DNA from: Bacteroidales bacterium
GTDB lineage: Bacteria > Bacteroidota > Bacteroidia > Bacteroidales > UBA7960
Reading direction: 5' to 3'
NCBI GenBank assembly: GCA_007125585.1
Contig: SLCY01000008.1
Span: 1 to 59,304, forward strand
Length of the DNA: 59,304 nucleotides
Both the position numbers and the translations under genes were made by a program. Of the stretch, positions 1 through 59,304 are shown piece by piece. Position 1 is the stretch's first letter. Every line of letters begins with the position of its first letter. The notes under the pieces are model-generated. The model was given only the letters and a program-made list of their open reading frames with translations. It was not told the origin of the DNA and made no database searches.

Positions 1-375
1 CGCTTTCGCGATATTGAAGCGGCCTGGATAAAGGAGTCAGGCAACAGCAGACGCACCTTTCAGGGCTGGGTGGTTACCAACACCCGCTTCACTACCGACG
101 CCATTGATTACGGCCGCTGCGCCGGCTTGCACCTGGTAAGCTGGGACTACCCCCACCAGCGCAGCCTGAAAGAAATGATAGAACAATCGGGGCTCTTCCC
201 CATTACAACCATTACCAACCTTACCAAAAAACAAAAGCAGCAATTGCTGGAGCAAAACATCGTGCTGTGCCGGCAGTTGGTTGACACTCCCCAGGCCCTG
301 GAAGAAATGGGCATCAGTGGGCGCAAAAAAGACAATATCATTAAAGAAGCCCACCAGATCATAAACAATTCCTGA
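1..375 (+). CDS. C-terminal part of an ATP-cone / restriction-endonuclease-like protein (partial)
   Basis: The reading frame is open from the first base of the window, so the gene starts upstream; 124 codons remain before TGA at 373-375. The visible part contains WVVTNTRFTTDAIDYGRCAG followed by LHLVSWDYP, then a helical tail with LTKKQKQQLLEQNIVLCRQL. From memory this matches the C-terminus of Bacteroidota proteins that join an ATP-cone to a PD-(D/E)XK (Mrr-like) nuclease fold; the ATP-cone itself lies outside the window. The tail resembles a helix-hairpin-helix (EEMGISGRKKDNIIKEA). The cellular role of this family is not well defined, and nothing here shows a substrate. A clear hairpin terminator follows at once, so it is the last gene of its transcript. 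Confidence 0.6.
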   Translation, partial: RFRDIEAAWIKESGNSRRTFQGWVVTNTRFTTDAIDYGRCAGLHLVSWDYPHQRSLKEMIEQSGLFPITTITNLTKKQKQQLLEQNIVLCRQLVDTPQALEEMGISGRKKDNIIKEAHQIINNS

Positions 376-400
376 TTACATCATTAGCGGCTGTCTGAGA

Positions 401-430
401 AACCCGGTGCGGTGACACCGGGTTTTTTGT
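401..430 (+). terminator. Rho-independent terminator
   Basis: A perfect 9-bp stem AACCCGGTG / CACCGGGTT with a 6-nt loop (cggtga) is followed directly by a T-rich run. It lies 26 bases after the stop codon of the partial gene at 1-375. Confidence 0.85.
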
Positions 431-485
431 TAATAAAAAAATAATAAGTATTTAATTTTTTTTTCGACCTTATCATAAAAATGCA

Positions 486-493
486 TACATTTG
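486..493 (+). promoter_or_regulatory. Bacteroidota -7 box (TACATTTG)
   Basis: TACATTTG matches the TAnnTTTG consensus and lies 25 bases before the ATG at 519, downstream of the terminator at 401-430. No clear -33 TTTG is visible in the A/T-rich upstream stretch. Confidence 0.6.
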
Positions 494-518
494 CCTGTAT
501 GATAAAAAAATCCTGATT

Positions 519-1148
519 ATGAAAAAAGTGTTTACTTCATTGCTTCTTTTGGGGTTTATCATTGGTTCTGTTACGCTGCTGAACGCCCGACCAAACGAAT
601 TTAAAGCAGCTGTCACAATCGCTGACGAACTAAGCCTTCCCAACAGAAACGTCCTGGTCCCGGTTACTGCCGATTTTGACATGGGAGAAATTGTAAGAAG
701 TTTTGAGTTTCGGATTAACATTGAAAAATCCCACGTATTACAGTTTGTCGACATGGTCGATGTTGACCCTGTATTTGTGGATGCGATTAGTTATGATGAT
801 ATTGATGATGCAGACTTCCTTATCACCTGGGAAGCCCCCACGGGCAACCTGGAAGTGGCCGAAGGCTTTACAGGCACCTTGTTTTACCTGGAGTTTTCCT
901 TTACGACCGGGTCTTCAGAGATTGTTTTTATCGGGAAAAACGAGGTGGGTGTCACAGAGGTAGGTGGTGCCACTACCAACAATCTCGGTAAAGATAAGGA
1001 AGGGGTTGCAGACGCGATATTCACTGACTTTACCGATGGATCGGTTTCCGAAATTGAGGTGCCGGTCCCCCTGGCCAATTGGTCCATCTTCGTGGGGCTT
1101 TTATTGATGCTTGGCTTCGTGGCAGCCAGGGCTGTAAGGATCTTGTAA
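519..1148 (+). CDS. Exported cohesin-like protein with C-terminal sorting-type membrane tail
   Basis: The protein has 209 residues. Residues 1-23 form a signal peptide (MKKVFTSLLLLGFIIGSVTL...). Residues 30-175 look like a cohesin-type beta sandwich: an N-terminal strand ending VLVPVTADF, a central SFEFRINIEKSHVLQF strand, and a late GTLFYLEFSF strand. The end is a short Pro-rich motif (VPVPLANWSIFVG), a hydrophobic helix and a basic tip (AARAVRIL). This three-part tail resembles the IPTL/PEP-CTERM class of sorting signals that exosortase-like enzymes act on; no exosortase gene is in the window. It has its own promoter and sits 128 bases before another cohesin-containing gene. The function is unknown; a cell-envelope-anchored protein is inferred. 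Confidence 0.6.
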   Translation: MKKVFTSLLLLGFIIGSVTLLNARPNEFKAAVTIADELSLPNRNVLVPVTADFDMGEIVRSFEFRINIEKSHVLQFVDMVDVDPVFVDAISYDDIDDADFLITWEAPTGNLEVAEGFTGTLFYLEFSFTTGSSEIVFIGKNEVGVTEVGGATTNNLGKDKEGVADAIFTDFTDGSVSEIEVPVPLANWSIFVGLLLMLGFVAARAVRIL

Positions 1149-1177
1149 ACCACTCGTACTTTTTTAATAAAGTTTGC

Positions 1178-1244
1178 ATAGAGGCTGTCGCAAAGTGTGA
1201 ATATGTTTCCATTTTGTCGGGGCCTCTATTGTATATATATATAT
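1178..1244 (+). other. Inverted repeat plus (TA)n tract in intergenic region
   Basis: Arms ATAGAGGC (1178-1185) and GCCTCTAT (1222-1229) flank a 36-nt spacer and are followed by a TATATATATATAT run (1232-1244). It could be a weak terminator for the upstream gene or part of the control region of the gene at 1277. No TAnnTTTG box is visible here. Confidence 0.35.
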
Positions 1245-1276
1245 CACCCGCTTAACTGTGTTATGATTATTCTCCA

Positions 1277-4200
1277 ATGAAGAAATCTCTCATAATTTTT
1301 ATTGCCTTTGCTTTGATCGGCATCAGTCAGGGTACAGGTTTATACGCCTCCAACGGGGAGAGCGCATCCATCAGCATTCCGCACCAGGAGGTCTTACCAG
1401 GTACTACGGTAGACGTACCCGTCACAGTAACAGGTTTTACCGAATTCAACATCCTACAGATCAGGATCACCTTCAACAACAATGTGATTGACGTTGATAT
1501 GGATCAGGACAACTTTGTGACAAACATCCATCCGCTGATCGGTAACTTACAGTTTGGCCTGTTTAACGACACCACCATCGCGCTTAGCTGGTTCAGGCAT
1601 GACCCAAGGACAATTCCTGATGGTGAGAAGCTCTTCGACCTGCACCTCCCTTTCTGCATGGACGAAGTTGCCTGTGCCCTGCATGATAACACCTCGCTGC
1701 TGGACTTTGTTGAGGAACATACCTTTCTGGTCCGCCTGGTTAACGACGAAATGGAGTTCATCCCACTCACCCTGAACAATGGGTCCGTATTTGCTGAGAC
1801 AGGAAACTATGCCCTGGTCATACATACCTCAGGCGACGGCCAGGTAACAGTGGATGGAAGCATCTACACCGAACCACTGATGGTCGAGCCAAACACCACC
1901 CTTACGCTGGAAGCCATGCCCGACGAAGGATGGAGCTTTGATGGCTGGACGGGTAGCCTGACAGGAACGGATAGTCCCATCGATCTGCTGATGGATCAAT
2001 CCAAAGAGGTGGGGGCCACCTTTACCAAAATCCCGGTACCATACACTTTCACCTTAGACATCGAAGGGCAGGGCACGGTAAATGTCAATGGCGAACCTTA
2101 TACCGGTGCGATGACTGTGGATGAAGGCACTGTGCTATCGCTGGAAGCCATCGCCGACCCGGGATACCAGTTCGAGCAATGGACGACTGAAGATGGCGAC
2201 ACCATCAGCGGGCAAACCACCTTCCAGTATACGATGCCGGATCAAGATATCACCCTTACGGCCCATTTTAAAGAAATATCGCCGGACAGCCATACATTAT
2301 CCCTGCTCGTTAACCCCGCAGATGCTGGGGGTGTGCAAGGTGCAGGTGAATATGAAGCAGGGGAGGAAGTGACTGTATCAGCCACTGCCAACGAAGGCTA
2401 TCTATTTCTTAACTGGACCGGACCCGGAAACATGGAGGTGTCAGACAACACCCAATACACCTTTGCCATGCCCGACAATGACCTTACTCTGACCGCCAAC
2501 TTTTCCCTGATAACCTATACCATCTCGGCCGGACCCAATGAGCCGGACTTCGGCTCAGTGACCGGTGCAGGCGAATACGGACACGGGGAGGAGGTCACGC
2601 TGACAGCCATCCCGGCAGAAGGATACCACCTCGTGAACTGGACAGAAGAAGGGATTGTGGTTTTTACCGATGCAGTGTATGTGTTCACCGCCACAGACAA
2701 CAGGGAGCTCGTGGCCAACTTTGACGTGACGGGCTACACCGTGAACGTTTCCGTGCTGCCCGAAGGTGCCGGTACCGTTACAGGGGCAGGTAGTTACAAC
2801 CCGGGCGATAACGTCACCCTGGAAGCCACGGCCAACGAAGGGTATGAATTTGTGAACTGGACAGATACCGGCGGCGAAGAAATGGATCCCAACGCCCAGT
2901 ACACCTTTGACATGCCTGCCAATGACCTTATACTGACCGCCAACTTTTCCCTGATAACCTACACCATCTCGGCCGGGCCCAATGAGCCGGACTTCGGCTC
3001 GGTGACCGGCACGGGCGAATACGCACACGGGGAAGAGGTCACGCTGACAGCCATCCCGGCAGAAGGATACCATTTTGTGAACTGGACAGAAGAAGGGGAT
3101 GAGGTTTTCACCAATGAAGTGTATGTGTTCACCGCCACAGACAACAGGGAGCTCGTGGCCAACTTTGAGCGCAACACCTATACCATCACTGCCCACCCAA
3201 ATCCTGCCGACGGGGGAACCGTCAACGGCGCAAGCCAATTTTCCGAAACCTTCGTGCACGGAGAAGAAGTTACCCTGATTGCCGCTGCCAACCCTGGCTT
3301 TGATTTTTGGGGATGGGTCGAAGGAAGTGCCTACATAGAGGACGCCGGCGCAGAATACACCTTCATCGCTGCCGGCGACCGCCAACTGGTGGCCAATTTT
3401 GATGCTGAGTCCGTCTTTATCAGTGCATCAAGCATGCCAGAAGATGGCGGAACCATTACCGGTGACGGCATTTATTCAATAGGGGGCGAAGTGACCCTGA
3501 CAGCTATCCCGGCAGAAGGATACCATTTTGTGAACTGGACAGAAGAAGGGATTGTGGTTTTTACCGATGCAGTGTATGTGTTCACCGCCACAGGCGATCG
3601 GGAACTGGTGGCCAACTTTACATTGTCGGATTATACGGTGAGTGTTTCCGTCTTGCCCGAAGGCGCCGGGACCATCACCGGGGAAGGCAACTACAACTTT
3701 GGGGATGATGTTATCCTGGAAGCCACGGCCAACGAAGGGTATGAATTTGTGAACTGGACAGATACCGGCGGCGAAGAAATGGATGCCAACGCCCAGTACA
3801 CCTTTGCCATGCCTGCCAATGACCTTATACTGAATGCCAACTTTGCCATGAAATCCTACACCATCTCGGCCGGGCCCAATGAGCCGGACTTCGGCTCAGT
3901 GACCGGCACGGGCGAATACGCACACGGGGAAGAGGTTACGCTGACAGCCATCCCGGCAGAAGGATACCATTTTGTGAACTGGACAGAAGAAGGGGATGAG
4001 GTTTTCACCAATGAAGTGTATGTGTTCACCGCCGCAGGCGACCGGGAACTGGTGGCCAACTTTACATTGTCGGATTATACGGTGAGTGTTTCCGTCTTGC
4101 CCGAAGGCGCCGGGACCATCACCGGGGAAGGCAACTACAACTTTGGGGATGATGTTACCCTGGAAGCCACGGCCAATGAAGGCTATGAATTTGTGAACTG

Positions 4201-5335
4201 GACAGATACCGGCGGTGAAGAAATGACCGCCAGCACGCAGTATACCTTCAACATGCCGGCAGGGGATGTGTCTCTCATAGCAAACTTTGAAGCTTTAAGC
4301 CATGTGATCAATGTGGTTGTTCAACCCGACGGCGCCGGAACAGTGACCGGCGGGGGAACCTACGACCACGGTGTGGAGGTGGTTTTAGAGGCTGCGCCGG
4401 CCACAGGCTATCATTTCACCGAGTGGACAGAAAACGATACCGTCATTGGGGGGGAGCCACTGCTCACATTTGTGGCTGAATCCGACCGTATGATCACCGC
4501 CAGCTTTCAGACGAAGACCTTTACTATTGCCGCCTCAGCAGGCGATGGTGGCAGCATTGATCCGGCAGGGGAGGTGTCGGTGGAATACGGTGCTGAACAA
4601 ACATTCACCATTGAACCGGATGAGGGCTACCGCGTCGCCGACATACTGGTTGATGGCCAAAGCGTTGGCCCCGTTGAATCGTACACCTTTGATCACGTTG
4701 TGGCCGACCATACCATCCACGCCGGTTTTGAAACAACCACCTTTGCCGTGACATTCAATGTGAATATGACCTATGTGACATACGACCATGCCGGGTTCGA
4801 CTTTGACCCGGACAATGACGTGGTCTATCTGGCAGGCAATATGATCGAAGACTGGATCACCCCGGGTGATGACCCTGAAAGCCAGGAGATGTCGCCCGAT
4901 GGAGACCATCCCATGGTCTACACCAAGACCCTCCAACTGGAGGCAGGTACCTATGCCTATCGATATTTTCTGAACGAGGGTTGGGACGGCGATGAAAATG
5001 AGGACGCCCCTGACAGGGAAATTGAAGTCTCCGGCGACATGGCGGTGCACGACTGGTTTGGCAGTATGAGTGACCCGACAGAGGTACAACTGCCAGAAGC
5101 ATCCCTTTTAATCAACGCATTCCCGGTCCCGGCCAGGAACTACGTGACGGTCACATCCAATGCCGTAATGTCGGAAATCCGTGTGGTCGATATGCTCGGA
5201 AAGCATATGATAACAAGGACAGTAGATGATGACCACTACGAACTCAATGTCACAGGCCTGCGCAATGGAACGTATTTTATCCGGGTAACCACAAACAACG
5301 GTGTGAAAACCATCCCGGTAAAAATCATCAGGTAA
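1277..5335 (+). CDS. Large T9SS-secreted repeat protein with N-terminal cohesin-like domain
   Basis: The protein has 1352 residues. Residues 1-24 are a signal peptide. Residues 29-165 form a cohesin-like domain (ISIPHQEVLPGTTVDVPVTV, then LQIRITFNNNVIDV). Residues 177-1151 hold 13 tandem modules of about 75 residues with the core pattern G-G-x-V/I-T-G-x-G-x-Y, E-G-Y-x-F-x-x-W and a closing NF. These resemble the InlB B-repeat / Flg_new_2 type of surface repeat. Residues 1156-1275 form a beta-rich domain (VTFNVNMTYV, AGTYAYRYFLN) like an E-set/carbohydrate-binding module. Residues 1280-1352 form a T9SS type A sorting domain (FPVPARNYVTV, LRNGTYFIRV, PVKIIR). The protein should be exported by T9SS and attached to or released from the surface. 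An adhesin or substrate-binding role is inferred; no catalytic motif is seen. Confidence 0.8.
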   Translation: MKKSLIIFIAFALIGISQGTGLYASNGESASISIPHQEVLPGTTVDVPVTVTGFTEFNILQIRITFNNNVIDVDMDQDNFVTNIHPLIGNLQFGLFNDTTIALSWFRHDPRTIPDGEKLFDLHLPFCMDEVACALHDNTSLLDFVEEHTFLVRLVNDEMEFIPLTLNNGSVFAETGNYALVIHTSGDGQVTVDGSIYTEPLMVEPNTTLTLEAMPDEGWSFDGWTGSLTGTDSPIDLLMDQSKEVGATFTKIPVPYTFTLDIEGQGTVNVNGEPYTGAMTVDEGTVLSLEAIADPGYQFEQWTTEDGDTISGQTTFQYTMPDQDITLTAHFKEISPDSHTLSLLVNPADAGGVQGAGEYEAGEEVTVSATANEGYLFLNWTGPGNMEVSDNTQYTFAMPDNDLTLTANFSLITYTISAGPNEPDFGSVTGAGEYGHGEEVTLTAIPAEGYHLVNWTEEGIVVFTDAVYVFTATDNRELVANFDVTGYTVNVSVLPEGAGTVTGAGSYNPGDNVTLEATANEGYEFVNWTDTGGEEMDPNAQYTFDMPANDLILTANFSLITYTISAGPNEPDFGSVTGTGEYAHGEEVTLTAIPAEGYHFVNWTEEGDEVFTNEVYVFTATDNRELVANFERNTYTITAHPNPADGGTVNGASQFSETFVHGEEVTLIAAANPGFDFWGWVEGSAYIEDAGAEYTFIAAGDRQLVANFDAESVFISASSMPEDGGTITGDGIYSIGGEVTLTAIPAEGYHFVNWTEEGIVVFTDAVYVFTATGDRELVANFTLSDYTVSVSVLPEGAGTITGEGNYNFGDDVILEATANEGYEFVNWTDTGGEEMDANAQYTFAMPANDLILNANFAMKSYTISAGPNEPDFGSVTGTGEYAHGEEVTLTAIPAEGYHFVNWTEEGDEVFTNEVYVFTAAGDRELVANFTLSDYTVSVSVLPEGAGTITGEGNYNFGDDVTLEATANEGYEFVNWTDTGGEEMTASTQYTFNMPAGDVSLIANFEALSHVINVVVQPDGAGTVTGGGTYDHGVEVVLEAAPATGYHFTEWTENDTVIGGEPLLTFVAESDRMITASFQTKTFTIAASAGDGGSIDPAGEVSVEYGAEQTFTIEPDEGYRVADILVDGQSVGPVESYTFDHVVADHTIHAGFETTTFAVTFNVNMTYVTYDHAGFDFDPDNDVVYLAGNMIEDWITPGDDPESQEMSPDGDHPMVYTKTLQLEAGTYAYRYFLNEGWDGDENEDAPDREIEVSGDMAVHDWFGSMSDPTEVQLPEASLLINAFPVPARNYVTVTSNAVMSEIRVVDMLGKHMITRTVDDDHYELNVTGLRNGTYFIRVTTNNGVKTIPVKIIR
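1805..4728 (+). repeat. Thirteen tandem ~225-bp coding repeats
   Basis: The repeats lie inside the T9SS protein gene. Most units differ at protein level, but some are almost identical in DNA: the module at about 2953-3165 matches 3853-4059, and 3619-3849 matches 4062-4289, with few substitutions. A two-module unit therefore appears to have been duplicated recently. Such DNA can expand or contract by recombination and is prone to mis-assembly. Confidence 0.85.
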
Positions 5336-5538
5336 CCCCTATCAAACCAGCATGAACGGACCCTGGTCCACGCCGGTTGTATGATGCAAAACCATATATG
5401 GCTTATCTCCATTGTTTTAACTTGTTGCATCAGGAACCCCCGCAGCTGTTGAACAAATGGATTTGCTGGCCTGTTCTTCTACTATCAAGCCATGTTGCAT
5501 GAAGCCAATCGCATGCCTGGCCAACCTGAAAAAATTTG

Positions 5539-5546
5539 TATCTTTG
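5539..5546 (+). promoter_or_regulatory. Bacteroidota -7 box (TATCTTTG)
   Basis: TATCTTTG ends only 4 bases before the ATG at 5551. Transcription would then begin near that ATG, giving a leaderless message, or translation may start at the next Met (5575). No TTTG lies at the usual -33 distance. Confidence 0.45.
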
Positions 5547-5550
5547 GACC

Positions 5551-6045
5551 ATGAAACGGATCGCGACACATACCATGGTATTCTTGCTTGCCTCCCTGTT
5601 CCTGCTTTCCTTTACCGGGATACGCATGCTGATCCACCATTGCCTTGGTTGCGAAACAACGGATATCGCCTTGTTTGCCTTTGCCTATGATGACTGCGAT
5701 GCCACACATCATACCCATGCAGGTTCGGCGACATGCCACTTCCCGGCTTCGGACGACCACAGACATGGATGCTGCGAAGCGCATGACGAAGCACATGAAG
5801 ATGCATGCGGCAATTGCTGTGAAACAGAGGTGCGTTACCTGAAGAATGATTACCAGGTTCCCCAGGAAAAAAGCGAGCCCAGGTTGACGCCCGTAATGGT
5901 TGCCGTTCTGACCCCCTTCCTGATCCCCTCAGAGGAGGATCAAGCGCTGCCGGGCATGCTGGATGGCCATTCCTCTAATTCCGGGCCACCGCGACCGGTG
6001 GGCCGCGAATTCGTGATCTATACCCACCGGCTTAAGATCTCATAG
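5551..6045 (+). CDS. Small Cys/His-rich exported protein (HYC_CC_PP-like) beside a TonB receptor
   Basis: The protein has 164 residues from the ATG at 5551; a start at 5575 (MVFLLASLFLLSF...) is also possible because the -7 box lies so close. A hydrophobic N-terminal segment works as a signal peptide or anchor. The middle is packed with metal-ligand residues: HHCLGCE, a run of His and Cys, then HGCCEAHDEAHEDACGNCC. The C-terminal third is Pro-rich. Bacteroidota carry small HYC/CC/PP-type proteins immediately before TonB-dependent receptors, and here the receptor follows after 82 bases, probably in one operon. Binding or sensing of a metal such as copper or zinc in the periplasm is inferred from composition and context only. 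Confidence 0.6.
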   Translation: MKRIATHTMVFLLASLFLLSFTGIRMLIHHCLGCETTDIALFAFAYDDCDATHHTHAGSATCHFPASDDHRHGCCEAHDEAHEDACGNCCETEVRYLKNDYQVPQEKSEPRLTPVMVAVLTPFLIPSEEDQALPGMLDGHSSNSGPPRPVGREFVIYTHRLKIS

Positions 6046-6127
6046 GTTGTTTTTATCTGACTCCCGATGCCTGAACAATACAGGCATCCGCTAATCCTGT
6101 TGTTTAACCTCTCAGATACAAACAACC

Positions 6128-8407
6128 ATGTCAAAAAAAATCATTTTTTCAAACATTTTGTTCTTATTATTTGCTGTCACAATCGCCGTGCATGGCCAGT
6201 CGGGCCAGGTTACCGGCTATGTATATGAGGTGGAGCCACACCGTGACCACCACCATGTCCATCCTCTGGCCGGGGCCAACGTTGTGTGGCTGGGAACCAC
6301 CAGCGGCACTTCAACCAACCAGGAAGGGAGCTTCCAGCTACCTGTCACCGTCGAGCTGCCCCACGAGATGGTGGTCAGCTATATCGGATACCAGAGCGAT
6401 ACCATCATGGTGAACACCCCGGATGAGAATTTGGCCATCGTGCTGGATGTCGCACAAAACCTTGATGAGGTCGAGGTTACGGGTCGCCGCCCCGGGACAC
6501 ACGTGTCATCACTGGAACCCATCCTCACCAACGTGATCACCGAGAGTGAGATGCAACGTGCCGCATGCTGCAATCTGTCAGAGGCATTTGAGACCAGCGT
6601 CTCGGTCGATGTGTCCTACAGCGATGCGGTATCGGGTGCACAGCAAATACAAATGCTCGGACTGGCGGGTATATACAGCCAGCTGATGATCGAAAACATG
6701 CCTGGTATACGCGGGCTGGGACAACCTTTCGGGCTGAGCTATATTCCCGGTCCCTGGATGGAGTCTATCAGCATATCAAAAGGTGCAGCCAGTGTCGTTA
6801 ACGGCTATGAGTCGGTTACGGGGCAGATCAATGTGGACCTGAAAAAGCCTGAAGGGCCCGAGCAGTTTCATTACAATGCCTTTGTCAGCCAAGACGGACA
6901 ACTCGAAAGTTCAGCCATCGCTGCCTTTGACCTCAACCCGGACTGGTCGGCCATGATCATGGCCCACGGTGAACTGTTCAACAACAAGATCGACCATAAC
7001 CAGAACACCTTCCTGGATCAGCCCCTGGTGAAAAAATACAACATCCTCAACCGCTATCGCTATGACAGGCCCGGTGTGATGGACTCCCAGTTTGGCTTTA
7101 ACCTCATGCAGGAGGAAAGGGAAGGCGGCCAGAAGGATTTCTTCACCAATGGGGAACCTTTTGGCTCAGACAGGTTCTATGGATATGGCACCAGCACCAC
7201 CAGGTTTCAGGCTTTTGCGCGTACCGGCTTTTATTTTCAGAACAAGCCAGATGCCAGCCTGGGGACCCAGCTCAACTTTACCCATCACAGCCACGACTCT
7301 CACTACGGACGAAGCACTTATGGTGGTGAACAAAACACGTTTTACGCCAATGTGTTGTTTGCCAGTACACTGCGAAATTCTGAACATGAATTTGTTACCG
7401 GTGTGAGCTTTTTATTTGACGACCATAACGAGCATCTGACCAACCTGGGAGGACATGCCATGGACTCTCTTTTAGAGAGGAGAGAACTGGTTCCCGGTGC
7501 TTTCCTTGAATATACATACCATAGCCACGAACAACTCACCCTTGTTCTGGCGGCAAGAGCCGATTACCACAACCTGTATGGCATGTTTTTCACGCCACGC
7601 ACCCATATCCATTTTAACCTGAATGAGCATACTACGTTGAGGGCCTCTGCAGGTAAAGGGTACCGGGTCCCCAGCCTGATTGCCGAAAATGCCGGGCTGC
7701 TCGTCAGCAACAGGACCTTCGTTTTCAGTGAGGAGATCGATCCTGAAGAGGCCTGGAACTATGGGGGAAGCATTACCCGCAGATTCCGCCTCTTTGCAAA
7801 CGATGCGAGCGTGGTGGGGGAGTTCTATCGCACGGACTTTGTCAACCAGTTGGTTGTTGACGTGGACAGTGATTTCAACAAGGTCTTTTTCTATAACCTT
7901 GATGGCGACTCCTATGCGAACAATTTCCAGGTTGAGCTGAATGTAGAACCCATCCGCCTGCTGGAGATAACGGCCGCCATCAGATACACCGATGCAAAAC
8001 AAAGTATTGATGATGAACTGCGGAGAAAACCTTTTGTGAACCGTTACCGGGGCATGGTATCCAGCTCTTATGCCACCCGCGACAACGACTGGCAGTTCGA
8101 CCTTACCGCCCAGTTCAACGGGCCCTCACGTATTCCGGAAGTGCCCGGGTCAATGCTGCATATGCATGAAGACTTCAAAATGCGCACCGAATCACCGTCC
8201 TTCACCATCCTGAACGCCCAGGTGACCTATCGCTGGCGCAACATCGACATCTATGCAGGAGGCGAAAACCTGCTCGATTATGTCCAGAAAAACCCCATCC
8301 TGAACCCGCAATCACCGTTTGAGGAAGGATTTGACGGAAGCATGATCTGGGGGCCGCTGATGGGAAGGAAGTTCTACATGGGCATCCGTTATGCCATTGA
8401 ACGGTAG
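6128..8407 (+). CDS. TonB-dependent outer-membrane receptor, probably for a metal
   Basis: The protein has 759 residues. Residues 1-23 are a signal peptide ending in VHGQ. Residues 25-115 form a carboxypeptidase-D-regulatory-like domain (VTGYVYEVEP ... LAGANVVWLG ... VSYIGY) with an inserted HRDHHHVHP cluster. Residues 120-235 form the plug (LDEVEVTGRR; RAACCNLSEAFETS; QIQMLGLAGIYSQLMIENMP). The rest is a 22-strand beta barrel ending in FYMGIRYAIER. The CC motif in the plug and the His-rich stretch in the first domain point to metal or metallophore uptake across the outer membrane, powered by TonB/ExbBD. This fits the Cys/His-rich partner encoded just upstream. It is not a SusC protein: no SusD follows. 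Confidence 0.8.
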   Translation: MSKKIIFSNILFLLFAVTIAVHGQSGQVTGYVYEVEPHRDHHHVHPLAGANVVWLGTTSGTSTNQEGSFQLPVTVELPHEMVVSYIGYQSDTIMVNTPDENLAIVLDVAQNLDEVEVTGRRPGTHVSSLEPILTNVITESEMQRAACCNLSEAFETSVSVDVSYSDAVSGAQQIQMLGLAGIYSQLMIENMPGIRGLGQPFGLSYIPGPWMESISISKGAASVVNGYESVTGQINVDLKKPEGPEQFHYNAFVSQDGQLESSAIAAFDLNPDWSAMIMAHGELFNNKIDHNQNTFLDQPLVKKYNILNRYRYDRPGVMDSQFGFNLMQEEREGGQKDFFTNGEPFGSDRFYGYGTSTTRFQAFARTGFYFQNKPDASLGTQLNFTHHSHDSHYGRSTYGGEQNTFYANVLFASTLRNSEHEFVTGVSFLFDDHNEHLTNLGGHAMDSLLERRELVPGAFLEYTYHSHEQLTLVLAARADYHNLYGMFFTPRTHIHFNLNEHTTLRASAGKGYRVPSLIAENAGLLVSNRTFVFSEEIDPEEAWNYGGSITRRFRLFANDASVVGEFYRTDFVNQLVVDVDSDFNKVFFYNLDGDSYANNFQVELNVEPIRLLEITAAIRYTDAKQSIDDELRRKPFVNRYRGMVSSSYATRDNDWQFDLTAQFNGPSRIPEVPGSMLHMHEDFKMRTESPSFTILNAQVTYRWRNIDIYAGGENLLDYVQKNPILNPQSPFEEGFDGSMIWGPLMGRKFYMGIRYAIER

Positions 8408-8441
8408 CGCCAGTCCCCAATCCCAAAAAGTACGATGGCGA

Positions 8442-8480
8442 ATGGTGAAAACTGAAAAATTTTCACCATTTTTGTTTTGA
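8442..8480 (+). terminator. Terminator hairpin after the TonB receptor gene
   Basis: Perfect 10-bp arms ATGGTGAAAA (8442-8451) and TTTTCACCAT (8460-8469) flank an 8-nt loop and are followed by tttttgttttga. It lies 34 bases after the receptor stop codon and just before uvrC. The symmetric arms could also be an operator for uvrC. Confidence 0.6.
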
Positions 8481-8498
8481 GGATTGTCCCGGAAACGA

Positions 8499-10322
8499 AT
8501 GGCCATAAACAAGACACATAAACATTGGGATACTTTGGGACCGCTGGTGCGCACCCTGCCGGACAAGCCGGGGGTGTACCAGTATTACGACCGGCATGGG
8601 AATGTGATCTATGTGGGCAAGGCAAAGAATTTGAGGAAACGGGTGGCCAGCTATTTTGGCAGGGAGAGGCACGACAGCAACCGGGTAAACCTGATGGTAC
8701 GTCGTGTTGCGGATATAAGGCACATCGTGGTGGATACGGAGCTGGATGCCTTGCTGCTGGAGAACAACCTCATCAAAAAATACCAGCCCCGGTACAATGT
8801 GCTTTTGAAAGACGACAAGACTTTCCCGTGGATATGTATAAAGAATGAGCCCTTCCCGAGAATCTTTTCTACACGCCATGTGGCGCGCGACGGCAGTAAA
8901 TATTTTGGTCCCTATGCCTCGGTACGGATGATGAATGCCTTGCTCGACCTGATCAGGCAGCTTTTCCAGTACCGCACATGCCGGCTGGACCTTTCTCCCC
9001 GCAATATCCGTTCCGGCAAATTCAGGCTCTGCCTGGAGTACCATCTGGGCAACTGCAAAGGCCCTTGCGAAGGGCTGCAGGACGAACAGGACTATCAAAA
9101 TACCATTGACCAGATTGAACATATACTCAGAGGCAATCTCGGAATGGTTGTGAAGGCGTTGAAGCGCCTGATGCATGAGCATGCCGGAGCGTATGCCTTT
9201 GAAAAGGCCGAAATGATCAGGGAGAAGGTTCAGCTGCTGGAAAAGTTCCAAAGCAAGTCCACCGTGGTGAACCCTTCGCTGAGCAATGTAGAGGTGTATT
9301 CGGTCCTCAGTGATCCCGACCATGGCTATGTGAATTATTTGCGGGTGGTGCATGGCGCCATTGTGCAATCACATACCCTGGAGATGAAGAAGCGGCTGGA
9401 CGAGTCGGATCTGGAGCTGCTGGAGATGGCCATCGCGGAGCTCAGACAGCGATTCCGCAGTGAAGCCCGTGAGGTGATCGTCCCCATAAAGCCTGAGACC
9501 GGCATCCCTGATGTACGCTTCGTGGTGCCGCGGCGCGGCGACAAGAAGAAGCTCCTGGAATTGTCGGAGCGCAATGCAAAGTACTATCGCCTGGAGAAGA
9601 AGAAGCGCCGGGAGCTTGTGGATCCAGGGCGACACGGCCGGCGGCTGATGCAACAGATAAAGAAAGACCTTCGCCTTGAAACCCTTCCGGAGCACATGGA
9701 ATGTTTTGATGTGAGCAACACCCATGGCAAGTCCATGGTGGCCGCAATGGTAGTGTTTCGCGAGGCGCGTCCCTCCAAAAAAGATTACCGCCACTTCAAT
9801 ATCATCACCGTGGATGGGCCCAACGACTATGCGGCCATGGAGGAGGCAGTATTCCGGCGCTACAAGCGACTTAAGGAGGAGCAACAGCCACTGCCCCAGC
9901 TGGTGGTTGTGGATGGCGGCAAGGGTCAACTGAGTGCTGCCATGAAGGCATTGGAGCGACTGGACTTGCGGAAAAAGATGGCCATCATCGGTATTGCCAA
10001 GCGGCTGGAAGAGATCTACTTCCCGGGCGACAGCATCCCGCTGTATATTGACAAGCAGTCGGAAACCCTCAAGGTCATCCAGCACATGCGCGACGAAGCC
10101 CACCGGTTCGGCATCAACCACCACCGTGTTCGTCGGGAAAAAGACAGCATGCAGTCAGAACTTTCACAGATCAAAGGCATCGGCCCTGCCACCGCACAGA
10201 CACTGTTGATAAAATTCCGTTCAGTGGCCGGCATCAGGAAAGCAACCTATGAAGAGTTGAAAGAGACCGTCGGCCCTGCGAAAGCCAGGACCCTGAAAGC
10301 CCATTTCACCCGGGACGAATGA
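8499..10322 (+). CDS. uvrC: Excinuclease ABC subunit C
   Basis: UvrC makes both incisions in nucleotide excision repair, together with UvrA and UvrB. The protein has 607 residues, the usual length. A GIY-YIG nuclease domain is near residues 20-100 (KPGVYQYYDRHGNVIYVGKA). A Cys-rich segment follows (CLEYHLGNCKGPCEG), then the UVR helices around 200-240. The RNase-H-like second nuclease carries FDVSNTHG, VVDGGKGQLSAA and HRFGINHHR. The C-terminal helix-hairpin-helix contains IKGIGPATAQTLL. The ATG at 8499 is preferred; an in-frame TTG at 8484 adds five residues. All expected domains are present, with no sign of damage. Confidence 0.95.
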   Translation: MAINKTHKHWDTLGPLVRTLPDKPGVYQYYDRHGNVIYVGKAKNLRKRVASYFGRERHDSNRVNLMVRRVADIRHIVVDTELDALLLENNLIKKYQPRYNVLLKDDKTFPWICIKNEPFPRIFSTRHVARDGSKYFGPYASVRMMNALLDLIRQLFQYRTCRLDLSPRNIRSGKFRLCLEYHLGNCKGPCEGLQDEQDYQNTIDQIEHILRGNLGMVVKALKRLMHEHAGAYAFEKAEMIREKVQLLEKFQSKSTVVNPSLSNVEVYSVLSDPDHGYVNYLRVVHGAIVQSHTLEMKKRLDESDLELLEMAIAELRQRFRSEAREVIVPIKPETGIPDVRFVVPRRGDKKKLLELSERNAKYYRLEKKKRRELVDPGRHGRRLMQQIKKDLRLETLPEHMECFDVSNTHGKSMVAAMVVFREARPSKKDYRHFNIITVDGPNDYAAMEEAVFRRYKRLKEEQQPLPQLVVVDGGKGQLSAAMKALERLDLRKKMAIIGIAKRLEEIYFPGDSIPLYIDKQSETLKVIQHMRDEAHRFGINHHRVRREKDSMQSELSQIKGIGPATAQTLLIKFRSVAGIRKATYEELKETVGPAKARTLKAHFTRDE

Positions 10323-10437
10323 CATGTTGTGTTTTTTGATGGCTGGCTAAAGGCATTGGCGGGCAGGAAGAACCACTGCGCTTTCACAAAAAAAAGTCCA
10401 TGTATATCTCTGCTGAAAAACCCTGAGTGGTTTTCAT

Positions 10438-10475
10438 CCGCCGGCATGTCAATTGAAAATTGTCGTGTATATTTG
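10438..10475 (+). promoter_or_regulatory. Promoter with palindromic element shared with the 13.8-kb promoter
   Basis: An 18-mer, TGTCAATTGAAAATTGTC (10447-10464), holds the inverted repeat CAATT-gaa-AATTG. Three bases later comes the -7 box TATATTTG (10468-10475). The same 18-mer, with the same spacing to a -7 box, lies on the opposite strand at 13804-13832. It is probably an operator for a shared regulator; the regulator is unknown. Confidence 0.6.
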
Positions 10476-10482
10476 CCGGCAT

Positions 10483-12261
10483 ATGATAACGAGATCCTGG
10501 CCCAGCCGTTTTCTCATCTGGCGGATGAGAAACATCAGTGAAAAACAGATGCTGGTGTTTCTTGCCGCATTGATCGGCATCCTGGCGGCCATTGCCGCCG
10601 TGGTGCTGAAAACCTCCGTGCATTACCTGGAGGGCTGGGTGCGGAGTGTCCCCGGTGCCCACCTGGGCAACTGGCTTTTCCTCGTGTTTCCTGTCATAGG
10701 CATCATGATCACGGTGTTTTATGTACGTCGTTTTGTAAAAGATGACATCAGCCATGGTGTTTCCAGGATATTGCATGCCATTTCACGCAACAAGGGGGTG
10801 ATGAAACTGCACAACACGTATTCGTCCATCATTGCCTGTACCTTTACCGGCGGGTTTGGCGGATCAGTTGGGATGGAGGCGCCCATCGTCTCAACGGGGG
10901 CAGCCATCGGGTCCAATGTGGCACGGTGGGCACGGCTTGGCTTCCGGCGCGTCAACCTGCTGATAGGCTGTGGCGCTGCAGCTGCCATCGCAGCGATTTT
11001 TAATGCCCCCATCGCCGGACTCATCTTCTCGCTGGAAGTGCTCCGCCTCGACCTGACCCTTACCTCGGTTATCCCCCTGCTGATCGCTACCGTGGTGGGC
11101 GCCATATTCTCATCCATCTTCCTTGGCGAAGGGGTGGAGTTCTATTTTACGTTGTCAGATCCATTCAATTATGGACATATCCCTTTTTATATCTTGCTGG
11201 GAGTTATTACCGGACTGGTATCCTTGTATTTTACCTGGATGAACGGCAGGGTGGAATCCGGGATCAGAAAGATTGGCCATCCTTACATGCGGGTAATGAT
11301 TGGCGGCACCATGCTGGGCATCCTCATATTCCTGTTCCCCCCGTTGTTTGGCGAAGGTTACTATACGATGCGAAGCATGCTCTCCGGCCAGCCGGAGCAG
11401 CTGCTGGAGAACAGCCTCTTCGGACATATGGTAGACACCACCGGACTGATCTTTGTGGGGTTCATGCTATTGGTATTGTTTTTCAAAGCCATCGCCACGT
11501 CCCTGACCCTGGGGGCCGGTGGGGTCGGCGGGGTCTTTGCACCCAGCCTCTTCATGGGGGGGATCACAGGCTTCATCGTTTCCCGGCTTACCAATCTTTT
11601 CAGCATGTGGAAGGTCTCTGAACACAACTTCTCACTCGTGGGGATGGCAGGCCTTATTGCAGGGGTGATCCATGCACCACTGACAGCCATCTTCCTCATC
11701 GCAGAGATCACCGGCGGGTATGAGCTGTTCATCCCGCTGATCCTGGTGTCTTCCATATCCTACATGACGGTGGTGTACTTCCAGCCCCACTCCATATATA
11801 CCAGGAAGCTGGCACAAAAAGGACAACTCATCACCCATCATAAGGACAAGACAGTCCTGACCCTGCTCAATGTGGAAAATGTACTCGAGACCAACTTCGA
11901 CAAGATGCACCCTGATGACACCCTTGGCGAGCTGGTCAGGGTGATCGCAAAAGCCAGCCGCAACATTTTCCCGGTCACCGACGAAGAAAACCACTTCCTG
12001 GGGTTGGTGCGTCTGGATGATGTGCGCGAGGTGATGTTCGACCACAGCCAGTATGAGACCCTGAAGGTCCATCAAATGATGATACAGCCCAGGGCCACTG
12101 TCCACTCCGGCGACAGCATGGACACGGTGATGCAGAAATTCAGGGATTCAGGCCTGTGGAACATGGCCGTGGTTGACGACGGGATCTATAAAGGATTCGT
12201 GTCGCGCGCCAATGTGTTCAATATCTACAGGAAGATGTTGCTGGAACTTACGGAGGAATAA
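10483..12261 (+). CDS. ClC-family chloride channel/transporter with two CBS domains
   Basis: The protein has 592 residues from the ATG at 10483. A longer frame with a TTG start at 10453 is rejected because the -7 box lies inside it; ATGs at 10525 or 10549 are alternatives because the box ends only 7 bases before 10483. Residues 20-430 form the ClC membrane domain: GGFGGSVGMEAPIV keeps the gating Glu of the usual GREGP motif, and GGVGGVFAPSLFMGG matches the GxFxP chloride-binding motif. The canonical GSGIP motif is not obvious (SHGVSRIL). Two cytoplasmic CBS domains follow (VENVLETNFDKMHPDDTLGE; VHQMMIQPRATVHSGDSMDT) and would sense nucleotides. The gating Glu suggests H+/Cl- exchange, but this is not certain. 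Confidence 0.88.
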   Translation: MITRSWPSRFLIWRMRNISEKQMLVFLAALIGILAAIAAVVLKTSVHYLEGWVRSVPGAHLGNWLFLVFPVIGIMITVFYVRRFVKDDISHGVSRILHAISRNKGVMKLHNTYSSIIACTFTGGFGGSVGMEAPIVSTGAAIGSNVARWARLGFRRVNLLIGCGAAAAIAAIFNAPIAGLIFSLEVLRLDLTLTSVIPLLIATVVGAIFSSIFLGEGVEFYFTLSDPFNYGHIPFYILLGVITGLVSLYFTWMNGRVESGIRKIGHPYMRVMIGGTMLGILIFLFPPLFGEGYYTMRSMLSGQPEQLLENSLFGHMVDTTGLIFVGFMLLVLFFKAIATSLTLGAGGVGGVFAPSLFMGGITGFIVSRLTNLFSMWKVSEHNFSLVGMAGLIAGVIHAPLTAIFLIAEITGGYELFIPLILVSSISYMTVVYFQPHSIYTRKLAQKGQLITHHKDKTVLTLLNVENVLETNFDKMHPDDTLGELVRVIAKASRNIFPVTDEENHFLGLVRLDDVREVMFDHSQYETLKVHQMMIQPRATVHSGDSMDTVMQKFRDSGLWNMAVVDDGIYKGFVSRANVFNIYRKMLLELTEE

Positions 12262-12312
12262 AGATCAACAAACCAGGAATTCAACAGGCTTCAATGGCAC
12301 AACAGTCACCAA

Positions 12313-13248
12313 TCAAATAACATGAAAGACCACCTTCCCCCTGACCCTCTCTGTTTCGATAAGTTCGTGGGCTTTTGGGCCCTCTGACAGCAGAAAACTC
12401 TGCTGTACGTAAGGCCGGACAAGTCCCCGTGTCATCATGTCGGCAATGATCGCCAGATCATCACCGGAAGCTTTTACCAGGATAAAATCTGCTTTTTTCT
12501 TTCGTATGAAGTTAAAGGTCCTGTGGAGGAGCAACCCCCTGTTGGGTACTGTGGTGATGTATGTCCCGTCTTTTTTCAGTATTCGTCTGCACCTCCGGTA
12601 CGAACTTTTTGCAACGGCATCAAACACTGTGTTAAAGCGCATCTTTATTTTGGTGAAATCCTCTTCGGTATAGTCTATCACCTTGTCGGCACCCAGGCTG
12701 TAAACAAAGTCCTGGTTGCGGGCGCTGGACACTGCCGTCACATTGGCCCCCATGGCTTTGGCGATCTGGACGGCAAAAGATCCTACACCGCCGGAAGCAC
12801 CGTTGACAAGAAGGTGGTCGCCTTCCCTGACCCTCCCGCTCTTTTCAAAAGCCTGCAAAGCCGTCAGCGCAGCAAGAGGGGTGGCAGCAGCTTCTTTCAT
12901 GGTGACACCCTCGGGAACATGGCACAGCAAGGCCTCCTTTACCGTGACAAATTCGGCATAACCACCACCGCTGAAAGGAAGCATGGCAAATACCTTGTCG
13001 CCGGGATTGAAATTTGATTTCTTCCCGGACTGTTCTACAACCCCGGCAATGTCAAAGCCCGGTATGAACGGGAACTTTCGCCTGTAAACCCATTTCATCG
13101 AACCACTCCGTATCTTGTAGTCCACCGGATTGATGCCCGCCGCATGGATGCGGACCAGGACTTCGCCGCGATGCGGCATCGGGAGTGCAGTCTCTATAAG
13201 CTGCAACTGCCCGGGACCGCCATATTGCTTTATTGCCAATGCTTTCAT
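12313..13248 (-). CDS. NAD(P)H quinone-oxidoreductase-like MDR alcohol dehydrogenase
   Basis: The protein has 311 residues, typical for the zinc-free quinone oxidoreductase branch of the medium-chain dehydrogenase superfamily. The N-terminal catalytic GroES-like domain contains EVLVRIHAAGINPVDYKIRSG and FPFIPGFDIAGVV. The Rossmann domain has LLVNGASGGVGSFAVQIAKA, which binds NADPH. A second motif, VFDAVAKSSYRRC, follows. The zinc-ligand cysteines of true alcohol dehydrogenases are absent. It probably reduces quinones or alpha,beta-unsaturated carbonyl compounds; the physiological substrate is unknown. It ends convergently with the ClC gene and starts 45 bases after the cohesin-like gene, so the two may be cotranscribed. 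Confidence 0.85.
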   Translation of the reverse strand: MKALAIKQYGGPGQLQLIETALPMPHRGEVLVRIHAAGINPVDYKIRSGSMKWVYRRKFPFIPGFDIAGVVEQSGKKSNFNPGDKVFAMLPFSGGGYAEFVTVKEALLCHVPEGVTMKEAAATPLAALTALQAFEKSGRVREGDHLLVNGASGGVGSFAVQIAKAMGANVTAVSSARNQDFVYSLGADKVIDYTEEDFTKIKMRFNTVFDAVAKSSYRRCRRILKKDGTYITTVPNRGLLLHRTFNFIRKKKADFILVKASGDDLAIIADMMTRGLVRPYVQQSFLLSEGPKAHELIETERVRGKVVFHVI

Positions 13249-13293
13249 GTCATTCGTTTTTTGCTTGACGCAGATAATTGATATTACAGGACA

Positions 13294-13764
13294 TCAGGGA
13301 GGTGTGAGTGTGATCCCCGCATCAATGGTTGATGTAAGAATGTTTCGGGCACTGACATTCCCTATAACGGCATTGTCTGCCGACAGACTCAGGTTCACCG
13401 GTACCCGGGGACTTATCACATCAAAGGAAGCAATAATACCATCATGGCCGGCAAATGGCTTGCTTTGCATGGATACGCTGAGCATCCTTGCCACATTCCC
13501 TTCCCTTATCCCAAAGGTAAAGTAATGTCCATCATCCCTGTAAAGCTGTTCGGAACCCTCCACATATTGAAAGTCTGCCGGGAGCGGTATGTCCAGGTTG
13601 AACCCGATGAAATCCTCTTCATTGATGATCTCCAGCTTGATGGTGATGGTATCACCTGCCTGCGCTTCAACATCATGGAGCTTCATGATGTTGCCGCCCG
13701 CCAGGCTGTAACCGGCAGTCAGCCACAAAATAACGAGAACTGAAACCAATCGCCAGTATAACAT
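13294..13764 (-). CDS. Small exported cohesin-like protein
   Basis: The protein has 156 residues from the ATG at 13764 (MLYWRLVSVLVILWLTAGYS..., a good signal peptide). Longer frames starting at 13803 or 13833 are open, but a -7 promoter box lies at 13804-13811, so transcription should begin inside them. The mature part is a single cohesin-like beta sandwich: QAGDTITIKLEIINEEDFIG, FNLDIPLPADFQYV, and a final segment with ISPRVPVNLSLSADNAVIGN. No dockerin, sorting tail or catalytic motif is present. It is probably periplasmic or secreted. Its promoter is nearly the same as that of the ClC gene 3.3 kb away. The function is not recognised. Confidence 0.6.
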   Translation of the reverse strand: MLYWRLVSVLVILWLTAGYSLAGGNIMKLHDVEAQAGDTITIKLEIINEEDFIGFNLDIPLPADFQYVEGSEQLYRDDGHYFTFGIREGNVARMLSVSMQSKPFAGHDGIIASFDVISPRVPVNLSLSADNAVIGNVSARNILTSTIDAGITLTPP

Positions 13765-13803
13765 ACGCCCCGGTTTTATGAATGTTGGAATGGTTTTGAT
13801 CAT

Positions 13804-13841
13804 CAAAGATACATGACAATTTTCAATTGACACACCGGCGA
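13804..13841 (-). promoter_or_regulatory. Promoter with palindromic element, inverted copy of the 10.4-kb element
   Basis: On the minus strand TGTCAATTGAAAATTGTC (13832-13815) is followed after 3 bases by TATCTTTG (13811-13804). The 37-bp stretch beginning CGCCGG agrees with 10439-10475 at 33 positions. It should drive the cohesin-like gene and possibly the MDR gene. Confidence 0.6.
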
Positions 13842-13855
13842 ATGAAAAACCCCGA

Positions 13856-16540
13856 TCAATAGTTCTTCTCAGGATACTGATCTTCCCACCATTCGGGCTG
13901 GTCTTTCAGGTGTTTGTCCCACCAGGCCATGATGGCATTGTGCCATTGGAGACGTTTGTTGTATGTCAGGATGTGGTGATTCTCCCCTTCTACAAGGATG
14001 AGCTCGGTGGGCCTGCCCAGGAGCTTCAGGGCAGTATACATCTGGATGCTTTCTCCCGGGGGCACATTGGTGTCGCTGTCGCCGGTAAGTAACAGAAGGG
14101 GTGTGTTTATTTTGTCAGCCCGGTACAGGGGACTTTGCCCCACGTATATTTCAGGGCTGTTCCAGGGAAAGCTGTTTGCTGTGGCTTCGGCACTGTAAGC
14201 ATAGCCAGAGTACCCCTCGCCCCAGTAAGAGGCAATGTTGCTGATGCCTGCATGGGAAAAGGCGGCTGCAAAGATATCGGTGTGTGTCAGCAGAAGCATT
14301 GTCATAAAACCGCCATAGGATGCACCTGCAACACCCACCCGGCCGGGATCGGCAAAGGGATGTTCCTCCAGGAATTGCCGGGTCCCTTCAATGATCTCGT
14401 CGGCAACCGTCTTGCCCCAGTTGTTTACATGGGCTGCAGAGAACTCCTGCCCGAAGCCCGTGGCACCGCTTGGCTGAAGCACATAGACAACGTAGCCGTT
14501 GCCGGCCCAGAGGTTGAAAGGATAACGGCCACCAAAGGTGCGGCTTACCGGATTGGTCCCCCCATACTGGTATACGATAACGGGATACTTCCTTTCCGGA
14601 TCGAAGTCCGGCGGCAGGTAATATCTGCCTTTGACAACTGCCCCTGTGGAAGCAGTGAAGTCCCAGTCGTTTACCTCTCCAAAGGCCACATGGCGATAGC
14701 GTTCCGCATCCGGATCTTTCAATACGGTATGGCTGTCGTTACGCATGTCCAATCGGTATGCTTTCGGGGGTGCGTTCACCTCATTGCCGATATAGGCAGC
14801 TATCCGGGCATTGGAAGCATAATAAATATTGGAGAGGAAGTCCGTTCCGGTGTCGATCTTCTCGTATCGCTCACGCCGTATATTATAGCGGAAAAGCCGC
14901 CTGTAGTCTTCTTCACCGGCAAGGATGTAGATGTGATTGTCGGGTGCGTGCCAGTGCACCGAAACAACAGACGGATCGAAGCCATAGGTGATGGGATTGA
15001 CAGAACCGTCTGCCAGGGAGTAGATGTAGGCCTGCGTGTCGTAATTGTTGGCGATCATCCCTTCAGGGATGTTTTCTCCAATACGTCCGAACGCAGAAGG
15101 GCCTCCGGTGGCCAGGAGATACTGGCCATCGGGTGAAAAGCGCGTGCTTATGCTCCATCTCTTGTCGGCCAGCAGGCTGTCCGTTTCCAGGCTTTGCATG
15201 TCCATGACAAACAGGTCTTGTTTGTAATAAGGCCGCTCCAGGTAATCGGGCCGCGACTGGCTGAAGACCATCTGCCGTCCATCCGGACTGATGTCGTGTA
15301 GGCTGGTGCTGAGGTTCCCGAATGTGAGGCGCGTCCTGACGCCGGAGGTTACGTCGAGCTTGTACAGGAAGCTGCGGTGCCGGTGGTGTGCTCTCCGGTC
15401 GAGCAAGCCCAGTATGTGACGCATGCTGTCATCGTTGCCGCTGCCTCCCTCCCTGATGGTGTAAACAAGATAGACCTCATCCGGCGACCATCGCAACCCG
15501 GCAAAATCTTCAATATCTTCCATCAAAACCCTCTTTTCCCCGGATTCCATATGGTGCCAGTGCACCGTGGTGCGGCCATCCTGGACGGTGGTGTATGATA
15601 CGGCATTCGTAGCAGGCAGCCACGTAAGGCGCGATATGCCGGCATGGCGGAATGAATGTACCAGTGCGTTGTCGGAAAAACGATGAATGTCGGTCCAGGT
15701 CTCTGAGCGGTCAGACGGCGGCAGGGAGCGTCTGTAGCTGACAGCGTACATGCTGCCGTCAGGCGAGGGGCGCACACCGGTCACCTTTATGCCATCCATA
15801 AAGTGCAGTATGTCCTTTATCGTTTCCGGGGTGGTTACAGGATGAACATCGGTGGCCGCAAAAGGCTCATCCACCGTGATGCTGCCCATCATCTCCCAGT
15901 CCAGCCCCTCTTCCGGAGGGCACAATGCTTTAACCACCAGCAGATGTGTCCCCCGCGGCAACTGCATCGAATGCCGCACATGCCCATAACGACCGCGTTC
16001 ATCGGCCCGCAGGTCCTCCGCCTCCTCACCCGCCGGCTCTTCGACACCCTCGCCCTCTACCTCACCATTTTCTTCACCTGTCAACCCCTCAATGGTCGAC
16101 TTTGTACCGATCTTTTCGCCATTCAGCCAGGCTTCAAACATATAGGGGCTCTTCAGCTCCAGCTGTGCCCCGATCCAGCGATCTGTGCGAATGTAAACAG
16201 CCAGGTAAGCCACCTCCGGACTCTCACCGGGCCCCTCCGTGATCATTACATAGCCCCCAGCATCGGTGGTTAGTGAGGCCCAACGGGTGCTCACACCGTT
16301 TAACCAGTTTAGCTCCTTTCCCTCTTCAGGATAATAACCCTTCAGGTCAATATGGTCGAACAACAACAACTGGCGGTTGGAGAATGTGTTCCCTTCAACG
16401 TCCGGTGTATCATGAAATGCAGGGTAGTTGACCTCCAGCGGAGGGGTTGTCAGCCAGCCGGAAATAACGACCGTGTCGGAAGCAGCCAGCAAACAGGGAA
16501 TGACGAGTGCAAAAAGAAAAATAATGCTGTTTTTTTTCAT
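13856..16540 (-). CDS. Exported S9-family serine peptidase (prolyl oligopeptidase / dipeptidyl aminopeptidase type)
   Basis: The protein has 894 residues. Residues 1-20 are a signal peptide. A beta-rich N-terminal region contains an acidic insert near residues 170-185 (EVEGEGVEEPAGEEAEDL). The middle holds a WD40/beta-propeller-like domain with repeats such as LRWSPDEVYLVYT, ISPDGRQMVF and FSPDGQYLLAT. The C-terminal alpha/beta-hydrolase domain has the Ser nucleophile in GASYGG (Ser741), Asp in GDSDTNVP (about 823) and His in GENHH (about 855), so the triad is complete. It should cleave peptides in the periplasm or outside the cell, releasing dipeptides or cutting after Pro-type residues. The exact specificity cannot be read. 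It faces glyA across a long divergent region. Confidence 0.9.
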   Translation of the reverse strand: MKKNSIIFLFALVIPCLLAASDTVVISGWLTTPPLEVNYPAFHDTPDVEGNTFSNRQLLLFDHIDLKGYYPEEGKELNWLNGVSTRWASLTTDAGGYVMITEGPGESPEVAYLAVYIRTDRWIGAQLELKSPYMFEAWLNGEKIGTKSTIEGLTGEENGEVEGEGVEEPAGEEAEDLRADERGRYGHVRHSMQLPRGTHLLVVKALCPPEEGLDWEMMGSITVDEPFAATDVHPVTTPETIKDILHFMDGIKVTGVRPSPDGSMYAVSYRRSLPPSDRSETWTDIHRFSDNALVHSFRHAGISRLTWLPATNAVSYTTVQDGRTTVHWHHMESGEKRVLMEDIEDFAGLRWSPDEVYLVYTIREGGSGNDDSMRHILGLLDRRAHHRHRSFLYKLDVTSGVRTRLTFGNLSTSLHDISPDGRQMVFSQSRPDYLERPYYKQDLFVMDMQSLETDSLLADKRWSISTRFSPDGQYLLATGGPSAFGRIGENIPEGMIANNYDTQAYIYSLADGSVNPITYGFDPSVVSVHWHAPDNHIYILAGEEDYRRLFRYNIRRERYEKIDTGTDFLSNIYYASNARIAAYIGNEVNAPPKAYRLDMRNDSHTVLKDPDAERYRHVAFGEVNDWDFTASTGAVVKGRYYLPPDFDPERKYPVIVYQYGGTNPVSRTFGGRYPFNLWAGNGYVVYVLQPSGATGFGQEFSAAHVNNWGKTVADEIIEGTRQFLEEHPFADPGRVGVAGASYGGFMTMLLLTHTDIFAAAFSHAGISNIASYWGEGYSGYAYSAEATANSFPWNSPEIYVGQSPLYRADKINTPLLLLTGDSDTNVPPGESIQMYTALKLLGRPTELILVEGENHHILTYNKRLQWHNAIMAWWDKHLKDQPEWWEDQYPEKNY

Positions 16541-16927
16541 ATGTGTATAATTTTTATATTTCGGTCACATGGAGCTCACCATGCGATGGTCATCCGTCTG
16601 TGTGACCATCAAGGGTCTCGGGCGGTTCATCTGTTTATACTTACGTTGTTCTTTGTATTTCAATCCCTTGTGTGTTGTTCAGGGTTTTTGATTTAATTGT
16701 GATGACGGAAAACCGAAGACATTCATCCTTCTTTGGGCTTTCATCAGAAACATCAGACCGGTTACCCGGCAATATTTCCGGACGGTAAATATAGTATTTT
16801 TCATGTGAAGTTAGGATGGCAGCAGTTGTTAAATAAATTGTATTTTTGGCTTTTATCATTGCCGGTTTTCTGGGTTTGATCATCTTTTTGCGTGCACTTA
16901 ATCAATCACAAAAAACACTTCATAAAC
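16541..16927. promoter_or_regulatory. Divergent region between the S9 peptidase and glyA genes
   Basis: No gene is seen in these 387 bases. On the glyA side a -7 box TATTTTTG lies at 16841-16848, 79 bases before the glyA ATG. A perfect inverted repeat, GATGGTCA (16585-16592) and TGACCATC (16603-16610) with a 10-nt loop, lies near the peptidase start and could be an operator or RNA hairpin. Next to it is the shorter repeat CATGG-agctca-CCATG. No recognisable riboswitch was found. Confidence 0.5.
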
Positions 16928-18208
16928 ATGAAAAAGGACCATGTCGTATTTGATCTGATAGAACAGGAACGCAAGCGGCAGCTTCACGGGGTGGAGCTGA
17001 TCGCTTCGGAAAATTTTGCCAGTGAGCAGGTGATGGCTGCCATGGGCAGTGTGATGACCAATAAATATGCAGAGGGATATCCTGGTCGCCGTTATTATGG
17101 GGGCTGCCAGATTGTTGACCAGACGGAGCAGTTGGCCATTGACAGGGTCAGGCAGCTGTTTGGGGCAGAGTGGGCCAACGTGCAGCCGCATAGTGGTGCG
17201 CAGGCCAATGCCGCTGTTTTCCTGGCATGCCTGAAACCCGGCGACACCTTTATGGGGCTGGACCTGAGTCATGGTGGCCATTTGTCGCATGGGGCCCCTG
17301 TGAACCTGTCGGGCATTCTGTATCGTCCTGTGGCCTATTCTGTGACCGAAGAGGCCGGGACCATTGATTATGATGAGATGGAGCGTGTGGCCATGAAAGA
17401 AAAGCCGAAGATGATCATCGCCGGCGCGTCGGCTTATCCTCGCGACTGGGACTATGCCCGTATGCGTGAAGTCGCTGACAAGGTGGGGGCCTTGTTGTTG
17501 GCCGATATTGCCCATCCGGCGGGACTGATTGCTGCCGGGCTGCTCAACGATCCCCTGCCGCATTGCCATATCATCACCACCACAACCCATAAGACGCTGC
17601 GGGGCCCGCGCGGCGGACTGATACTGATTGGGAAGGATTTTGAAAACCCATGGGGCCTGACCACACCCAAAGGCAAGGTGAAGATGATGTCGGCCGTGCT
17701 GGATAGCGCTGTTTTCCCAGGCACACAGGGTGGACCCCTGGAGCATATTATCGCCGCCAAAGCAGTGGCCTTCGGAGAAGCACTGGAGCCATCTTTCAAA
17801 GAATATGGCATCCAGGTGATGAAAAATGCCCAGACCATGGCAAAGGCTTTTGTTGATAAAGGATACCACGTAACGTCAGGGGGCACCGATAACCACCTTA
17901 TGCTCATCGACCTGCGTTCGAAATTCCCGGAGATCACCGGCAAAAAGGTTGAAAACATACTGGTGGAAGCAGATATCACGATCAACAAAAACATGGTGCC
18001 CTTCGACAGCCGGTCACCTTTCCAAACCTCAGGCATCCGGCTCGGAACACCGGCCGTAACGACCCGTGGACTGAAGGAGGAGCACATGGGGCAAATTGTA
18101 GATCTCATTGATGAAGTGATATCCAATATTGACGACGAACAGGTGATCGCAAGCGTCAGGAAAAAGGTCAATGCCCTGATGGGAGCATTTCCGCTGTTTG
18201 CGTGGTAG
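16928..18208 (+). CDS. glyA: Serine hydroxymethyltransferase
   Basis: This PLP enzyme interconverts serine and glycine with tetrahydrofolate and supplies one-carbon units in the cytoplasm. The protein has 426 residues, the normal size. Motifs are [13 protein letters not shown] near the N-terminus, [13 protein letters not shown], the PLP region [15 protein letters not shown], and the PLP-binding lysine in [11 protein letters not shown] (Lys222). The ATG at 16928 ([15 protein letters not shown]) matches other SHMTs; an upstream GTG at 16892 would add 12 unsupported residues. It is transcribed from the -7 box at 16841-16848. Confidence 0.95.
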
Positions 18209-18315
18209 ACTGAAAAATTAGGACACTTCAACAGGGCGGGCATCTGCAAGCAGGCAATGACAAAAACAGATCGCAAGACACCCCCGCGACCGGCACTTTA
18301 TAGCAAAATTTCCCG

Positions 18316-18323
18316 TATCTTTG
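18316..18323 (+). promoter_or_regulatory. Bacteroidota -7 box (TATCTTTG)
   Basis: TATCTTTG lies 26 bases before the ATG at 18350, a normal distance for a short leader ahead of the relA/spoT gene. Confidence 0.7.
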
Positions 18324-18349
18324 TATAAGGATAACCGGGAGTTTGCATC

Positions 18350-20596
18350 ATGGATGAAACAGCACTCGCAAAGGAGCGTACAGAAATATTGAAACGTTAC
18401 CGTTCGCTGCTGTCCGTTTGTCGTTCCAGGATCAAAAAGGAGGACAGAAAACGGATCAGGCAGGCCTTTGATTTTGCTGCAAAAGCCCACCGTGACCACC
18501 GGCGCAAAAGCGGAGAGCCTTATATTTACCATCCTATCGCTGTGGCCAAAATCGTGGTCGAAGACCTCGGACTGGGCGCTACCAGCGTGGTTTGTTCTCT
18601 CCTGCATGATGTTGTGGAAGACACCGACTATACCCTTGAGGATGTTTCCGAATATTTTGATGAAGAAGTGTCGCGCATCATCGATGGGCTGACAAAGATA
18701 TCGGACATTTTTGACCAGACAATATCCATCCAGGCCGAGAACTTCCGCAAGATGCTTCTTACGTTATCCGATGATGTCAGGGTCATCCTCATAAAGCTTG
18801 CAGACCGGCTGCACAATATGCGAACGTTGGAATCGCTGCCACCTGGAAAACAGTTGAAAGTGGCCAACGAAACGCTTTATCTTTTTGCCCCTTTAGCCCA
18901 CCGGTTGGGCTTTCACGCCATCAAAAGCGAGCTGGAAGACCTCGCCATGAAGTATACCGAGCCGGAAGTGTACCAGACCATCCTGCGAAAGCTGGCGGAA
19001 ACCAAAGAAGAGCGGAACCGCTTTATTCAATCCTTCACCAGGCCGGTAAGAATAGCTTTGCAAAAAGAGAACCTGGACTGTACCATCCTGGCCAGGACCA
19101 AGTCTGTAAGCTCCATATGGGGAAAGATGAAAAAGAAAGAGGTCCCCTTTGAAGAAGTTTATGACGTGTTTGCCATCCGCATCATTCTCAACTCCCCCGA
19201 ATACCGTGAAAAAGCAGATTGCTGGAAGGCCTATTCCATCGTAACGGATATCTACCAGCCCAATCCCGATCGTCTGCGCGACTGGATATCCACTCCAAAA
19301 GCCAATGGCTATGAGTCATTGCACACAACGGTGATGAGCCGTTCCGGTAAATGGGTCGAGGTCCAGGTCCGAAGTGCCAGGATGGACGAAGTGGCCGAAA
19401 AAGGATATGCTGCGCATTGGAAATACAAAGAATCAAAGACTGGAGAAAGCGGTATTGATAAATGGTTGCGAAGGATCAGGGAGATACTCAAAAGTGCAGA
19501 GACCGATGCACTTGACTTTATTGATGATTTCAAACTGAACCTTTTTTCGGACGAGATCATTGTCTTTACCCCAAAGGGAGAGCTCCGGACACTGCCACTG
19601 GGCTCTACCGCCCTTGACTTTGCCTACAGTATCCATACACAGGTCGGGAATCACTGCCTGGGAGCCAAGATAAACCATAAGCTGATGCCGCTGAGCCATA
19701 CCTTGAAAAGCGGTGACCAGGTAGAGATTATCACCTCCAGGAAACAAACACCCAAGCACGACTGGCTCCACTATGTTACAACGGCACGTGCAAAAGGCAA
19801 GATCAAATCAGCACTCAAGGAACAAAAAAAGAAACAGGCCGAAGAAGGCAAGGAGATCCTGGAACGAAAACTCAAACAGCTGAAAATCGAAAACACACAG
19901 GAAAATATTCAAAAACTGGTGGACCACTACAAACTGCGTGCACCGCTCGACCTTTACTATGAGGTGGCCATCGGGAAAATTGGTCAAAAAGACCTCAAGG
20001 CATATGCATCTGAGCAGGATGGAGGGGGGCTCCTCAGCTATATTCGCAACCCTTTTGCAAGGACCAGGGGGACGCAGGAGGTGAAAGAAACGGCCAAAGA
20101 CCCCATCAGGCAACAGCTTAAAGACAAACCCGACACACTGCTCATCGGCGATAACATGGAAAGCCTCAGCTATAGCCTTGCCCCTTGCTGTAACCCTATC
20201 CCGGGTGACGACGTGTTCGGGTTTGTAACCATTCAGGATGGCATAAAAATACACAGGAACAAATGCCCGAATGCAGTACAACTTTTGTCAAAATACGCAT
20301 ACCGCGTGGTAAAGGCCAAATGGATGACCAACAAAAGCATTGCCTTCCTTTCCGGGTTGCGGCTGAAAGGCATTGACGAAACAGGATTGCTGCAAGACAT
20401 CACCAATACAATCTCCAGCGAGTACAATATCAACATAAGGAATATACATATCGACACGCACGATGGGACCTTTGAGGGAGAAGTGATGCTGTATATTCAT
20501 GATACACATCATCTGAACCGCCTGATCAAAAAACTTAAAAAGATCAAAGGCATCAAAAAGGTCACCCGGATCGGAAAAATGGAACCCATATCCTAA
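18350..20596 (+). CDS. Bifunctional (p)ppGpp synthetase/hydrolase, RelA/SpoT family
   Basis: The protein has 748 residues, the standard long RSH length. The N-terminal HD hydrolase domain includes AKAHRDHRRKSGEPYIYHPI and the intact LLHDVVEDT motif, so hydrolase activity is expected. The synthetase domain covers about 240-350 (VYDVFAIRIIL; STPKANGYESLHTTV). A TGS domain follows (IIVFTPKGELRTLPLGSTAL), then a long basic helical region, a Cys-containing segment (LAPCCNPIPGD) and a C-terminal ACT domain (GIDETGLLQDITNTISSEYN). It controls the stringent response. It is probably monocistronic, with its own promoter; glyA lies 141 bases upstream. Confidence 0.95.
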   Translation: MDETALAKERTEILKRYRSLLSVCRSRIKKEDRKRIRQAFDFAAKAHRDHRRKSGEPYIYHPIAVAKIVVEDLGLGATSVVCSLLHDVVEDTDYTLEDVSEYFDEEVSRIIDGLTKISDIFDQTISIQAENFRKMLLTLSDDVRVILIKLADRLHNMRTLESLPPGKQLKVANETLYLFAPLAHRLGFHAIKSELEDLAMKYTEPEVYQTILRKLAETKEERNRFIQSFTRPVRIALQKENLDCTILARTKSVSSIWGKMKKKEVPFEEVYDVFAIRIILNSPEYREKADCWKAYSIVTDIYQPNPDRLRDWISTPKANGYESLHTTVMSRSGKWVEVQVRSARMDEVAEKGYAAHWKYKESKTGESGIDKWLRRIREILKSAETDALDFIDDFKLNLFSDEIIVFTPKGELRTLPLGSTALDFAYSIHTQVGNHCLGAKINHKLMPLSHTLKSGDQVEIITSRKQTPKHDWLHYVTTARAKGKIKSALKEQKKKQAEEGKEILERKLKQLKIENTQENIQKLVDHYKLRAPLDLYYEVAIGKIGQKDLKAYASEQDGGGLLSYIRNPFARTRGTQEVKETAKDPIRQQLKDKPDTLLIGDNMESLSYSLAPCCNPIPGDDVFGFVTIQDGIKIHRNKCPNAVQLLSKYAYRVVKAKWMTNKSIAFLSGLRLKGIDETGLLQDITNTISSEYNINIRNIHIDTHDGTFEGEVMLYIHDTHHLNRLIKKLKKIKGIKKVTRIGKMEPIS

Positions 20597-20885
20597 ACCT
20601 GCCCTGCCATCATATAGGCCAAAACGGGCTTGCTATCCAAAAATATCAGGGGAGGAAAGCGAAAACAATCACCTTATGGGTTGTTCAATAAGATGTAAAA
20701 TCCTGAAATACAGCATAAAATAAAATTATTTATAAGCATTTCAAATAGGTATTTTTTTTCTTACCTTTACCCTTTCACTGTCTGCCCGGAAAAGTTGAAC
20801 AGGTTAGGCGGGTCATTTGTGGAGACAACGGCGCATGATCATGGATGGCAAGTTCCATGTGTATGAAAGATTAAAATTTTAACGT
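20597..20885. other. Intergenic region ahead of the Fur-family gene
   Basis: This A/T-rich stretch has no gene. ATAAA-atta-TTTAT (20720-20733) is a short palindrome-like element that could be a Fur-type operator. TTACCTTTA (20761-20769) differs from the -7 consensus at one base and could be the promoter. CATGGA-tggcaagt-TCCATG at about 20839-20860 is a small hairpin. These assignments are tentative. Confidence 0.3.
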
Positions 20886-21350
20886 ATGAAGGCTACTGAA
20901 AGCAACAAGGAGGTATTGGACAAGGTTAAGAAAATTTTCTCGGATTACCTGGAGAACAATGGTCACCGGAAAACACCGGAACGTTTTACCATTTTACGTG
21001 AGATATACATTACGGAAGGTCATTTTGATGTTGAGTCGTTGTATATCAGGATGAAAAACAACAAATACCGTGTCAGCCGTGCCACATTGTACAATACCAT
21101 TGAACTGCTGCTAAACTGTAACCTTGTCGTCAAGCATCAGTTCGGCAAAAATGTTGCCCAGTTTGAGAAATCTTATAAATACCGCCAGCATGACCACCTT
21201 GTATGCTCTGATTGTGGCAAGTTGTATGAATTTTGCGATCCCCGTTTGCAGGAGATACAGGATTCAGTATCCGACCTGATGCAGTTCAAGGTCACCCACC
21301 GGTCTTTTGCTTTTTACGGGCTGTGTAAGGATTGCCGGGCCGGCAAATGA
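20886..21350 (+). CDS. Fur-family metal-responsive transcriptional regulator
   Basis: The protein has 154 residues. The N-terminal winged helix includes [20 protein letters not shown] and [19 protein letters not shown], with the recognition helix in SRATLYNTI. The C-terminal dimerisation domain carries metal ligands: [17 protein letters not shown] and a final CKDC. The CxxC...CxxC pair should hold a structural zinc. Whether it senses iron (Fur), zinc (Zur) or peroxide (PerR) cannot be decided from the sequence alone. It is followed after 175 bases by purA, which has its own promoter, so it is probably monocistronic. Confidence 0.9.
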
Positions 21351-21461
21351 TCTGGTCCGGCTAAAAAACAGATCCCGGAACCCCCGCTTCTTTTATCCTG
21401 TTGAACCTGCATGGCTTGATCTGCCGGCGGGTTCAATCAGTGCCATCCATGAAACATTTAA

Positions 21462-21492
21462 TTTGTTCTCTTTCCAAAATACCTTAATTTTG
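21462..21492 (+). promoter_or_regulatory. Complete Bacteroidota promoter (TTTG-N19-TAATTTTG)
   Basis: TTTG at 21462-21465 and TAATTTTG at 21485-21492 are separated by 19 bases, the best match to the Bacteroidota -33/-7 consensus in the window. The box ends 33 bases before the purA ATG. Confidence 0.8.
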
Positions 21493-21525
21493 GACCGGGA
21501 AACAGATTAAAATGCAAAGGGTATT

Positions 21526-22878
21526 ATGGTAGAAGTCAACAAGGCGGATGTGTTGCTGGGATTACAATGGGGTGATGAGGGCAAAGGCAAGATCGTGGAT
21601 GTCCTGACACCGCACTATAAAATGGTGGCCCGTTTTCAGGGAGGGCCCAATGCCGGACATACCCTTGTGTTTGAGGGGAAAAAGTACATTTTGCATACCA
21701 TTCCATCAGGCATCTTTCACAGGGGGTGTGTCAATCTTGTTGGGAATGGTGTGGTGCTGGATCCCTTCATCATCAATAATGAGCTGGACCAGCTGAACCT
21801 TCCCCTGGATGTGTTGAAGGAGTCACTTTTTGTCTGTGGGAAGGCCCATCTTATCCTTCCTTCCCACCGTTTGTTGGACGCTGCTTTTGAGAAGAAAAAA
21901 GGGAAGGGCAAGATTGGCAGCACCCTGAAGGGGATCGGGCCGGCCTATACGGATAAGGTGGCACGTACGGGTTTGCGACTGGCGGATACGGCATCCGTTA
22001 CTTTCCGGGAAAAATACAATGCACTGAAAGAAGAACATCTGCGGCTGGCTGGCGACCTGGGTTATGCCCTGGATGAACTCACCCTTGACGGATTGTCGTT
22101 CCCGGAATATGAAGATGCGTGGTTTCAGGGGCTGGAACGCCTCAAGGCTTTGCCCCGCGTTCAAAGCGAGGTTTTTGTCAACGAGGCCCTTGACAAGGGT
22201 GCCAGGGTGCTTGCTGAAGGTGCCCAGGGGACCTTGCTCGACATTGATTTCGGGTCTTATCCCTATGTTACCTCCTCAAATACCATCACCGCCGGTGCCT
22301 GTATAGGGCTGGGTGTCGCCCCGACAAGGATAGGTGAGGTGTTTGGTGTCTTCAAGGCATATTGCACCCGCGTGGGGAGCGGTCCTTTTCCCACGGAGGC
22401 AGTAGATGAAGAAGCAACACATTTGCGCGAACAGGGCAATGAATATGGCTCCACAACAGGCCGCCCCCGGCGCTGCGGATGGCTTGACCTGCCTGCACTC
22501 AGGTACGCAGTGATGATCAACGGCGCGACACGTCTCATCATGACCAAGGTCGATGTGCTGAACCGCATGGAGACCATCAAAGTATGTGTTGCATACGATC
22601 TGAATGGTGAAACACAAACATTGCCTCCATTATCATCAGGCCCTGACAACCTCAGGCCCGTGTACCGTGAACTGCCCGGATGGCAATGCTCACTGGAAAA
22701 TGCGGAAACCTTTGAACAGCTACCCCAGGCACTGCTCAATTATGTTGCCATGATAGAAGATTTTGTGAATGTGCCCGTAGACATCATCTCTACAGGTCCC
22801 GACAGGCAACAGACGCTGATAAGGAAAGGCGCCGGCATCCTCAAACGCCTGGCCGTTATTAATGAACCGCAGAAATAG
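21526..22878 (+). CDS. purA: Adenylosuccinate synthase
   Basis: PurA joins IMP and aspartate with GTP to give adenylosuccinate, the first step from IMP to AMP. The protein has 450 residues, slightly longer than the usual ~430. Key motifs are GLQWGDEGKGKIVD (GTP-binding P-loop with the catalytic Asp), FQGGPNAGHTLVF with the catalytic His, GTTLKGIGP-like GSTLKGIGPAY, EGAQGTLLDIDFGSYPYVTS, and GSTTGRPRRCGWLD. All are intact. An exceptionally clear promoter lies just upstream, and a hairpin follows the stop codon. Confidence 0.95.
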   Translation: MVEVNKADVLLGLQWGDEGKGKIVDVLTPHYKMVARFQGGPNAGHTLVFEGKKYILHTIPSGIFHRGCVNLVGNGVVLDPFIINNELDQLNLPLDVLKESLFVCGKAHLILPSHRLLDAAFEKKKGKGKIGSTLKGIGPAYTDKVARTGLRLADTASVTFREKYNALKEEHLRLAGDLGYALDELTLDGLSFPEYEDAWFQGLERLKALPRVQSEVFVNEALDKGARVLAEGAQGTLLDIDFGSYPYVTSSNTITAGACIGLGVAPTRIGEVFGVFKAYCTRVGSGPFPTEAVDEEATHLREQGNEYGSTTGRPRRCGWLDLPALRYAVMINGATRLIMTKVDVLNRMETIKVCVAYDLNGETQTLPPLSSGPDNLRPVYRELPGWQCSLENAETFEQLPQALLNYVAMIEDFVNVPVDIISTGPDRQQTLIRKGAGILKRLAVINEPQK

Positions 22879-22883
22879 CGAAA

Positions 22884-22910
22884 GCCTGAAAGGCATGGAT
22901 CCTTTCAGGC
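22884..22910 (+). terminator. Hairpin after purA, possible terminator
   Basis: A perfect 10-bp stem GCCTGAAAGG / CCTTTCAGGC with a 7-nt loop begins 5 bases after the purA stop codon. It has no T-run after it, so it may stabilise the 3' end rather than terminate by itself. Confidence 0.5.
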
Positions 22911-22994
22911 CTTGAAGATTGAACGGAACGCCGGATCCTTATTTAATCTGTTTATAAATTGCTTTGGCCGCCCCTTCTGCAGGCCAAAATCCCC

Positions 22995-23002
22995 TACATT
23001 TG
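22995..23002 (+). promoter_or_regulatory. Bacteroidota -7 box (TACATTTG)
   Basis: TACATTTG lies about 107 bases before the rubrerythrin ATG (23109), giving a fairly long leader. Confidence 0.55.
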
Positions 23003-23108
23003 TATTGAAACATTGCAATGGCTGTTTGGCCATTGCAACCCAATAAAATAACAAAACGGCCGGACGTTGGCAGACAGTCAATGGTTCATGGCCTCAGAGA
23101 GGATCGTT

Positions 23109-23690
23109 ATGAAGGAAAAAAGCATCAAAGGTACCAGGACGGAGCAGAATCTTTTGAAGGCGTTTGCCGGTGAGTCGCAGGCGGCAAGGCGTTACGAAAT
23201 GTATGCCAAAGTGGCCAGTGAAGAGGGGTATGAGCAGATTGCCCATATCTTCCGGCAAACAGCGGACCATGAGAAGATCCATGCGAAAACTTTTTATGAG
23301 TACCTGGAAGGGGGCAAGGTGGAGATCACCGCTGCTTATCCGGCCGGGAAAGTGGGAACCACCGCGGAAAACCTTGTATCGGCTGCTGCCGGCGAAAACG
23401 AGGAGTGGGCTGAGCTTTACCCGGAGTTTGCGCGTGTGGCAGAAGAGGAAGGCTTCAAAAGGGTGGCCACGTCATTCAAACTAGTGGCCCAGGTGGAAAA
23501 ACATCATGAGGAGCGCTACCTGAAACTGCTGAAGCGCGTAAAAGAGGGTACGGTCTTTGAAAGGCCGCAGAAGACCCAGTGGTTCTGCATCAAATGTGGA
23601 TATATCCACGAAGGGGAGAAGGCCCTGAAAAATTGCCCCGCTTGCCGCCATCCGCAGGCCTGGTTCGAAGAGCTGGCGGAGAATTATTAG
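23109..23690 (+). CDS. rbr: Rubrerythrin
   Basis: Rubrerythrin reduces hydrogen peroxide in the cytoplasm of anaerobes and microaerophiles. The protein has 193 residues, the family size. The ferritin-like four-helix domain carries the di-iron ligands in [21 protein letters not shown] and the second EExxH-type half (VEKHHEERY). The C-terminal rubredoxin-like domain has CIKCG and CPACRH. The ATG at 23109 ([14 protein letters not shown]) follows a purine-rich AGAGAGGA and gives the standard N-terminus; in-frame starts further upstream would add unsupported residues. It ends 41 bases from the convergent E1 gene. Its presence fits an organism exposed to variable oxygen. Confidence 0.93.
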
Positions 23691-23731
23691 GCTTTTTGGC
23701 TGTTAGCTATTGGCTATTGGGCCCAGGCTTA

Positions 23732-26149
23732 TTAAAAGATCTGCGGGTATGCGGCCGGGTTGTATTCGTGCATCAGCAGGTAGATCTTCTCAAATACGTC
23801 TTCCGCATTGGGATTGGAAAAATAGTCGCCGTCGGTGCTGTATGCCGCCCGGTGTTCTTTGGCCGTCACCGTGGCTGGTTCAGCATCAAGGTAGCGATAT
23901 CCCTGCTGCTCTTCCAGCACTTTCTGCATCATAAAGGAGGTGGCGCCTCCGGGCACATCCTCATCGAAAAAGACAATCTTGTTGGTCTTCTTCAGCGATT
24001 CCACGATGGTGTGGTGGATGTCGAAAGGCAATAAGCTCTGCACGTCGATCAGCTCCACGGAAATATTGAAGTCCTTCAGTTGGCTGACGGCATATTGTGC
24101 GATGCGCACGCAGGATCCGTAGGTGACCAGGGTCACGTCGCTGCCTTCGCTGATGATCTCGGGTTTGCCCAGCGGAACGGTATATTCACCGATGTTGGAC
24201 GGCATCTTTTCCTTCAGGCGGTAAGCGTTGAGTGGCTCGATGATGAGCGCGGGCTCGTCTGACTGCAGCATGGTGTTGTAGAAGCCGGCTGCCTGGGTCA
24301 TGTTGCGCGGCACCAACACGTGCACGCCACGGATCGAGTTGATGACCATGCTCAGGGGGCTTCCAGAGTGCCAGATCCCTTCGAGGCGGTGGCCCCGGGT
24401 GCTGATGATCATCGGGGCCTTTTGTCCGCCGGCCGTGCGGTACTGAAGGGTTGCCAGGTCGTCGCTGATCACCTGCAGGCCGAAAAGCAAATAGTCAAAA
24501 TACTGTATCTCTGCGATCGGTCGCAGCCCGCGCATGGCCATTCCGATGCCCTGGCCGATGATCGTTGCCTCGCGGATGCCGGTGTCGCTGATCCGCAGTT
24601 CACCGTACTTTTCCTGCAACCCTTCCATTGTCTGGTTGACCCCGCCGATTTTACCCACGTCCTCACCAAAAACCAAAGCTTCGGGATACTTTGAAAAGAT
24701 ATGGTCGTTGTTGGCCACCAGGATCTCCCGGCCGTGGACTTCCGGCGCGTCGTCATCGTAGGTTGGAGGCACCTCCTGCACCTTAAAGGCAGATTGGCCG
24801 GATTCGCTGTACAGGTGCGATGAGTAACGGGTTTGGCTGTCTTCGTATGCTTCTGCTATCCACTGGGTGACGATCTTTTTAAGGGTTGATTCGCCGGGCG
24901 TGCAGGTGTTGCATATCAGGCGGAGGATCTTTTTTCCCGTGGAGATGATGTCTTTGCGCGTGGGCTCGCCGATGCGTGCAAGTTCCTGGAGCAGCGCGTC
25001 GATCTTGTCGACTTTCAGGCAGCGGCAGGTGGAGATATTAACCTTGCTGATAAAATCATCGCGGCGCTCCAGAATGGGCTTCTGGAAATGGTTCCAGGCC
25101 TTGCGCCGGGCTTCCTTTACGCGCTGAAGGGCTTGTTCTTCGATCTCGTCAAGCTCTTTATCACCTGCAATTTTACTTTCACTGATCCATTTTCGCATGC
25201 GGACGATGCAGTCGTTCTTTTTTTCCCATTTCAGGCGTCCGGCAGATTTGTACCTTTCGTGGGAGCCACTGGTGGAGTGTCCCTGTGGCTGGGTAACGTC
25301 GGTGATATGGAACAATACGGGGACATGCTCCCTGCGGCACTGTTCAACCCCTTTTTTATACATTTCTGTCAACCCTTCATAATCCCATGCTTTGCCGGTG
25401 AAAATCCGGATCCCGGAATGGTCCCCGCTGCCCTTCTCAAATCCCTTAAGTGCTTTGGAGATGCTGCTTTTGGTGGTTTGGTATTCGATGGGTACGCTGA
25501 TGCCGTAGCCGTCATCCCACACGGAGACAGCCAGGGGGACCTGCATTACGGCGGCTGCGTTGAGTGTTTCGAAGAAATGGCCTTCGCTGGTACTCGCATC
25601 ACCGATGGTCGCAAAAGTGACTTCATTGCCATTGCGGCTGAACTGTGAGAAATCCTTCAGCCCGTCTTCCTGCCGGTATACCTTTGAGGCCAGGGCCAGT
25701 CCCAGGGCCCTGGGCATCTGGCCGGCAGTGGGGGAGATGTCGGCCGAGGAATTTTTCTGCTTTGTAAGGTCCTTCCACTGCCCCTCCTCATCCAGGCTGC
25801 GGGTGGCAAAGTGGTTGTTCATCATGCGACCCCCGTTGTCAGGGTTGGCTTCGATGTCGGTGTCGCCGTAAAGCTGCGCAAAAAAGCCTTCCAGGGTCAG
25901 CAAGCCCGAGGCCATCATAAAGGTCTGGTCGCGATAATAGCCGCTGCGCCAGTCTCCCTCCTGGAATGCCTTGGCCATGGCCAGCTGCGGCACTTCCTTG
26001 CCGTCACCAAAAATGCCGAATTTGGCCTTGCCCGTCAACACCTCGCGGCGGCCAAGCAAGCTGGCCTGACGGCTTTCCTGGGCAATGCGGTAGTCGTCCA
26101 GGACCTCTTTTTTATATTTTTTAGAATGGGTCTGTCTTTTTGGAGGCAT
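23732..26149 (-). CDS. Fused 2-oxoacid dehydrogenase E1 alpha/beta subunit
   Basis: The protein has 805 residues from the ATG at 26149 (MPPKRQTHSKKYKKEV); an upstream start at 26200 is open but less likely. The N-terminal half is E1-alpha: GRREVLTGKAKFGIFGDGKE, QMPRALGLALASK and the thiamine-diphosphate motif GDASTSEGHFFETLN. The C-terminal half is E1-beta: ALVFGEDVGKIGGVNQTMEG, EATIIGQGIGMAMRGLRPIA and VELIDVQSLLPFD. It would decarboxylate a 2-oxoacid (pyruvate or branched-chain) and pass the acyl group to E2; E2 and E3 are not in the window. Fused subunits of this kind are common in Bacteroidota. The substrate cannot be assigned with certainty. Confidence 0.88.
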   Translation of the reverse strand: MPPKRQTHSKKYKKEVLDDYRIAQESRQASLLGRREVLTGKAKFGIFGDGKEVPQLAMAKAFQEGDWRSGYYRDQTFMMASGLLTLEGFFAQLYGDTDIEANPDNGGRMMNNHFATRSLDEEGQWKDLTKQKNSSADISPTAGQMPRALGLALASKVYRQEDGLKDFSQFSRNGNEVTFATIGDASTSEGHFFETLNAAAVMQVPLAVSVWDDGYGISVPIEYQTTKSSISKALKGFEKGSGDHSGIRIFTGKAWDYEGLTEMYKKGVEQCRREHVPVLFHITDVTQPQGHSTSGSHERYKSAGRLKWEKKNDCIVRMRKWISESKIAGDKELDEIEEQALQRVKEARRKAWNHFQKPILERRDDFISKVNISTCRCLKVDKIDALLQELARIGEPTRKDIISTGKKILRLICNTCTPGESTLKKIVTQWIAEAYEDSQTRYSSHLYSESGQSAFKVQEVPPTYDDDAPEVHGREILVANNDHIFSKYPEALVFGEDVGKIGGVNQTMEGLQEKYGELRISDTGIREATIIGQGIGMAMRGLRPIAEIQYFDYLLFGLQVISDDLATLQYRTAGGQKAPMIISTRGHRLEGIWHSGSPLSMVINSIRGVHVLVPRNMTQAAGFYNTMLQSDEPALIIEPLNAYRLKEKMPSNIGEYTVPLGKPEIISEGSDVTLVTYGSCVRIAQYAVSQLKDFNISVELIDVQSLLPFDIHHTIVESLKKTNKIVFFDEDVPGGATSFMMQKVLEEQQGYRYLDAEPATVTAKEHRAAYSTDGDYFSNPNAEDVFEKIYLLMHEYNPAAYPQIF

Positions 26150-26296
26150 AGAATAAAGGGTTAAAATCAGCCGTTCGGGTTTTTTGTTACAGATGACCAC
26201 AGCACCCGGTGCTCAGAACCTGTTGCTTGTGCCATCAATATAGTAAAAAAACCAACAGCTGAATTGTTCAATGACTTCCCTGTCAACAGGCCAGGG

Positions 26297-26745
26297 TCAG
26301 GTGCTGATCTGATTGAGGCCTGAAACGAATGCAAACACCAGCAACCCGATACCAAGTAACCATAAGAGCAATGCTGCGTGCTGCCATCCCTTTTTTGTCT
26401 GCGGCAGGTTGAAAACCAGGCTGACCCCGAAAAAGACCAGCAACAGCAAAGGGATCCCTATGACAAGGATGACACCCGCCAGGGCAACATTGATAAGCAC
26501 AGTGGCCGGAAACCAGAAATGTAGCATCTCAGGGAGGGTGGTTACCGAAATTTGAACAACAGGGTCCAAAAGTGGCCAGGATATTCCGGTGGCCAGCACA
26601 AAAAGCAGAAGGAGCAAAAGGGTGCCGGTAACAGTGAAGATGATCCCGGCCACCACGGAAATCACCCTGAAAAGCGCATCAAAAAACCGCTCAAAAGCAT
26701 TGCCCGGCCGGCCAGAGAAGTCTTCCAAACCGGTTTCAACTACTC
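26297..26745 (-). pseudogene. Membrane C-terminal part of the split PspC-family protein
   Basis: The frame encodes about 143 residues from a TTG at 26728 and has no good ATG. It begins LEDFSGRPGNAFERFFDALF and then has three hydrophobic blocks (VISVVAGIIFTVTGTLLLLL; LINVALAGVILVIGIPLLLL; ALLLWLLGIGLLVFAFVSGL). In Bacteroidota PspC-domain proteins this kind of membrane segment normally follows the PspC and coiled region in one chain. The frame is open back to the A10 tract at 26746-26755. Adding one A, or a -1 slip there, joins it to the gene at 26740-27384. It is the 3' half of one gene, either truly broken, read by slippage, or mis-sequenced. Confidence 0.65.
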
Positions 26746-27384
26746 TTTTTTTTTTGACCCCTTGCCTTTGGAGAGGTCCTCCAGGTTCTTTTTGATGTCG
26801 TTCAGGTCTTCTTTGATGGACTTTTCAATGTTGGAGAGGTTTATTTTTTCCCCTTTCATGGACAATCTGTCGCCCATGGTGCGGGCTTTTGGTATGACGA
26901 TCCACAATATAATGTACAATATCAGTCCGAACGAATAGGCGAAAAGGGTGAGGAGGAAAATAATACGTATCCAGGTGGGATCAATATTGAAGTAGGCACC
27001 CAGGCCACCGCAAACACCACCGATGTATTTGTTGTCGGGGTCGCGAAACAGCCGTTTTGGCGCATATTCTTCATCAGTTTCTGGGTCTTCAGGTTCAGTG
27101 GTCTCCGCTCCTGCATCATCCTCTCCACTGATCTGTGAGGGTTCCCCGAGCTGGGAAATGGCCTCATCCACATCTTCAATGGTCACCACTTGCCGCTGAT
27201 CCTGCTTTTTTTCCTGAAAAACCTCAGCAATACGGCTTTCAATACCTGAGATGATCTCATCACATCCCACATCGCTTTCAAAATATGCACGGATCTTCTC
27301 AAGATAAGCACTCAGCCTGGCATACGCATCTTCATCAATATGAAACACAATGCCGCTGATATTCACTGTCAATGTCTTTTTCAT
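26740..27384 (-). CDS. PspC-domain stress/envelope protein, N-terminal part
   Basis: The protein has 214 residues from the ATG at 27384 (MKKTLTVNISGIVFHIDEDA). The N-terminal ~90 residues are the regulatory domain usual in Bacteroidota PspC proteins (IEDVDEAISQLGEPSQIS). The PspC domain follows (KRLFRDPDNKYIGGVCGGLG; YFNIDPTWIRIIFLL) with a membrane helix (SFGLILYIILWIVIPKAR). The last part is a charged helix (IEKSIKEDLNDIKKNLEDLS) that stops at KGKGSKKKE directly after ten A bases. The missing membrane part lies just downstream in another frame. PspC proteins act in envelope stress. The PadR-type regulator gene lies upstream, a common pairing. Confidence 0.8.
   Translation of the reverse strand: MKKTLTVNISGIVFHIDEDAYARLSAYLEKIRAYFESDVGCDEIISGIESRIAEVFQEKKQDQRQVVTIEDVDEAISQLGEPSQISGEDDAGAETTEPEDPETDEEYAPKRLFRDPDNKYIGGVCGGLGAYFNIDPTWIRIIFLLTLFAYSFGLILYIILWIVIPKARTMGDRLSMKGEKINLSNIEKSIKEDLNDIKKNLEDLSKGKGSKKKE
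26746..26755 (-). other. A10 tract, possible slippage site
   Basis: Ten consecutive A (minus strand), read TCA AAA AAA AAA GAG TAG in the PspC frame. A -1 shift gives AAA AAA AAA AGA GTA GTT and continues without a stop into the membrane half at 26728. Confidence 0.7.
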
Positions 27385-27505
27385 GGTTTTGCAGTTTGTT
27401 AAAATTACAAAATTATCCTGGTTTATGGTTGACTGTTTTCCTGCAACAACCAGCCCCAAACAGCTCTTCTGGCCACCTTTGACCGGTCCCTTCCAAAAGA
27501 CCGGC

Positions 27506-27838
27506 CTATTGGTTCGTTTGTGTTACTTTTTGCACCGATTGCGTGAGCTGCACCCATGTTTTTGCCAACTCTTTGAGGAAATCCTTGCCCAGTGGGGTTA
27601 TCATGTAATATTTCCTGGGTGGCCCCCCTGTTGATTCTTCCCAGCGGTAATTCAAAAGCCCGTCATTTTTCAACCGGGTAAGCAAAGGATAAATGGTGCC
27701 CTCCACCACCAGCAGCCTGGCCTCTTTCAAGGTTTGTATCAGTTCAGAAGCATAAGCCTCCTTATCCGACAGCAGTGCCAGGATACAGTACTCAAGGATG
27801 CCTTTGCGCATCTGTGCTTTGGTGTTTTCCAGGTTCAT
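27506..27838 (-). CDS. PadR-family transcriptional regulator
   Basis: The protein has 110 residues from the ATG at 27838 (MNLENTKAQMRKGILEY). The winged helix-turn-helix is typical of PadR: LEYCILALLSDKEAYASELI, then LLVVEGTIYPLLTRLKNDGL and the wing with STGGPPRKYYMITPLGKDFL. Short PadR proteins of this size are usually repressors that control themselves and a neighbouring membrane protein; the PspC gene lies 121 bases downstream on the same strand. The start is set by a promoter box at 27867-27874. A near-perfect inverted repeat covers the -33 region, consistent with autorepression. The inducing signal is unknown. Confidence 0.9.
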   Translation of the reverse strand: MNLENTKAQMRKGILEYCILALLSDKEAYASELIQTLKEARLLVVEGTIYPLLTRLKNDGLLNYRWEESTGGPPRKYYMITPLGKDFLKELAKTWVQLTQSVQKVTQTNQ

Positions 27839-27866
27839 GCCGATGTTGTTTCCAGATCGTTTTCTG

Positions 27867-27908
27867 CAAAGATAAAACAAAAAAAAGTACTATGCAATAC
27901 ATGGTACT
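27867..27908 (-). promoter_or_regulatory. padR promoter with palindromic operator
   Basis: On the minus strand AGTACCATG-tattg-CATAGTACT (27908-27886) is an inverted repeat with one mismatch in nine positions. It is followed 11 bases later by the -7 box TATCTTTG (27874-27867). The operator overlaps the expected -33 site, so binding should block transcription. Confidence 0.65.
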
Positions 27909-28052
27909 GTTTTTTTAATTTTTTCTTGCATCCTCGCAATCCAGGGTGCAAAAACAAGCCTGTTTAAGAGGGGAAGGGGATGAATGATTTTTTAATTTGG
28001 CAACGTGTTTTTGGGGGTATGAACGTGAATGATTTCCGTATCATCTTATCAT

Positions 28053-28847
28053 TCATGGCTTCAGGTCAAGGATCTCGATTTTTTTGAATTCGGTGGGGTG
28101 ACTTTCCGCTTGCAGGGCAATATAGCCTTTACCAAGAGGCAGGCCGCTGTCTTCCAGCCGGATATTTCCATAGGTCATCACCGTATCCCCTTCCACGATG
28201 TGGTACACCAGCGAATCACCATACACCACCAGTTCAAAATGCACCCATTGGTCACCATGGAAGGTTTGTGCGCCGGAGCTTATGCAATGATCATCAATCC
28301 TTTCCCCATCTATTTCAACGTTAGTCCCCGGTGTGCATACACTTCCGTTGGGCCTTTCGTTTTCACCGTCCCCTCCCAGTAGCTGCGCTTCAACAGATAC
28401 CGGGAAATGCTGGTGCAATTCCATGCTTTCGGCCGGTTGCGAATGGAACATGATGCCATTGTTGCGGTATGCCCAACCGGGGCCGCCGGGCGTTTGCCTG
28501 CCCACGAAACGGTATTCAACCCTGAGTTTATAATGGGAAAATGGTTGGTTGTAAAAGATGTGCCCGAAACGGTCTCCGAATTCCTCGTATTCATCGTAAG
28601 AAACCTTAAGGACCCCATCTTCTGCACGAAAAGTGTTGCCATGGTTATCGTTCAAAGGATATCCGCTGATCTTTATATCCCATCCTTCCAGGTTCTCGCC
28701 GTTGAAAAGGGGCACCCACTCTTGTTTTTCTGTCCCTGACCGGCAGCAATTGAAGAAAAGGGTTGCAGCCAGGGTAAATACCAACAGGGTTGCCAAAGAA
28801 TGGTTGCCGTATGGCTTGCTTCCAGATGTTTCTTCTTGGGTTTCCAT
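28053..28847 (-). CDS. DUF1080 protein, 3-keto-disaccharide hydrolase-like
   Basis: The protein has 264 residues. A hydrophobic segment after about 18 polar residues (LATLLVFTLAATLFFNCC) works as a signal; a lipidation Cys is possible, but the box is not canonical. The rest is the DUF1080 (PF06439) concanavalin-like fold: WVPLFNGENLEGWDIKI, LRVEYRFVGRQTPGG, NNGIMFHSQ, and VHFELVVYGDSLVYHIVEGD. Members of this family act on 3-keto glycosides. It starts 40 bases after the TIM-barrel gene upstream and is probably the last gene of that operon. The substrate is unknown. Confidence 0.8.
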   Translation of the reverse strand: METQEETSGSKPYGNHSLATLLVFTLAATLFFNCCRSGTEKQEWVPLFNGENLEGWDIKISGYPLNDNHGNTFRAEDGVLKVSYDEYEEFGDRFGHIFYNQPFSHYKLRVEYRFVGRQTPGGPGWAYRNNGIMFHSQPAESMELHQHFPVSVEAQLLGGDGENERPNGSVCTPGTNVEIDGERIDDHCISSGAQTFHGDQWVHFELVVYGDSLVYHIVEGDTVMTYGNIRLEDSGLPLGKGYIALQAESHPTEFKKIEILDLKP

Positions 28848-28887
28848 TTTGTCATGTTTATTTGTTTGTGATCCGTTGTATGGTTTA

Positions 28888-29787
28888 TCAAAAGGCCGAA
28901 GCCATGTCCCACTGTTCCCTTATCAGTTTTGCGGCGGCAGGGATGGTCTTTCTGCGGTCACCTTCGCTACCGCACTCCAGACTTATATAATTCTGATAGT
29001 CTATATATTTGAGCCCTTTGAAGCCGTCAACATAGTTGTCTCCATCATCCTCACCCGGCATTATTCTGTTCTTGCGGCTGGCTATATGCATGTGATACAG
29101 ATAGTCCCACCCTGAGATGATGGCACCCAGGTCGCTGGTTTCTTCCCATGTCATGTGCCAGAAGTCGCCCATGATGCCAACCCCCTCACTTTCACTATCT
29201 TTGGCAATGGCAGCCGCATCAGCCAGCAAACGGAGAAAATAAGCCTCTCTGCGGTTCAAGGGTTCCAGCAACACGCGTGTGTTGTGCCTGGCGGCATGCG
29301 CTCCGAGCTCCTGGAGCTTTTCCACAAGAACCTTCCTGGACTCCCGGTGTGGCAGTGACTCCTGGTGGTTAAAGGCGGGAACCACGATCATTCCCGTGGA
29401 ACCCAGTGCGCCGGCTGCCTCCAGGATGGCTTTGACAGAGTCCATGGCCTTTTTACGAGTGGCAGGGTCTTTGGCGATAAGAAAACCCTGAAAACCGGCA
29501 ACCACGGCACTTATCTTGATGTCGCGGTTTTGCAGGGCCTGTTGGATCTCTTCAACCCGGCCTGTGAGGTTCCCGCCATGGGGTTCGAGTCCCGTGAACC
29601 CATGTTCTTCCAGGAAGTCGAGTTTCTCTGTGAGGGTGTCGCCAGGGGCCACGCCTTCCTGGCTTGACAGCCTGAGGATGGCCTTTGACCGACGTTCAGT
29701 TCCTTCCTTTATTGCCGGGGCGCAGCTTCCGGCCAACAGCCCCGCACCGCCAATGGCAGATAATGTGATGAATGATCTTCTGTCCAT
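28888..29787 (-). CDS. Tat-exported xylose-isomerase-like TIM-barrel protein (sugar isomerase/epimerase)
   Basis: The protein has 299 residues. The N-terminus MDRRSFITLSAIGGAGLLAG has a twin-arginine signal and ends in a lipobox-like AGSC, so it may be a Tat lipoprotein. The body is an AP-endonuclease-2/xylose-isomerase-like barrel: EEHGFTGLEPHG, TRVLLEPLNRREAYFLR with a metal-ligand Glu, GIMGDFWHMTWEET with Asp and His, and YISLECGSEGD with the last Glu. These residues form a divalent-metal site. In loci of this type such proteins act as isomerases, epimerases or lyases on keto sugars. It lies between an oxidoreductase gene and a DUF1080 gene on the same strand. Confidence 0.82.
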   Translation of the reverse strand: MDRRSFITLSAIGGAGLLAGSCAPAIKEGTERRSKAILRLSSQEGVAPGDTLTEKLDFLEEHGFTGLEPHGGNLTGRVEEIQQALQNRDIKISAVVAGFQGFLIAKDPATRKKAMDSVKAILEAAGALGSTGMIVVPAFNHQESLPHRESRKVLVEKLQELGAHAARHNTRVLLEPLNRREAYFLRLLADAAAIAKDSESEGVGIMGDFWHMTWEETSDLGAIISGWDYLYHMHIASRKNRIMPGEDDGDNYVDGFKGLKYIDYQNYISLECGSEGDRRKTIPAAAKLIREQWDMASAF

Positions 29788-29932
29788 GATGATAGGTTGT
29801 TTTTTTAACCCATGTATGCTTTCGATGAGCTGCTCCCTGGTGTTATCCGACAGTGTCAGTCTGAATTGTCGGATTATTCCCCCCGTTCGGTGGCTGGCAT
29901 CTGCATTGAAAAAACAGCCTGTCAGGACCTGT

Positions 29933-31093
29933 CTATTGAAATGGCAGCCATTTTTGTTCGCTGCGGGATGATTCGATCACTTTTTCAATGAAACGCATGC
30001 CCCTTACGCCGTCGGCAATGGTGGGATATTCAATGAAGCCGGGTTCGGGTTTTTCGCCCTGCTTGCGGCTGCTCATGTCGTATGCAGCATTCCGGTACAG
30101 GTTGGCAAATGCTTCGAGATAGCCCTCGGGATGGCCTCCGGGAACACGGAGGTTCCAAAGCGTCCTTTTCGAGAGGTATGCATGGTTGACTCCGGCCCGG
30201 AGTATTTGGACCGGCTGGTCAAGCATCTTCAGCAGCAACGTGTTGGGCTCATGTTGTTCCCATTCCAGGCCGCCCTTCTCGCCATACACCCTGATCCTGA
30301 CATTGTTCTCCTCGCCAGCAGATATCTGGCTGGCATAAAGGATGCCTTTGGCACCCCCTTTAAAGCGCAGCAACACCGATGCATCGTCGTCGAGCCGGCG
30401 GCCGGGAACGAAGCTGGTAATGTCGGCACACAACGCTTCAATCTCCAAACCGGTAATGTATTCAGCCAGGTTCTCAGCATGCACCCCGATGTCGCCGAGG
30501 CACCCCCCGGGACCGTTGTATTCAGGTTTTGACCTCCAGGCCGCCTGCTTGTTGGCCGACCTTTCAAGCGGCGTTGAAAGCCAGCCCTGGGGATATTCTA
30601 CAACAAGTTTGCGCAGGGTGCCAAGTTTGCCCGAGGCTATTAGATGTTTGGCTTCCTTTACCATCGGATAGCCGGTGTAAGTATGTGTCAGGACAAAGAC
30701 CAGGCCTGTTTCCCCGACTTTCTTTTCCAGCTCTTCAGCCTGGGCCAGTGATATGGTGGCAGGCTTGTCACAGATCACATGGAAGCCTTTGTCCAACGCT
30801 GCCATGGCCTGAGGATGGTGCAGGTGGTTGGGCGTGGTGATCATCACCGCCTCCATGCGCATCTCTTCGGGCATTGCAGCCTCCGCTTCAATCATCTTTT
30901 CCCATGATGGATATGCCCTTTCAGGTGCTACATGATATCGTTCACCTGCGATTTTTGATTTTTCGGGATCGCTGCTGAAAGCACCACAAACAAGCTCGAA
31001 ATACCCATCCAGCATGGCTGCCCGGTAATGGATGCTGCCGATGAAAGACCCTTCTCCCCCTCCGATCAGTCCTGTCCTGATCTTCTTTTCCAT
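29933..31093 (-). CDS. Gfo/Idh/MocA-family NAD(P)-dependent oxidoreductase (cytoplasmic)
   Basis: The protein has 386 residues. No export signal is present, unlike its paralogue at 32119-33585. The N-terminal Rossmann fold has TGLIGGGEGSFIGSIHYRAA; the substrate-side motif is GFHVICDKPATISLAQAEEL with the conserved Lys-Pro; GGCLGDIGVHAENLAEYITG carries the His of the catalytic pair. The family oxidises or reduces sugar hydroxyls, often at C3, with NAD(P). Its place before a keto-sugar barrel and a DUF1080 protein suggests it handles 3-keto sugars, inside the cell. Confidence 0.88.
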   Translation of the reverse strand: MEKKIRTGLIGGGEGSFIGSIHYRAAMLDGYFELVCGAFSSDPEKSKIAGERYHVAPERAYPSWEKMIEAEAAMPEEMRMEAVMITTPNHLHHPQAMAALDKGFHVICDKPATISLAQAEELEKKVGETGLVFVLTHTYTGYPMVKEAKHLIASGKLGTLRKLVVEYPQGWLSTPLERSANKQAAWRSKPEYNGPGGCLGDIGVHAENLAEYITGLEIEALCADITSFVPGRRLDDDASVLLRFKGGAKGILYASQISAGEENNVRIRVYGEKGGLEWEQHEPNTLLLKMLDQPVQILRAGVNHAYLSKRTLWNLRVPGGHPEGYLEAFANLYRNAAYDMSSRKQGEKPEPGFIEYPTIADGVRGMRFIEKVIESSRSEQKWLPFQ

Positions 31094-31252
31094 ATTGTTT
31101 TGTTTATTGTATTAAGGAATGAATGAAAAGGCCCGGCCTTTCTTGGTCAGCTTACCGCTCACGCCTTGTAAACAGGGATTGCCCGTTTTTCGGGCCATGA
31201 CCCTTTCATCCGTCACAAACAAAAGAATGCCTGGCATCTGGTGATGGCGACC

Positions 31253-32032
31253 CTAAAACTCTTTGATCCTGATATTCCTGAACCACACATCGTCGCCATG
31301 GTCCTGCAGTGCAATGTACCCCGGCTTATACTGGCCAAACCATTCATATTCTGCAAATTTACTCTCTTCCACCAGCCTTTCCCAGTCGGGGGTGCCCAGG
31401 TGGTATTCGAGCACCTTTTCGCCATTCTGGCGATGCACCACGGTGCCACGGTAAACCATGACCTCGGCCTTGTTCCATTCGCCGGCGGGCCTGGTGTTTT
31501 GTGGGTCGGCGGCAATAAGGTCATAAAGCGAGCCGGCTTTTCTGTCTTCGCCAAGCTGGGCATCGATGTGCCGCTCGTTGTCCAGGATCTGCATCTCCGG
31601 GGCAGACTTCCATATCGGCTCCCCTTCAATTTCCTGTCCGAGATAGAAGATGCCGCTGTTGCCACCGGGCGACACTTTCCATTCAAGCTTCAGGTGGAAG
31701 TCCAGGAACTTCTGGTCGTAGATGATGTCACCACCCTTTCCACCGGCTTCGCCGGTACCTTCGCCGATGCACCGCAGAAGGCCGTCTTCAATCACCCAGC
31801 CTTCCGGAGGGAAAGTTTCCATGTTGTAGCCGCGCCATCCGTCGGTCGTTTCTCCGTCGAACAGAAGGAAAAAGCCTTCTTCTTTTTCCTCTTCAGTGAG
31901 GGTGTTCAGTGGATGTTCTTCCATTACTTCCTCTTTTTCTTCAGCTTCTTCCCTGGGGCCACAAGCATTAAGCAACATGCCGGATACTACCAGCAAGCTG
32001 AGCATTACATAAAAAAAACCTGTTTTTTTCAT
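31253..32032 (-). CDS. DUF1080 lipoprotein, 3-keto-disaccharide hydrolase-like
   Basis: The protein has 259 residues. A clear lipoprotein signal ends in LLNAC, followed by a Glu-rich linker (REEAEEKEEVMEEH). The DUF1080 domain contains EGFFLLFDGETTDGWRGYN, KLEWKVSPGGNSGIFYLGQ, EMQILDNERHID and RNIRIKEF at the end. It is more typical of the family than the copy at 28053-28847, and the two are clearly different paralogues. The lipid anchor places it in the periplasm or at the outer membrane, where it could cleave oxidised glycosides. It lies between the two oxidoreductase genes, 86 bases after one and 160 before the other. Confidence 0.87.
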   Translation of the reverse strand: MKKTGFFYVMLSLLVVSGMLLNACGPREEAEEKEEVMEEHPLNTLTEEEKEEGFFLLFDGETTDGWRGYNMETFPPEGWVIEDGLLRCIGEGTGEAGGKGGDIIYDQKFLDFHLKLEWKVSPGGNSGIFYLGQEIEGEPIWKSAPEMQILDNERHIDAQLGEDRKAGSLYDLIAADPQNTRPAGEWNKAEVMVYRGTVVHRQNGEKVLEYHLGTPDWERLVEESKFAEYEWFGQYKPGYIALQDHGDDVWFRNIRIKEF

Positions 32033-32118
32033 TTTTCTGATTTTTTAGGTTAGCAGTTATTTGGTCCTTTGCATGAAAACGCAACGATTCACTTTTTCTT
32101 ATCCGTACTATTCGGGCA

Positions 32119-33585
32119 TTATGGCATGTCCGGCAGATCCCATCCCTCCCTGTAGTGATGTTTCACCAGTTCTTCCGAGAAAGCTTTGGCATTGATGGGT
32201 GGCGTCATTGTCTTGTCGAAGGTGGGGTGTCCGTCGGTGATCTCGAATCCATCTTCGATGACGATCCTGAGTGTTTCGTCGTCTGAGATATTGGTAAAGC
32301 GCATCTCTTCGCCATCCCACTCGAGTTCTTTATGGAGGTCCTGGAGCCTTACGGCCAGGACACCCATCACGACCATTTCGTTGAAAGGGCCTGCTTCCTT
32401 GAAGAAGGATGAAGCTTCGGTTCTGTTCTCCGGTGATTCTTTGCAGGCGCGCACCCAGTCCATTTCGTGGGTCTTTTCGATGCGCGGCAGGGTCTTGGGC
32501 ACATCGGGTACCCGCCCGGAGAGCAGCCAGGGGCGCCGGCCATAACAGCCACAAATGAGGGTGTCTTTGGTGCCGTGAAACAGCACACCGCCACCGTCAT
32601 CGTTCATGTTCCTTCCGTCAGGCCATCCTTCCGGCATATCCGGCTTCAGGCCGCCGTCATACCAGGTAACTTCAAGCTCGGGGAAGGCTGTTTTGGATTG
32701 CGGGCCAGCAGGCCTTGCAGGAAAGACCAGGCGCACCTTCTCTGCCTGGGGGGCGGAATCCTGGAGCAACAATGTGGAGCTGCCCTGAGCTTTGATGGGA
32801 TACCCCAGTTGCAGCCCCTTGAACACCGGATGAAGGACGTGGCATGCCATGTCCCCCAGGGCACCGGTTCCGAAGTCCCACCAGCCCCTGAAGTTCCACG
32901 GGGTATAGATCTCATTGTAGGGGCGTACGGGCGCCGGACCCAGGAAAAGATTCCAGTCGAGGGTGTCAGGCACTTCCTGGGCCTTGGGCCGGGCGAGCCC
33001 CTGCGGCCAGATAGGCCTGTCGGTGAAAGACTCTACCCTGGTTACCTCACCGATCTCATCATTCCAGAGCCATTCACAGATCTGGCGAACGCCTTCGTCC
33101 GAAGCCCCCTGGTTGCCCATCTGCGTGGCTACCCGGTACTTGTCCGCCAAACGGGTAAGCAACCTGGATTCATAAACACTGTGTGTCAACGGCTTTTCAA
33201 CATATACATGCTTGCCCTGGGTTATCGCCCAGGCGGCAACGGCGGCATGAGTGTGGTCGGACGTGGCCACCACAACAGCGTCGATATCATCGATCATCTC
33301 ATCATACATCTTCCGCCAATCCCAATATTTCTTTGCGTTCGGAAAGTAATCGAAACAAGGCTTGCTGTACCTCCAGTCTACATCGCAGAGAGCAACAATG
33401 TTTTCGCTTTCCATGGCCCGCATGAGCCCGAAACCTTTACCGCCTACCCCCACGCCGGCAATGTTCAGTTTGTCGCTGGGCATTTTATGACCCAGCCCGC
33501 TGATAACTGTACTTGGTAAAATGGTAAAACCGGCAGTGGCGAGCGCAGTATTGCCGATAAATTTCCTTCTTGAGATCTTCTCCAT
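32119..33585 (-). CDS. Tat-exported Gfo/Idh/MocA-family oxidoreductase
   Basis: The protein has 488 residues. A twin-arginine signal is present (MEKISRRKFIGNTALATAGF), so the folded enzyme with its NAD(P) cofactor is sent to the periplasm. The Rossmann part has LNIAGVGVGGKGFGLMRAME, ENIVALCDVDWRY, VVVATSDHTHAAVAAWAI and GKHVYVEKPLTHSVYE, with the conserved EKP. A large C-terminal domain includes WWDFGTGALGDMACHVLHPV with the catalytic-type His. Exported members with a tightly bound cofactor act on glycosides outside the cytoplasm, consistent with its DUF1080 neighbours. It probably opens the operon that runs down to 28053. Confidence 0.88.
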   Translation of the reverse strand: MEKISRRKFIGNTALATAGFTILPSTVISGLGHKMPSDKLNIAGVGVGGKGFGLMRAMESENIVALCDVDWRYSKPCFDYFPNAKKYWDWRKMYDEMIDDIDAVVVATSDHTHAAVAAWAITQGKHVYVEKPLTHSVYESRLLTRLADKYRVATQMGNQGASDEGVRQICEWLWNDEIGEVTRVESFTDRPIWPQGLARPKAQEVPDTLDWNLFLGPAPVRPYNEIYTPWNFRGWWDFGTGALGDMACHVLHPVFKGLQLGYPIKAQGSSTLLLQDSAPQAEKVRLVFPARPAGPQSKTAFPELEVTWYDGGLKPDMPEGWPDGRNMNDDGGGVLFHGTKDTLICGCYGRRPWLLSGRVPDVPKTLPRIEKTHEMDWVRACKESPENRTEASSFFKEAGPFNEMVVMGVLAVRLQDLHKELEWDGEEMRFTNISDDETLRIVIEDGFEITDGHPTFDKTMTPPINAKAFSEELVKHHYREGWDLPDMP

Positions 33586-33888
33586 GATCTTTGCTTTTTA
33601 AGTTATTAAATCAGGGTTGTTCCATTATTATATTACAAAACCCGCACCAGTGCATGCCTGGTGATGACATGAACGAAACAATAAACTGCCGGTGCATTCG
33701 CTACCTGGTTTTGCTGTCAAAACAAACAATAAATTTAACATTCTTTTTTTTACAACACCGAATAATTCCAAAAAAATAAAGGGTCAGCGTAATTGGGAGG
33801 GGCCTGAAGGGGGCCCCCGCTGGTGCCCTGGCATACCACAACGATTATGAGATGGCGCAGCCAGTAAGATCATCAGAGTGCACAGACA
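33586..33888. other. Intergenic region inside the keto-sugar locus
   Basis: No gene is seen. A G/C-rich hairpin, GGGGCC (33799-33804) and GGCCCC (33812-33817) with a 7-nt loop, lies downstream of the TIM-barrel gene at 33889 (minus strand) and may mark its transcript end, though no T-run follows directly. CACCAG-tgcatgc-CTGGTG at 33645-33663 is a second small hairpin. No clear TAnnTTTG box for the minus-strand gene was found. Confidence 0.35.
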
Positions 33889-34752
33889 CTATTTAGCATA
33901 TCCGGCATCGAGTAAAAAATCCAGGCTGATGCGCACGCTTTCAAGTGGTTCGTAATGGTATTGCTCCACTTCCACCACACTGTATTGCAAGCCTGCCAGC
34001 CCGGCGTGGTCATAAATGCGCTCAAAGTCGATCTTTCCGCTGGCGCCCACTTCGGCTTCATCTTTCACGTGCCATAGCTCAAAGCGCCCGGGGTGGTTAT
34101 GAAAATAATCAACGACATCGGCATCACCAACGTATGCCCAATAAATGTCAATCTGGAACATCACCTTGTCAGGATCGGTGTTTTCCAGCATATAGTCATA
34201 GATCATCTCCCCCTCAAGCAATTCAAATTCATTGGCGTGGTTGTGGTATCCAAAGCGGATCCCTTTTTTGTTGCATTTTTCCCCGACGGCATTGAAATAA
34301 TCGCAGAATGACTGCAGTCCTTCCAGGCTTTCGTAGCCGGCGCTGCCCATCCAGGGTTGTACAATGTACTCAACACCGGCGGCGGCATGGGCTTCGATGC
34401 ATTGATCCCACCAAGCCATCACCTCGTCCCACTCACCGTCTCCGGGCAAGTCGTGGCCTGTATGTGAACTGAGGAAAACCATGCCACTGGCTTCCACCAG
34501 GTCGCGGAAAGCAACGGGTTCCATCCCGTAAAATTTGCCATCGCTGTAACCGGCGGCTTCAACAAACCCGTACCCCATTTCACCGAGAGCTGCCAAGGTC
34601 CCGACCGGATCTTCATCCATGGCCTCGCGAACCGACCACAGCTGGATGCCGATAAATTTTTCTTCCGGGGGGGGCTCACATGAGAGGAGGGCAAAAGAGA
34701 ATACGGATGCAAGAAGCATCAGCAGGGCGAATGTGTTTAATGATTTTTTCAT
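33889..34752 (-). CDS. Lipoprotein xylose-isomerase-like TIM-barrel protein (sugar isomerase/epimerase)
   Basis: The protein has 287 residues. The lipoprotein signal ends in FALLSC. The barrel starts EKFIGIQLWSVREAMDEDPV and contains YGFVEAAGYSDG, VEYIVQPWMGSAG, IRFGYHNHANEFELLEGEMI with His and Glu ligands, VMFQIDIYWAYVGDADVVDY with Asp, and FELWHVKDE. These match the metal-binding residues of the family. It is a second, differently exported member alongside the Tat copy at 28888. A role in converting or cleaving 3-keto sugars in the periplasm is inferred from the locus. It is separated by 303 bases from the rest of the locus, so it may be a separate transcript. Confidence 0.85.
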   Translation of the reverse strand: MKKSLNTFALLMLLASVFSFALLSCEPPPEEKFIGIQLWSVREAMDEDPVGTLAALGEMGYGFVEAAGYSDGKFYGMEPVAFRDLVEASGMVFLSSHTGHDLPGDGEWDEVMAWWDQCIEAHAAAGVEYIVQPWMGSAGYESLEGLQSFCDYFNAVGEKCNKKGIRFGYHNHANEFELLEGEMIYDYMLENTDPDKVMFQIDIYWAYVGDADVVDYFHNHPGRFELWHVKDEAEVGASGKIDFERIYDHAGLAGLQYSVVEVEQYHYEPLESVRISLDFLLDAGYAK

Positions 34753-34852
34753 CTTCGTTGTTTTTATAAAGTTAATTGATCAGCCAAATTAACAAAAAAA
34801 CATGCAAAGGGCCATTGTTTTTGGTTTCTGCCTTTCATCCGGGCTGTCATCG

Positions 34853-35980
34853 TCATACCAGTGCAAAGCCCAGTTGTTTCAGGGTTTTTGCATCAGATGG
34901 GTTCAGGCCTTTACGGACAACGGAATAGGCATGGAACTCCCTGCGTGGCAGACAGGCATCCCGGAGTTCTTCAAACATGCCCGGTGCGTCTTTCAAGCGC
35001 CGGCTGTCGCGGCAGATGTCATAGGTATGCATAAATACCCGGTGCATCAATTGCTCCCTGGTTGCAGCATCCTTTACTGGAGAGAAGGCAGCGGGTTCCG
35101 GTTCCGGTATGTTTGATGGATACCATTGGTCCATCCCCAGTTTAAAGAAACGGCTCAAGGCCTGCACTGACCGTGCGGTTCCATTGGCCTTGCCGTCGAG
35201 GGAGTAACCGGCAACATGGGGGGTGGCGATGGCAGCAAGGTGAAGCAGCCTCCTGTCGATATCCGGCTCCGCCTCCCAGACATCAAGGACCATGCCGCCC
35301 AGGTGTCCTGATCCGGTCGCATCTTCAAGGGCCGCAGAATGCATAACCTCTCCGCGTGCCGTGTTGACAAACCATGCCCCTTTCTTCATCTTCCCGAAGA
35401 ACGCTTTGTCGCACATGTGGTAAGTCTTGTCGTCGCCTTCCCGGTTTAGGGGGACATGCATGCTGACCACATCTGACTTTGTCAATAAGGTATCCAGGTC
35501 GGTAAATGCCCTGCCCCCTTCAGCCCTTTGACGGGGAGGGTCGTTGCACAGAACCTCTATACGGAGGGCACGGGCCAGTTGTTTCACTTTTTTACCCACA
35601 TGGCCTACACCTACGATTCCCAGGGTTATTTCATCAAAGTTTTTATTGTCATGGATGGCAATGTATGTCAGTGCGGCGGCCATGTATTGTTGTACGGAAC
35701 CCGCATTGCATCCCGGTGCATTGTGCCAGCGGATACCGGCGCGCCCGCAGAATGTGGTGTCGATATGGTCATGACCGCTGGTAGCGGCGGCGATGTGCTT
35801 CACAGGCGTACCGCCCAATAAGGCTTCGTTGCACCTTGTCCTTGTCCGTATAATCAGTGCATCGGCATCCGCCAGGTGATGGCGGGCGATCTCCCTGCCC
35901 GGCAGATATAGAACATGGGCCACGGGTTCAAGCACCCCGCGGAGGAATGGGATCCTGTCGTCTGCTACAATTTTTATCAT
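34853..35980 (-). CDS. pdxB: Erythronate-4-phosphate dehydrogenase
   Basis: PdxB oxidises 4-phosphoerythronate in the DXP-independent route to pyridoxal 5'-phosphate. The protein has 375 residues, normal for the family. The N-terminus MIKIVADDRIPFLRGVLEPV and the motif SGHDHIDTTFCGRAGIRWHN are typical. The NAD domain has TLGIVGVGHVGKKVKQLARA, and the catalytic Arg/Glu/His set is in VNTARGEVM, DVWEAEPDID and ATPHVAGYS. A C-terminal PdxB dimerisation domain follows. It starts only 9 bases after galK on the same strand, an unusual partner for a vitamin B6 gene. Confidence 0.9.
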   Translation of the reverse strand: MIKIVADDRIPFLRGVLEPVAHVLYLPGREIARHHLADADALIIRTRTRCNEALLGGTPVKHIAAATSGHDHIDTTFCGRAGIRWHNAPGCNAGSVQQYMAAALTYIAIHDNKNFDEITLGIVGVGHVGKKVKQLARALRIEVLCNDPPRQRAEGGRAFTDLDTLLTKSDVVSMHVPLNREGDDKTYHMCDKAFFGKMKKGAWFVNTARGEVMHSAALEDATGSGHLGGMVLDVWEAEPDIDRRLLHLAAIATPHVAGYSLDGKANGTARSVQALSRFFKLGMDQWYPSNIPEPEPAAFSPVKDAATREQLMHRVFMHTYDICRDSRRLKDAPGMFEELRDACLPRREFHAYSVVRKGLNPSDAKTLKQLGFALV

Positions 35981-35989
35981 CGGCTCGTA

Positions 35990-37144
35990 TCATGTCAGGC
36001 TTTCTCCCGCGCCATCCCCCGTATTGACATCATAGAACAGGGGATGATGGCCAAAAGCTTTGAAAAATGCATCGGATGTTTTTTGTCTGAATGCATCCAG
36101 GGCAGACCGGTTGACCAGGTTGATGGTACATCCGCCGAAACCCCCGCCCATCATGCGGGCGCCGATGATGCCCTCCGTCTCTTCAGCTGCGTCGACCAGG
36201 AGGTCGAGCTCTTTGCAGCTTACTTCATATTTGTCACGCAGACCTCGATGCGACAGGAACATCAGGGCGCCCAGTTTTTCTGTGTCGCCCCTCAGAAGTG
36301 CAGCGCAGGCATCCAGCACACGCTGGTTCTCTTCCACAACATAGCTGCAACGCTTCCATACCTCCTCCCCCAGCAAGGGCTTATGCTCATCAAGCATCTC
36401 AAGGGTCGTGTCGCGCAGGCTTTTTACCGACGGATCTCTTTCACGCACGGCTTCCACACCGTCTTCACACTGCTGGCGGCGTGCGTTATAGGCGGACGAG
36501 GCCAGGCTGTGCTTCACCTGGGTATCTATCAACAGTAACCGGTAATCTTTCAGCTGAAGGGGATAATATTCGTGTTCCAGCGACCGGCAGTCAAGACGGA
36601 TCACATGGTCTTCTTTCCCAAAAAAGGAAGCGAACTGGTCCATGATACCGCAGCGTACACCCACGTAATTATGTTCGGCACGCTGCCCCGTTTTTGCGAG
36701 GGTGAACCTGTCCGCATTGAGTGTGAACAGTTCATTGAGGGCCGCAGCAAAAGCCGATTCAATGGCTGCTGATGAGCTCAACCCAGCCCCGGTAGGGATG
36801 TCACCCCCAAAAACAGCATGAAAGCCGCCCACTTCATGCCCATCTGCCTGCAGCTCCCTGACCACACCGTAAGGGTACAAAGCCCAATGTGGCAGATCGG
36901 GTTGCGCCCCATCCACATCAAACGCCACGGCATCATCGAAATCAACGGATACAATATGTGCACTCCTGTCCCCGGCAGGGCAGATGGCCAGGTATATTTT
37001 TTTGTCAATGGCTGCAGGCAACACAAAGCCATCGTTGTAGTCGGTATGTTCCCCGATCACATTGATGCGCCCAGGTGCCGAAAACAACCGGTAATCTTTC
37101 CTAAAAAGGGTCTCGAATGCATCCTTTACCTTTGATTCTTGCAT
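35990..37144 (-). CDS. galK: Galactokinase
   Basis: GalK phosphorylates alpha-D-galactose to galactose 1-phosphate. The protein has 384 residues, the usual length. GHMP-kinase motifs are all present: the substrate motif PGRINVIGEHTDYNDGFVLP, the ATP loop GGDIPTGAGLSSSAAIESAF, and the C-terminal MMGGGFGGCTINLV. The catalytic Asp lies in GVRCGIMDQFASFFG. It lies 193 bases downstream of the sodium/sugar symporter gene. This context suggests that galactose freed from polysaccharide is imported and phosphorylated. No galT, galE or galM is in the window. Confidence 0.95.
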   Translation of the reverse strand: MQESKVKDAFETLFRKDYRLFSAPGRINVIGEHTDYNDGFVLPAAIDKKIYLAICPAGDRSAHIVSVDFDDAVAFDVDGAQPDLPHWALYPYGVVRELQADGHEVGGFHAVFGGDIPTGAGLSSSAAIESAFAAALNELFTLNADRFTLAKTGQRAEHNYVGVRCGIMDQFASFFGKEDHVIRLDCRSLEHEYYPLQLKDYRLLLIDTQVKHSLASSAYNARRQQCEDGVEAVRERDPSVKSLRDTTLEMLDEHKPLLGEEVWKRCSYVVEENQRVLDACAALLRGDTEKLGALMFLSHRGLRDKYEVSCKELDLLVDAAEETEGIIGARMMGGGFGGCTINLVNRSALDAFRQKTSDAFFKAFGHHPLFYDVNTGDGAGESLT

Positions 37145-37337
37145 AGCGGATCGCTGTTTTTCGTTTGTAACAACATCGATGTTTCGACTTTGCCGGCTTT
37201 TCCGGGACCTGCATTCCCCCGTGCCCCCTTGTCGTACCCGGCAGGGACTGTCTCCTCATGCCGGGGTTCAAAAAGGTTTTTCAACAGGTCCGACCTGCGG
37301 TGATGTCTTTTTTTCTTCTTTCGTCAACTCGTTGACA

Positions 37338-38978
37338 TTACCAAAACACAGTATACAGAACCACCAAAATGAGCATTACAGCATAGGCGGCAATGTTGAA
37401 TTTCCGTCCGGTCTTGAATGTCTCTTTTGGCAGCGGGATGGCTTTGGGGTCTTCATCCTGTTTGGCGGTGGCCAGGCTTACCATGACAATAATGGCCATG
37501 GTTATCAGGCAGGTGTACAACATTTGGTCGAGGAAAGGTATCTCAACCGGAAGTATTTTAAGCAGCACCGCTACGGGGATGGAGGCCAGTACGCCTGTGA
37601 TCGCGCCCCTGGTGTTTGTTTTTTTCCAGAAAAGGCCCATCATGAAAACCGCAAGGATACCCGGACTCACGATGCCGGTATATTCCTGGATATACTGGAA
37701 CATTTGTGGCATGGCCTCCAGGGCGGGTGCCACGATGATGGCGATTACAAGGGCTATCAAAACCGTGATACGGCCCACGGGTACCAGGTCTGATCCGTCA
37801 GCACGTTTGGAAAGGTAGGGCTTGTAGATATCCATGGTGAAAATGGTGGAGGTGGAGTTGAGCATGGATGCCAGGGAAGATACGATGGCTGCTGTCAGTG
37901 CTGCCACCACCAGTCCTCTTAAGCCGGCAGGGATAAAGGTCCGGATCAGCCATGGGTAGGAGATGTCATAGTTGATGCTGCCATCGGGTCGAAGAAAATC
38001 GGACCGTACCCCGTCAATAACAGCAGTGCCCTCGGGCTGCGAGAACATGACAAAAGCGATGATGCCGGGGATGACCACAAAGAGGGGGATCAAAAGCTTG
38101 AGGAAGGCGGCAAATGCCAGTCCGCGTTGCGCCTCGCGCAGTGATTTGGCTGCCAGTGCCCTCTGGATGATATACTGGTTGAAGCCCCAGTAATATAAAT
38201 TGGCTACCCAAAGGCCTCCGATCAGCACCCCTATGCCCGGCAGGTTCATGAACTCCGGATTGTCGCGTCGAAGGACCATGTTGAACTTTTCGCCGGCTGA
38301 GGAGTAAATGTGGTCCAGGCCGGTAAAAACCCCTCCCTCAGGGGTTACATTGTTCAGGGCAATGATGGTGGTGATGATGCCACCGATGATCAGCAGGACA
38401 ACCTGCAAAACGTCCGTCCACGCAACGGCTGCCAAACCACCCCAGGTAGAATAGGCCGCGGCGAAGAATGCCAGGCCAATAATAAAATAAAAGGTCATTG
38501 AACCGTCGCCATTGCCCAGAATAGTATCCAGGGCCGTGGCACCCAGAAACAGAACGGATGTCAGGTTCACAAAAATGAACAGTCCCACCCAGAACACAGC
38601 GAGTATCGTTTTCAGGGTTGTGTTGTACCGTCTTTCTATGAATTGCGGGATCGTGAATAAGTTTTGCTTGATAAAGATTGGCAAAAAATACTTGGCCACC
38701 ACGATCAATGTCAGCGCAGCCATCCATTCGTACGAAGCGATGGCAAGGCCTATGGCAAAACCTGAGCCGGACATGCCCAAAAACTGCTCTGCCGAAATGT
38801 TGGCGGCGATCAGTGAAGCGCCAATTGCCCAGAAAGGCAAACTCTTACCGGCCAGAAAATAATCTTCAGCGCTTTTCTTTTGTCCTTTTTTGGTCCTGGA
38901 AACCCACAAGCCAAGCGACAAAATAAGCAAACCGTAAGCGGCAAAAATGATGTAGTCAAGCGATCCGAATGTTCCCAT
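37338..38978 (-). CDS. Sodium/solute symporter (SSS family, SGLT-like)
   Basis: The protein has 546 residues with about 14 hydrophobic helices. It starts LDYIIFAAYGLLILSLGLWV, and the sodium:solute signature region is GLAAVAWTDVLQVVLLIIGG. Other landmarks are FWAIGASLIAANISAEQFLG, YWGFNQYIIQRALAAKSLRE, typical of vSGLT/SglS-like members, and a last helix at AAYAVMLILVVLYTVFW. It should import a sugar, probably galactose, together with Na+ through the inner membrane. It lies upstream of galK and 75 bases after the nucleotidyltransferase gene on the same strand. Galactose specificity is inferred from these neighbours. Confidence 0.9.
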   Translation of the reverse strand: MGTFGSLDYIIFAAYGLLILSLGLWVSRTKKGQKKSAEDYFLAGKSLPFWAIGASLIAANISAEQFLGMSGSGFAIGLAIASYEWMAALTLIVVAKYFLPIFIKQNLFTIPQFIERRYNTTLKTILAVFWVGLFIFVNLTSVLFLGATALDTILGNGDGSMTFYFIIGLAFFAAAYSTWGGLAAVAWTDVLQVVLLIIGGIITTIIALNNVTPEGGVFTGLDHIYSSAGEKFNMVLRRDNPEFMNLPGIGVLIGGLWVANLYYWGFNQYIIQRALAAKSLREAQRGLAFAAFLKLLIPLFVVIPGIIAFVMFSQPEGTAVIDGVRSDFLRPDGSINYDISYPWLIRTFIPAGLRGLVVAALTAAIVSSLASMLNSTSTIFTMDIYKPYLSKRADGSDLVPVGRITVLIALVIAIIVAPALEAMPQMFQYIQEYTGIVSPGILAVFMMGLFWKKTNTRGAITGVLASIPVAVLLKILPVEIPFLDQMLYTCLITMAIIVMVSLATAKQDEDPKAIPLPKETFKTGRKFNIAAYAVMLILVVLYTVFW

Positions 38979-39053
38979 CTGAGTATTTTTTTAGTTGGAG
39001 ATAATTTTTGAATTTTAATATGTCAATACACCCTTATCATGAGTGTTGTTTTC

Positions 39054-39956
39054 TTACCACAAAGGCGATGGATATACGCCATCATCCGTAAGCTGCTCGA
39101 GTTCACTCACCACCACGGGTTTGTCGCCCGGGTAGGTAACACCAAACCATTCGGCCGATGTGGGCAACACCTTACATGTTGCCTTTCCGTTTTTTATCAG
39201 TTCGTTTACCACCAGGGGGATGAAGAACTCTGCCTTTGTATCTTCTTTGTTGTCCTTCAGAAAAAAGCGAAAGATCTCTTTGGCCCTGGCGAAATAATCG
39301 GGGGTGAAGCCCCAGAAGTTCATCGACACCAGGGCGTTTTCATCAACAGCCACATGCTCGCCGTCATCGTTGCGGTAGCATACCACCTTGTTGATGCGTT
39401 CAATATTTTTCCGCTCAACGATGGTTTGCAGATAGCCACTGTCATCGGTGGTGCAAATGGCACGGGAGACGGATCCCTGGTCGGACAATGTATTGCTCAG
39501 GCGGTAGCCCACCATATAGTAATTGCCTTTTTCACCGCCGGTCGATGTGAGGGCTTCGGCCATGACCCTGAAGGCATCGTATCCGTAAAAATCGTCGGCG
39601 TTGATCACGGCAAATGGACCCTTCACCTGTTTATGTGCCACCCATACCGCATGGGCTGTCCCCCAGGGCTTCTCCCTGTCGGACGGGCAATCAAACCCTT
39701 CGGGCAACATGTCAAGCTCCTGGAAAACCACTTCAAATTGTGCTTTTCCTTTGAAACGTCCGCCAAAGACATTTAAAAAGTCTTCTTCGATGTGTTTGCG
39801 GATAACGAACACCACCTTGCCGAACCCGGCACGCAGGGCATCAAAAACGGAATAGTCGATGATGGTCTCACCTCCGGGTCCGAGGCTGTCAACCTGTTTC
39901 AGGCCCCCGTAACGGCTGCCCATACCTGCTGCGAGTACTACCAGTGCTGGTTTCAT
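39054..39956 (-). CDS. Sugar-1-phosphate nucleotidyltransferase-like protein
   Basis: The protein has 300 residues. The GT-A-type NTP-binding motif is at the start (LVVLAAGMGSRYGGLKQVD), followed by VFVIRKHIEEDF, a metal-binding VINADDFYGYDAF region and WFGVTYPGDKP near the end. The family joins a sugar 1-phosphate to a nucleotide. It starts 14 bases after the maturase gene and leads into the symporter and galK genes, so galactose 1-phosphate is a plausible substrate, which would replace GalT. That assignment is an inference from context. Confidence 0.82.
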   Translation of the reverse strand: MKPALVVLAAGMGSRYGGLKQVDSLGPGGETIIDYSVFDALRAGFGKVVFVIRKHIEEDFLNVFGGRFKGKAQFEVVFQELDMLPEGFDCPSDREKPWGTAHAVWVAHKQVKGPFAVINADDFYGYDAFRVMAEALTSTGGEKGNYYMVGYRLSNTLSDQGSVSRAICTTDDSGYLQTIVERKNIERINKVVCYRNDDGEHVAVDENALVSMNFWGFTPDYFARAKEIFRFFLKDNKEDTKAEFFIPLVVNELIKNGKATCKVLPTSAEWFGVTYPGDKPVVVSELEQLTDDGVYPSPLW

Positions 39957-39970
39957 GCGCCTGTTGCTGT

Positions 39971-41356
39971 TTAATGGTTTGTATGTCTAAGTGCCTGCCT
40001 GTTCATGGAAAGCAGCTTCAGTTCTGCCTGGCTGGCTCCCGCATGACAGTGTTTGAACTTTTTACCGCTGCCGCAGGGGCAGGCTTCGTTGCGCCCGATG
40101 CCGGCCTTCCTTGGCTTTTTTGCTTCCTCTTTGTTCCTGATCCAGCGCATGACATTGGCAGGTGCCCGTTTGGCTTTCAGCTCACCAGCCATATAATCCA
40201 TGTAAGGCTTCACGTGGGCAAAGAACTGCTTGTAGCCTGCACAAAGGTAGCTTAGCCCGGGTTCTCCCGCTGCACTCATGGCAAAGCGATGTTTAGGGCA
40301 GTCGCCGTGACAGGCAAACCTGAAAGAACAGGCCATGCAGGTGGAAGTAAGACCCGCCTTCTTGTCCTGCCCAAACATCGCCTGCCTTGGCTGGGCCATC
40401 ATGTCGGAAAAAGAGAGGTGGCGTATATTCCCAAGCAAGTGGTCTTCATAAACATAATGATCGCAGGAGTACACATCCCCGTTGTGCTCCATCACAGCTG
40501 CCGTGCCGCACTGCTCACTGAATACACAAAGACCCGGATTGGCCCCGACCCAATTGGCCAGGGCGACATCAAACAGCTGGACATAATACCTGCCGACATC
40601 ATTTTTGACCCACTCATCAAAAATGGTGGTCATGAAAACCCCATATTGTTCCGGCAATACCGACCACTTTGTTACATCGGCGTCTCCGTCAAAACGCTGA
40701 TGCACCAGCTGAAGGCCGTCAGCCGGTGAATCAACGGCTGTCCGCTCAACCACCGGAAGAAACTGCATGAAGTTGCTCCCGATCCCTTTGAGGAAACGGT
40801 ACACTTCCAGCGGGTGATCCGCCGTCTTTCTGTTAACGACAGAAAGGGTGTTGAACTCAACCCCATGCTTCTTTAATCGCCCGATGCCCTCCATCACCCT
40901 TTCCCATGTGGGACGACCCTGTTTGTCCACCCTGTAATGGTCATGCAATGCCTGCGGACCGTCTATGGAGATGCCCACCAGGAAACCGTGTTCCTTAAAG
41001 AACCGGCAAAAGGCATCGTCAAGCAACAGGCCATTGGTCTGGAAACTGTTTTCTATCTTCTTGTCACCCGCATATCTTTGCTGTATCTCTACAGCCTTTT
41101 TGTAATAATCCACCCCAAGCAAAGCAGGTTCACCACCCTGCCATACAAAGGAGACCACAGGAACCTCCTGCGACTCAATATAATCCTTAATGAAACGCTC
41201 CAGTAAATCCTCTTCCAGCTTGTAACCCGGCGACCCGGCAAAGATGTTTTTTTTCTCCAGGTAATAACAATAGGTGCAGTCAAGATTGCATAACGGGCCT
41301 GCAGGCTTGACCATCACATTAAAAGAAGGAGGGGTGACGGGAAACTGGAAATCCAT
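39971..41356 (-). CDS. Anaerobic sulfatase-maturating enzyme (radical SAM) with SEC-C tail
   Basis: The protein has 461 residues. The radical-SAM motif CNLDCTYC (CX3CX2C) binds the [4Fe-4S] cluster and S-adenosylmethionine. Other markers are SFVWQGGEPALLG and FLVGISIDGPQALHDHYRVD. The C-terminal SPASM region has its Cys set in CGTAAVMEHNGDVYSCDHYV and CMACSFRFACHGDC. The enzyme oxidises the active-site Ser or Cys of S1 sulfatases to formylglycine. The last ~20 residues form a SEC-C zinc motif (NEACPCGSGKKFKHCH), an extra module that may bind a ribosome or chaperone. Four Ser-type sulfatase genes lie on the other side of the intergenic region at 41.4-41.9 kb. Confidence 0.92.
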   Translation of the reverse strand: MDFQFPVTPPSFNVMVKPAGPLCNLDCTYCYYLEKKNIFAGSPGYKLEEDLLERFIKDYIESQEVPVVSFVWQGGEPALLGVDYYKKAVEIQQRYAGDKKIENSFQTNGLLLDDAFCRFFKEHGFLVGISIDGPQALHDHYRVDKQGRPTWERVMEGIGRLKKHGVEFNTLSVVNRKTADHPLEVYRFLKGIGSNFMQFLPVVERTAVDSPADGLQLVHQRFDGDADVTKWSVLPEQYGVFMTTIFDEWVKNDVGRYYVQLFDVALANWVGANPGLCVFSEQCGTAAVMEHNGDVYSCDHYVYEDHLLGNIRHLSFSDMMAQPRQAMFGQDKKAGLTSTCMACSFRFACHGDCPKHRFAMSAAGEPGLSYLCAGYKQFFAHVKPYMDYMAGELKAKRAPANVMRWIRNKEEAKKPRKAGIGRNEACPCGSGKKFKHCHAGASQAELKLLSMNRQALRHTNH

Positions 41357-41397
41357 TATATGATAAACGTTTATTAAATACCTGGTTTATGATCTGT

Positions 41398-41405
41398 CAA
41401 AAATA
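41398..41405 (-). promoter_or_regulatory. Bacteroidota -7 box (TATTTTTG) for the maturase operon
   Basis: CAAAAATA on the plus strand reads TATTTTTG on the minus strand, 41 bases before the maturase ATG at 41356. Confidence 0.6.
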
Positions 41406-41575
41406 ATTAAAATGTCGTAATCCTGCGCACCCTGAAATTGCACCATCAAATAAACAACGGCCCGGAAAGGAAAGCCGCACCGGCAATTGGGAGTACGATC
41501 AACAGCATATACATGCCATCCCGGGGTCGCGATAAAACATGGCTGCTGCAAAAATGGCCTTTATTTTTGTTTCGC

Positions 41576-41667
41576 ATTGGTGAAATCTTCCCATATTAAG
41601 GAAATTTTTTGCCAGGGCAACCCCTAATGTCAACCTGGCCTCAATGCCCGGGTTGGCATTGTTTTTG
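41576..41667 (+). ncRNA. Candidate small RNA or leader RNA (promoter, two hairpins, terminator)
   Basis: A -7 box TATTTTTG (41562-41569) would start transcription near 41576. The transcript contains stem GCCAGG (41611-41616) / CCTGGC (41634-41639) and then stem CAATGCC (41642-41648) / GGCATTG (41655-41661) followed by TTTTTG, a classic intrinsic terminator. No plus-strand protein gene precedes this terminator. The result would be an RNA of about 90 nt. It could be a small RNA or an attenuator ahead of the glycosidase gene at 41856. No known RNA family is recognised. Confidence 0.4.
41642..41667 (+). terminator. Orphan intrinsic terminator
   Basis: The 7-bp stem CAATGCC / GGCATTG has a 6-nt loop and is followed by a TTTTTG run. 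It points rightward but has no protein gene before it on this strand. Confidence 0.6.
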
Positions 41668-41823
41668 CCCGGACCACCCGTCAAATATTCCATCGCGTGA
41701 ACCACAAAAGGCTGCTTGTTCAATGTCGCCCCCCTAAAATGTTTTTTGGCGTAGCGTGATGGCGATGCTTGAAAATTGTCACAATTCGGAATAATTTTAC
41801 CAATGCTTTTTATGCCTTTCAGT

Positions 41824-41831
41824 TATTTTTG
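41824..41831 (+). promoter_or_regulatory. Bacteroidota -7 box (TATTTTTG) for the glycosidase operon
   Basis: TATTTTTG ends 24 bases before the ATG at 41856. Confidence 0.6.
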
Positions 41832-41855
41832 CTGAATATAAAGTGAACTTACACG

Positions 41856-44800
41856 ATGAAAAAGTTTTTTCTGATTGCGATCGTACTGATCATCGCCCTT
41901 GTCTCCAATGCCCAAGTCGTGGTGGTGGATGACGACTTTGAAGGTGTCACGTTCCCTTTTGAGGGATGGGAGGAGATCAACACCACTGGCCAGGTGTCCA
42001 TTGTTAACGCAGAGTTGCAGTTCGATTACACCACTCAGAAACCCGGTGCAATCAGGGAGTTTGAACCCGCCCACGGCATCATCAATGTCCGGTTCAATGC
42101 AAGGTCTACCCGAAACTGGATCCATTTTTTCGTCTATTTCAGGGACCATCAACAAGACACCATAACAGCCATCACACTGGGCAGTGCCGGTAACAGGGGC
42201 ATCCTCGCCATTACTGAAATGGATGATGACGGGAGGATGGTAGAGGGTGTGAATGGGTTGAGTGAACAGTTCAGTGTGAACCAGGACTACCATATCACCT
42301 TTTCCATCAACACCTTCGACCAGGCCGTGACAATGTATGTGGATGATGTTTTGATGGATGGTGCTGAGGGAATGCCTTTGCTGGCGCATGCCGACAGTTT
42401 GTCTTCATTGGTATTTCTTAACGATTACATGTATAGCAATGAAGGTCGTGTTTTTATTGATGACCTCAGTGTGGTTTATTATCAGACCGACAAAACGGAA
42501 CTTTCACTGCTCATCCGTCAAACGGAGCAGATCCTGGAAGAAGCAGAGGCTGGGACATCACCCGGGCAATATCCGCATCATGCATTCGATATGCTGAACG
42601 ATGAGCTGGACAGTGCCCGTGCTGTCTATAACGATTTGGATGCCACAGAGCCAGAGGTAACAGCAGCAGTCGAGGATCTTTCGCTTGCCATCGGAGCGTT
42701 TTCCGCGAGCCAGATACCTTATACGGCAACAATTGATGTGCAGACCCCGGAGGGACACCCCCTTAATGAAGGGTTTAGCGGCTTTAATGTCAGGATCTCA
42801 GATGGACCGTGGAATTATAATCATCCCGACTTTCGGGAGGCTGTCCAAAGCCTTCATCCGGGATTTCTGCGCTATTTCTCCGGCACCACAGGGGATTATT
42901 TCAATATGAATACCGGGATGATGGAATACGAATGGTTTGAACAGTTCCTCAGCCAGGGAGATACGCAGGATAATATCCCCGAACTGTACAAGTGGGTTGA
43001 AGTGAAAGGACCACATCGCCTGATCGACCTTTACGACATGCTGGGTGAGAACAGCGCAAAACTGGTGATCACCTTTAACAGCTTTGTGGATACGCCTGAA
43101 AATGCAGCAAAGCTGGCGCGGTTCTGCAAAAACAACAACATCATCGTGGATTACTGGCAATTCACCAACGAGCCCAACTTTTTCACCCCGCCCAGGAGGT
43201 ATTTCTTCAATGACGGGGAAGACTATGCTGTGAAGCAGAAAGAGGCTGCAGAGGCGATCCTTGCTGTTGACCCGGATGCCCGGCTCGCCCTGAGCTATGG
43301 CTGGGACGGTCTGGGAGGATTTGCCCGAAGCATCAGCGACTATTCGCCGGAGTATTGGAATACGGTTTCTTTTCATTCCTATGCCCTCCGGGCAGCAGAT
43401 ACAGACTTCGATTTTGCCATGAGAAGGGCCAATACCAGGGTGGTAGACCGTACCAACAATGCTTTTTACAACAAGATCCAGTCGGTCAGCTGGGCAGGTG
43501 CCCCTTTTATCGTGACAGAGTATGGTGTATGGAACGATATGCTTAGCAGAACGCTCTATGGGGCCATATATCTCTCTGAATACGTCATGCGTTTGTCGGC
43601 ACTGCCAAAGGCCAGGCTGATCGGGAACCACGTGGTGAACCATGCAGCGAGGCCTGACAACTATCATCGCAACCTGTATATGGACGCTTTTGATGCGGGA
43701 GCGACCATCGATCCGGATACCGTGCCTACGGGCTATAATCTGCGTATCGACGGAACAACCTTCTCCATTATCAACAAAGCCCTGAATAGCGCTGATTTTG
43801 TCTACCACACCAACATTGAAGGCGGGGCAAGCGTTCCAACCATGGGCGGGGGAAGCATTGCGGCCGTCTATGCCAGGGCGTACCGGGGGGCTGACGGCAA
43901 TGAATACCTGCTGATCACCAACAAGTCCAATACAGTGCATGAACTTGATATTGTGGTAGATGGTGATGAGATGGATGTACCGTTACAGATGACATATGCC
44001 GGGGATCCCGACCCCTCTGTAGGAAACGTGGAGGTGAAAACAACAACGACATCTTCACCGGTCCGCGTGCCTCCATACTCGGTCGTGCGGCTCGAATGGG
44101 GTGCGGAATCGATCCCGGCTCCACAGCCCACCAGGATCTACAGCATTGACCACCGGCATGTTTCGGCTCGACTGAAATGGTGGGGGCGGGAAACCGCAGA
44201 GAACTATATCCTTCATTATGGAACAGGATCCGGGACATACAACCAGAGTGTGACGATTGACGGGGAAGCCACAGACTTCGAGGTCACAGGCCTCAACCCG
44301 GGACAGACATACTTTTTTGCGGTGGAAGCATCCAATGCCAACGGCACCTCCGGGCTTTCCAACGAAGTAGCCTTTCTCGTGGCTGCACCCGAGGTGCCTT
44401 TGCTGGATGTGGTACATCCCCTTTCCGAAAGGGTCAAGGTAGAATGGGAAAGCGTGCCTTTCGCAAATGGCTATACCCTTAAATATGGCACCCAGCCAGG
44501 GGTGTACGACCATGAGATCGATGCCGGCAATGTGACGGGTTATGTGGTCAGAAACCTCAGCAACGACACCGATTATTATTTCAGCGTGGTGGCTTACAAC
44601 GGGATGGGAGAGAGCAACCTGTCGAATGAGATGCAGTCAACACCCCGCGCACACATACCCAACGCACCCAGATACCTTCATGGCCATGAGAACTCTCTGA
44701 ACGGGGTGGTGACCCTCAGCTGGATCCCGTCCGACTCTACCCATCAGGCGACCTTCAACCTCTATCGCAGCACAAAAGCATGGTCTGATTATGAGCTTGT

Positions 44801-45242
44801 GCAAAGTGGCATTCAGACCAATAGCTATGCCGACTCCACCTTTCTGACCGCAGGAAAATATTTTTATCATGTGCGTGCTGAAAATGAAAGGGGCGAGAGC
44901 TTCTACCACTCCAACATTTTTACCATGGACAAACAGGTTGACACCGAAGATTTCTTTACAAACATTCATGATATGACCCATGAAGACCTATTAATGCCCG
45001 GTTTTATCAATCCCCACAAAGGTGACCGGTTCGGCCCCCTGAACGAGATACCCGGATTGCGGTTCCGTATCAGGATGACAGATGTTTTGGGCAGGCATGT
45101 TTATGATGGAGGCTGGAACGAATACTGGAAAGGCTACGACAACGGGACGCCGGTACCCAGGGGTGCGTATATCTGGCAGATCCAGGGTCAATCGCAGGAA
45201 GGGCCCTTTTATAAAAGCGGCAAAGTGCTTGTGGTCTATTAA
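41856..45242 (+). CDS. Secreted multidomain clan GH-A glycoside hydrolase with FIVAR and FN3 domains
   Basis: The protein has 1128 residues. Residues 1-20 are a signal peptide. Residues 24-205 form a jelly-roll carbohydrate-binding-type domain (VVVVDDDFEGVTFPFEGWEE). Residues 207-285 form a FIVAR-like helical module. Residues 290-640 form a TIM barrel with FLRYFSGTTGDYF, the acid/base Glu439 in FTNEPNFF and the nucleophile Glu555 in VTEYGVWND. A beta-sandwich follows to ~745, then three fibronectin type III domains (752-1020), and a C-terminal region with MTDVLGRHVYDGGW and GAYIWQIQG, like a T9SS sorting or gliding-type tail. The enzyme should cut a polysaccharide outside the cell. The GH family cannot be fixed by eye (GH39/51/79/86-like). 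It leads the sulfatase operon. Confidence 0.75.
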   Translation: MKKFFLIAIVLIIALVSNAQVVVVDDDFEGVTFPFEGWEEINTTGQVSIVNAELQFDYTTQKPGAIREFEPAHGIINVRFNARSTRNWIHFFVYFRDHQQDTITAITLGSAGNRGILAITEMDDDGRMVEGVNGLSEQFSVNQDYHITFSINTFDQAVTMYVDDVLMDGAEGMPLLAHADSLSSLVFLNDYMYSNEGRVFIDDLSVVYYQTDKTELSLLIRQTEQILEEAEAGTSPGQYPHHAFDMLNDELDSARAVYNDLDATEPEVTAAVEDLSLAIGAFSASQIPYTATIDVQTPEGHPLNEGFSGFNVRISDGPWNYNHPDFREAVQSLHPGFLRYFSGTTGDYFNMNTGMMEYEWFEQFLSQGDTQDNIPELYKWVEVKGPHRLIDLYDMLGENSAKLVITFNSFVDTPENAAKLARFCKNNNIIVDYWQFTNEPNFFTPPRRYFFNDGEDYAVKQKEAAEAILAVDPDARLALSYGWDGLGGFARSISDYSPEYWNTVSFHSYALRAADTDFDFAMRRANTRVVDRTNNAFYNKIQSVSWAGAPFIVTEYGVWNDMLSRTLYGAIYLSEYVMRLSALPKARLIGNHVVNHAARPDNYHRNLYMDAFDAGATIDPDTVPTGYNLRIDGTTFSIINKALNSADFVYHTNIEGGASVPTMGGGSIAAVYARAYRGADGNEYLLITNKSNTVHELDIVVDGDEMDVPLQMTYAGDPDPSVGNVEVKTTTTSSPVRVPPYSVVRLEWGAESIPAPQPTRIYSIDHRHVSARLKWWGRETAENYILHYGTGSGTYNQSVTIDGEATDFEVTGLNPGQTYFFAVEASNANGTSGLSNEVAFLVAAPEVPLLDVVHPLSERVKVEWESVPFANGYTLKYGTQPGVYDHEIDAGNVTGYVVRNLSNDTDYYFSVVAYNGMGESNLSNEMQSTPRAHIPNAPRYLHGHENSLNGVVTLSWIPSDSTHQATFNLYRSTKAWSDYELVQSGIQTNSYADSTFLTAGKYFYHVRAENERGESFYHSNIFTMDKQVDTEDFFTNIHDMTHEDLLMPGFINPHKGDRFGPLNEIPGLRFRIRMTDVLGRHVYDGGWNEYWKGYDNGTPVPRGAYIWQIQGQSQEGPFYKSGKVLVVY

Positions 45243-45419
45243 AAGACCCAAAAGGAGCACTGCCTATGACAACGGCTTGTTTGACATCTGATGCAGGGGA
45301 AAGGGACCCCGTGAATCAGCCACGGTGAAGCCCCGTGTGAGTCAACCTAACAGATTTTTAATAAACATTGGATCCGGTCTGCCACCTGGCCAAAAACAAC
45401 CATCTTAAAGTTTGAGATC

Positions 45420-46874
45420 ATGAACAGACAGAACATTTCTTTAAGGCTCAGATTGCTTTTTCCTGCCGCTGCAGGCATTGCGCTACTGGGGTTTTCAGAC
45501 CGGACTGTATCTGCCGGTGAAACATGGCCGGAGCCAACCCTTGATGAACTGCAAAACAGCAGACCCAACATCATTTTCATCCTTGCCGACGACATGGGCT
45601 ACAATGATTTAAGCTTTACCGGGCAGACCGGGTTTGAAACCCCCGGTCTTGACCGGATGGCTGAGGAGGGGATGTTCCTGACCGATCATTACGCGGGAAG
45701 CACTGTCAGTGCCCCCTCCCGCGCTGCTTTGCTTACAGGACAGCATACAGGCCATGTTTATCAAAGGGGCAATGGCATCATTGAATTCCGTCCGGATCCC
45801 CTGGATATCACCATCGCGACAAGACTGCAACGTGCCGGATATCACACGGCCATGATAGGGAAGTCGGGCGTGGGATGCAATTCAAACAACGCCACATTGC
45901 CCAACGACAAGGGCTTTGACCATTTTTTCGGCTTTTTGGCACATGCGGCAGCACACCGGTTTTATCCGGAGCAATTGTACAAAAACGGCCGTACCATAAG
46001 CTACCCCCAAAACCAGGGTTATACCGGTGAGATATACAGTGGTGACCTGTTTCTGGATGATGCACTCCGCTATATAGACACCCAGGGCCGGACAGGTCAA
46101 CCATTCTTCCTGCACCTGGCCATTCAGCAGCCCCATGCTGACCTTGCCGTTCCCGAAGAGTTCCGCGCAGCTTACATGGGCAGGTTTGAAGAGAACCCCA
46201 GGCGTTCGGGAGGATACCTCTCTGAAGACCATCCGGCGGCCACTTATGCCGGGATGATCACTTATGTGGACCATACCGTCAGAAGGGTGTTGCAAAAACT
46301 CCGCGAATTGGGTATTGAAAAAAATACGCTGGTGATTTTTAGTTCAGATAACGGGTCATACTCAGAAGGGGGCTACCATTATAGCATGCACAACTCCAAT
46401 GCCCCCTTCCGGGGCGGCAAACGCGACCTCTACGACGGAGGGATACGCGTGCCCACCATTGCCTGGTGGCCCGGCACCATCAGAGCAGGATCGTTCTCAG
46501 ATCATGTATCGGCTTTCTGGGACTTCGCACCCACCGCACTGGAGCTGGCAGGCAAACCTGTCCCGGAAAAGATGGACGGCATCTCTTTCCTCCCCACGCT
46601 TTTACGGAAAACCGATAAACAACAAGAACATGAATACCTTTACTGGGAGTTTTACGAACAGGGCGGAAAAAAAGCCATACGGTACGGTGAATGGAAAGGG
46701 ATCCGCCTGAATGTAAAAAGGGACCGTCACGGTCCCATTGAATTGTACAATATTGTTGAAGACCCGGGTGAAACGACCAATGTGGCCGACCAGCACCTTG
46801 AAATCGTTGAAAGGATTGCCTCTTTCATGGAAGAAGCGCACGAAACACCTGAATTTGAAGGATTCAGCTTTTGA
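45420..46874 (+). CDS. Exported S1-family sulfatase (Ser-type)
   Basis: The protein has 484 residues. A signal peptide covers about 1-32. The metal-binding start is RPNIIFILADDMGYNDLSFT, with the double Asp for calcium. The formylglycine motif is S-A-P-S-R with Ser97 (codon AGT at 45708-45710), in SAPSRAALLTGQHTG. Later motifs include NTLVIFSSDNGSYSEGG with the second metal pair and APFRGGKRDLYDGGIRVP. A sulfate ester is removed from a carbohydrate in the periplasm or outside. The Ser at the active site needs the anaerobic maturase encoded nearby. It lies 177 bases after the glycosidase gene and 27 before the next sulfatase gene. Confidence 0.92.
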   Translation: MNRQNISLRLRLLFPAAAGIALLGFSDRTVSAGETWPEPTLDELQNSRPNIIFILADDMGYNDLSFTGQTGFETPGLDRMAEEGMFLTDHYAGSTVSAPSRAALLTGQHTGHVYQRGNGIIEFRPDPLDITIATRLQRAGYHTAMIGKSGVGCNSNNATLPNDKGFDHFFGFLAHAAAHRFYPEQLYKNGRTISYPQNQGYTGEIYSGDLFLDDALRYIDTQGRTGQPFFLHLAIQQPHADLAVPEEFRAAYMGRFEENPRRSGGYLSEDHPAATYAGMITYVDHTVRRVLQKLRELGIEKNTLVIFSSDNGSYSEGGYHYSMHNSNAPFRGGKRDLYDGGIRVPTIAWWPGTIRAGSFSDHVSAFWDFAPTALELAGKPVPEKMDGISFLPTLLRKTDKQQEHEYLYWEFYEQGGKKAIRYGEWKGIRLNVKRDRHGPIELYNIVEDPGETTNVADQHLEIVERIASFMEEAHETPEFEGFSF

Positions 46875-46901
46875 TCAACTTGCATCTCGAAGCCTTGTAT
46901 C

Positions 46902-48869
46902 ATGAAAAGACTTGTTGTCCCCTCCCTTTGTTTGGCCACCATGGCTGCCTGCAATGCGGGTGTATCGGAAAAAAAACCGGAACAACCCAACATATTGTTT
47001 CTCGTGGTTGAGGATGCATCACCTTATATGTACCCTGCATACGGTAACAAGGATATCAATACGCCGAACCTTGATCTGTTGGCTGAACAGGGGGTTGTAT
47101 TTAATAACGCCCTGGCCAATGCACCCTATTCGTCACCGGCCCGTTCTTCACTGATCAGCGGCAGCTATGCCACCACCTATGGCAACGACTGGCACCGCAA
47201 CAATCACATTGTGCCGGGTCAGTATTTTTTCCCTCAATACCTCAGGGAGGCCGGATATTTTACGGTCAATGCCGGCAAGACCGATTACAATGTTACCCGT
47301 GAGGTTCAGCGCGAATGGTATGACGTGGCCTGGGATAAAATGAGTGGGTACAAAAACCAGGACCGTCCCAATGTTTCCTACAATGATCCCGCACGTGGCG
47401 ACAAGCCGTTCTTCGCCCAGTTCAACAATAATACCTCCCACATGAGCAGGATCAATTCTGTTTATGTGCATCACCGGGCGCCTTCGAGGCTTGATAAAAA
47501 CAGTGTTGAACTCCCCCCGCATGTCCCTGATCTGCCTGAAACCCGTTCCGATTATGCAGTCCACCTCGACGGGATTGAAGATACTGACCGCTGGGTGGGC
47601 ATTTTCCTGGATGACCTGGAAGAACGGGAACTGTCAGACAACACCATCATATTCTACTTTTCTGATCATGGGGGCTGCTTGCCCAGGGGTAAGGCCTTCC
47701 CTTATGAAACTGGCTTTACAGCTGCCTTGATCATCTCTGCCCCACCCAGATGGCAGCATCTTTTACCTTCCAGACCCGGTACCATGAACGACCGCCTGGT
47801 GGCGTTTGCCGATTTTGGCCCGACACTGCTCAGCATTGCCGGGGTAAAACCCCCTGATCACATGCAGGGAAGGGCCTTTATGGGGCAATATGAGGAAGCA
47901 CCCAGGGATTACTCCCTGAACTTCCGCACCAATACAGAGGATCATTTTGATCCCTCACGGTCGGTGTTCACCAATGAATATCAATATATCCGCAACTACA
48001 CCCCATATAAGATCCATGGATTGAGGCAATCTTACCAGTGGGGCATGCCCGGGCAGATGGCATGGGACAGCCTGTTCCATTCTGTGGGCGCCAACCCCGA
48101 ACATCAGCAATACTATTTGCCCAAACCCGGTGAAATGCTTTTCGACCGGAAAGAGGACCCCTATGGATTGAACAACCTGGCCGATGACCCGGCCTATGCC
48201 CCGTTGATCGCCGAATTCAGGGAGGTGACAGCCAATCATATTCGCGAAACCAAAGACCTGGGCTTCTTCCCGAGGGATGTCAGGGAGCATTTTGTGGCTG
48301 AAGGGGTGGCGTTGTACAACTGGGTGCGCGAGGTTAACTACCCTTTTGAGTTATTGTATCGCACCGTAGAAACAGCTGCCAGTCCCGAAATATCCGATTT
48401 GCATTTTCTGGAATCCATGCTGGTGCATGAAAGACCTGAAATACGCTTCTGGGCAGCTTCCGGAATGGCAAACCTTGCGCATCGGGGTTTGCTGGCCCAT
48501 GCTCCGGAAGAGCTGGTAACCCTCTCCGATGATGAATTCGGCAGTGTGGCCGCCATGGCAGCCGAAGCCATGGTGTATGCCGGATATACGGAAGAAGGGT
48601 TGGATGTCCTTGTTAAACAGGCTTTTCAGGGAAACACCTTTGCCACATCCAGCCTTGAACAGTTGCGAAAAGCTGTAAAACCTGTGCTGCCTGAGATAAG
48701 AAAACTGGCCAATGAAAGCAAGAACAGCAGGATCCGGTTCAACGCACGCAGCATTTTGATCAATTTTGGTGAATTGCCAATGGCCAAGCTTCATGAACCA
48801 GCTGCAGTGAATAACTTCGTCCGGGCCCAACGGAACAGGGTGGAAAACTGGGCCCCAACCGTGCCGTAA
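46902..48869 (+). CDS. Lipoprotein S1-family sulfatase (Ser-type) with HEAT-like C-terminal extension
   Basis: The protein has 655 residues, about 150 longer than its neighbours. A lipobox (MAAC) anchors it. The start QPNILFLVVEDASPYMYPAY has ED in place of the usual DD at the calcium site. The formylglycine motif is S-S-P-A-R with Ser77 (NAPYSSPARSSLISGSYATT). The second metal site is FYFSDHGGCLPRGKAF. The C-terminal ~150 residues look like HEAT/armadillo helices (VHERPEIRFWAASGMANLAH; DEFGSVAAMAAEAMVYAGYT; NSRIRFNARSILINFGELP). This subgroup often resembles heparan-type N-/O-sulfatases of PUL loci. It starts 27 bases after the previous sulfatase gene, so it is cotranscribed. Confidence 0.9.
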   Translation: MKRLVVPSLCLATMAACNAGVSEKKPEQPNILFLVVEDASPYMYPAYGNKDINTPNLDLLAEQGVVFNNALANAPYSSPARSSLISGSYATTYGNDWHRNNHIVPGQYFFPQYLREAGYFTVNAGKTDYNVTREVQREWYDVAWDKMSGYKNQDRPNVSYNDPARGDKPFFAQFNNNTSHMSRINSVYVHHRAPSRLDKNSVELPPHVPDLPETRSDYAVHLDGIEDTDRWVGIFLDDLEERELSDNTIIFYFSDHGGCLPRGKAFPYETGFTAALIISAPPRWQHLLPSRPGTMNDRLVAFADFGPTLLSIAGVKPPDHMQGRAFMGQYEEAPRDYSLNFRTNTEDHFDPSRSVFTNEYQYIRNYTPYKIHGLRQSYQWGMPGQMAWDSLFHSVGANPEHQQYYLPKPGEMLFDRKEDPYGLNNLADDPAYAPLIAEFREVTANHIRETKDLGFFPRDVREHFVAEGVALYNWVREVNYPFELLYRTVETAASPEISDLHFLESMLVHERPEIRFWAASGMANLAHRGLLAHAPEELVTLSDDEFGSVAAMAAEAMVYAGYTEEGLDVLVKQAFQGNTFATSSLEQLRKAVKPVLPEIRKLANESKNSRIRFNARSILINFGELPMAKLHEPAAVNNFVRAQRNRVENWAPTVP

Positions 48870-49086
48870 GCAAGGTTGCCGGACATGCAATCAGGCTGCC
48901 TGATGTTACACCGGGTATTTACCTGGTTAAGGTCCGCTGTAGTGTTAATTTTGGTTTTTTCAGAAGATAATGATTTGATCATTCCATCTTCATCAATCTG
49001 AAGCATTGTTTATGAACAGATCAACCCCTGAAACAAAAATACCATAATTTGGGGGTTTTGCCACAATGTTTGAGGGAATGTGTCGC

Positions 49087-49094
49087 TATATTTG
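49087..49094 (+). promoter_or_regulatory. Bacteroidota -7 box (TATATTTG)
   Basis: TATATTTG ends 36 bases before the ATG at 49131. It suggests a separate promoter for the second pair of sulfatase genes. A TTTG lies 14 bases upstream of the box, shorter than the usual spacing. Confidence 0.55.
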
Positions 49095-49130
49095 TCCATA
49101 AATATTAACCGTATCAAAAACCTTCGAAGT

Positions 49131-50720
49131 ATGAAATTAAAAACGTCACTCATGCTTTTGTCAGGCACAGCCTGCTTTTCAATTACTGGCTGCCAGATAG
49201 CAGACCAGCCGTCAAAACCGAATGTGCTGTTCATCCTGACGGATGACCTTGGTTATTACGATTTGAGCCATACAGGCAGTAAATATTATGAAACGCCAAA
49301 TACTGACAGGATTGCACTCGAGGGCATGGAGTTCACCCATGGATACGCCACCTCGCCGGTAAGCAGTCCGGCACGTGCCAGTATCATGACGGGGCAGTTT
49401 GCCCCCCGGCATGGCATTACCGACTGGATTGGTGCACGCACCGGGGAATCCTGGCGGGAGCATGGGCGTCACAGTCAACTGTTGCCACCTGAGTATGAAC
49501 CCCACCTGTCATACAACCACCATACGCTGGCTGAGGCCATGCAGGAGGCCGGATACAAAACCTTCTTTTCCGGCAAATGGCACCTGGGCAGCGAGGGCTC
49601 ATGGCCCAAAGACCATGGCTTTGACATCAATATTGGGGGATGGGACAGTGGTAGCCCACGGGGCGGCTACTTTGACCCGTACGATAATCCAAACCTGGAA
49701 AATCGTAGGCCCGGCGAAAACCTATCGATGCGGCTGGCCGATGAAACAGTACAGTTTTTAAATGAACATAACCCCAATGAAACCGGTCAGCCGGTGTTCG
49801 CCTTCCTGTCATTCTATGCCGTGCATGGCCCGCTGCAGTCAACACAGGAAAAGTGGAGCAAATACCGTGAAAAAGCCGAACAAATGGGCATTGCAGAGTA
49901 TGGCTATGAAATGGGGAAATACCTTCCCATCCGCATGGTGCAGGACAATCCGGTGTATGCCGGCCTGGTCGAAGCCATGGACGATGCGGTGGGCCACGTG
50001 CTGAACGCCCTCGATGAACTGGGCCTGGAAGAGAATACCATCGTCATCTTTACCTCCGACCATGGAGGTGTCTCTTCAGGAGATGGTTTTGCAACCTCCA
50101 ACCTGCCTTTCAGGGAAGGCAAGGGATCTACCCTTGAAGGCGGCTTACGCGTTCCATTTTTCATAAAAGCACCGGGGATGACCAAGGCAAACAGTACAAC
50201 GGATTACCCTGCAACCGGAGCTGACTTCTATCCGACGATCCTCGACCTGATCGGAGAAGAACTGAACCCTTCCGAACATAAAGACGGGCTCAGTTTGCTG
50301 CCGGCAATCCGTGGTGAGGAAATGGAAGACAGGTATTTGATATGGCACTATCCCCATTATGGGAACCAGGGTGGCAGGCCCTCCTCAGTGATCCGTTATG
50401 GCGACTGGAAACTGATACATCTTTACGAATCAGACCATCAGGAACTGTATAACCTTAGAACCGATATATACGAACAACGAAACCTCATGAAGATGTTTCC
50501 CGAAAAAGCCGGATCGCTGAAAAATTCGTTGTTTGGATACCTTGAAGAGACCGGCGCCAAATTTCCCGAAAGGGATCCTCTTTATGATGAGGAGGCTGAG
50601 CGTGCACGCCTTGAAAGGATAGAGCGGGTCAGGATGTCGCAACTTGAAAATCAACGGATACAAGTACTTTCACCCGATTTTGATCCGCAGAATGATTGGT
50701 GGGGCAGTGCCGTTGAATGA
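49131..50720 (+). CDS. Lipoprotein S1-family sulfatase (Ser-type)
   Basis: The protein has 529 residues from the ATG at 49131 (MKLKTSLMLLSGTACFSITG), which gives a proper lipoprotein signal with Cys at SITGC. An upstream start at 49080 is rejected because it precedes the promoter box. Motifs are NVLFILTDDLGYYDLSHTGS, the formylglycine motif S-S-P-A-R with Ser78 (VSSPARASIMTGQFAPRHGI), FFSGKWHLGSEGSWPKDHGF, and IVIFTSDHGGVSSGDGFATS. The Arg/Lys-rich sulfate-binding residues are in place. It is typical of the arylsulfatase-A-like subgroup in Bacteroidota polysaccharide loci. It precedes another sulfatase gene by 183 bases. Confidence 0.92.
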   Translation: MKLKTSLMLLSGTACFSITGCQIADQPSKPNVLFILTDDLGYYDLSHTGSKYYETPNTDRIALEGMEFTHGYATSPVSSPARASIMTGQFAPRHGITDWIGARTGESWREHGRHSQLLPPEYEPHLSYNHHTLAEAMQEAGYKTFFSGKWHLGSEGSWPKDHGFDINIGGWDSGSPRGGYFDPYDNPNLENRRPGENLSMRLADETVQFLNEHNPNETGQPVFAFLSFYAVHGPLQSTQEKWSKYREKAEQMGIAEYGYEMGKYLPIRMVQDNPVYAGLVEAMDDAVGHVLNALDELGLEENTIVIFTSDHGGVSSGDGFATSNLPFREGKGSTLEGGLRVPFFIKAPGMTKANSTTDYPATGADFYPTILDLIGEELNPSEHKDGLSLLPAIRGEEMEDRYLIWHYPHYGNQGGRPSSVIRYGDWKLIHLYESDHQELYNLRTDIYEQRNLMKMFPEKAGSLKNSLFGYLEETGAKFPERDPLYDEEAERARLERIERVRMSQLENQRIQVLSPDFDPQNDWWGSAVE

Positions 50721-50903
50721 ATGTTTTCGTAGGTGCCGGAACCGGGAATGATCAGTGTGGATGACAATACACTCGCAAGGTTGCCGCATACCGCACCCCG
50801 TTGCCGGAGAAAGTAATTGTGCCTGCTCACCAGGCCTTTTGGCAGGGGCTGTGACAAAGTCAACAAATATAGAGCCCATTGATTAACAAAAATCCTGACA
50901 GTC

Positions 50904-52460
50904 ATGAAAAATGAGATAAAAGTCTTGTGCATACCTATGGCAGTGGGGGTGCTGGGGGCGTGTTCCACCGTTACAGAAGATCGTGTTGACAAACCGAACC
51001 TTATCATCATCTATGCCGACGATGTGGGGTATGGCGATCTGAGTGTCTACGGATCCACCATGATCAAAACCCCGGAGATCGACCAGCTTGCTGCCGGAGG
51101 AGCCCGTTTTACCAATGCCTATTGCATGGCTTCAACCTCCACCCCGAGCCGTTATTCACTGCTTACCGGCAAATATGCCTTTCGAAATCCCGATGCTCAA
51201 ATCCTTTCGCCCGACGCAAATATGATCCTTGAACCGGGGAGCGGGACCCTCGGTGAGGTGATGCAGTCGGCCGGTTACCGTACCGCGGTGATTGGCAAGT
51301 GGCACCTGGGTGTTGGTGAAGGTGATACCGACTGGAACAAAGAAATAAAACCCACACCGCTGGAAACCGGATTTCACGAATCTTTCATCATCCCTTCCAC
51401 AAACGACCGTGTACCCACAGTGTGGGTCAAAGGAAACCGTGTTTACAACTGGAGCGAGGACGACGACCCCCTTCGCATCAGCCACCGGGAGAGGATAGGC
51501 AACCTGCCAACGGGAACCAGTCATCCGGAAAAACTCATTTACCCTGCTGATGGTTATCATTCAGGAACCATCGTGAACGGCATCAGCCGCATCGGTTTTA
51601 TGGACGGCGGCCAGTCAGCATGGTGGAGCGACGAAAATATGGGCCTGGAAATACTGGAGCGCTCACTGGCTTTCATTGAGGGACAGAAGGATGAACCCTT
51701 CTTCCTTTTTATGCCCATGCACCAGACGCATGTGCCACGGGTCCCCCATGAGATGTTTCTGGGCAAAAGCGATACCGGACTTCGGGGTGATCATATTGTG
51801 GAACTGGACTATATCGTGGGGCAGGTTGTGCAAACCCTGGAAGAATTGCAGATCCGCGGCAATACACTGATCATTTTTTCCAGTGACAACGGTCCGGTTA
51901 TCTATGACAGCTATTACGACGGGGCCATAGAAGATGGCGTGGGCCACGTTCCCAATGGCCCTTTCCGGGGAGGGAAGTATCACGTATATGAAGGGGGGAC
52001 CCGGATGCCTACCATCGTGAACTGGCCAGACAGGGTTGAGGCAGGCATCGTTTCCGATGCCATGCTCAGCCAGGTGGACCTGCTCGCCTCCATCGCCAGC
52101 CTGATTGGGGAACCTGTCCCTGAAGGGGCAGCACCCGACAGCCAAAACCAACTGTCAGCCTGGCTTGGTGAAACAGGCCTGGGCCGTGAGTATGTGATCC
52201 AACAAGGCGTCGGCATGTTTGCCATCCGAAAAGGCGACTGGAAGCTGATACTGGCCGGAGAAACCCCGGCATGGGTGGACCGCAGGCACAACGACTATCC
52301 AAACGCCATATCAACACCGATGCCATCAGCTGACGCCCATTCACTGTTCAACCTTGCCGATGACCCGGGTGAATCGAATGACCTGGCGGATGAATACCCG
52401 GAGAAGGTTGAAAAACTATTAAGCCTCTTTCATGAGATCAAAGGCCAGCACACAGAATGA
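50904..52460 (+). CDS. Lipoprotein S1-family sulfatase (Ser-type)
   Basis: The protein has 518 residues. The lipobox is VLGAC. The calcium site is IIIYADDVGYGDLSVYGS. The formylglycine motif is S-T-P-S-R with Ser79 (STSTPSRYSLLTGKYAF). AVIGKWHLGVGEGDTDWNKE and LIIFSSDNGPVIYDSYYDGA match the rest of the active site. A long insert with FHESFIIPSTNDRVPTVWVK follows the catalytic core and may shape the substrate pocket. It belongs with the other three sulfatases and the maturase. It ends 110 bases before the interrupted GH2 gene. Confidence 0.92.
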   Translation: MKNEIKVLCIPMAVGVLGACSTVTEDRVDKPNLIIIYADDVGYGDLSVYGSTMIKTPEIDQLAAGGARFTNAYCMASTSTPSRYSLLTGKYAFRNPDAQILSPDANMILEPGSGTLGEVMQSAGYRTAVIGKWHLGVGEGDTDWNKEIKPTPLETGFHESFIIPSTNDRVPTVWVKGNRVYNWSEDDDPLRISHRERIGNLPTGTSHPEKLIYPADGYHSGTIVNGISRIGFMDGGQSAWWSDENMGLEILERSLAFIEGQKDEPFFLFMPMHQTHVPRVPHEMFLGKSDTGLRGDHIVELDYIVGQVVQTLEELQIRGNTLIIFSSDNGPVIYDSYYDGAIEDGVGHVPNGPFRGGKYHVYEGGTRMPTIVNWPDRVEAGIVSDAMLSQVDLLASIASLIGEPVPEGAAPDSQNQLSAWLGETGLGREYVIQQGVGMFAIRKGDWKLILAGETPAWVDRRHNDYPNAISTPMPSADAHSLFNLADDPGESNDLADEYPEKVEKLLSLFHEIKGQHTE

Positions 52461-52570
52461 ATAATGGAGTTATATGAACCTGACCAAAGCACGATGCATT
52501 ACACTTTTTGGTGTTCAACGGCCGGCAGAAACCATACGGCCGGTCTGGAAAGCAATCAAAATCCAACCCT

Positions 52571-55432
52571 ATGAATAACAATTTTCTCCTGGTAAAAGCA
52601 GCGCCATTGCTCATGTTCCTGATCCTGTTGATCGGATGTGGTGTCAAAGAGGATAAGACAAAGATGGACCTGTCGGGTGAGTGGGGTTTCCTGATGGACC
52701 CCCGCGATATCGGGATTGAGGAAAAATGGTACGCGGATAAACTGCCCGAAACGGTTCAGCTGCCAGGGTCAATGGCCATGAACGGCAAAGGCATTCCCGT
52801 TGGCTACGACACCAAATTCATAGCGAACAACTGGATCGTACGACATAATCCCGATTACAAGTGGTATGAAGATGAAAATTACAAACCATATCTGAGCGAA
52901 TAGGAGTTGCTTTACCCTTTTTGGCTGATTACCGACAAGTATTATACCGGGATGGCATGGTACCAGAGAGAAATTGAAATTCCGGAAAACTGGCATGGTA
53001 AAAACATTGAACTTTTCCTGGAGCGATGCCACTGGGAAACACGGGCATGGCTGAACGAACACTCCCTGGGCAAACAGAACAGCCTGGGGACGGCCCATCG
53101 GTATGACCTCACCGGACTTGCTGAACCCGGCAAACACACCCTAACCATTGCCGTCGACAACCGGGTCAAAGAGATCGATGTGGGGCTTGATTCGCACAGT
53201 GTGTCAGACAATACCCAGACCAGCTGGAATGGTATCGTCGGAGAGATCAAACTGGTCAGGAGAGAACCGGTCTCCATCTCCGGGGTGCGGGTCTTTCCGG
53301 ATGTGGCAAACAGGATGGCAACCATCGAAATAGAAATAGAGAACATCACCGGCGTGGAACAACAAGCGGTTCTAAAGATACACGCAACAGGGAAAGACAG
53401 TGATTCGCCCCACAGGGTGGGAGCCATCGCTTCAGAGATTGACGCCAGGGACAGGTTTACTACAGCCGTTGTTCAATATCACATGGGGGAGGACATGCGT
53501 GCCTGGGATGAGTTTAGCCCCCATCTGTACGAGCTGACGGTTGAACTGACAACCAGCCGCTACAGGGAATCTAAGTCAGTAAATTTTGGCATGCGTAATT
53601 TTGGGACAGATGGAACCCGGTTTGCAATAAACGGCCGCCCGCTGTTTCTCCGTGGGACCCTGGAGTCTGCTATTTTCCCAAAAACCGGGTTCCCGCCCAC
53701 CGATGTGGGATCGTGGGAACGGATCCTGAAGATTTGCCGGGCACATGGGTTAAACCACTTGCGTTTCCATTCCTGGTGCCCGCCAAAAGCAGCTTTTGAA
53801 GCTGCCGACAAAATGGGTTTTTATTTCCAGGTGGAGGCATCATCATGGGCCCATGTAGGCTATGGCAACCCCATTGACCAATGGCTGTATGATGAGACGG
53901 AACGGATGATGCAGGCTTATGGCAACCACCCCTCCTTCGTTATGATGACCCATGGCAATGAGCCCCACGGCCAATACCGTGAAGCATACCTTGCTGAATA
54001 TCTTGACCACTGGAAGGCCAGGGATGGACGGAGGCTATATACAGCCGGGGCAGGGTGGCCGATGATCCCGGAAAGTGATTATCATAACAGCTCCCGGAAT
54101 GCCAGGATACAAGGCTGGGGACAACAGTTAAACAGCATCGTGAACCGCCAGCCGCCCACAACGGACTATGACTGGTCCTCAGCGGTGGAATCTTCTGACA
54201 AACCCCTGGTTAGCCATGAAATAGGGCAATGGTGCGTCTACCCCAATTTCAACGAAATGGCAAAATACGACGGGCTCATGCAGCCCACTAATTTCCGGAT
54301 ATTCAAAAGAAGCCTCGAGGCCAACCACATGCTTCACCTTGCGGATCGGTTCCTGATGGCATCTGGCAAATTGCAGGCGTTGCTTTACAAGGCCGATATT
54401 GAAGCAGCACTGCGTACCCCCGGACTGGCAGGGTTTCAACTGCTCGACCTGCAGGATTTTTCGGGCCAGGGAACCGCACTGGTGGGCGTCCTGGATGCCT
54501 TTTGGGAAGAGAAAGGGTACATATCGCCGGAAGCATTCCGTCGGTTTTGCAACACCACTGTCCCGCTGGCCCGGCTCGACAAACGCATTTTTACAGAAGG
54601 GGACACCCTTCATGCCCTGATCGAAGTGGCACATTTTGGTGAAGCACCACTGCACAACGTAACCCCCCGGTGGAGACTCATTCAAGACAAAAAAACAATT
54701 GCTGATGGTTTCTTTGGGCAACAGGATATTGCCATTGGCAACGGCACATTGATCGGCATTGTTGACCACCCATTGCAAAAGGAATATACGGCCAGGAAGC
54801 TCACCCTGGAAGTTGCCGTGGAGACTTTTGAAAACTCGTGGGATGTTTGGGTGTTTCCCGAAAATCAACCGCTGGAAAAAAAAGACATAGCGGTAGTTGA
54901 ATATATCGATGAAGACATTGGGGGTTTTCTTGAAGGGGGCGGCAAGGTGTTGTTAAGCCTTGGCAAAGGAAAAGTTGCCCAGGATATGGGCGGCGATGTG
55001 GGTGTGGGGTTTTCCAGCATTTTCTGGAATACTGCCTGGACCAACAACCAGAAGCCCCACACCCTGGGCATTCTCTGTGATCCGGAACACCCGGCCCTGG
55101 AGCTGTTTCCTACCGAATACCATTCCAACTGGCAATGGTGGGATGCCATGAGCCATGCCGATGCTTTGCGGCTGGACACCTTCTCCCCCGAACTGAAACC
55201 CATTGTACGGATTGTCGATGACTGGGTTACCAACCGCCGCCTTGCACTGATCTTTGAAGCCAAAGTGGGAGAGGGGAGCATCCTGGTGAGTGGCGTGGAT
55301 CTTGTCAACAACCTGGAAGACCGCCCGGAAGCGCGGCAGCTCAGAAGCAGCCTGCTGCATTATATGGGGCAAGATCTGTTCAACCCCCGGGTCGAATTGA
55401 GCCAGACTGACCTGCTTAAAATGCTGGAATAA
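52571..55432 (+). pseudogene. GH2-family glycoside hydrolase interrupted by an in-frame TAG
   Basis: The full frame has 953 codons: a lipoprotein signal (FLILLIGCG), a TAG at codon 111 (52901-52903), and then an uninterrupted frame to 55432. Around the stop the chain reads YKPYLSE-stop-ELLYPFWLITDKYYTGMAWY, so the stop falls inside the sugar-binding jelly roll and not at a domain border. The domains are GH2 sugar-binding (to ~215), immunoglobulin-like (to ~335), then the TIM barrel with the acid/base Glu464 in THGNEPHG and the nucleophile Glu550 in SHEIGQWCVYPNF. Both catalytic residues are intact. One base change would explain the stop (for example CAG to TAG). It could be a recent pseudogene, a readthrough case or a sequencing error. 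Confidence 0.8.
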
Positions 55433-55507
55433 GAACAGCCCGGTATCAGCAAAGCCTGGTTGCCATGCAAGAAAACACCGGAAAAAGAACAGGGTGACAA
55501 TGCGTAC

Positions 55508-56455
55508 TCACTGACCCGGGAAAGCTTTTTTTAAACCCATAAGGGCCTCCCTGTCAATTGGCAATGCGCTCCCATGACGGGTGCCCTCCGGAAAAGATAC
55601 CTGATGTGAAATATCTGTCCACCCTTGTAGGTCGGTCGACATCACGGCACCCATTTCATGGTCCATATATTTATCAAAATAAACGATCCAGTCGCCATCT
55701 ATGCGCAATGATGTGGGCCCCTCAGCCCAGTAATCGCCGGTAATTTGCACCAGGGGGCCGGTATAGGGCCCGGTAAGATGTTCGGCAGTGGCGACATGCA
55801 GAGACTTGGCGGGTGGCGTTTTGGTCTCATCTTTAAGGAACATCACAAAGTCCCCTTCGTACGGTACGATGGAAGCATCAATCACATTGAACCCGGGTTC
55901 GTAAAGAAGTCGTGTGTCGCTGAAATCTTTAAAATCCCTGGTCATTACATAATATATGCGATGGTTGTACCCGGCATCTGCCTCCGTGAATGTTTCAGGG
56001 TATGCTCCGGTAATCGTGGTTGCCCAATAAATCATAAACTCATCATTGCCTGCATCGTAGGTGATTTCAGGTGCCCAGCAGTTCCGGGCATGCGGTTCAT
56101 GCGCCATTACCGGTATGTATAATTGTTCTGACCAGTTGACCAGATCCTCTGACCATGCATAGCCTATCCCTTTTTCACTCCAGCTCACTGTCCACACCAT
56201 ATGGTACGTGCCATCAGGCCCCTGTATAATGCAAGGATCGCGCATCAATTTGTCAACCCCTGCGGTGGGCGCCAGGATGGAGCGCCCCCGGTTCAGCGCT
56301 TGCCAGTGGTAACCATCTTCACTCCAGGCAAGATGCAGCCCGCTTTCCCCGTTGCCTGTAAAATAACTGAAGAGGTATATTCCCCCGTCGTCGGATTTTG
56401 GTGATGCGCATCCGCACATCACAATGGTCAGCAGGATCAAGAATGAATTTTTCAT
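55508..56455 (-). CDS. GH43-like glycosidase lipoprotein
   Basis: The protein has 315 residues. The signal ends in MCGC, a lipobox. The five-bladed beta-propeller pattern shows as IYLFSYFTGNGESGLHLAWS, RDPCIIQGPDGTYHMVWTVS, NCWAPEITYDAGNDEFMIYW, VIDASIVPYEGDFVMFLKDE and WAEGPTSLRIDGDWIVYFDK. The Asp and Glu of RDP, WAPE and AEGP fit the catalytic triad of the GH43/GH117-like superfamily (clan GH-F or similar). The natural target could be an arabinosyl or anhydrogalactosyl bond; this cannot be read from the sequence. It runs convergent to the GH2 gene. Confidence 0.75.
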   Translation of the reverse strand: MKNSFLILLTIVMCGCASPKSDDGGIYLFSYFTGNGESGLHLAWSEDGYHWQALNRGRSILAPTAGVDKLMRDPCIIQGPDGTYHMVWTVSWSEKGIGYAWSEDLVNWSEQLYIPVMAHEPHARNCWAPEITYDAGNDEFMIYWATTITGAYPETFTEADAGYNHRIYYVMTRDFKDFSDTRLLYEPGFNVIDASIVPYEGDFVMFLKDETKTPPAKSLHVATAEHLTGPYTGPLVQITGDYWAEGPTSLRIDGDWIVYFDKYMDHEMGAVMSTDLQGWTDISHQVSFPEGTRHGSALPIDREALMGLKKAFPGQ

Positions 56456-56635
56456 CGTGTCAATACATCTCTTGAAAAATGGGCCTGTTCAAAAAAAAGT
56501 GTGATCAAGAACCTGTGGGCTCAATGATCTGAGGATCCACTGTAAACCAGCTAAATACAATGTTTTATTCGTTCAAGCGGCATATTTGCTGATCCGTTTT
56601 TACAGGGTGAAAGAACATCCCGGCTGAGCGAAAAA

Positions 56636-59304
<2,669 letters not shown>

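Follow-up and report, generated by a model that had tools for sequence, protein, structure and literature searches.

A ten-A tract as a candidate RNA-polymerase slippage site in the gene of a PspC envelope-stress sensor of Bacteroidales

The window that we analysed, a stretch of 59,304 nucleotides of Bacteroidales DNA, carries a PspC gene split into two frames at a run of ten A's (A10). From comparison with its relatives, we think it probable (roughly 0.7) that this single gene yields a short and a long envelope-stress sensor by RNA-polymerase slippage on the A10 tract. Runs of at least nine A's are known RNA-polymerase slippage sites. On this tract the polymerase would slip so that some mRNAs gain one A or lose two. 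Unslipped mRNA would then give a short HAAS-PspC protein of 214 aa, ending right after its lysines, and slipped mRNA would give HAAS-PspC followed by a LiaI-LiaF-TM membrane domain, ~362 aa in all. The long form would add a membrane-sensing part, both forms would act on the neighbouring PadR regulator, and their ratio would set the response.

The locus lies on the minus strand of the window, in a genome of 2.57 Mb (120 contigs, 96.5% complete). The PspC gene starts with the ATG at 27384, and its 0 frame (26740-27384, stop included) encodes the HAAS-PspC product, with a HAAS domain at residues 26-85 (27130-27309; Pfam PF22564, E = 4.7e-6, at 27.3 bits barely above the cut-off of 27) and a PspC domain at residues 110-167 (26884-27057; PF04024, E = 8.6e-26). 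The A10 tract, the proposed slippage site, occupies 26746-26755 (a T10 on the plus strand), and the run is kept in relatives. One codon past it the PspC frame stops, at codon 215, with the TAG at 26740-26742; the junction reads TCA AAA AAA AAA GAG TAG on the minus strand. From the tract onwards the -1 frame (26297-26755) reads KKKRVVETG and continues for 148 codons beyond the tract, to its stop at 26299-26297, and the two alternative frames of this second half contain 4 stops each. Residues 12-146 of the -1 frame translation (26318-26722) match the LiaI-LiaF-TM_PspC membrane domain (PF22571, E = 1.5e-14), and the segment therefore belongs to a PspC-type protein. A sequence-only reading of this DNA had described a PspC frame split at the A10 with an open -1 frame beyond it, a membrane segment typical of such proteins, and forms of ~214 and ~360 residues. 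The split and the domain are borne out, and so are the lengths: 214 aa can be read directly, and the ~362 aa of the predicted long form follow by arithmetic from one extra A.

Upstream of the PspC gene, on the same strand, lies the gene of a PadR-like regulator (27506-27838, start set by eye; PF03551 match on 27506-27841, E = 5.3e-19). The locus thus combines HAAS, PspC and LiaI-LiaF-TM domains with an adjoining PadR gene, as in a HAAS-PspC sensor with its PadR partner. The next gene on this strand (23732-26200) appears by eye to encode a fused two-part 2-oxo acid dehydrogenase E1, and an E1-like gene is also found 3' of the PspC gene in several genus relatives. The genome holds a second, short PspC-like match as well (G000:C83:41178-41348). 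A runs of nine or more are not rare in it (76 + 76 A9 words per 2.57 Mb, overlapping words counted), so that the tract alone means little, and its position and conservation are what count.

We searched 21 genomes of the genus, the window's own among them, both with the first half of the gene and with the second. The first half found matches at E = 0.001 or better in 18 genomes, although G001 and G003 contain only a short PspC relative. The second half matched in seven, each time at the end of a PspC gene; an extra match in G004, covering residues 73-151 on another contig, is presumably the remainder of its cut gene. In six of the seven copies with the membrane domain, the two halves are out of frame at the tract. 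Five of these (the window's own, L084, L085, L086 and L096) have A10 and a second half in the -1 frame, and L097, whose contig starts within the first half, has A9 and a second half in the +1 frame. The seventh, L083, has A11 and a single fused frame of 360 aa. Tract lengths of 9, 10 and 11 are therefore all present in one genus. Conservation of the run and the split, the check that the sequence-only reading had laid down beforehand, is thus seen in 6 of the 7 genus genomes with a second half; the contrary finding that it had named, an intact frame lacking the A run, is matched in its first part only, by L083, whose frame is intact and whose run is present as A11.

Nine further genus copies (L087-L095) end near the same place and lack the second half, with no run longer than 7 within the stretch examined, and the second half is therefore dispensable in these 9 of 21 genomes. 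One of these short-only genes, L095, ends in TCA AAA AAG GCA TAG. The similarity to the split L084 (TCA, the rest of the A10 run, GCA TAG) suggests that such genes may derive from a split ancestor. The five remaining genomes yielded no full PspC gene. In the frame given by a 10-A run, a stop is found within one codon of the tract in all seven genus copies with the membrane domain, as against 3.5 expected under synonymous codon resampling (P = 0.0045, kinship ignored). For the five A10 copies this frame is the 0 frame, which is not so for the other two: L097 has its 0-frame stop a few codons further on, and the run of L083 would have to lose one A to meet the stop.

Two pairs of species in which both copies are split show purifying selection on the out-of-frame half. 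Between the second halves of L086 and L097, dN is 0.066 and dS 0.51, and the differences number 23, 1 and 38 at the three codon positions (148 codons, chi-square p = 5e-8). Those of L084 and L085 show a dN of 0.14 and a dS of 0.90 over 98 codons, with 15, 6 and 32 differences by codon position (81 codons, chi-square p = 5e-5). The other species pairs, with dS near or beyond saturation, were set aside. Five split genus copies keep the second half open over 148-150 codons, and L085 does so over 100 codons, up to the contig end that cuts it; the other two frames of these second halves contain 2 to 11 stops each. Identity between the window and L084 is 50% in the second half and 82% in the first. 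In L084 and L085 the first halves are nearly identical (dS 0.09, against the 0.90 of the second), and a recombination point near the tract is possible. Since the split recurs in the genus and the out-of-frame half is under selection, the split is neither a sequencing error nor a fresh mutation. The junction thus has an A run of at least about nine (A10 here, A9-A11 in the genus), a change in its length joins two frames of one known protein, as in the fused homologue L083, and both split and run are kept across species with the trans-frame half selected. This conservation and the selection in the two split-split pairs support slippage as the source of two forms, one short and one long, as the sequence-only reading had suggested.

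To place the tract among wider relatives, we read 183 copies from the genus, the family, the order and a named collection, 182 of which were included in a FastTree tree. At the level of the order, 393 genomes were searched and 219 had a match, and regions were taken from 80 of these 219, mostly the best-scoring. Before counting, we dropped L001 (the window again), matches ending before query residue 180 or starting after residue 99, and repeats by their first 200 bases. These filters left out L097, which was treated apart, and let at least one repeat (L029/L132) through into a set of 50 copies. The tree set of 182 comprises 112 long copies without a junction run of at least nine, 41 long copies with one, 24 short and 5 split copies; 112 of 153 long relatives thus have no such run. 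The run-bearing long copies are found mainly in one group of 79 rows (FastTree support 92), with at least 13 state changes.

There are 46 distinct junction runs of nine or more; 40 of them join the two halves in frame and 6 do not, L097 being additional. Five of the 6 out-of-frame runs and one of the 40 in-frame runs belong to the genus, and outside it 39 of 40 runs are in frame. The exception is L127, from another family, with A9 and a second half in the -1 frame; its three genus mates with a readable junction are all in frame, one of them with A10. Another family has a copy in 11 of its 17 genomes, with A10 in 11 of 11, and ten of these are in frame (L212-L221). The remaining one, L222 (G444), has its second half out of frame. 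Its break, located by eye, comes after the A10 tract, so that we did not include it among the tract splits, and it demonstrates that such draft genomes have frame breaks of other kinds as well. The genus mates of L127 and the 17-genome family were read separately, outside the set of 50. In L011, an in-frame relative with a HAAS-PspC-LiaI-LiaF-TM-Toastrack architecture, the tract is located between PspC and LiaI-LiaF-TM.

Within the set of 50, the KKK of the linker is written as a pure run of at least nine A's in 46 copies, whereas 19.0 would be expected judging by how these genes write their other lysines (20.3 from codon usage across the fetched DNA; kinship ignored). Of 119 lysine pairs at other places in these genes, 56 are written as pure AAAAAA. 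In one alignment, the three tract columns have AAA at frequencies of 0.97-0.98 and the 16 other columns with at least 20 lysines at 0.43-0.85, a comparison that controls only partly for shared ancestry. The 40 fused relatives show a weak excess of stops within one codon of the tract (17 against 13.8 expected, P = 0.04), and 37 of them have a stop within 5 codons in some other frame, against 27.5 expected, an excess reached by none of 2000 resamplings with kinship ignored. A different A9 run is found further upstream, in the codons of a NIEKKI motif, at several loci among L039-L079 (mostly Flavobacteriaceae), and codon preference alone may explain it.

Some relatives carry a short PspC gene beside the long one in the same fetched stretch (L150, L170, L181, L182, L185, L188, L190, L195, L198, L186, L189 and L051, and also L111 and L114). 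On the tree, twelve of the 14 short genes cluster in a single, weakly resolved group, and those of L111 and L114 lie elsewhere. Tandem paralogues might have been traded for slippage. A junction run of at least nine was found in 0 of 18 copies with a second N-domain copy and in 42 of 82 others (Fisher p = 2.4e-5), counting long or split copies from whole-genome searches, with L114 (two copies) counted as one-copy and the length of the second copy unread in 5 of the 18 (G083, G188, G194, G277 and G423). This amounts to only ~0.8 independent pairs on the tree; the association is thus confounded with descent and we do not claim it.

Apart from RNA-polymerase slippage, the long form could arise from unslipped mRNA by programmed -1 ribosomal frameshifting on A AAA AAA, an explanation that we consider unlikely but that has several points in its favour. 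Bacteroidia retain +1 frameshifting in prfB, as reported in PMC8710568. An in-phase slippery heptamer A AAA AAA does exist within the tract, five of the 6 split genus copies, and L127 too, have their second half in the -1 frame, and some copies have an AAGGG-like sequence directly upstream, which could point to a ribosomal event. However, the direction of the shift is not constant, as the A9 of L097 requires +1 or -2; the heptamer needs less than runs of 9-11; and in none of the 4 split copies tested does the folding of the 110 bases from the tract onwards beat that of shuffled sequences (z-scores -0.44, 0.63, -0.96 and -1.25; pseudoknots are outside the method), so that no stimulating structure was seen. 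The purine stretch is absent from L084 and L085 and elsewhere is separated from the tract by 2 to 3 bases, whereas the stimulation of -1 frameshifting takes a longer spacing. Separate translation of the second half by re-initiation after the stop is highly improbable. Counted from the start of the tract, possible starts exist at codon 9 in the window (TTG), 16 in L086 (GTG), 20 in L084 (TTG) and 22 in L085 (ATG), but the first ones come only at codons 31 in L096 and 29 in L127, by eye within the first hydrophobic stretch. The six split copies (L082, L084, L085, L086, L096 and L127) share no start codon for the second half, and re-initiation would leave the pure A run unexplained. Given the lack of a shared start and of a strong downstream structure, together with one shift that is not -1, we favour RNA-polymerase slippage over ribosomal frameshifting. 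The sequence-only reading had admitted either kind of slippage; the polymerase fits better, and the ribosomal version fares badly with L097 and with the lack of strong structure in four copies. Moreover, a polymerase slipping both ways would tolerate lengths of 9, 10 and 11 in one genus.

The split could also reflect changes in the DNA itself. In phase variation, the tract would change its length and cells would switch between the short and the long form. That species of a single genus have A9, A10 or A11 would agree with this, as would the close relationship of L086 (A10) and L097 (A9). Nevertheless, judged from one genome per species, the states are unmixed, with 6 of 7 copies out of frame in the genus and nearly all runs in frame outside it, and the stop adjoining the run is kept, which makes phase variation quite unlikely. 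Decay, in which the frame has been lost, the second half is on its way out and slippage is at most a passive rescue, seems still harder to uphold: the nine genus genomes lacking the second half and its lower conservation speak for it, but it conflicts with the purifying selection in the two split-split pairs and with the long open frames of the six split genus copies. A sequencing or assembly error, which according to the sequence-only reading would look the same, is barely credible. Homopolymers are error-prone and every split genus copy was taken from a multi-contig draft, but the split recurs in six species with differing flanks, with A10 in five of them. Several observations do count against RNA-polymerase slippage itself, namely the fusion at A11 in one genus copy (L083), the lack of a run in most long relatives, the genus genomes with a PspC gene and no second half, the possible starts that 4 of 6 split copies have at codons 9 to 22 from the start of the tract, the merely weak excess of stops within one codon of the tract in the fused relatives, and the purine-rich sequence just upstream of the tract in several copies.

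A broader proposal, for which we see about even chances, is that a long-standing slippage site, retained in part of a single order, sets the ratio of short to long envelope-stress sensor from a single gene. Lineages would differ only in the form that the DNA spells directly, the long one in most and the short one in this genus, and the tract could vary from 9 to 11 A's, since both forms would still be supplied whichever way the slippage went. A tract of slippage-prone length has seemingly been kept across many families (15 family codes in our tally) in a membrane-stress sensor and, in one genus, it lies between two halves, each of them under selection. If RNA-polymerase slippage does act here, a single gene encodes the dose of both sensor forms, which is directly testable; annotation of the frames as they stand would show the short protein and overlook the long form.

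Judging by titles and the starts of abstracts, with subscription papers under-covered, we found nothing on slippage or frameshifting in the literature on PspC or phage shock, and no report of slippage on A10 in Bacteroidetes. GeneTack conserved frame transitions (PMC3711429) are similar to the present case in that conserved disrupted frames are the class of finding, and the main text of that paper contains neither PspC nor phage shock; PspC is not mentioned either in the accessible text of PMC5009743. The kinds of domains and the padR neighbour are those of the HAAS-PspC-LiaI-LiaF-TM-Toastrack proteins with a PadR-like regulator described in PMC11237479, a paper whose main text lacks the word "frameshift". 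The present gene differs from those proteins in its out-of-frame membrane part, and no Toastrack match is seen in L083, the fused copy of the genus. In HAAS-PadR pairs, PspC and LiaI-LiaF-TM are taken as sensors (PMC11237479) and, by analogy, the long form would carry a sensor part that the short form lacks.

The closest parallels to a short and a long form come from genes with known slippage. In tssM1 of Citrobacter rodentium and tssM3 of Yersinia pseudotuberculosis (PMC4256274), an A run near the end of a frame likewise goes with a short and a long membrane protein, and one gene spells the short form and its relative the long one: tssM1 has an A11 with 20-25% slippage, and tssM3 is the reverse case. 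They differ from the PspC gene, whose case is built from sequence, in being type VI secretion genes with experimentally shown slippage and, for tssM1, an experimentally shown need for both forms. The dnaX gene of Thermus thermophilus (PMC1088944), with an A9 run and 50% slippage, is similar to the in-frame PspC relatives outside the genus, as its full-length product is in frame and slipped mRNA meets a nearby stop; unlike them, it encodes a DNA polymerase subunit, and its shorter form makes up 50% of the product. The PspC case would add to such slippage-decoded genes as Thermus dnaX and Citrobacter tssM.
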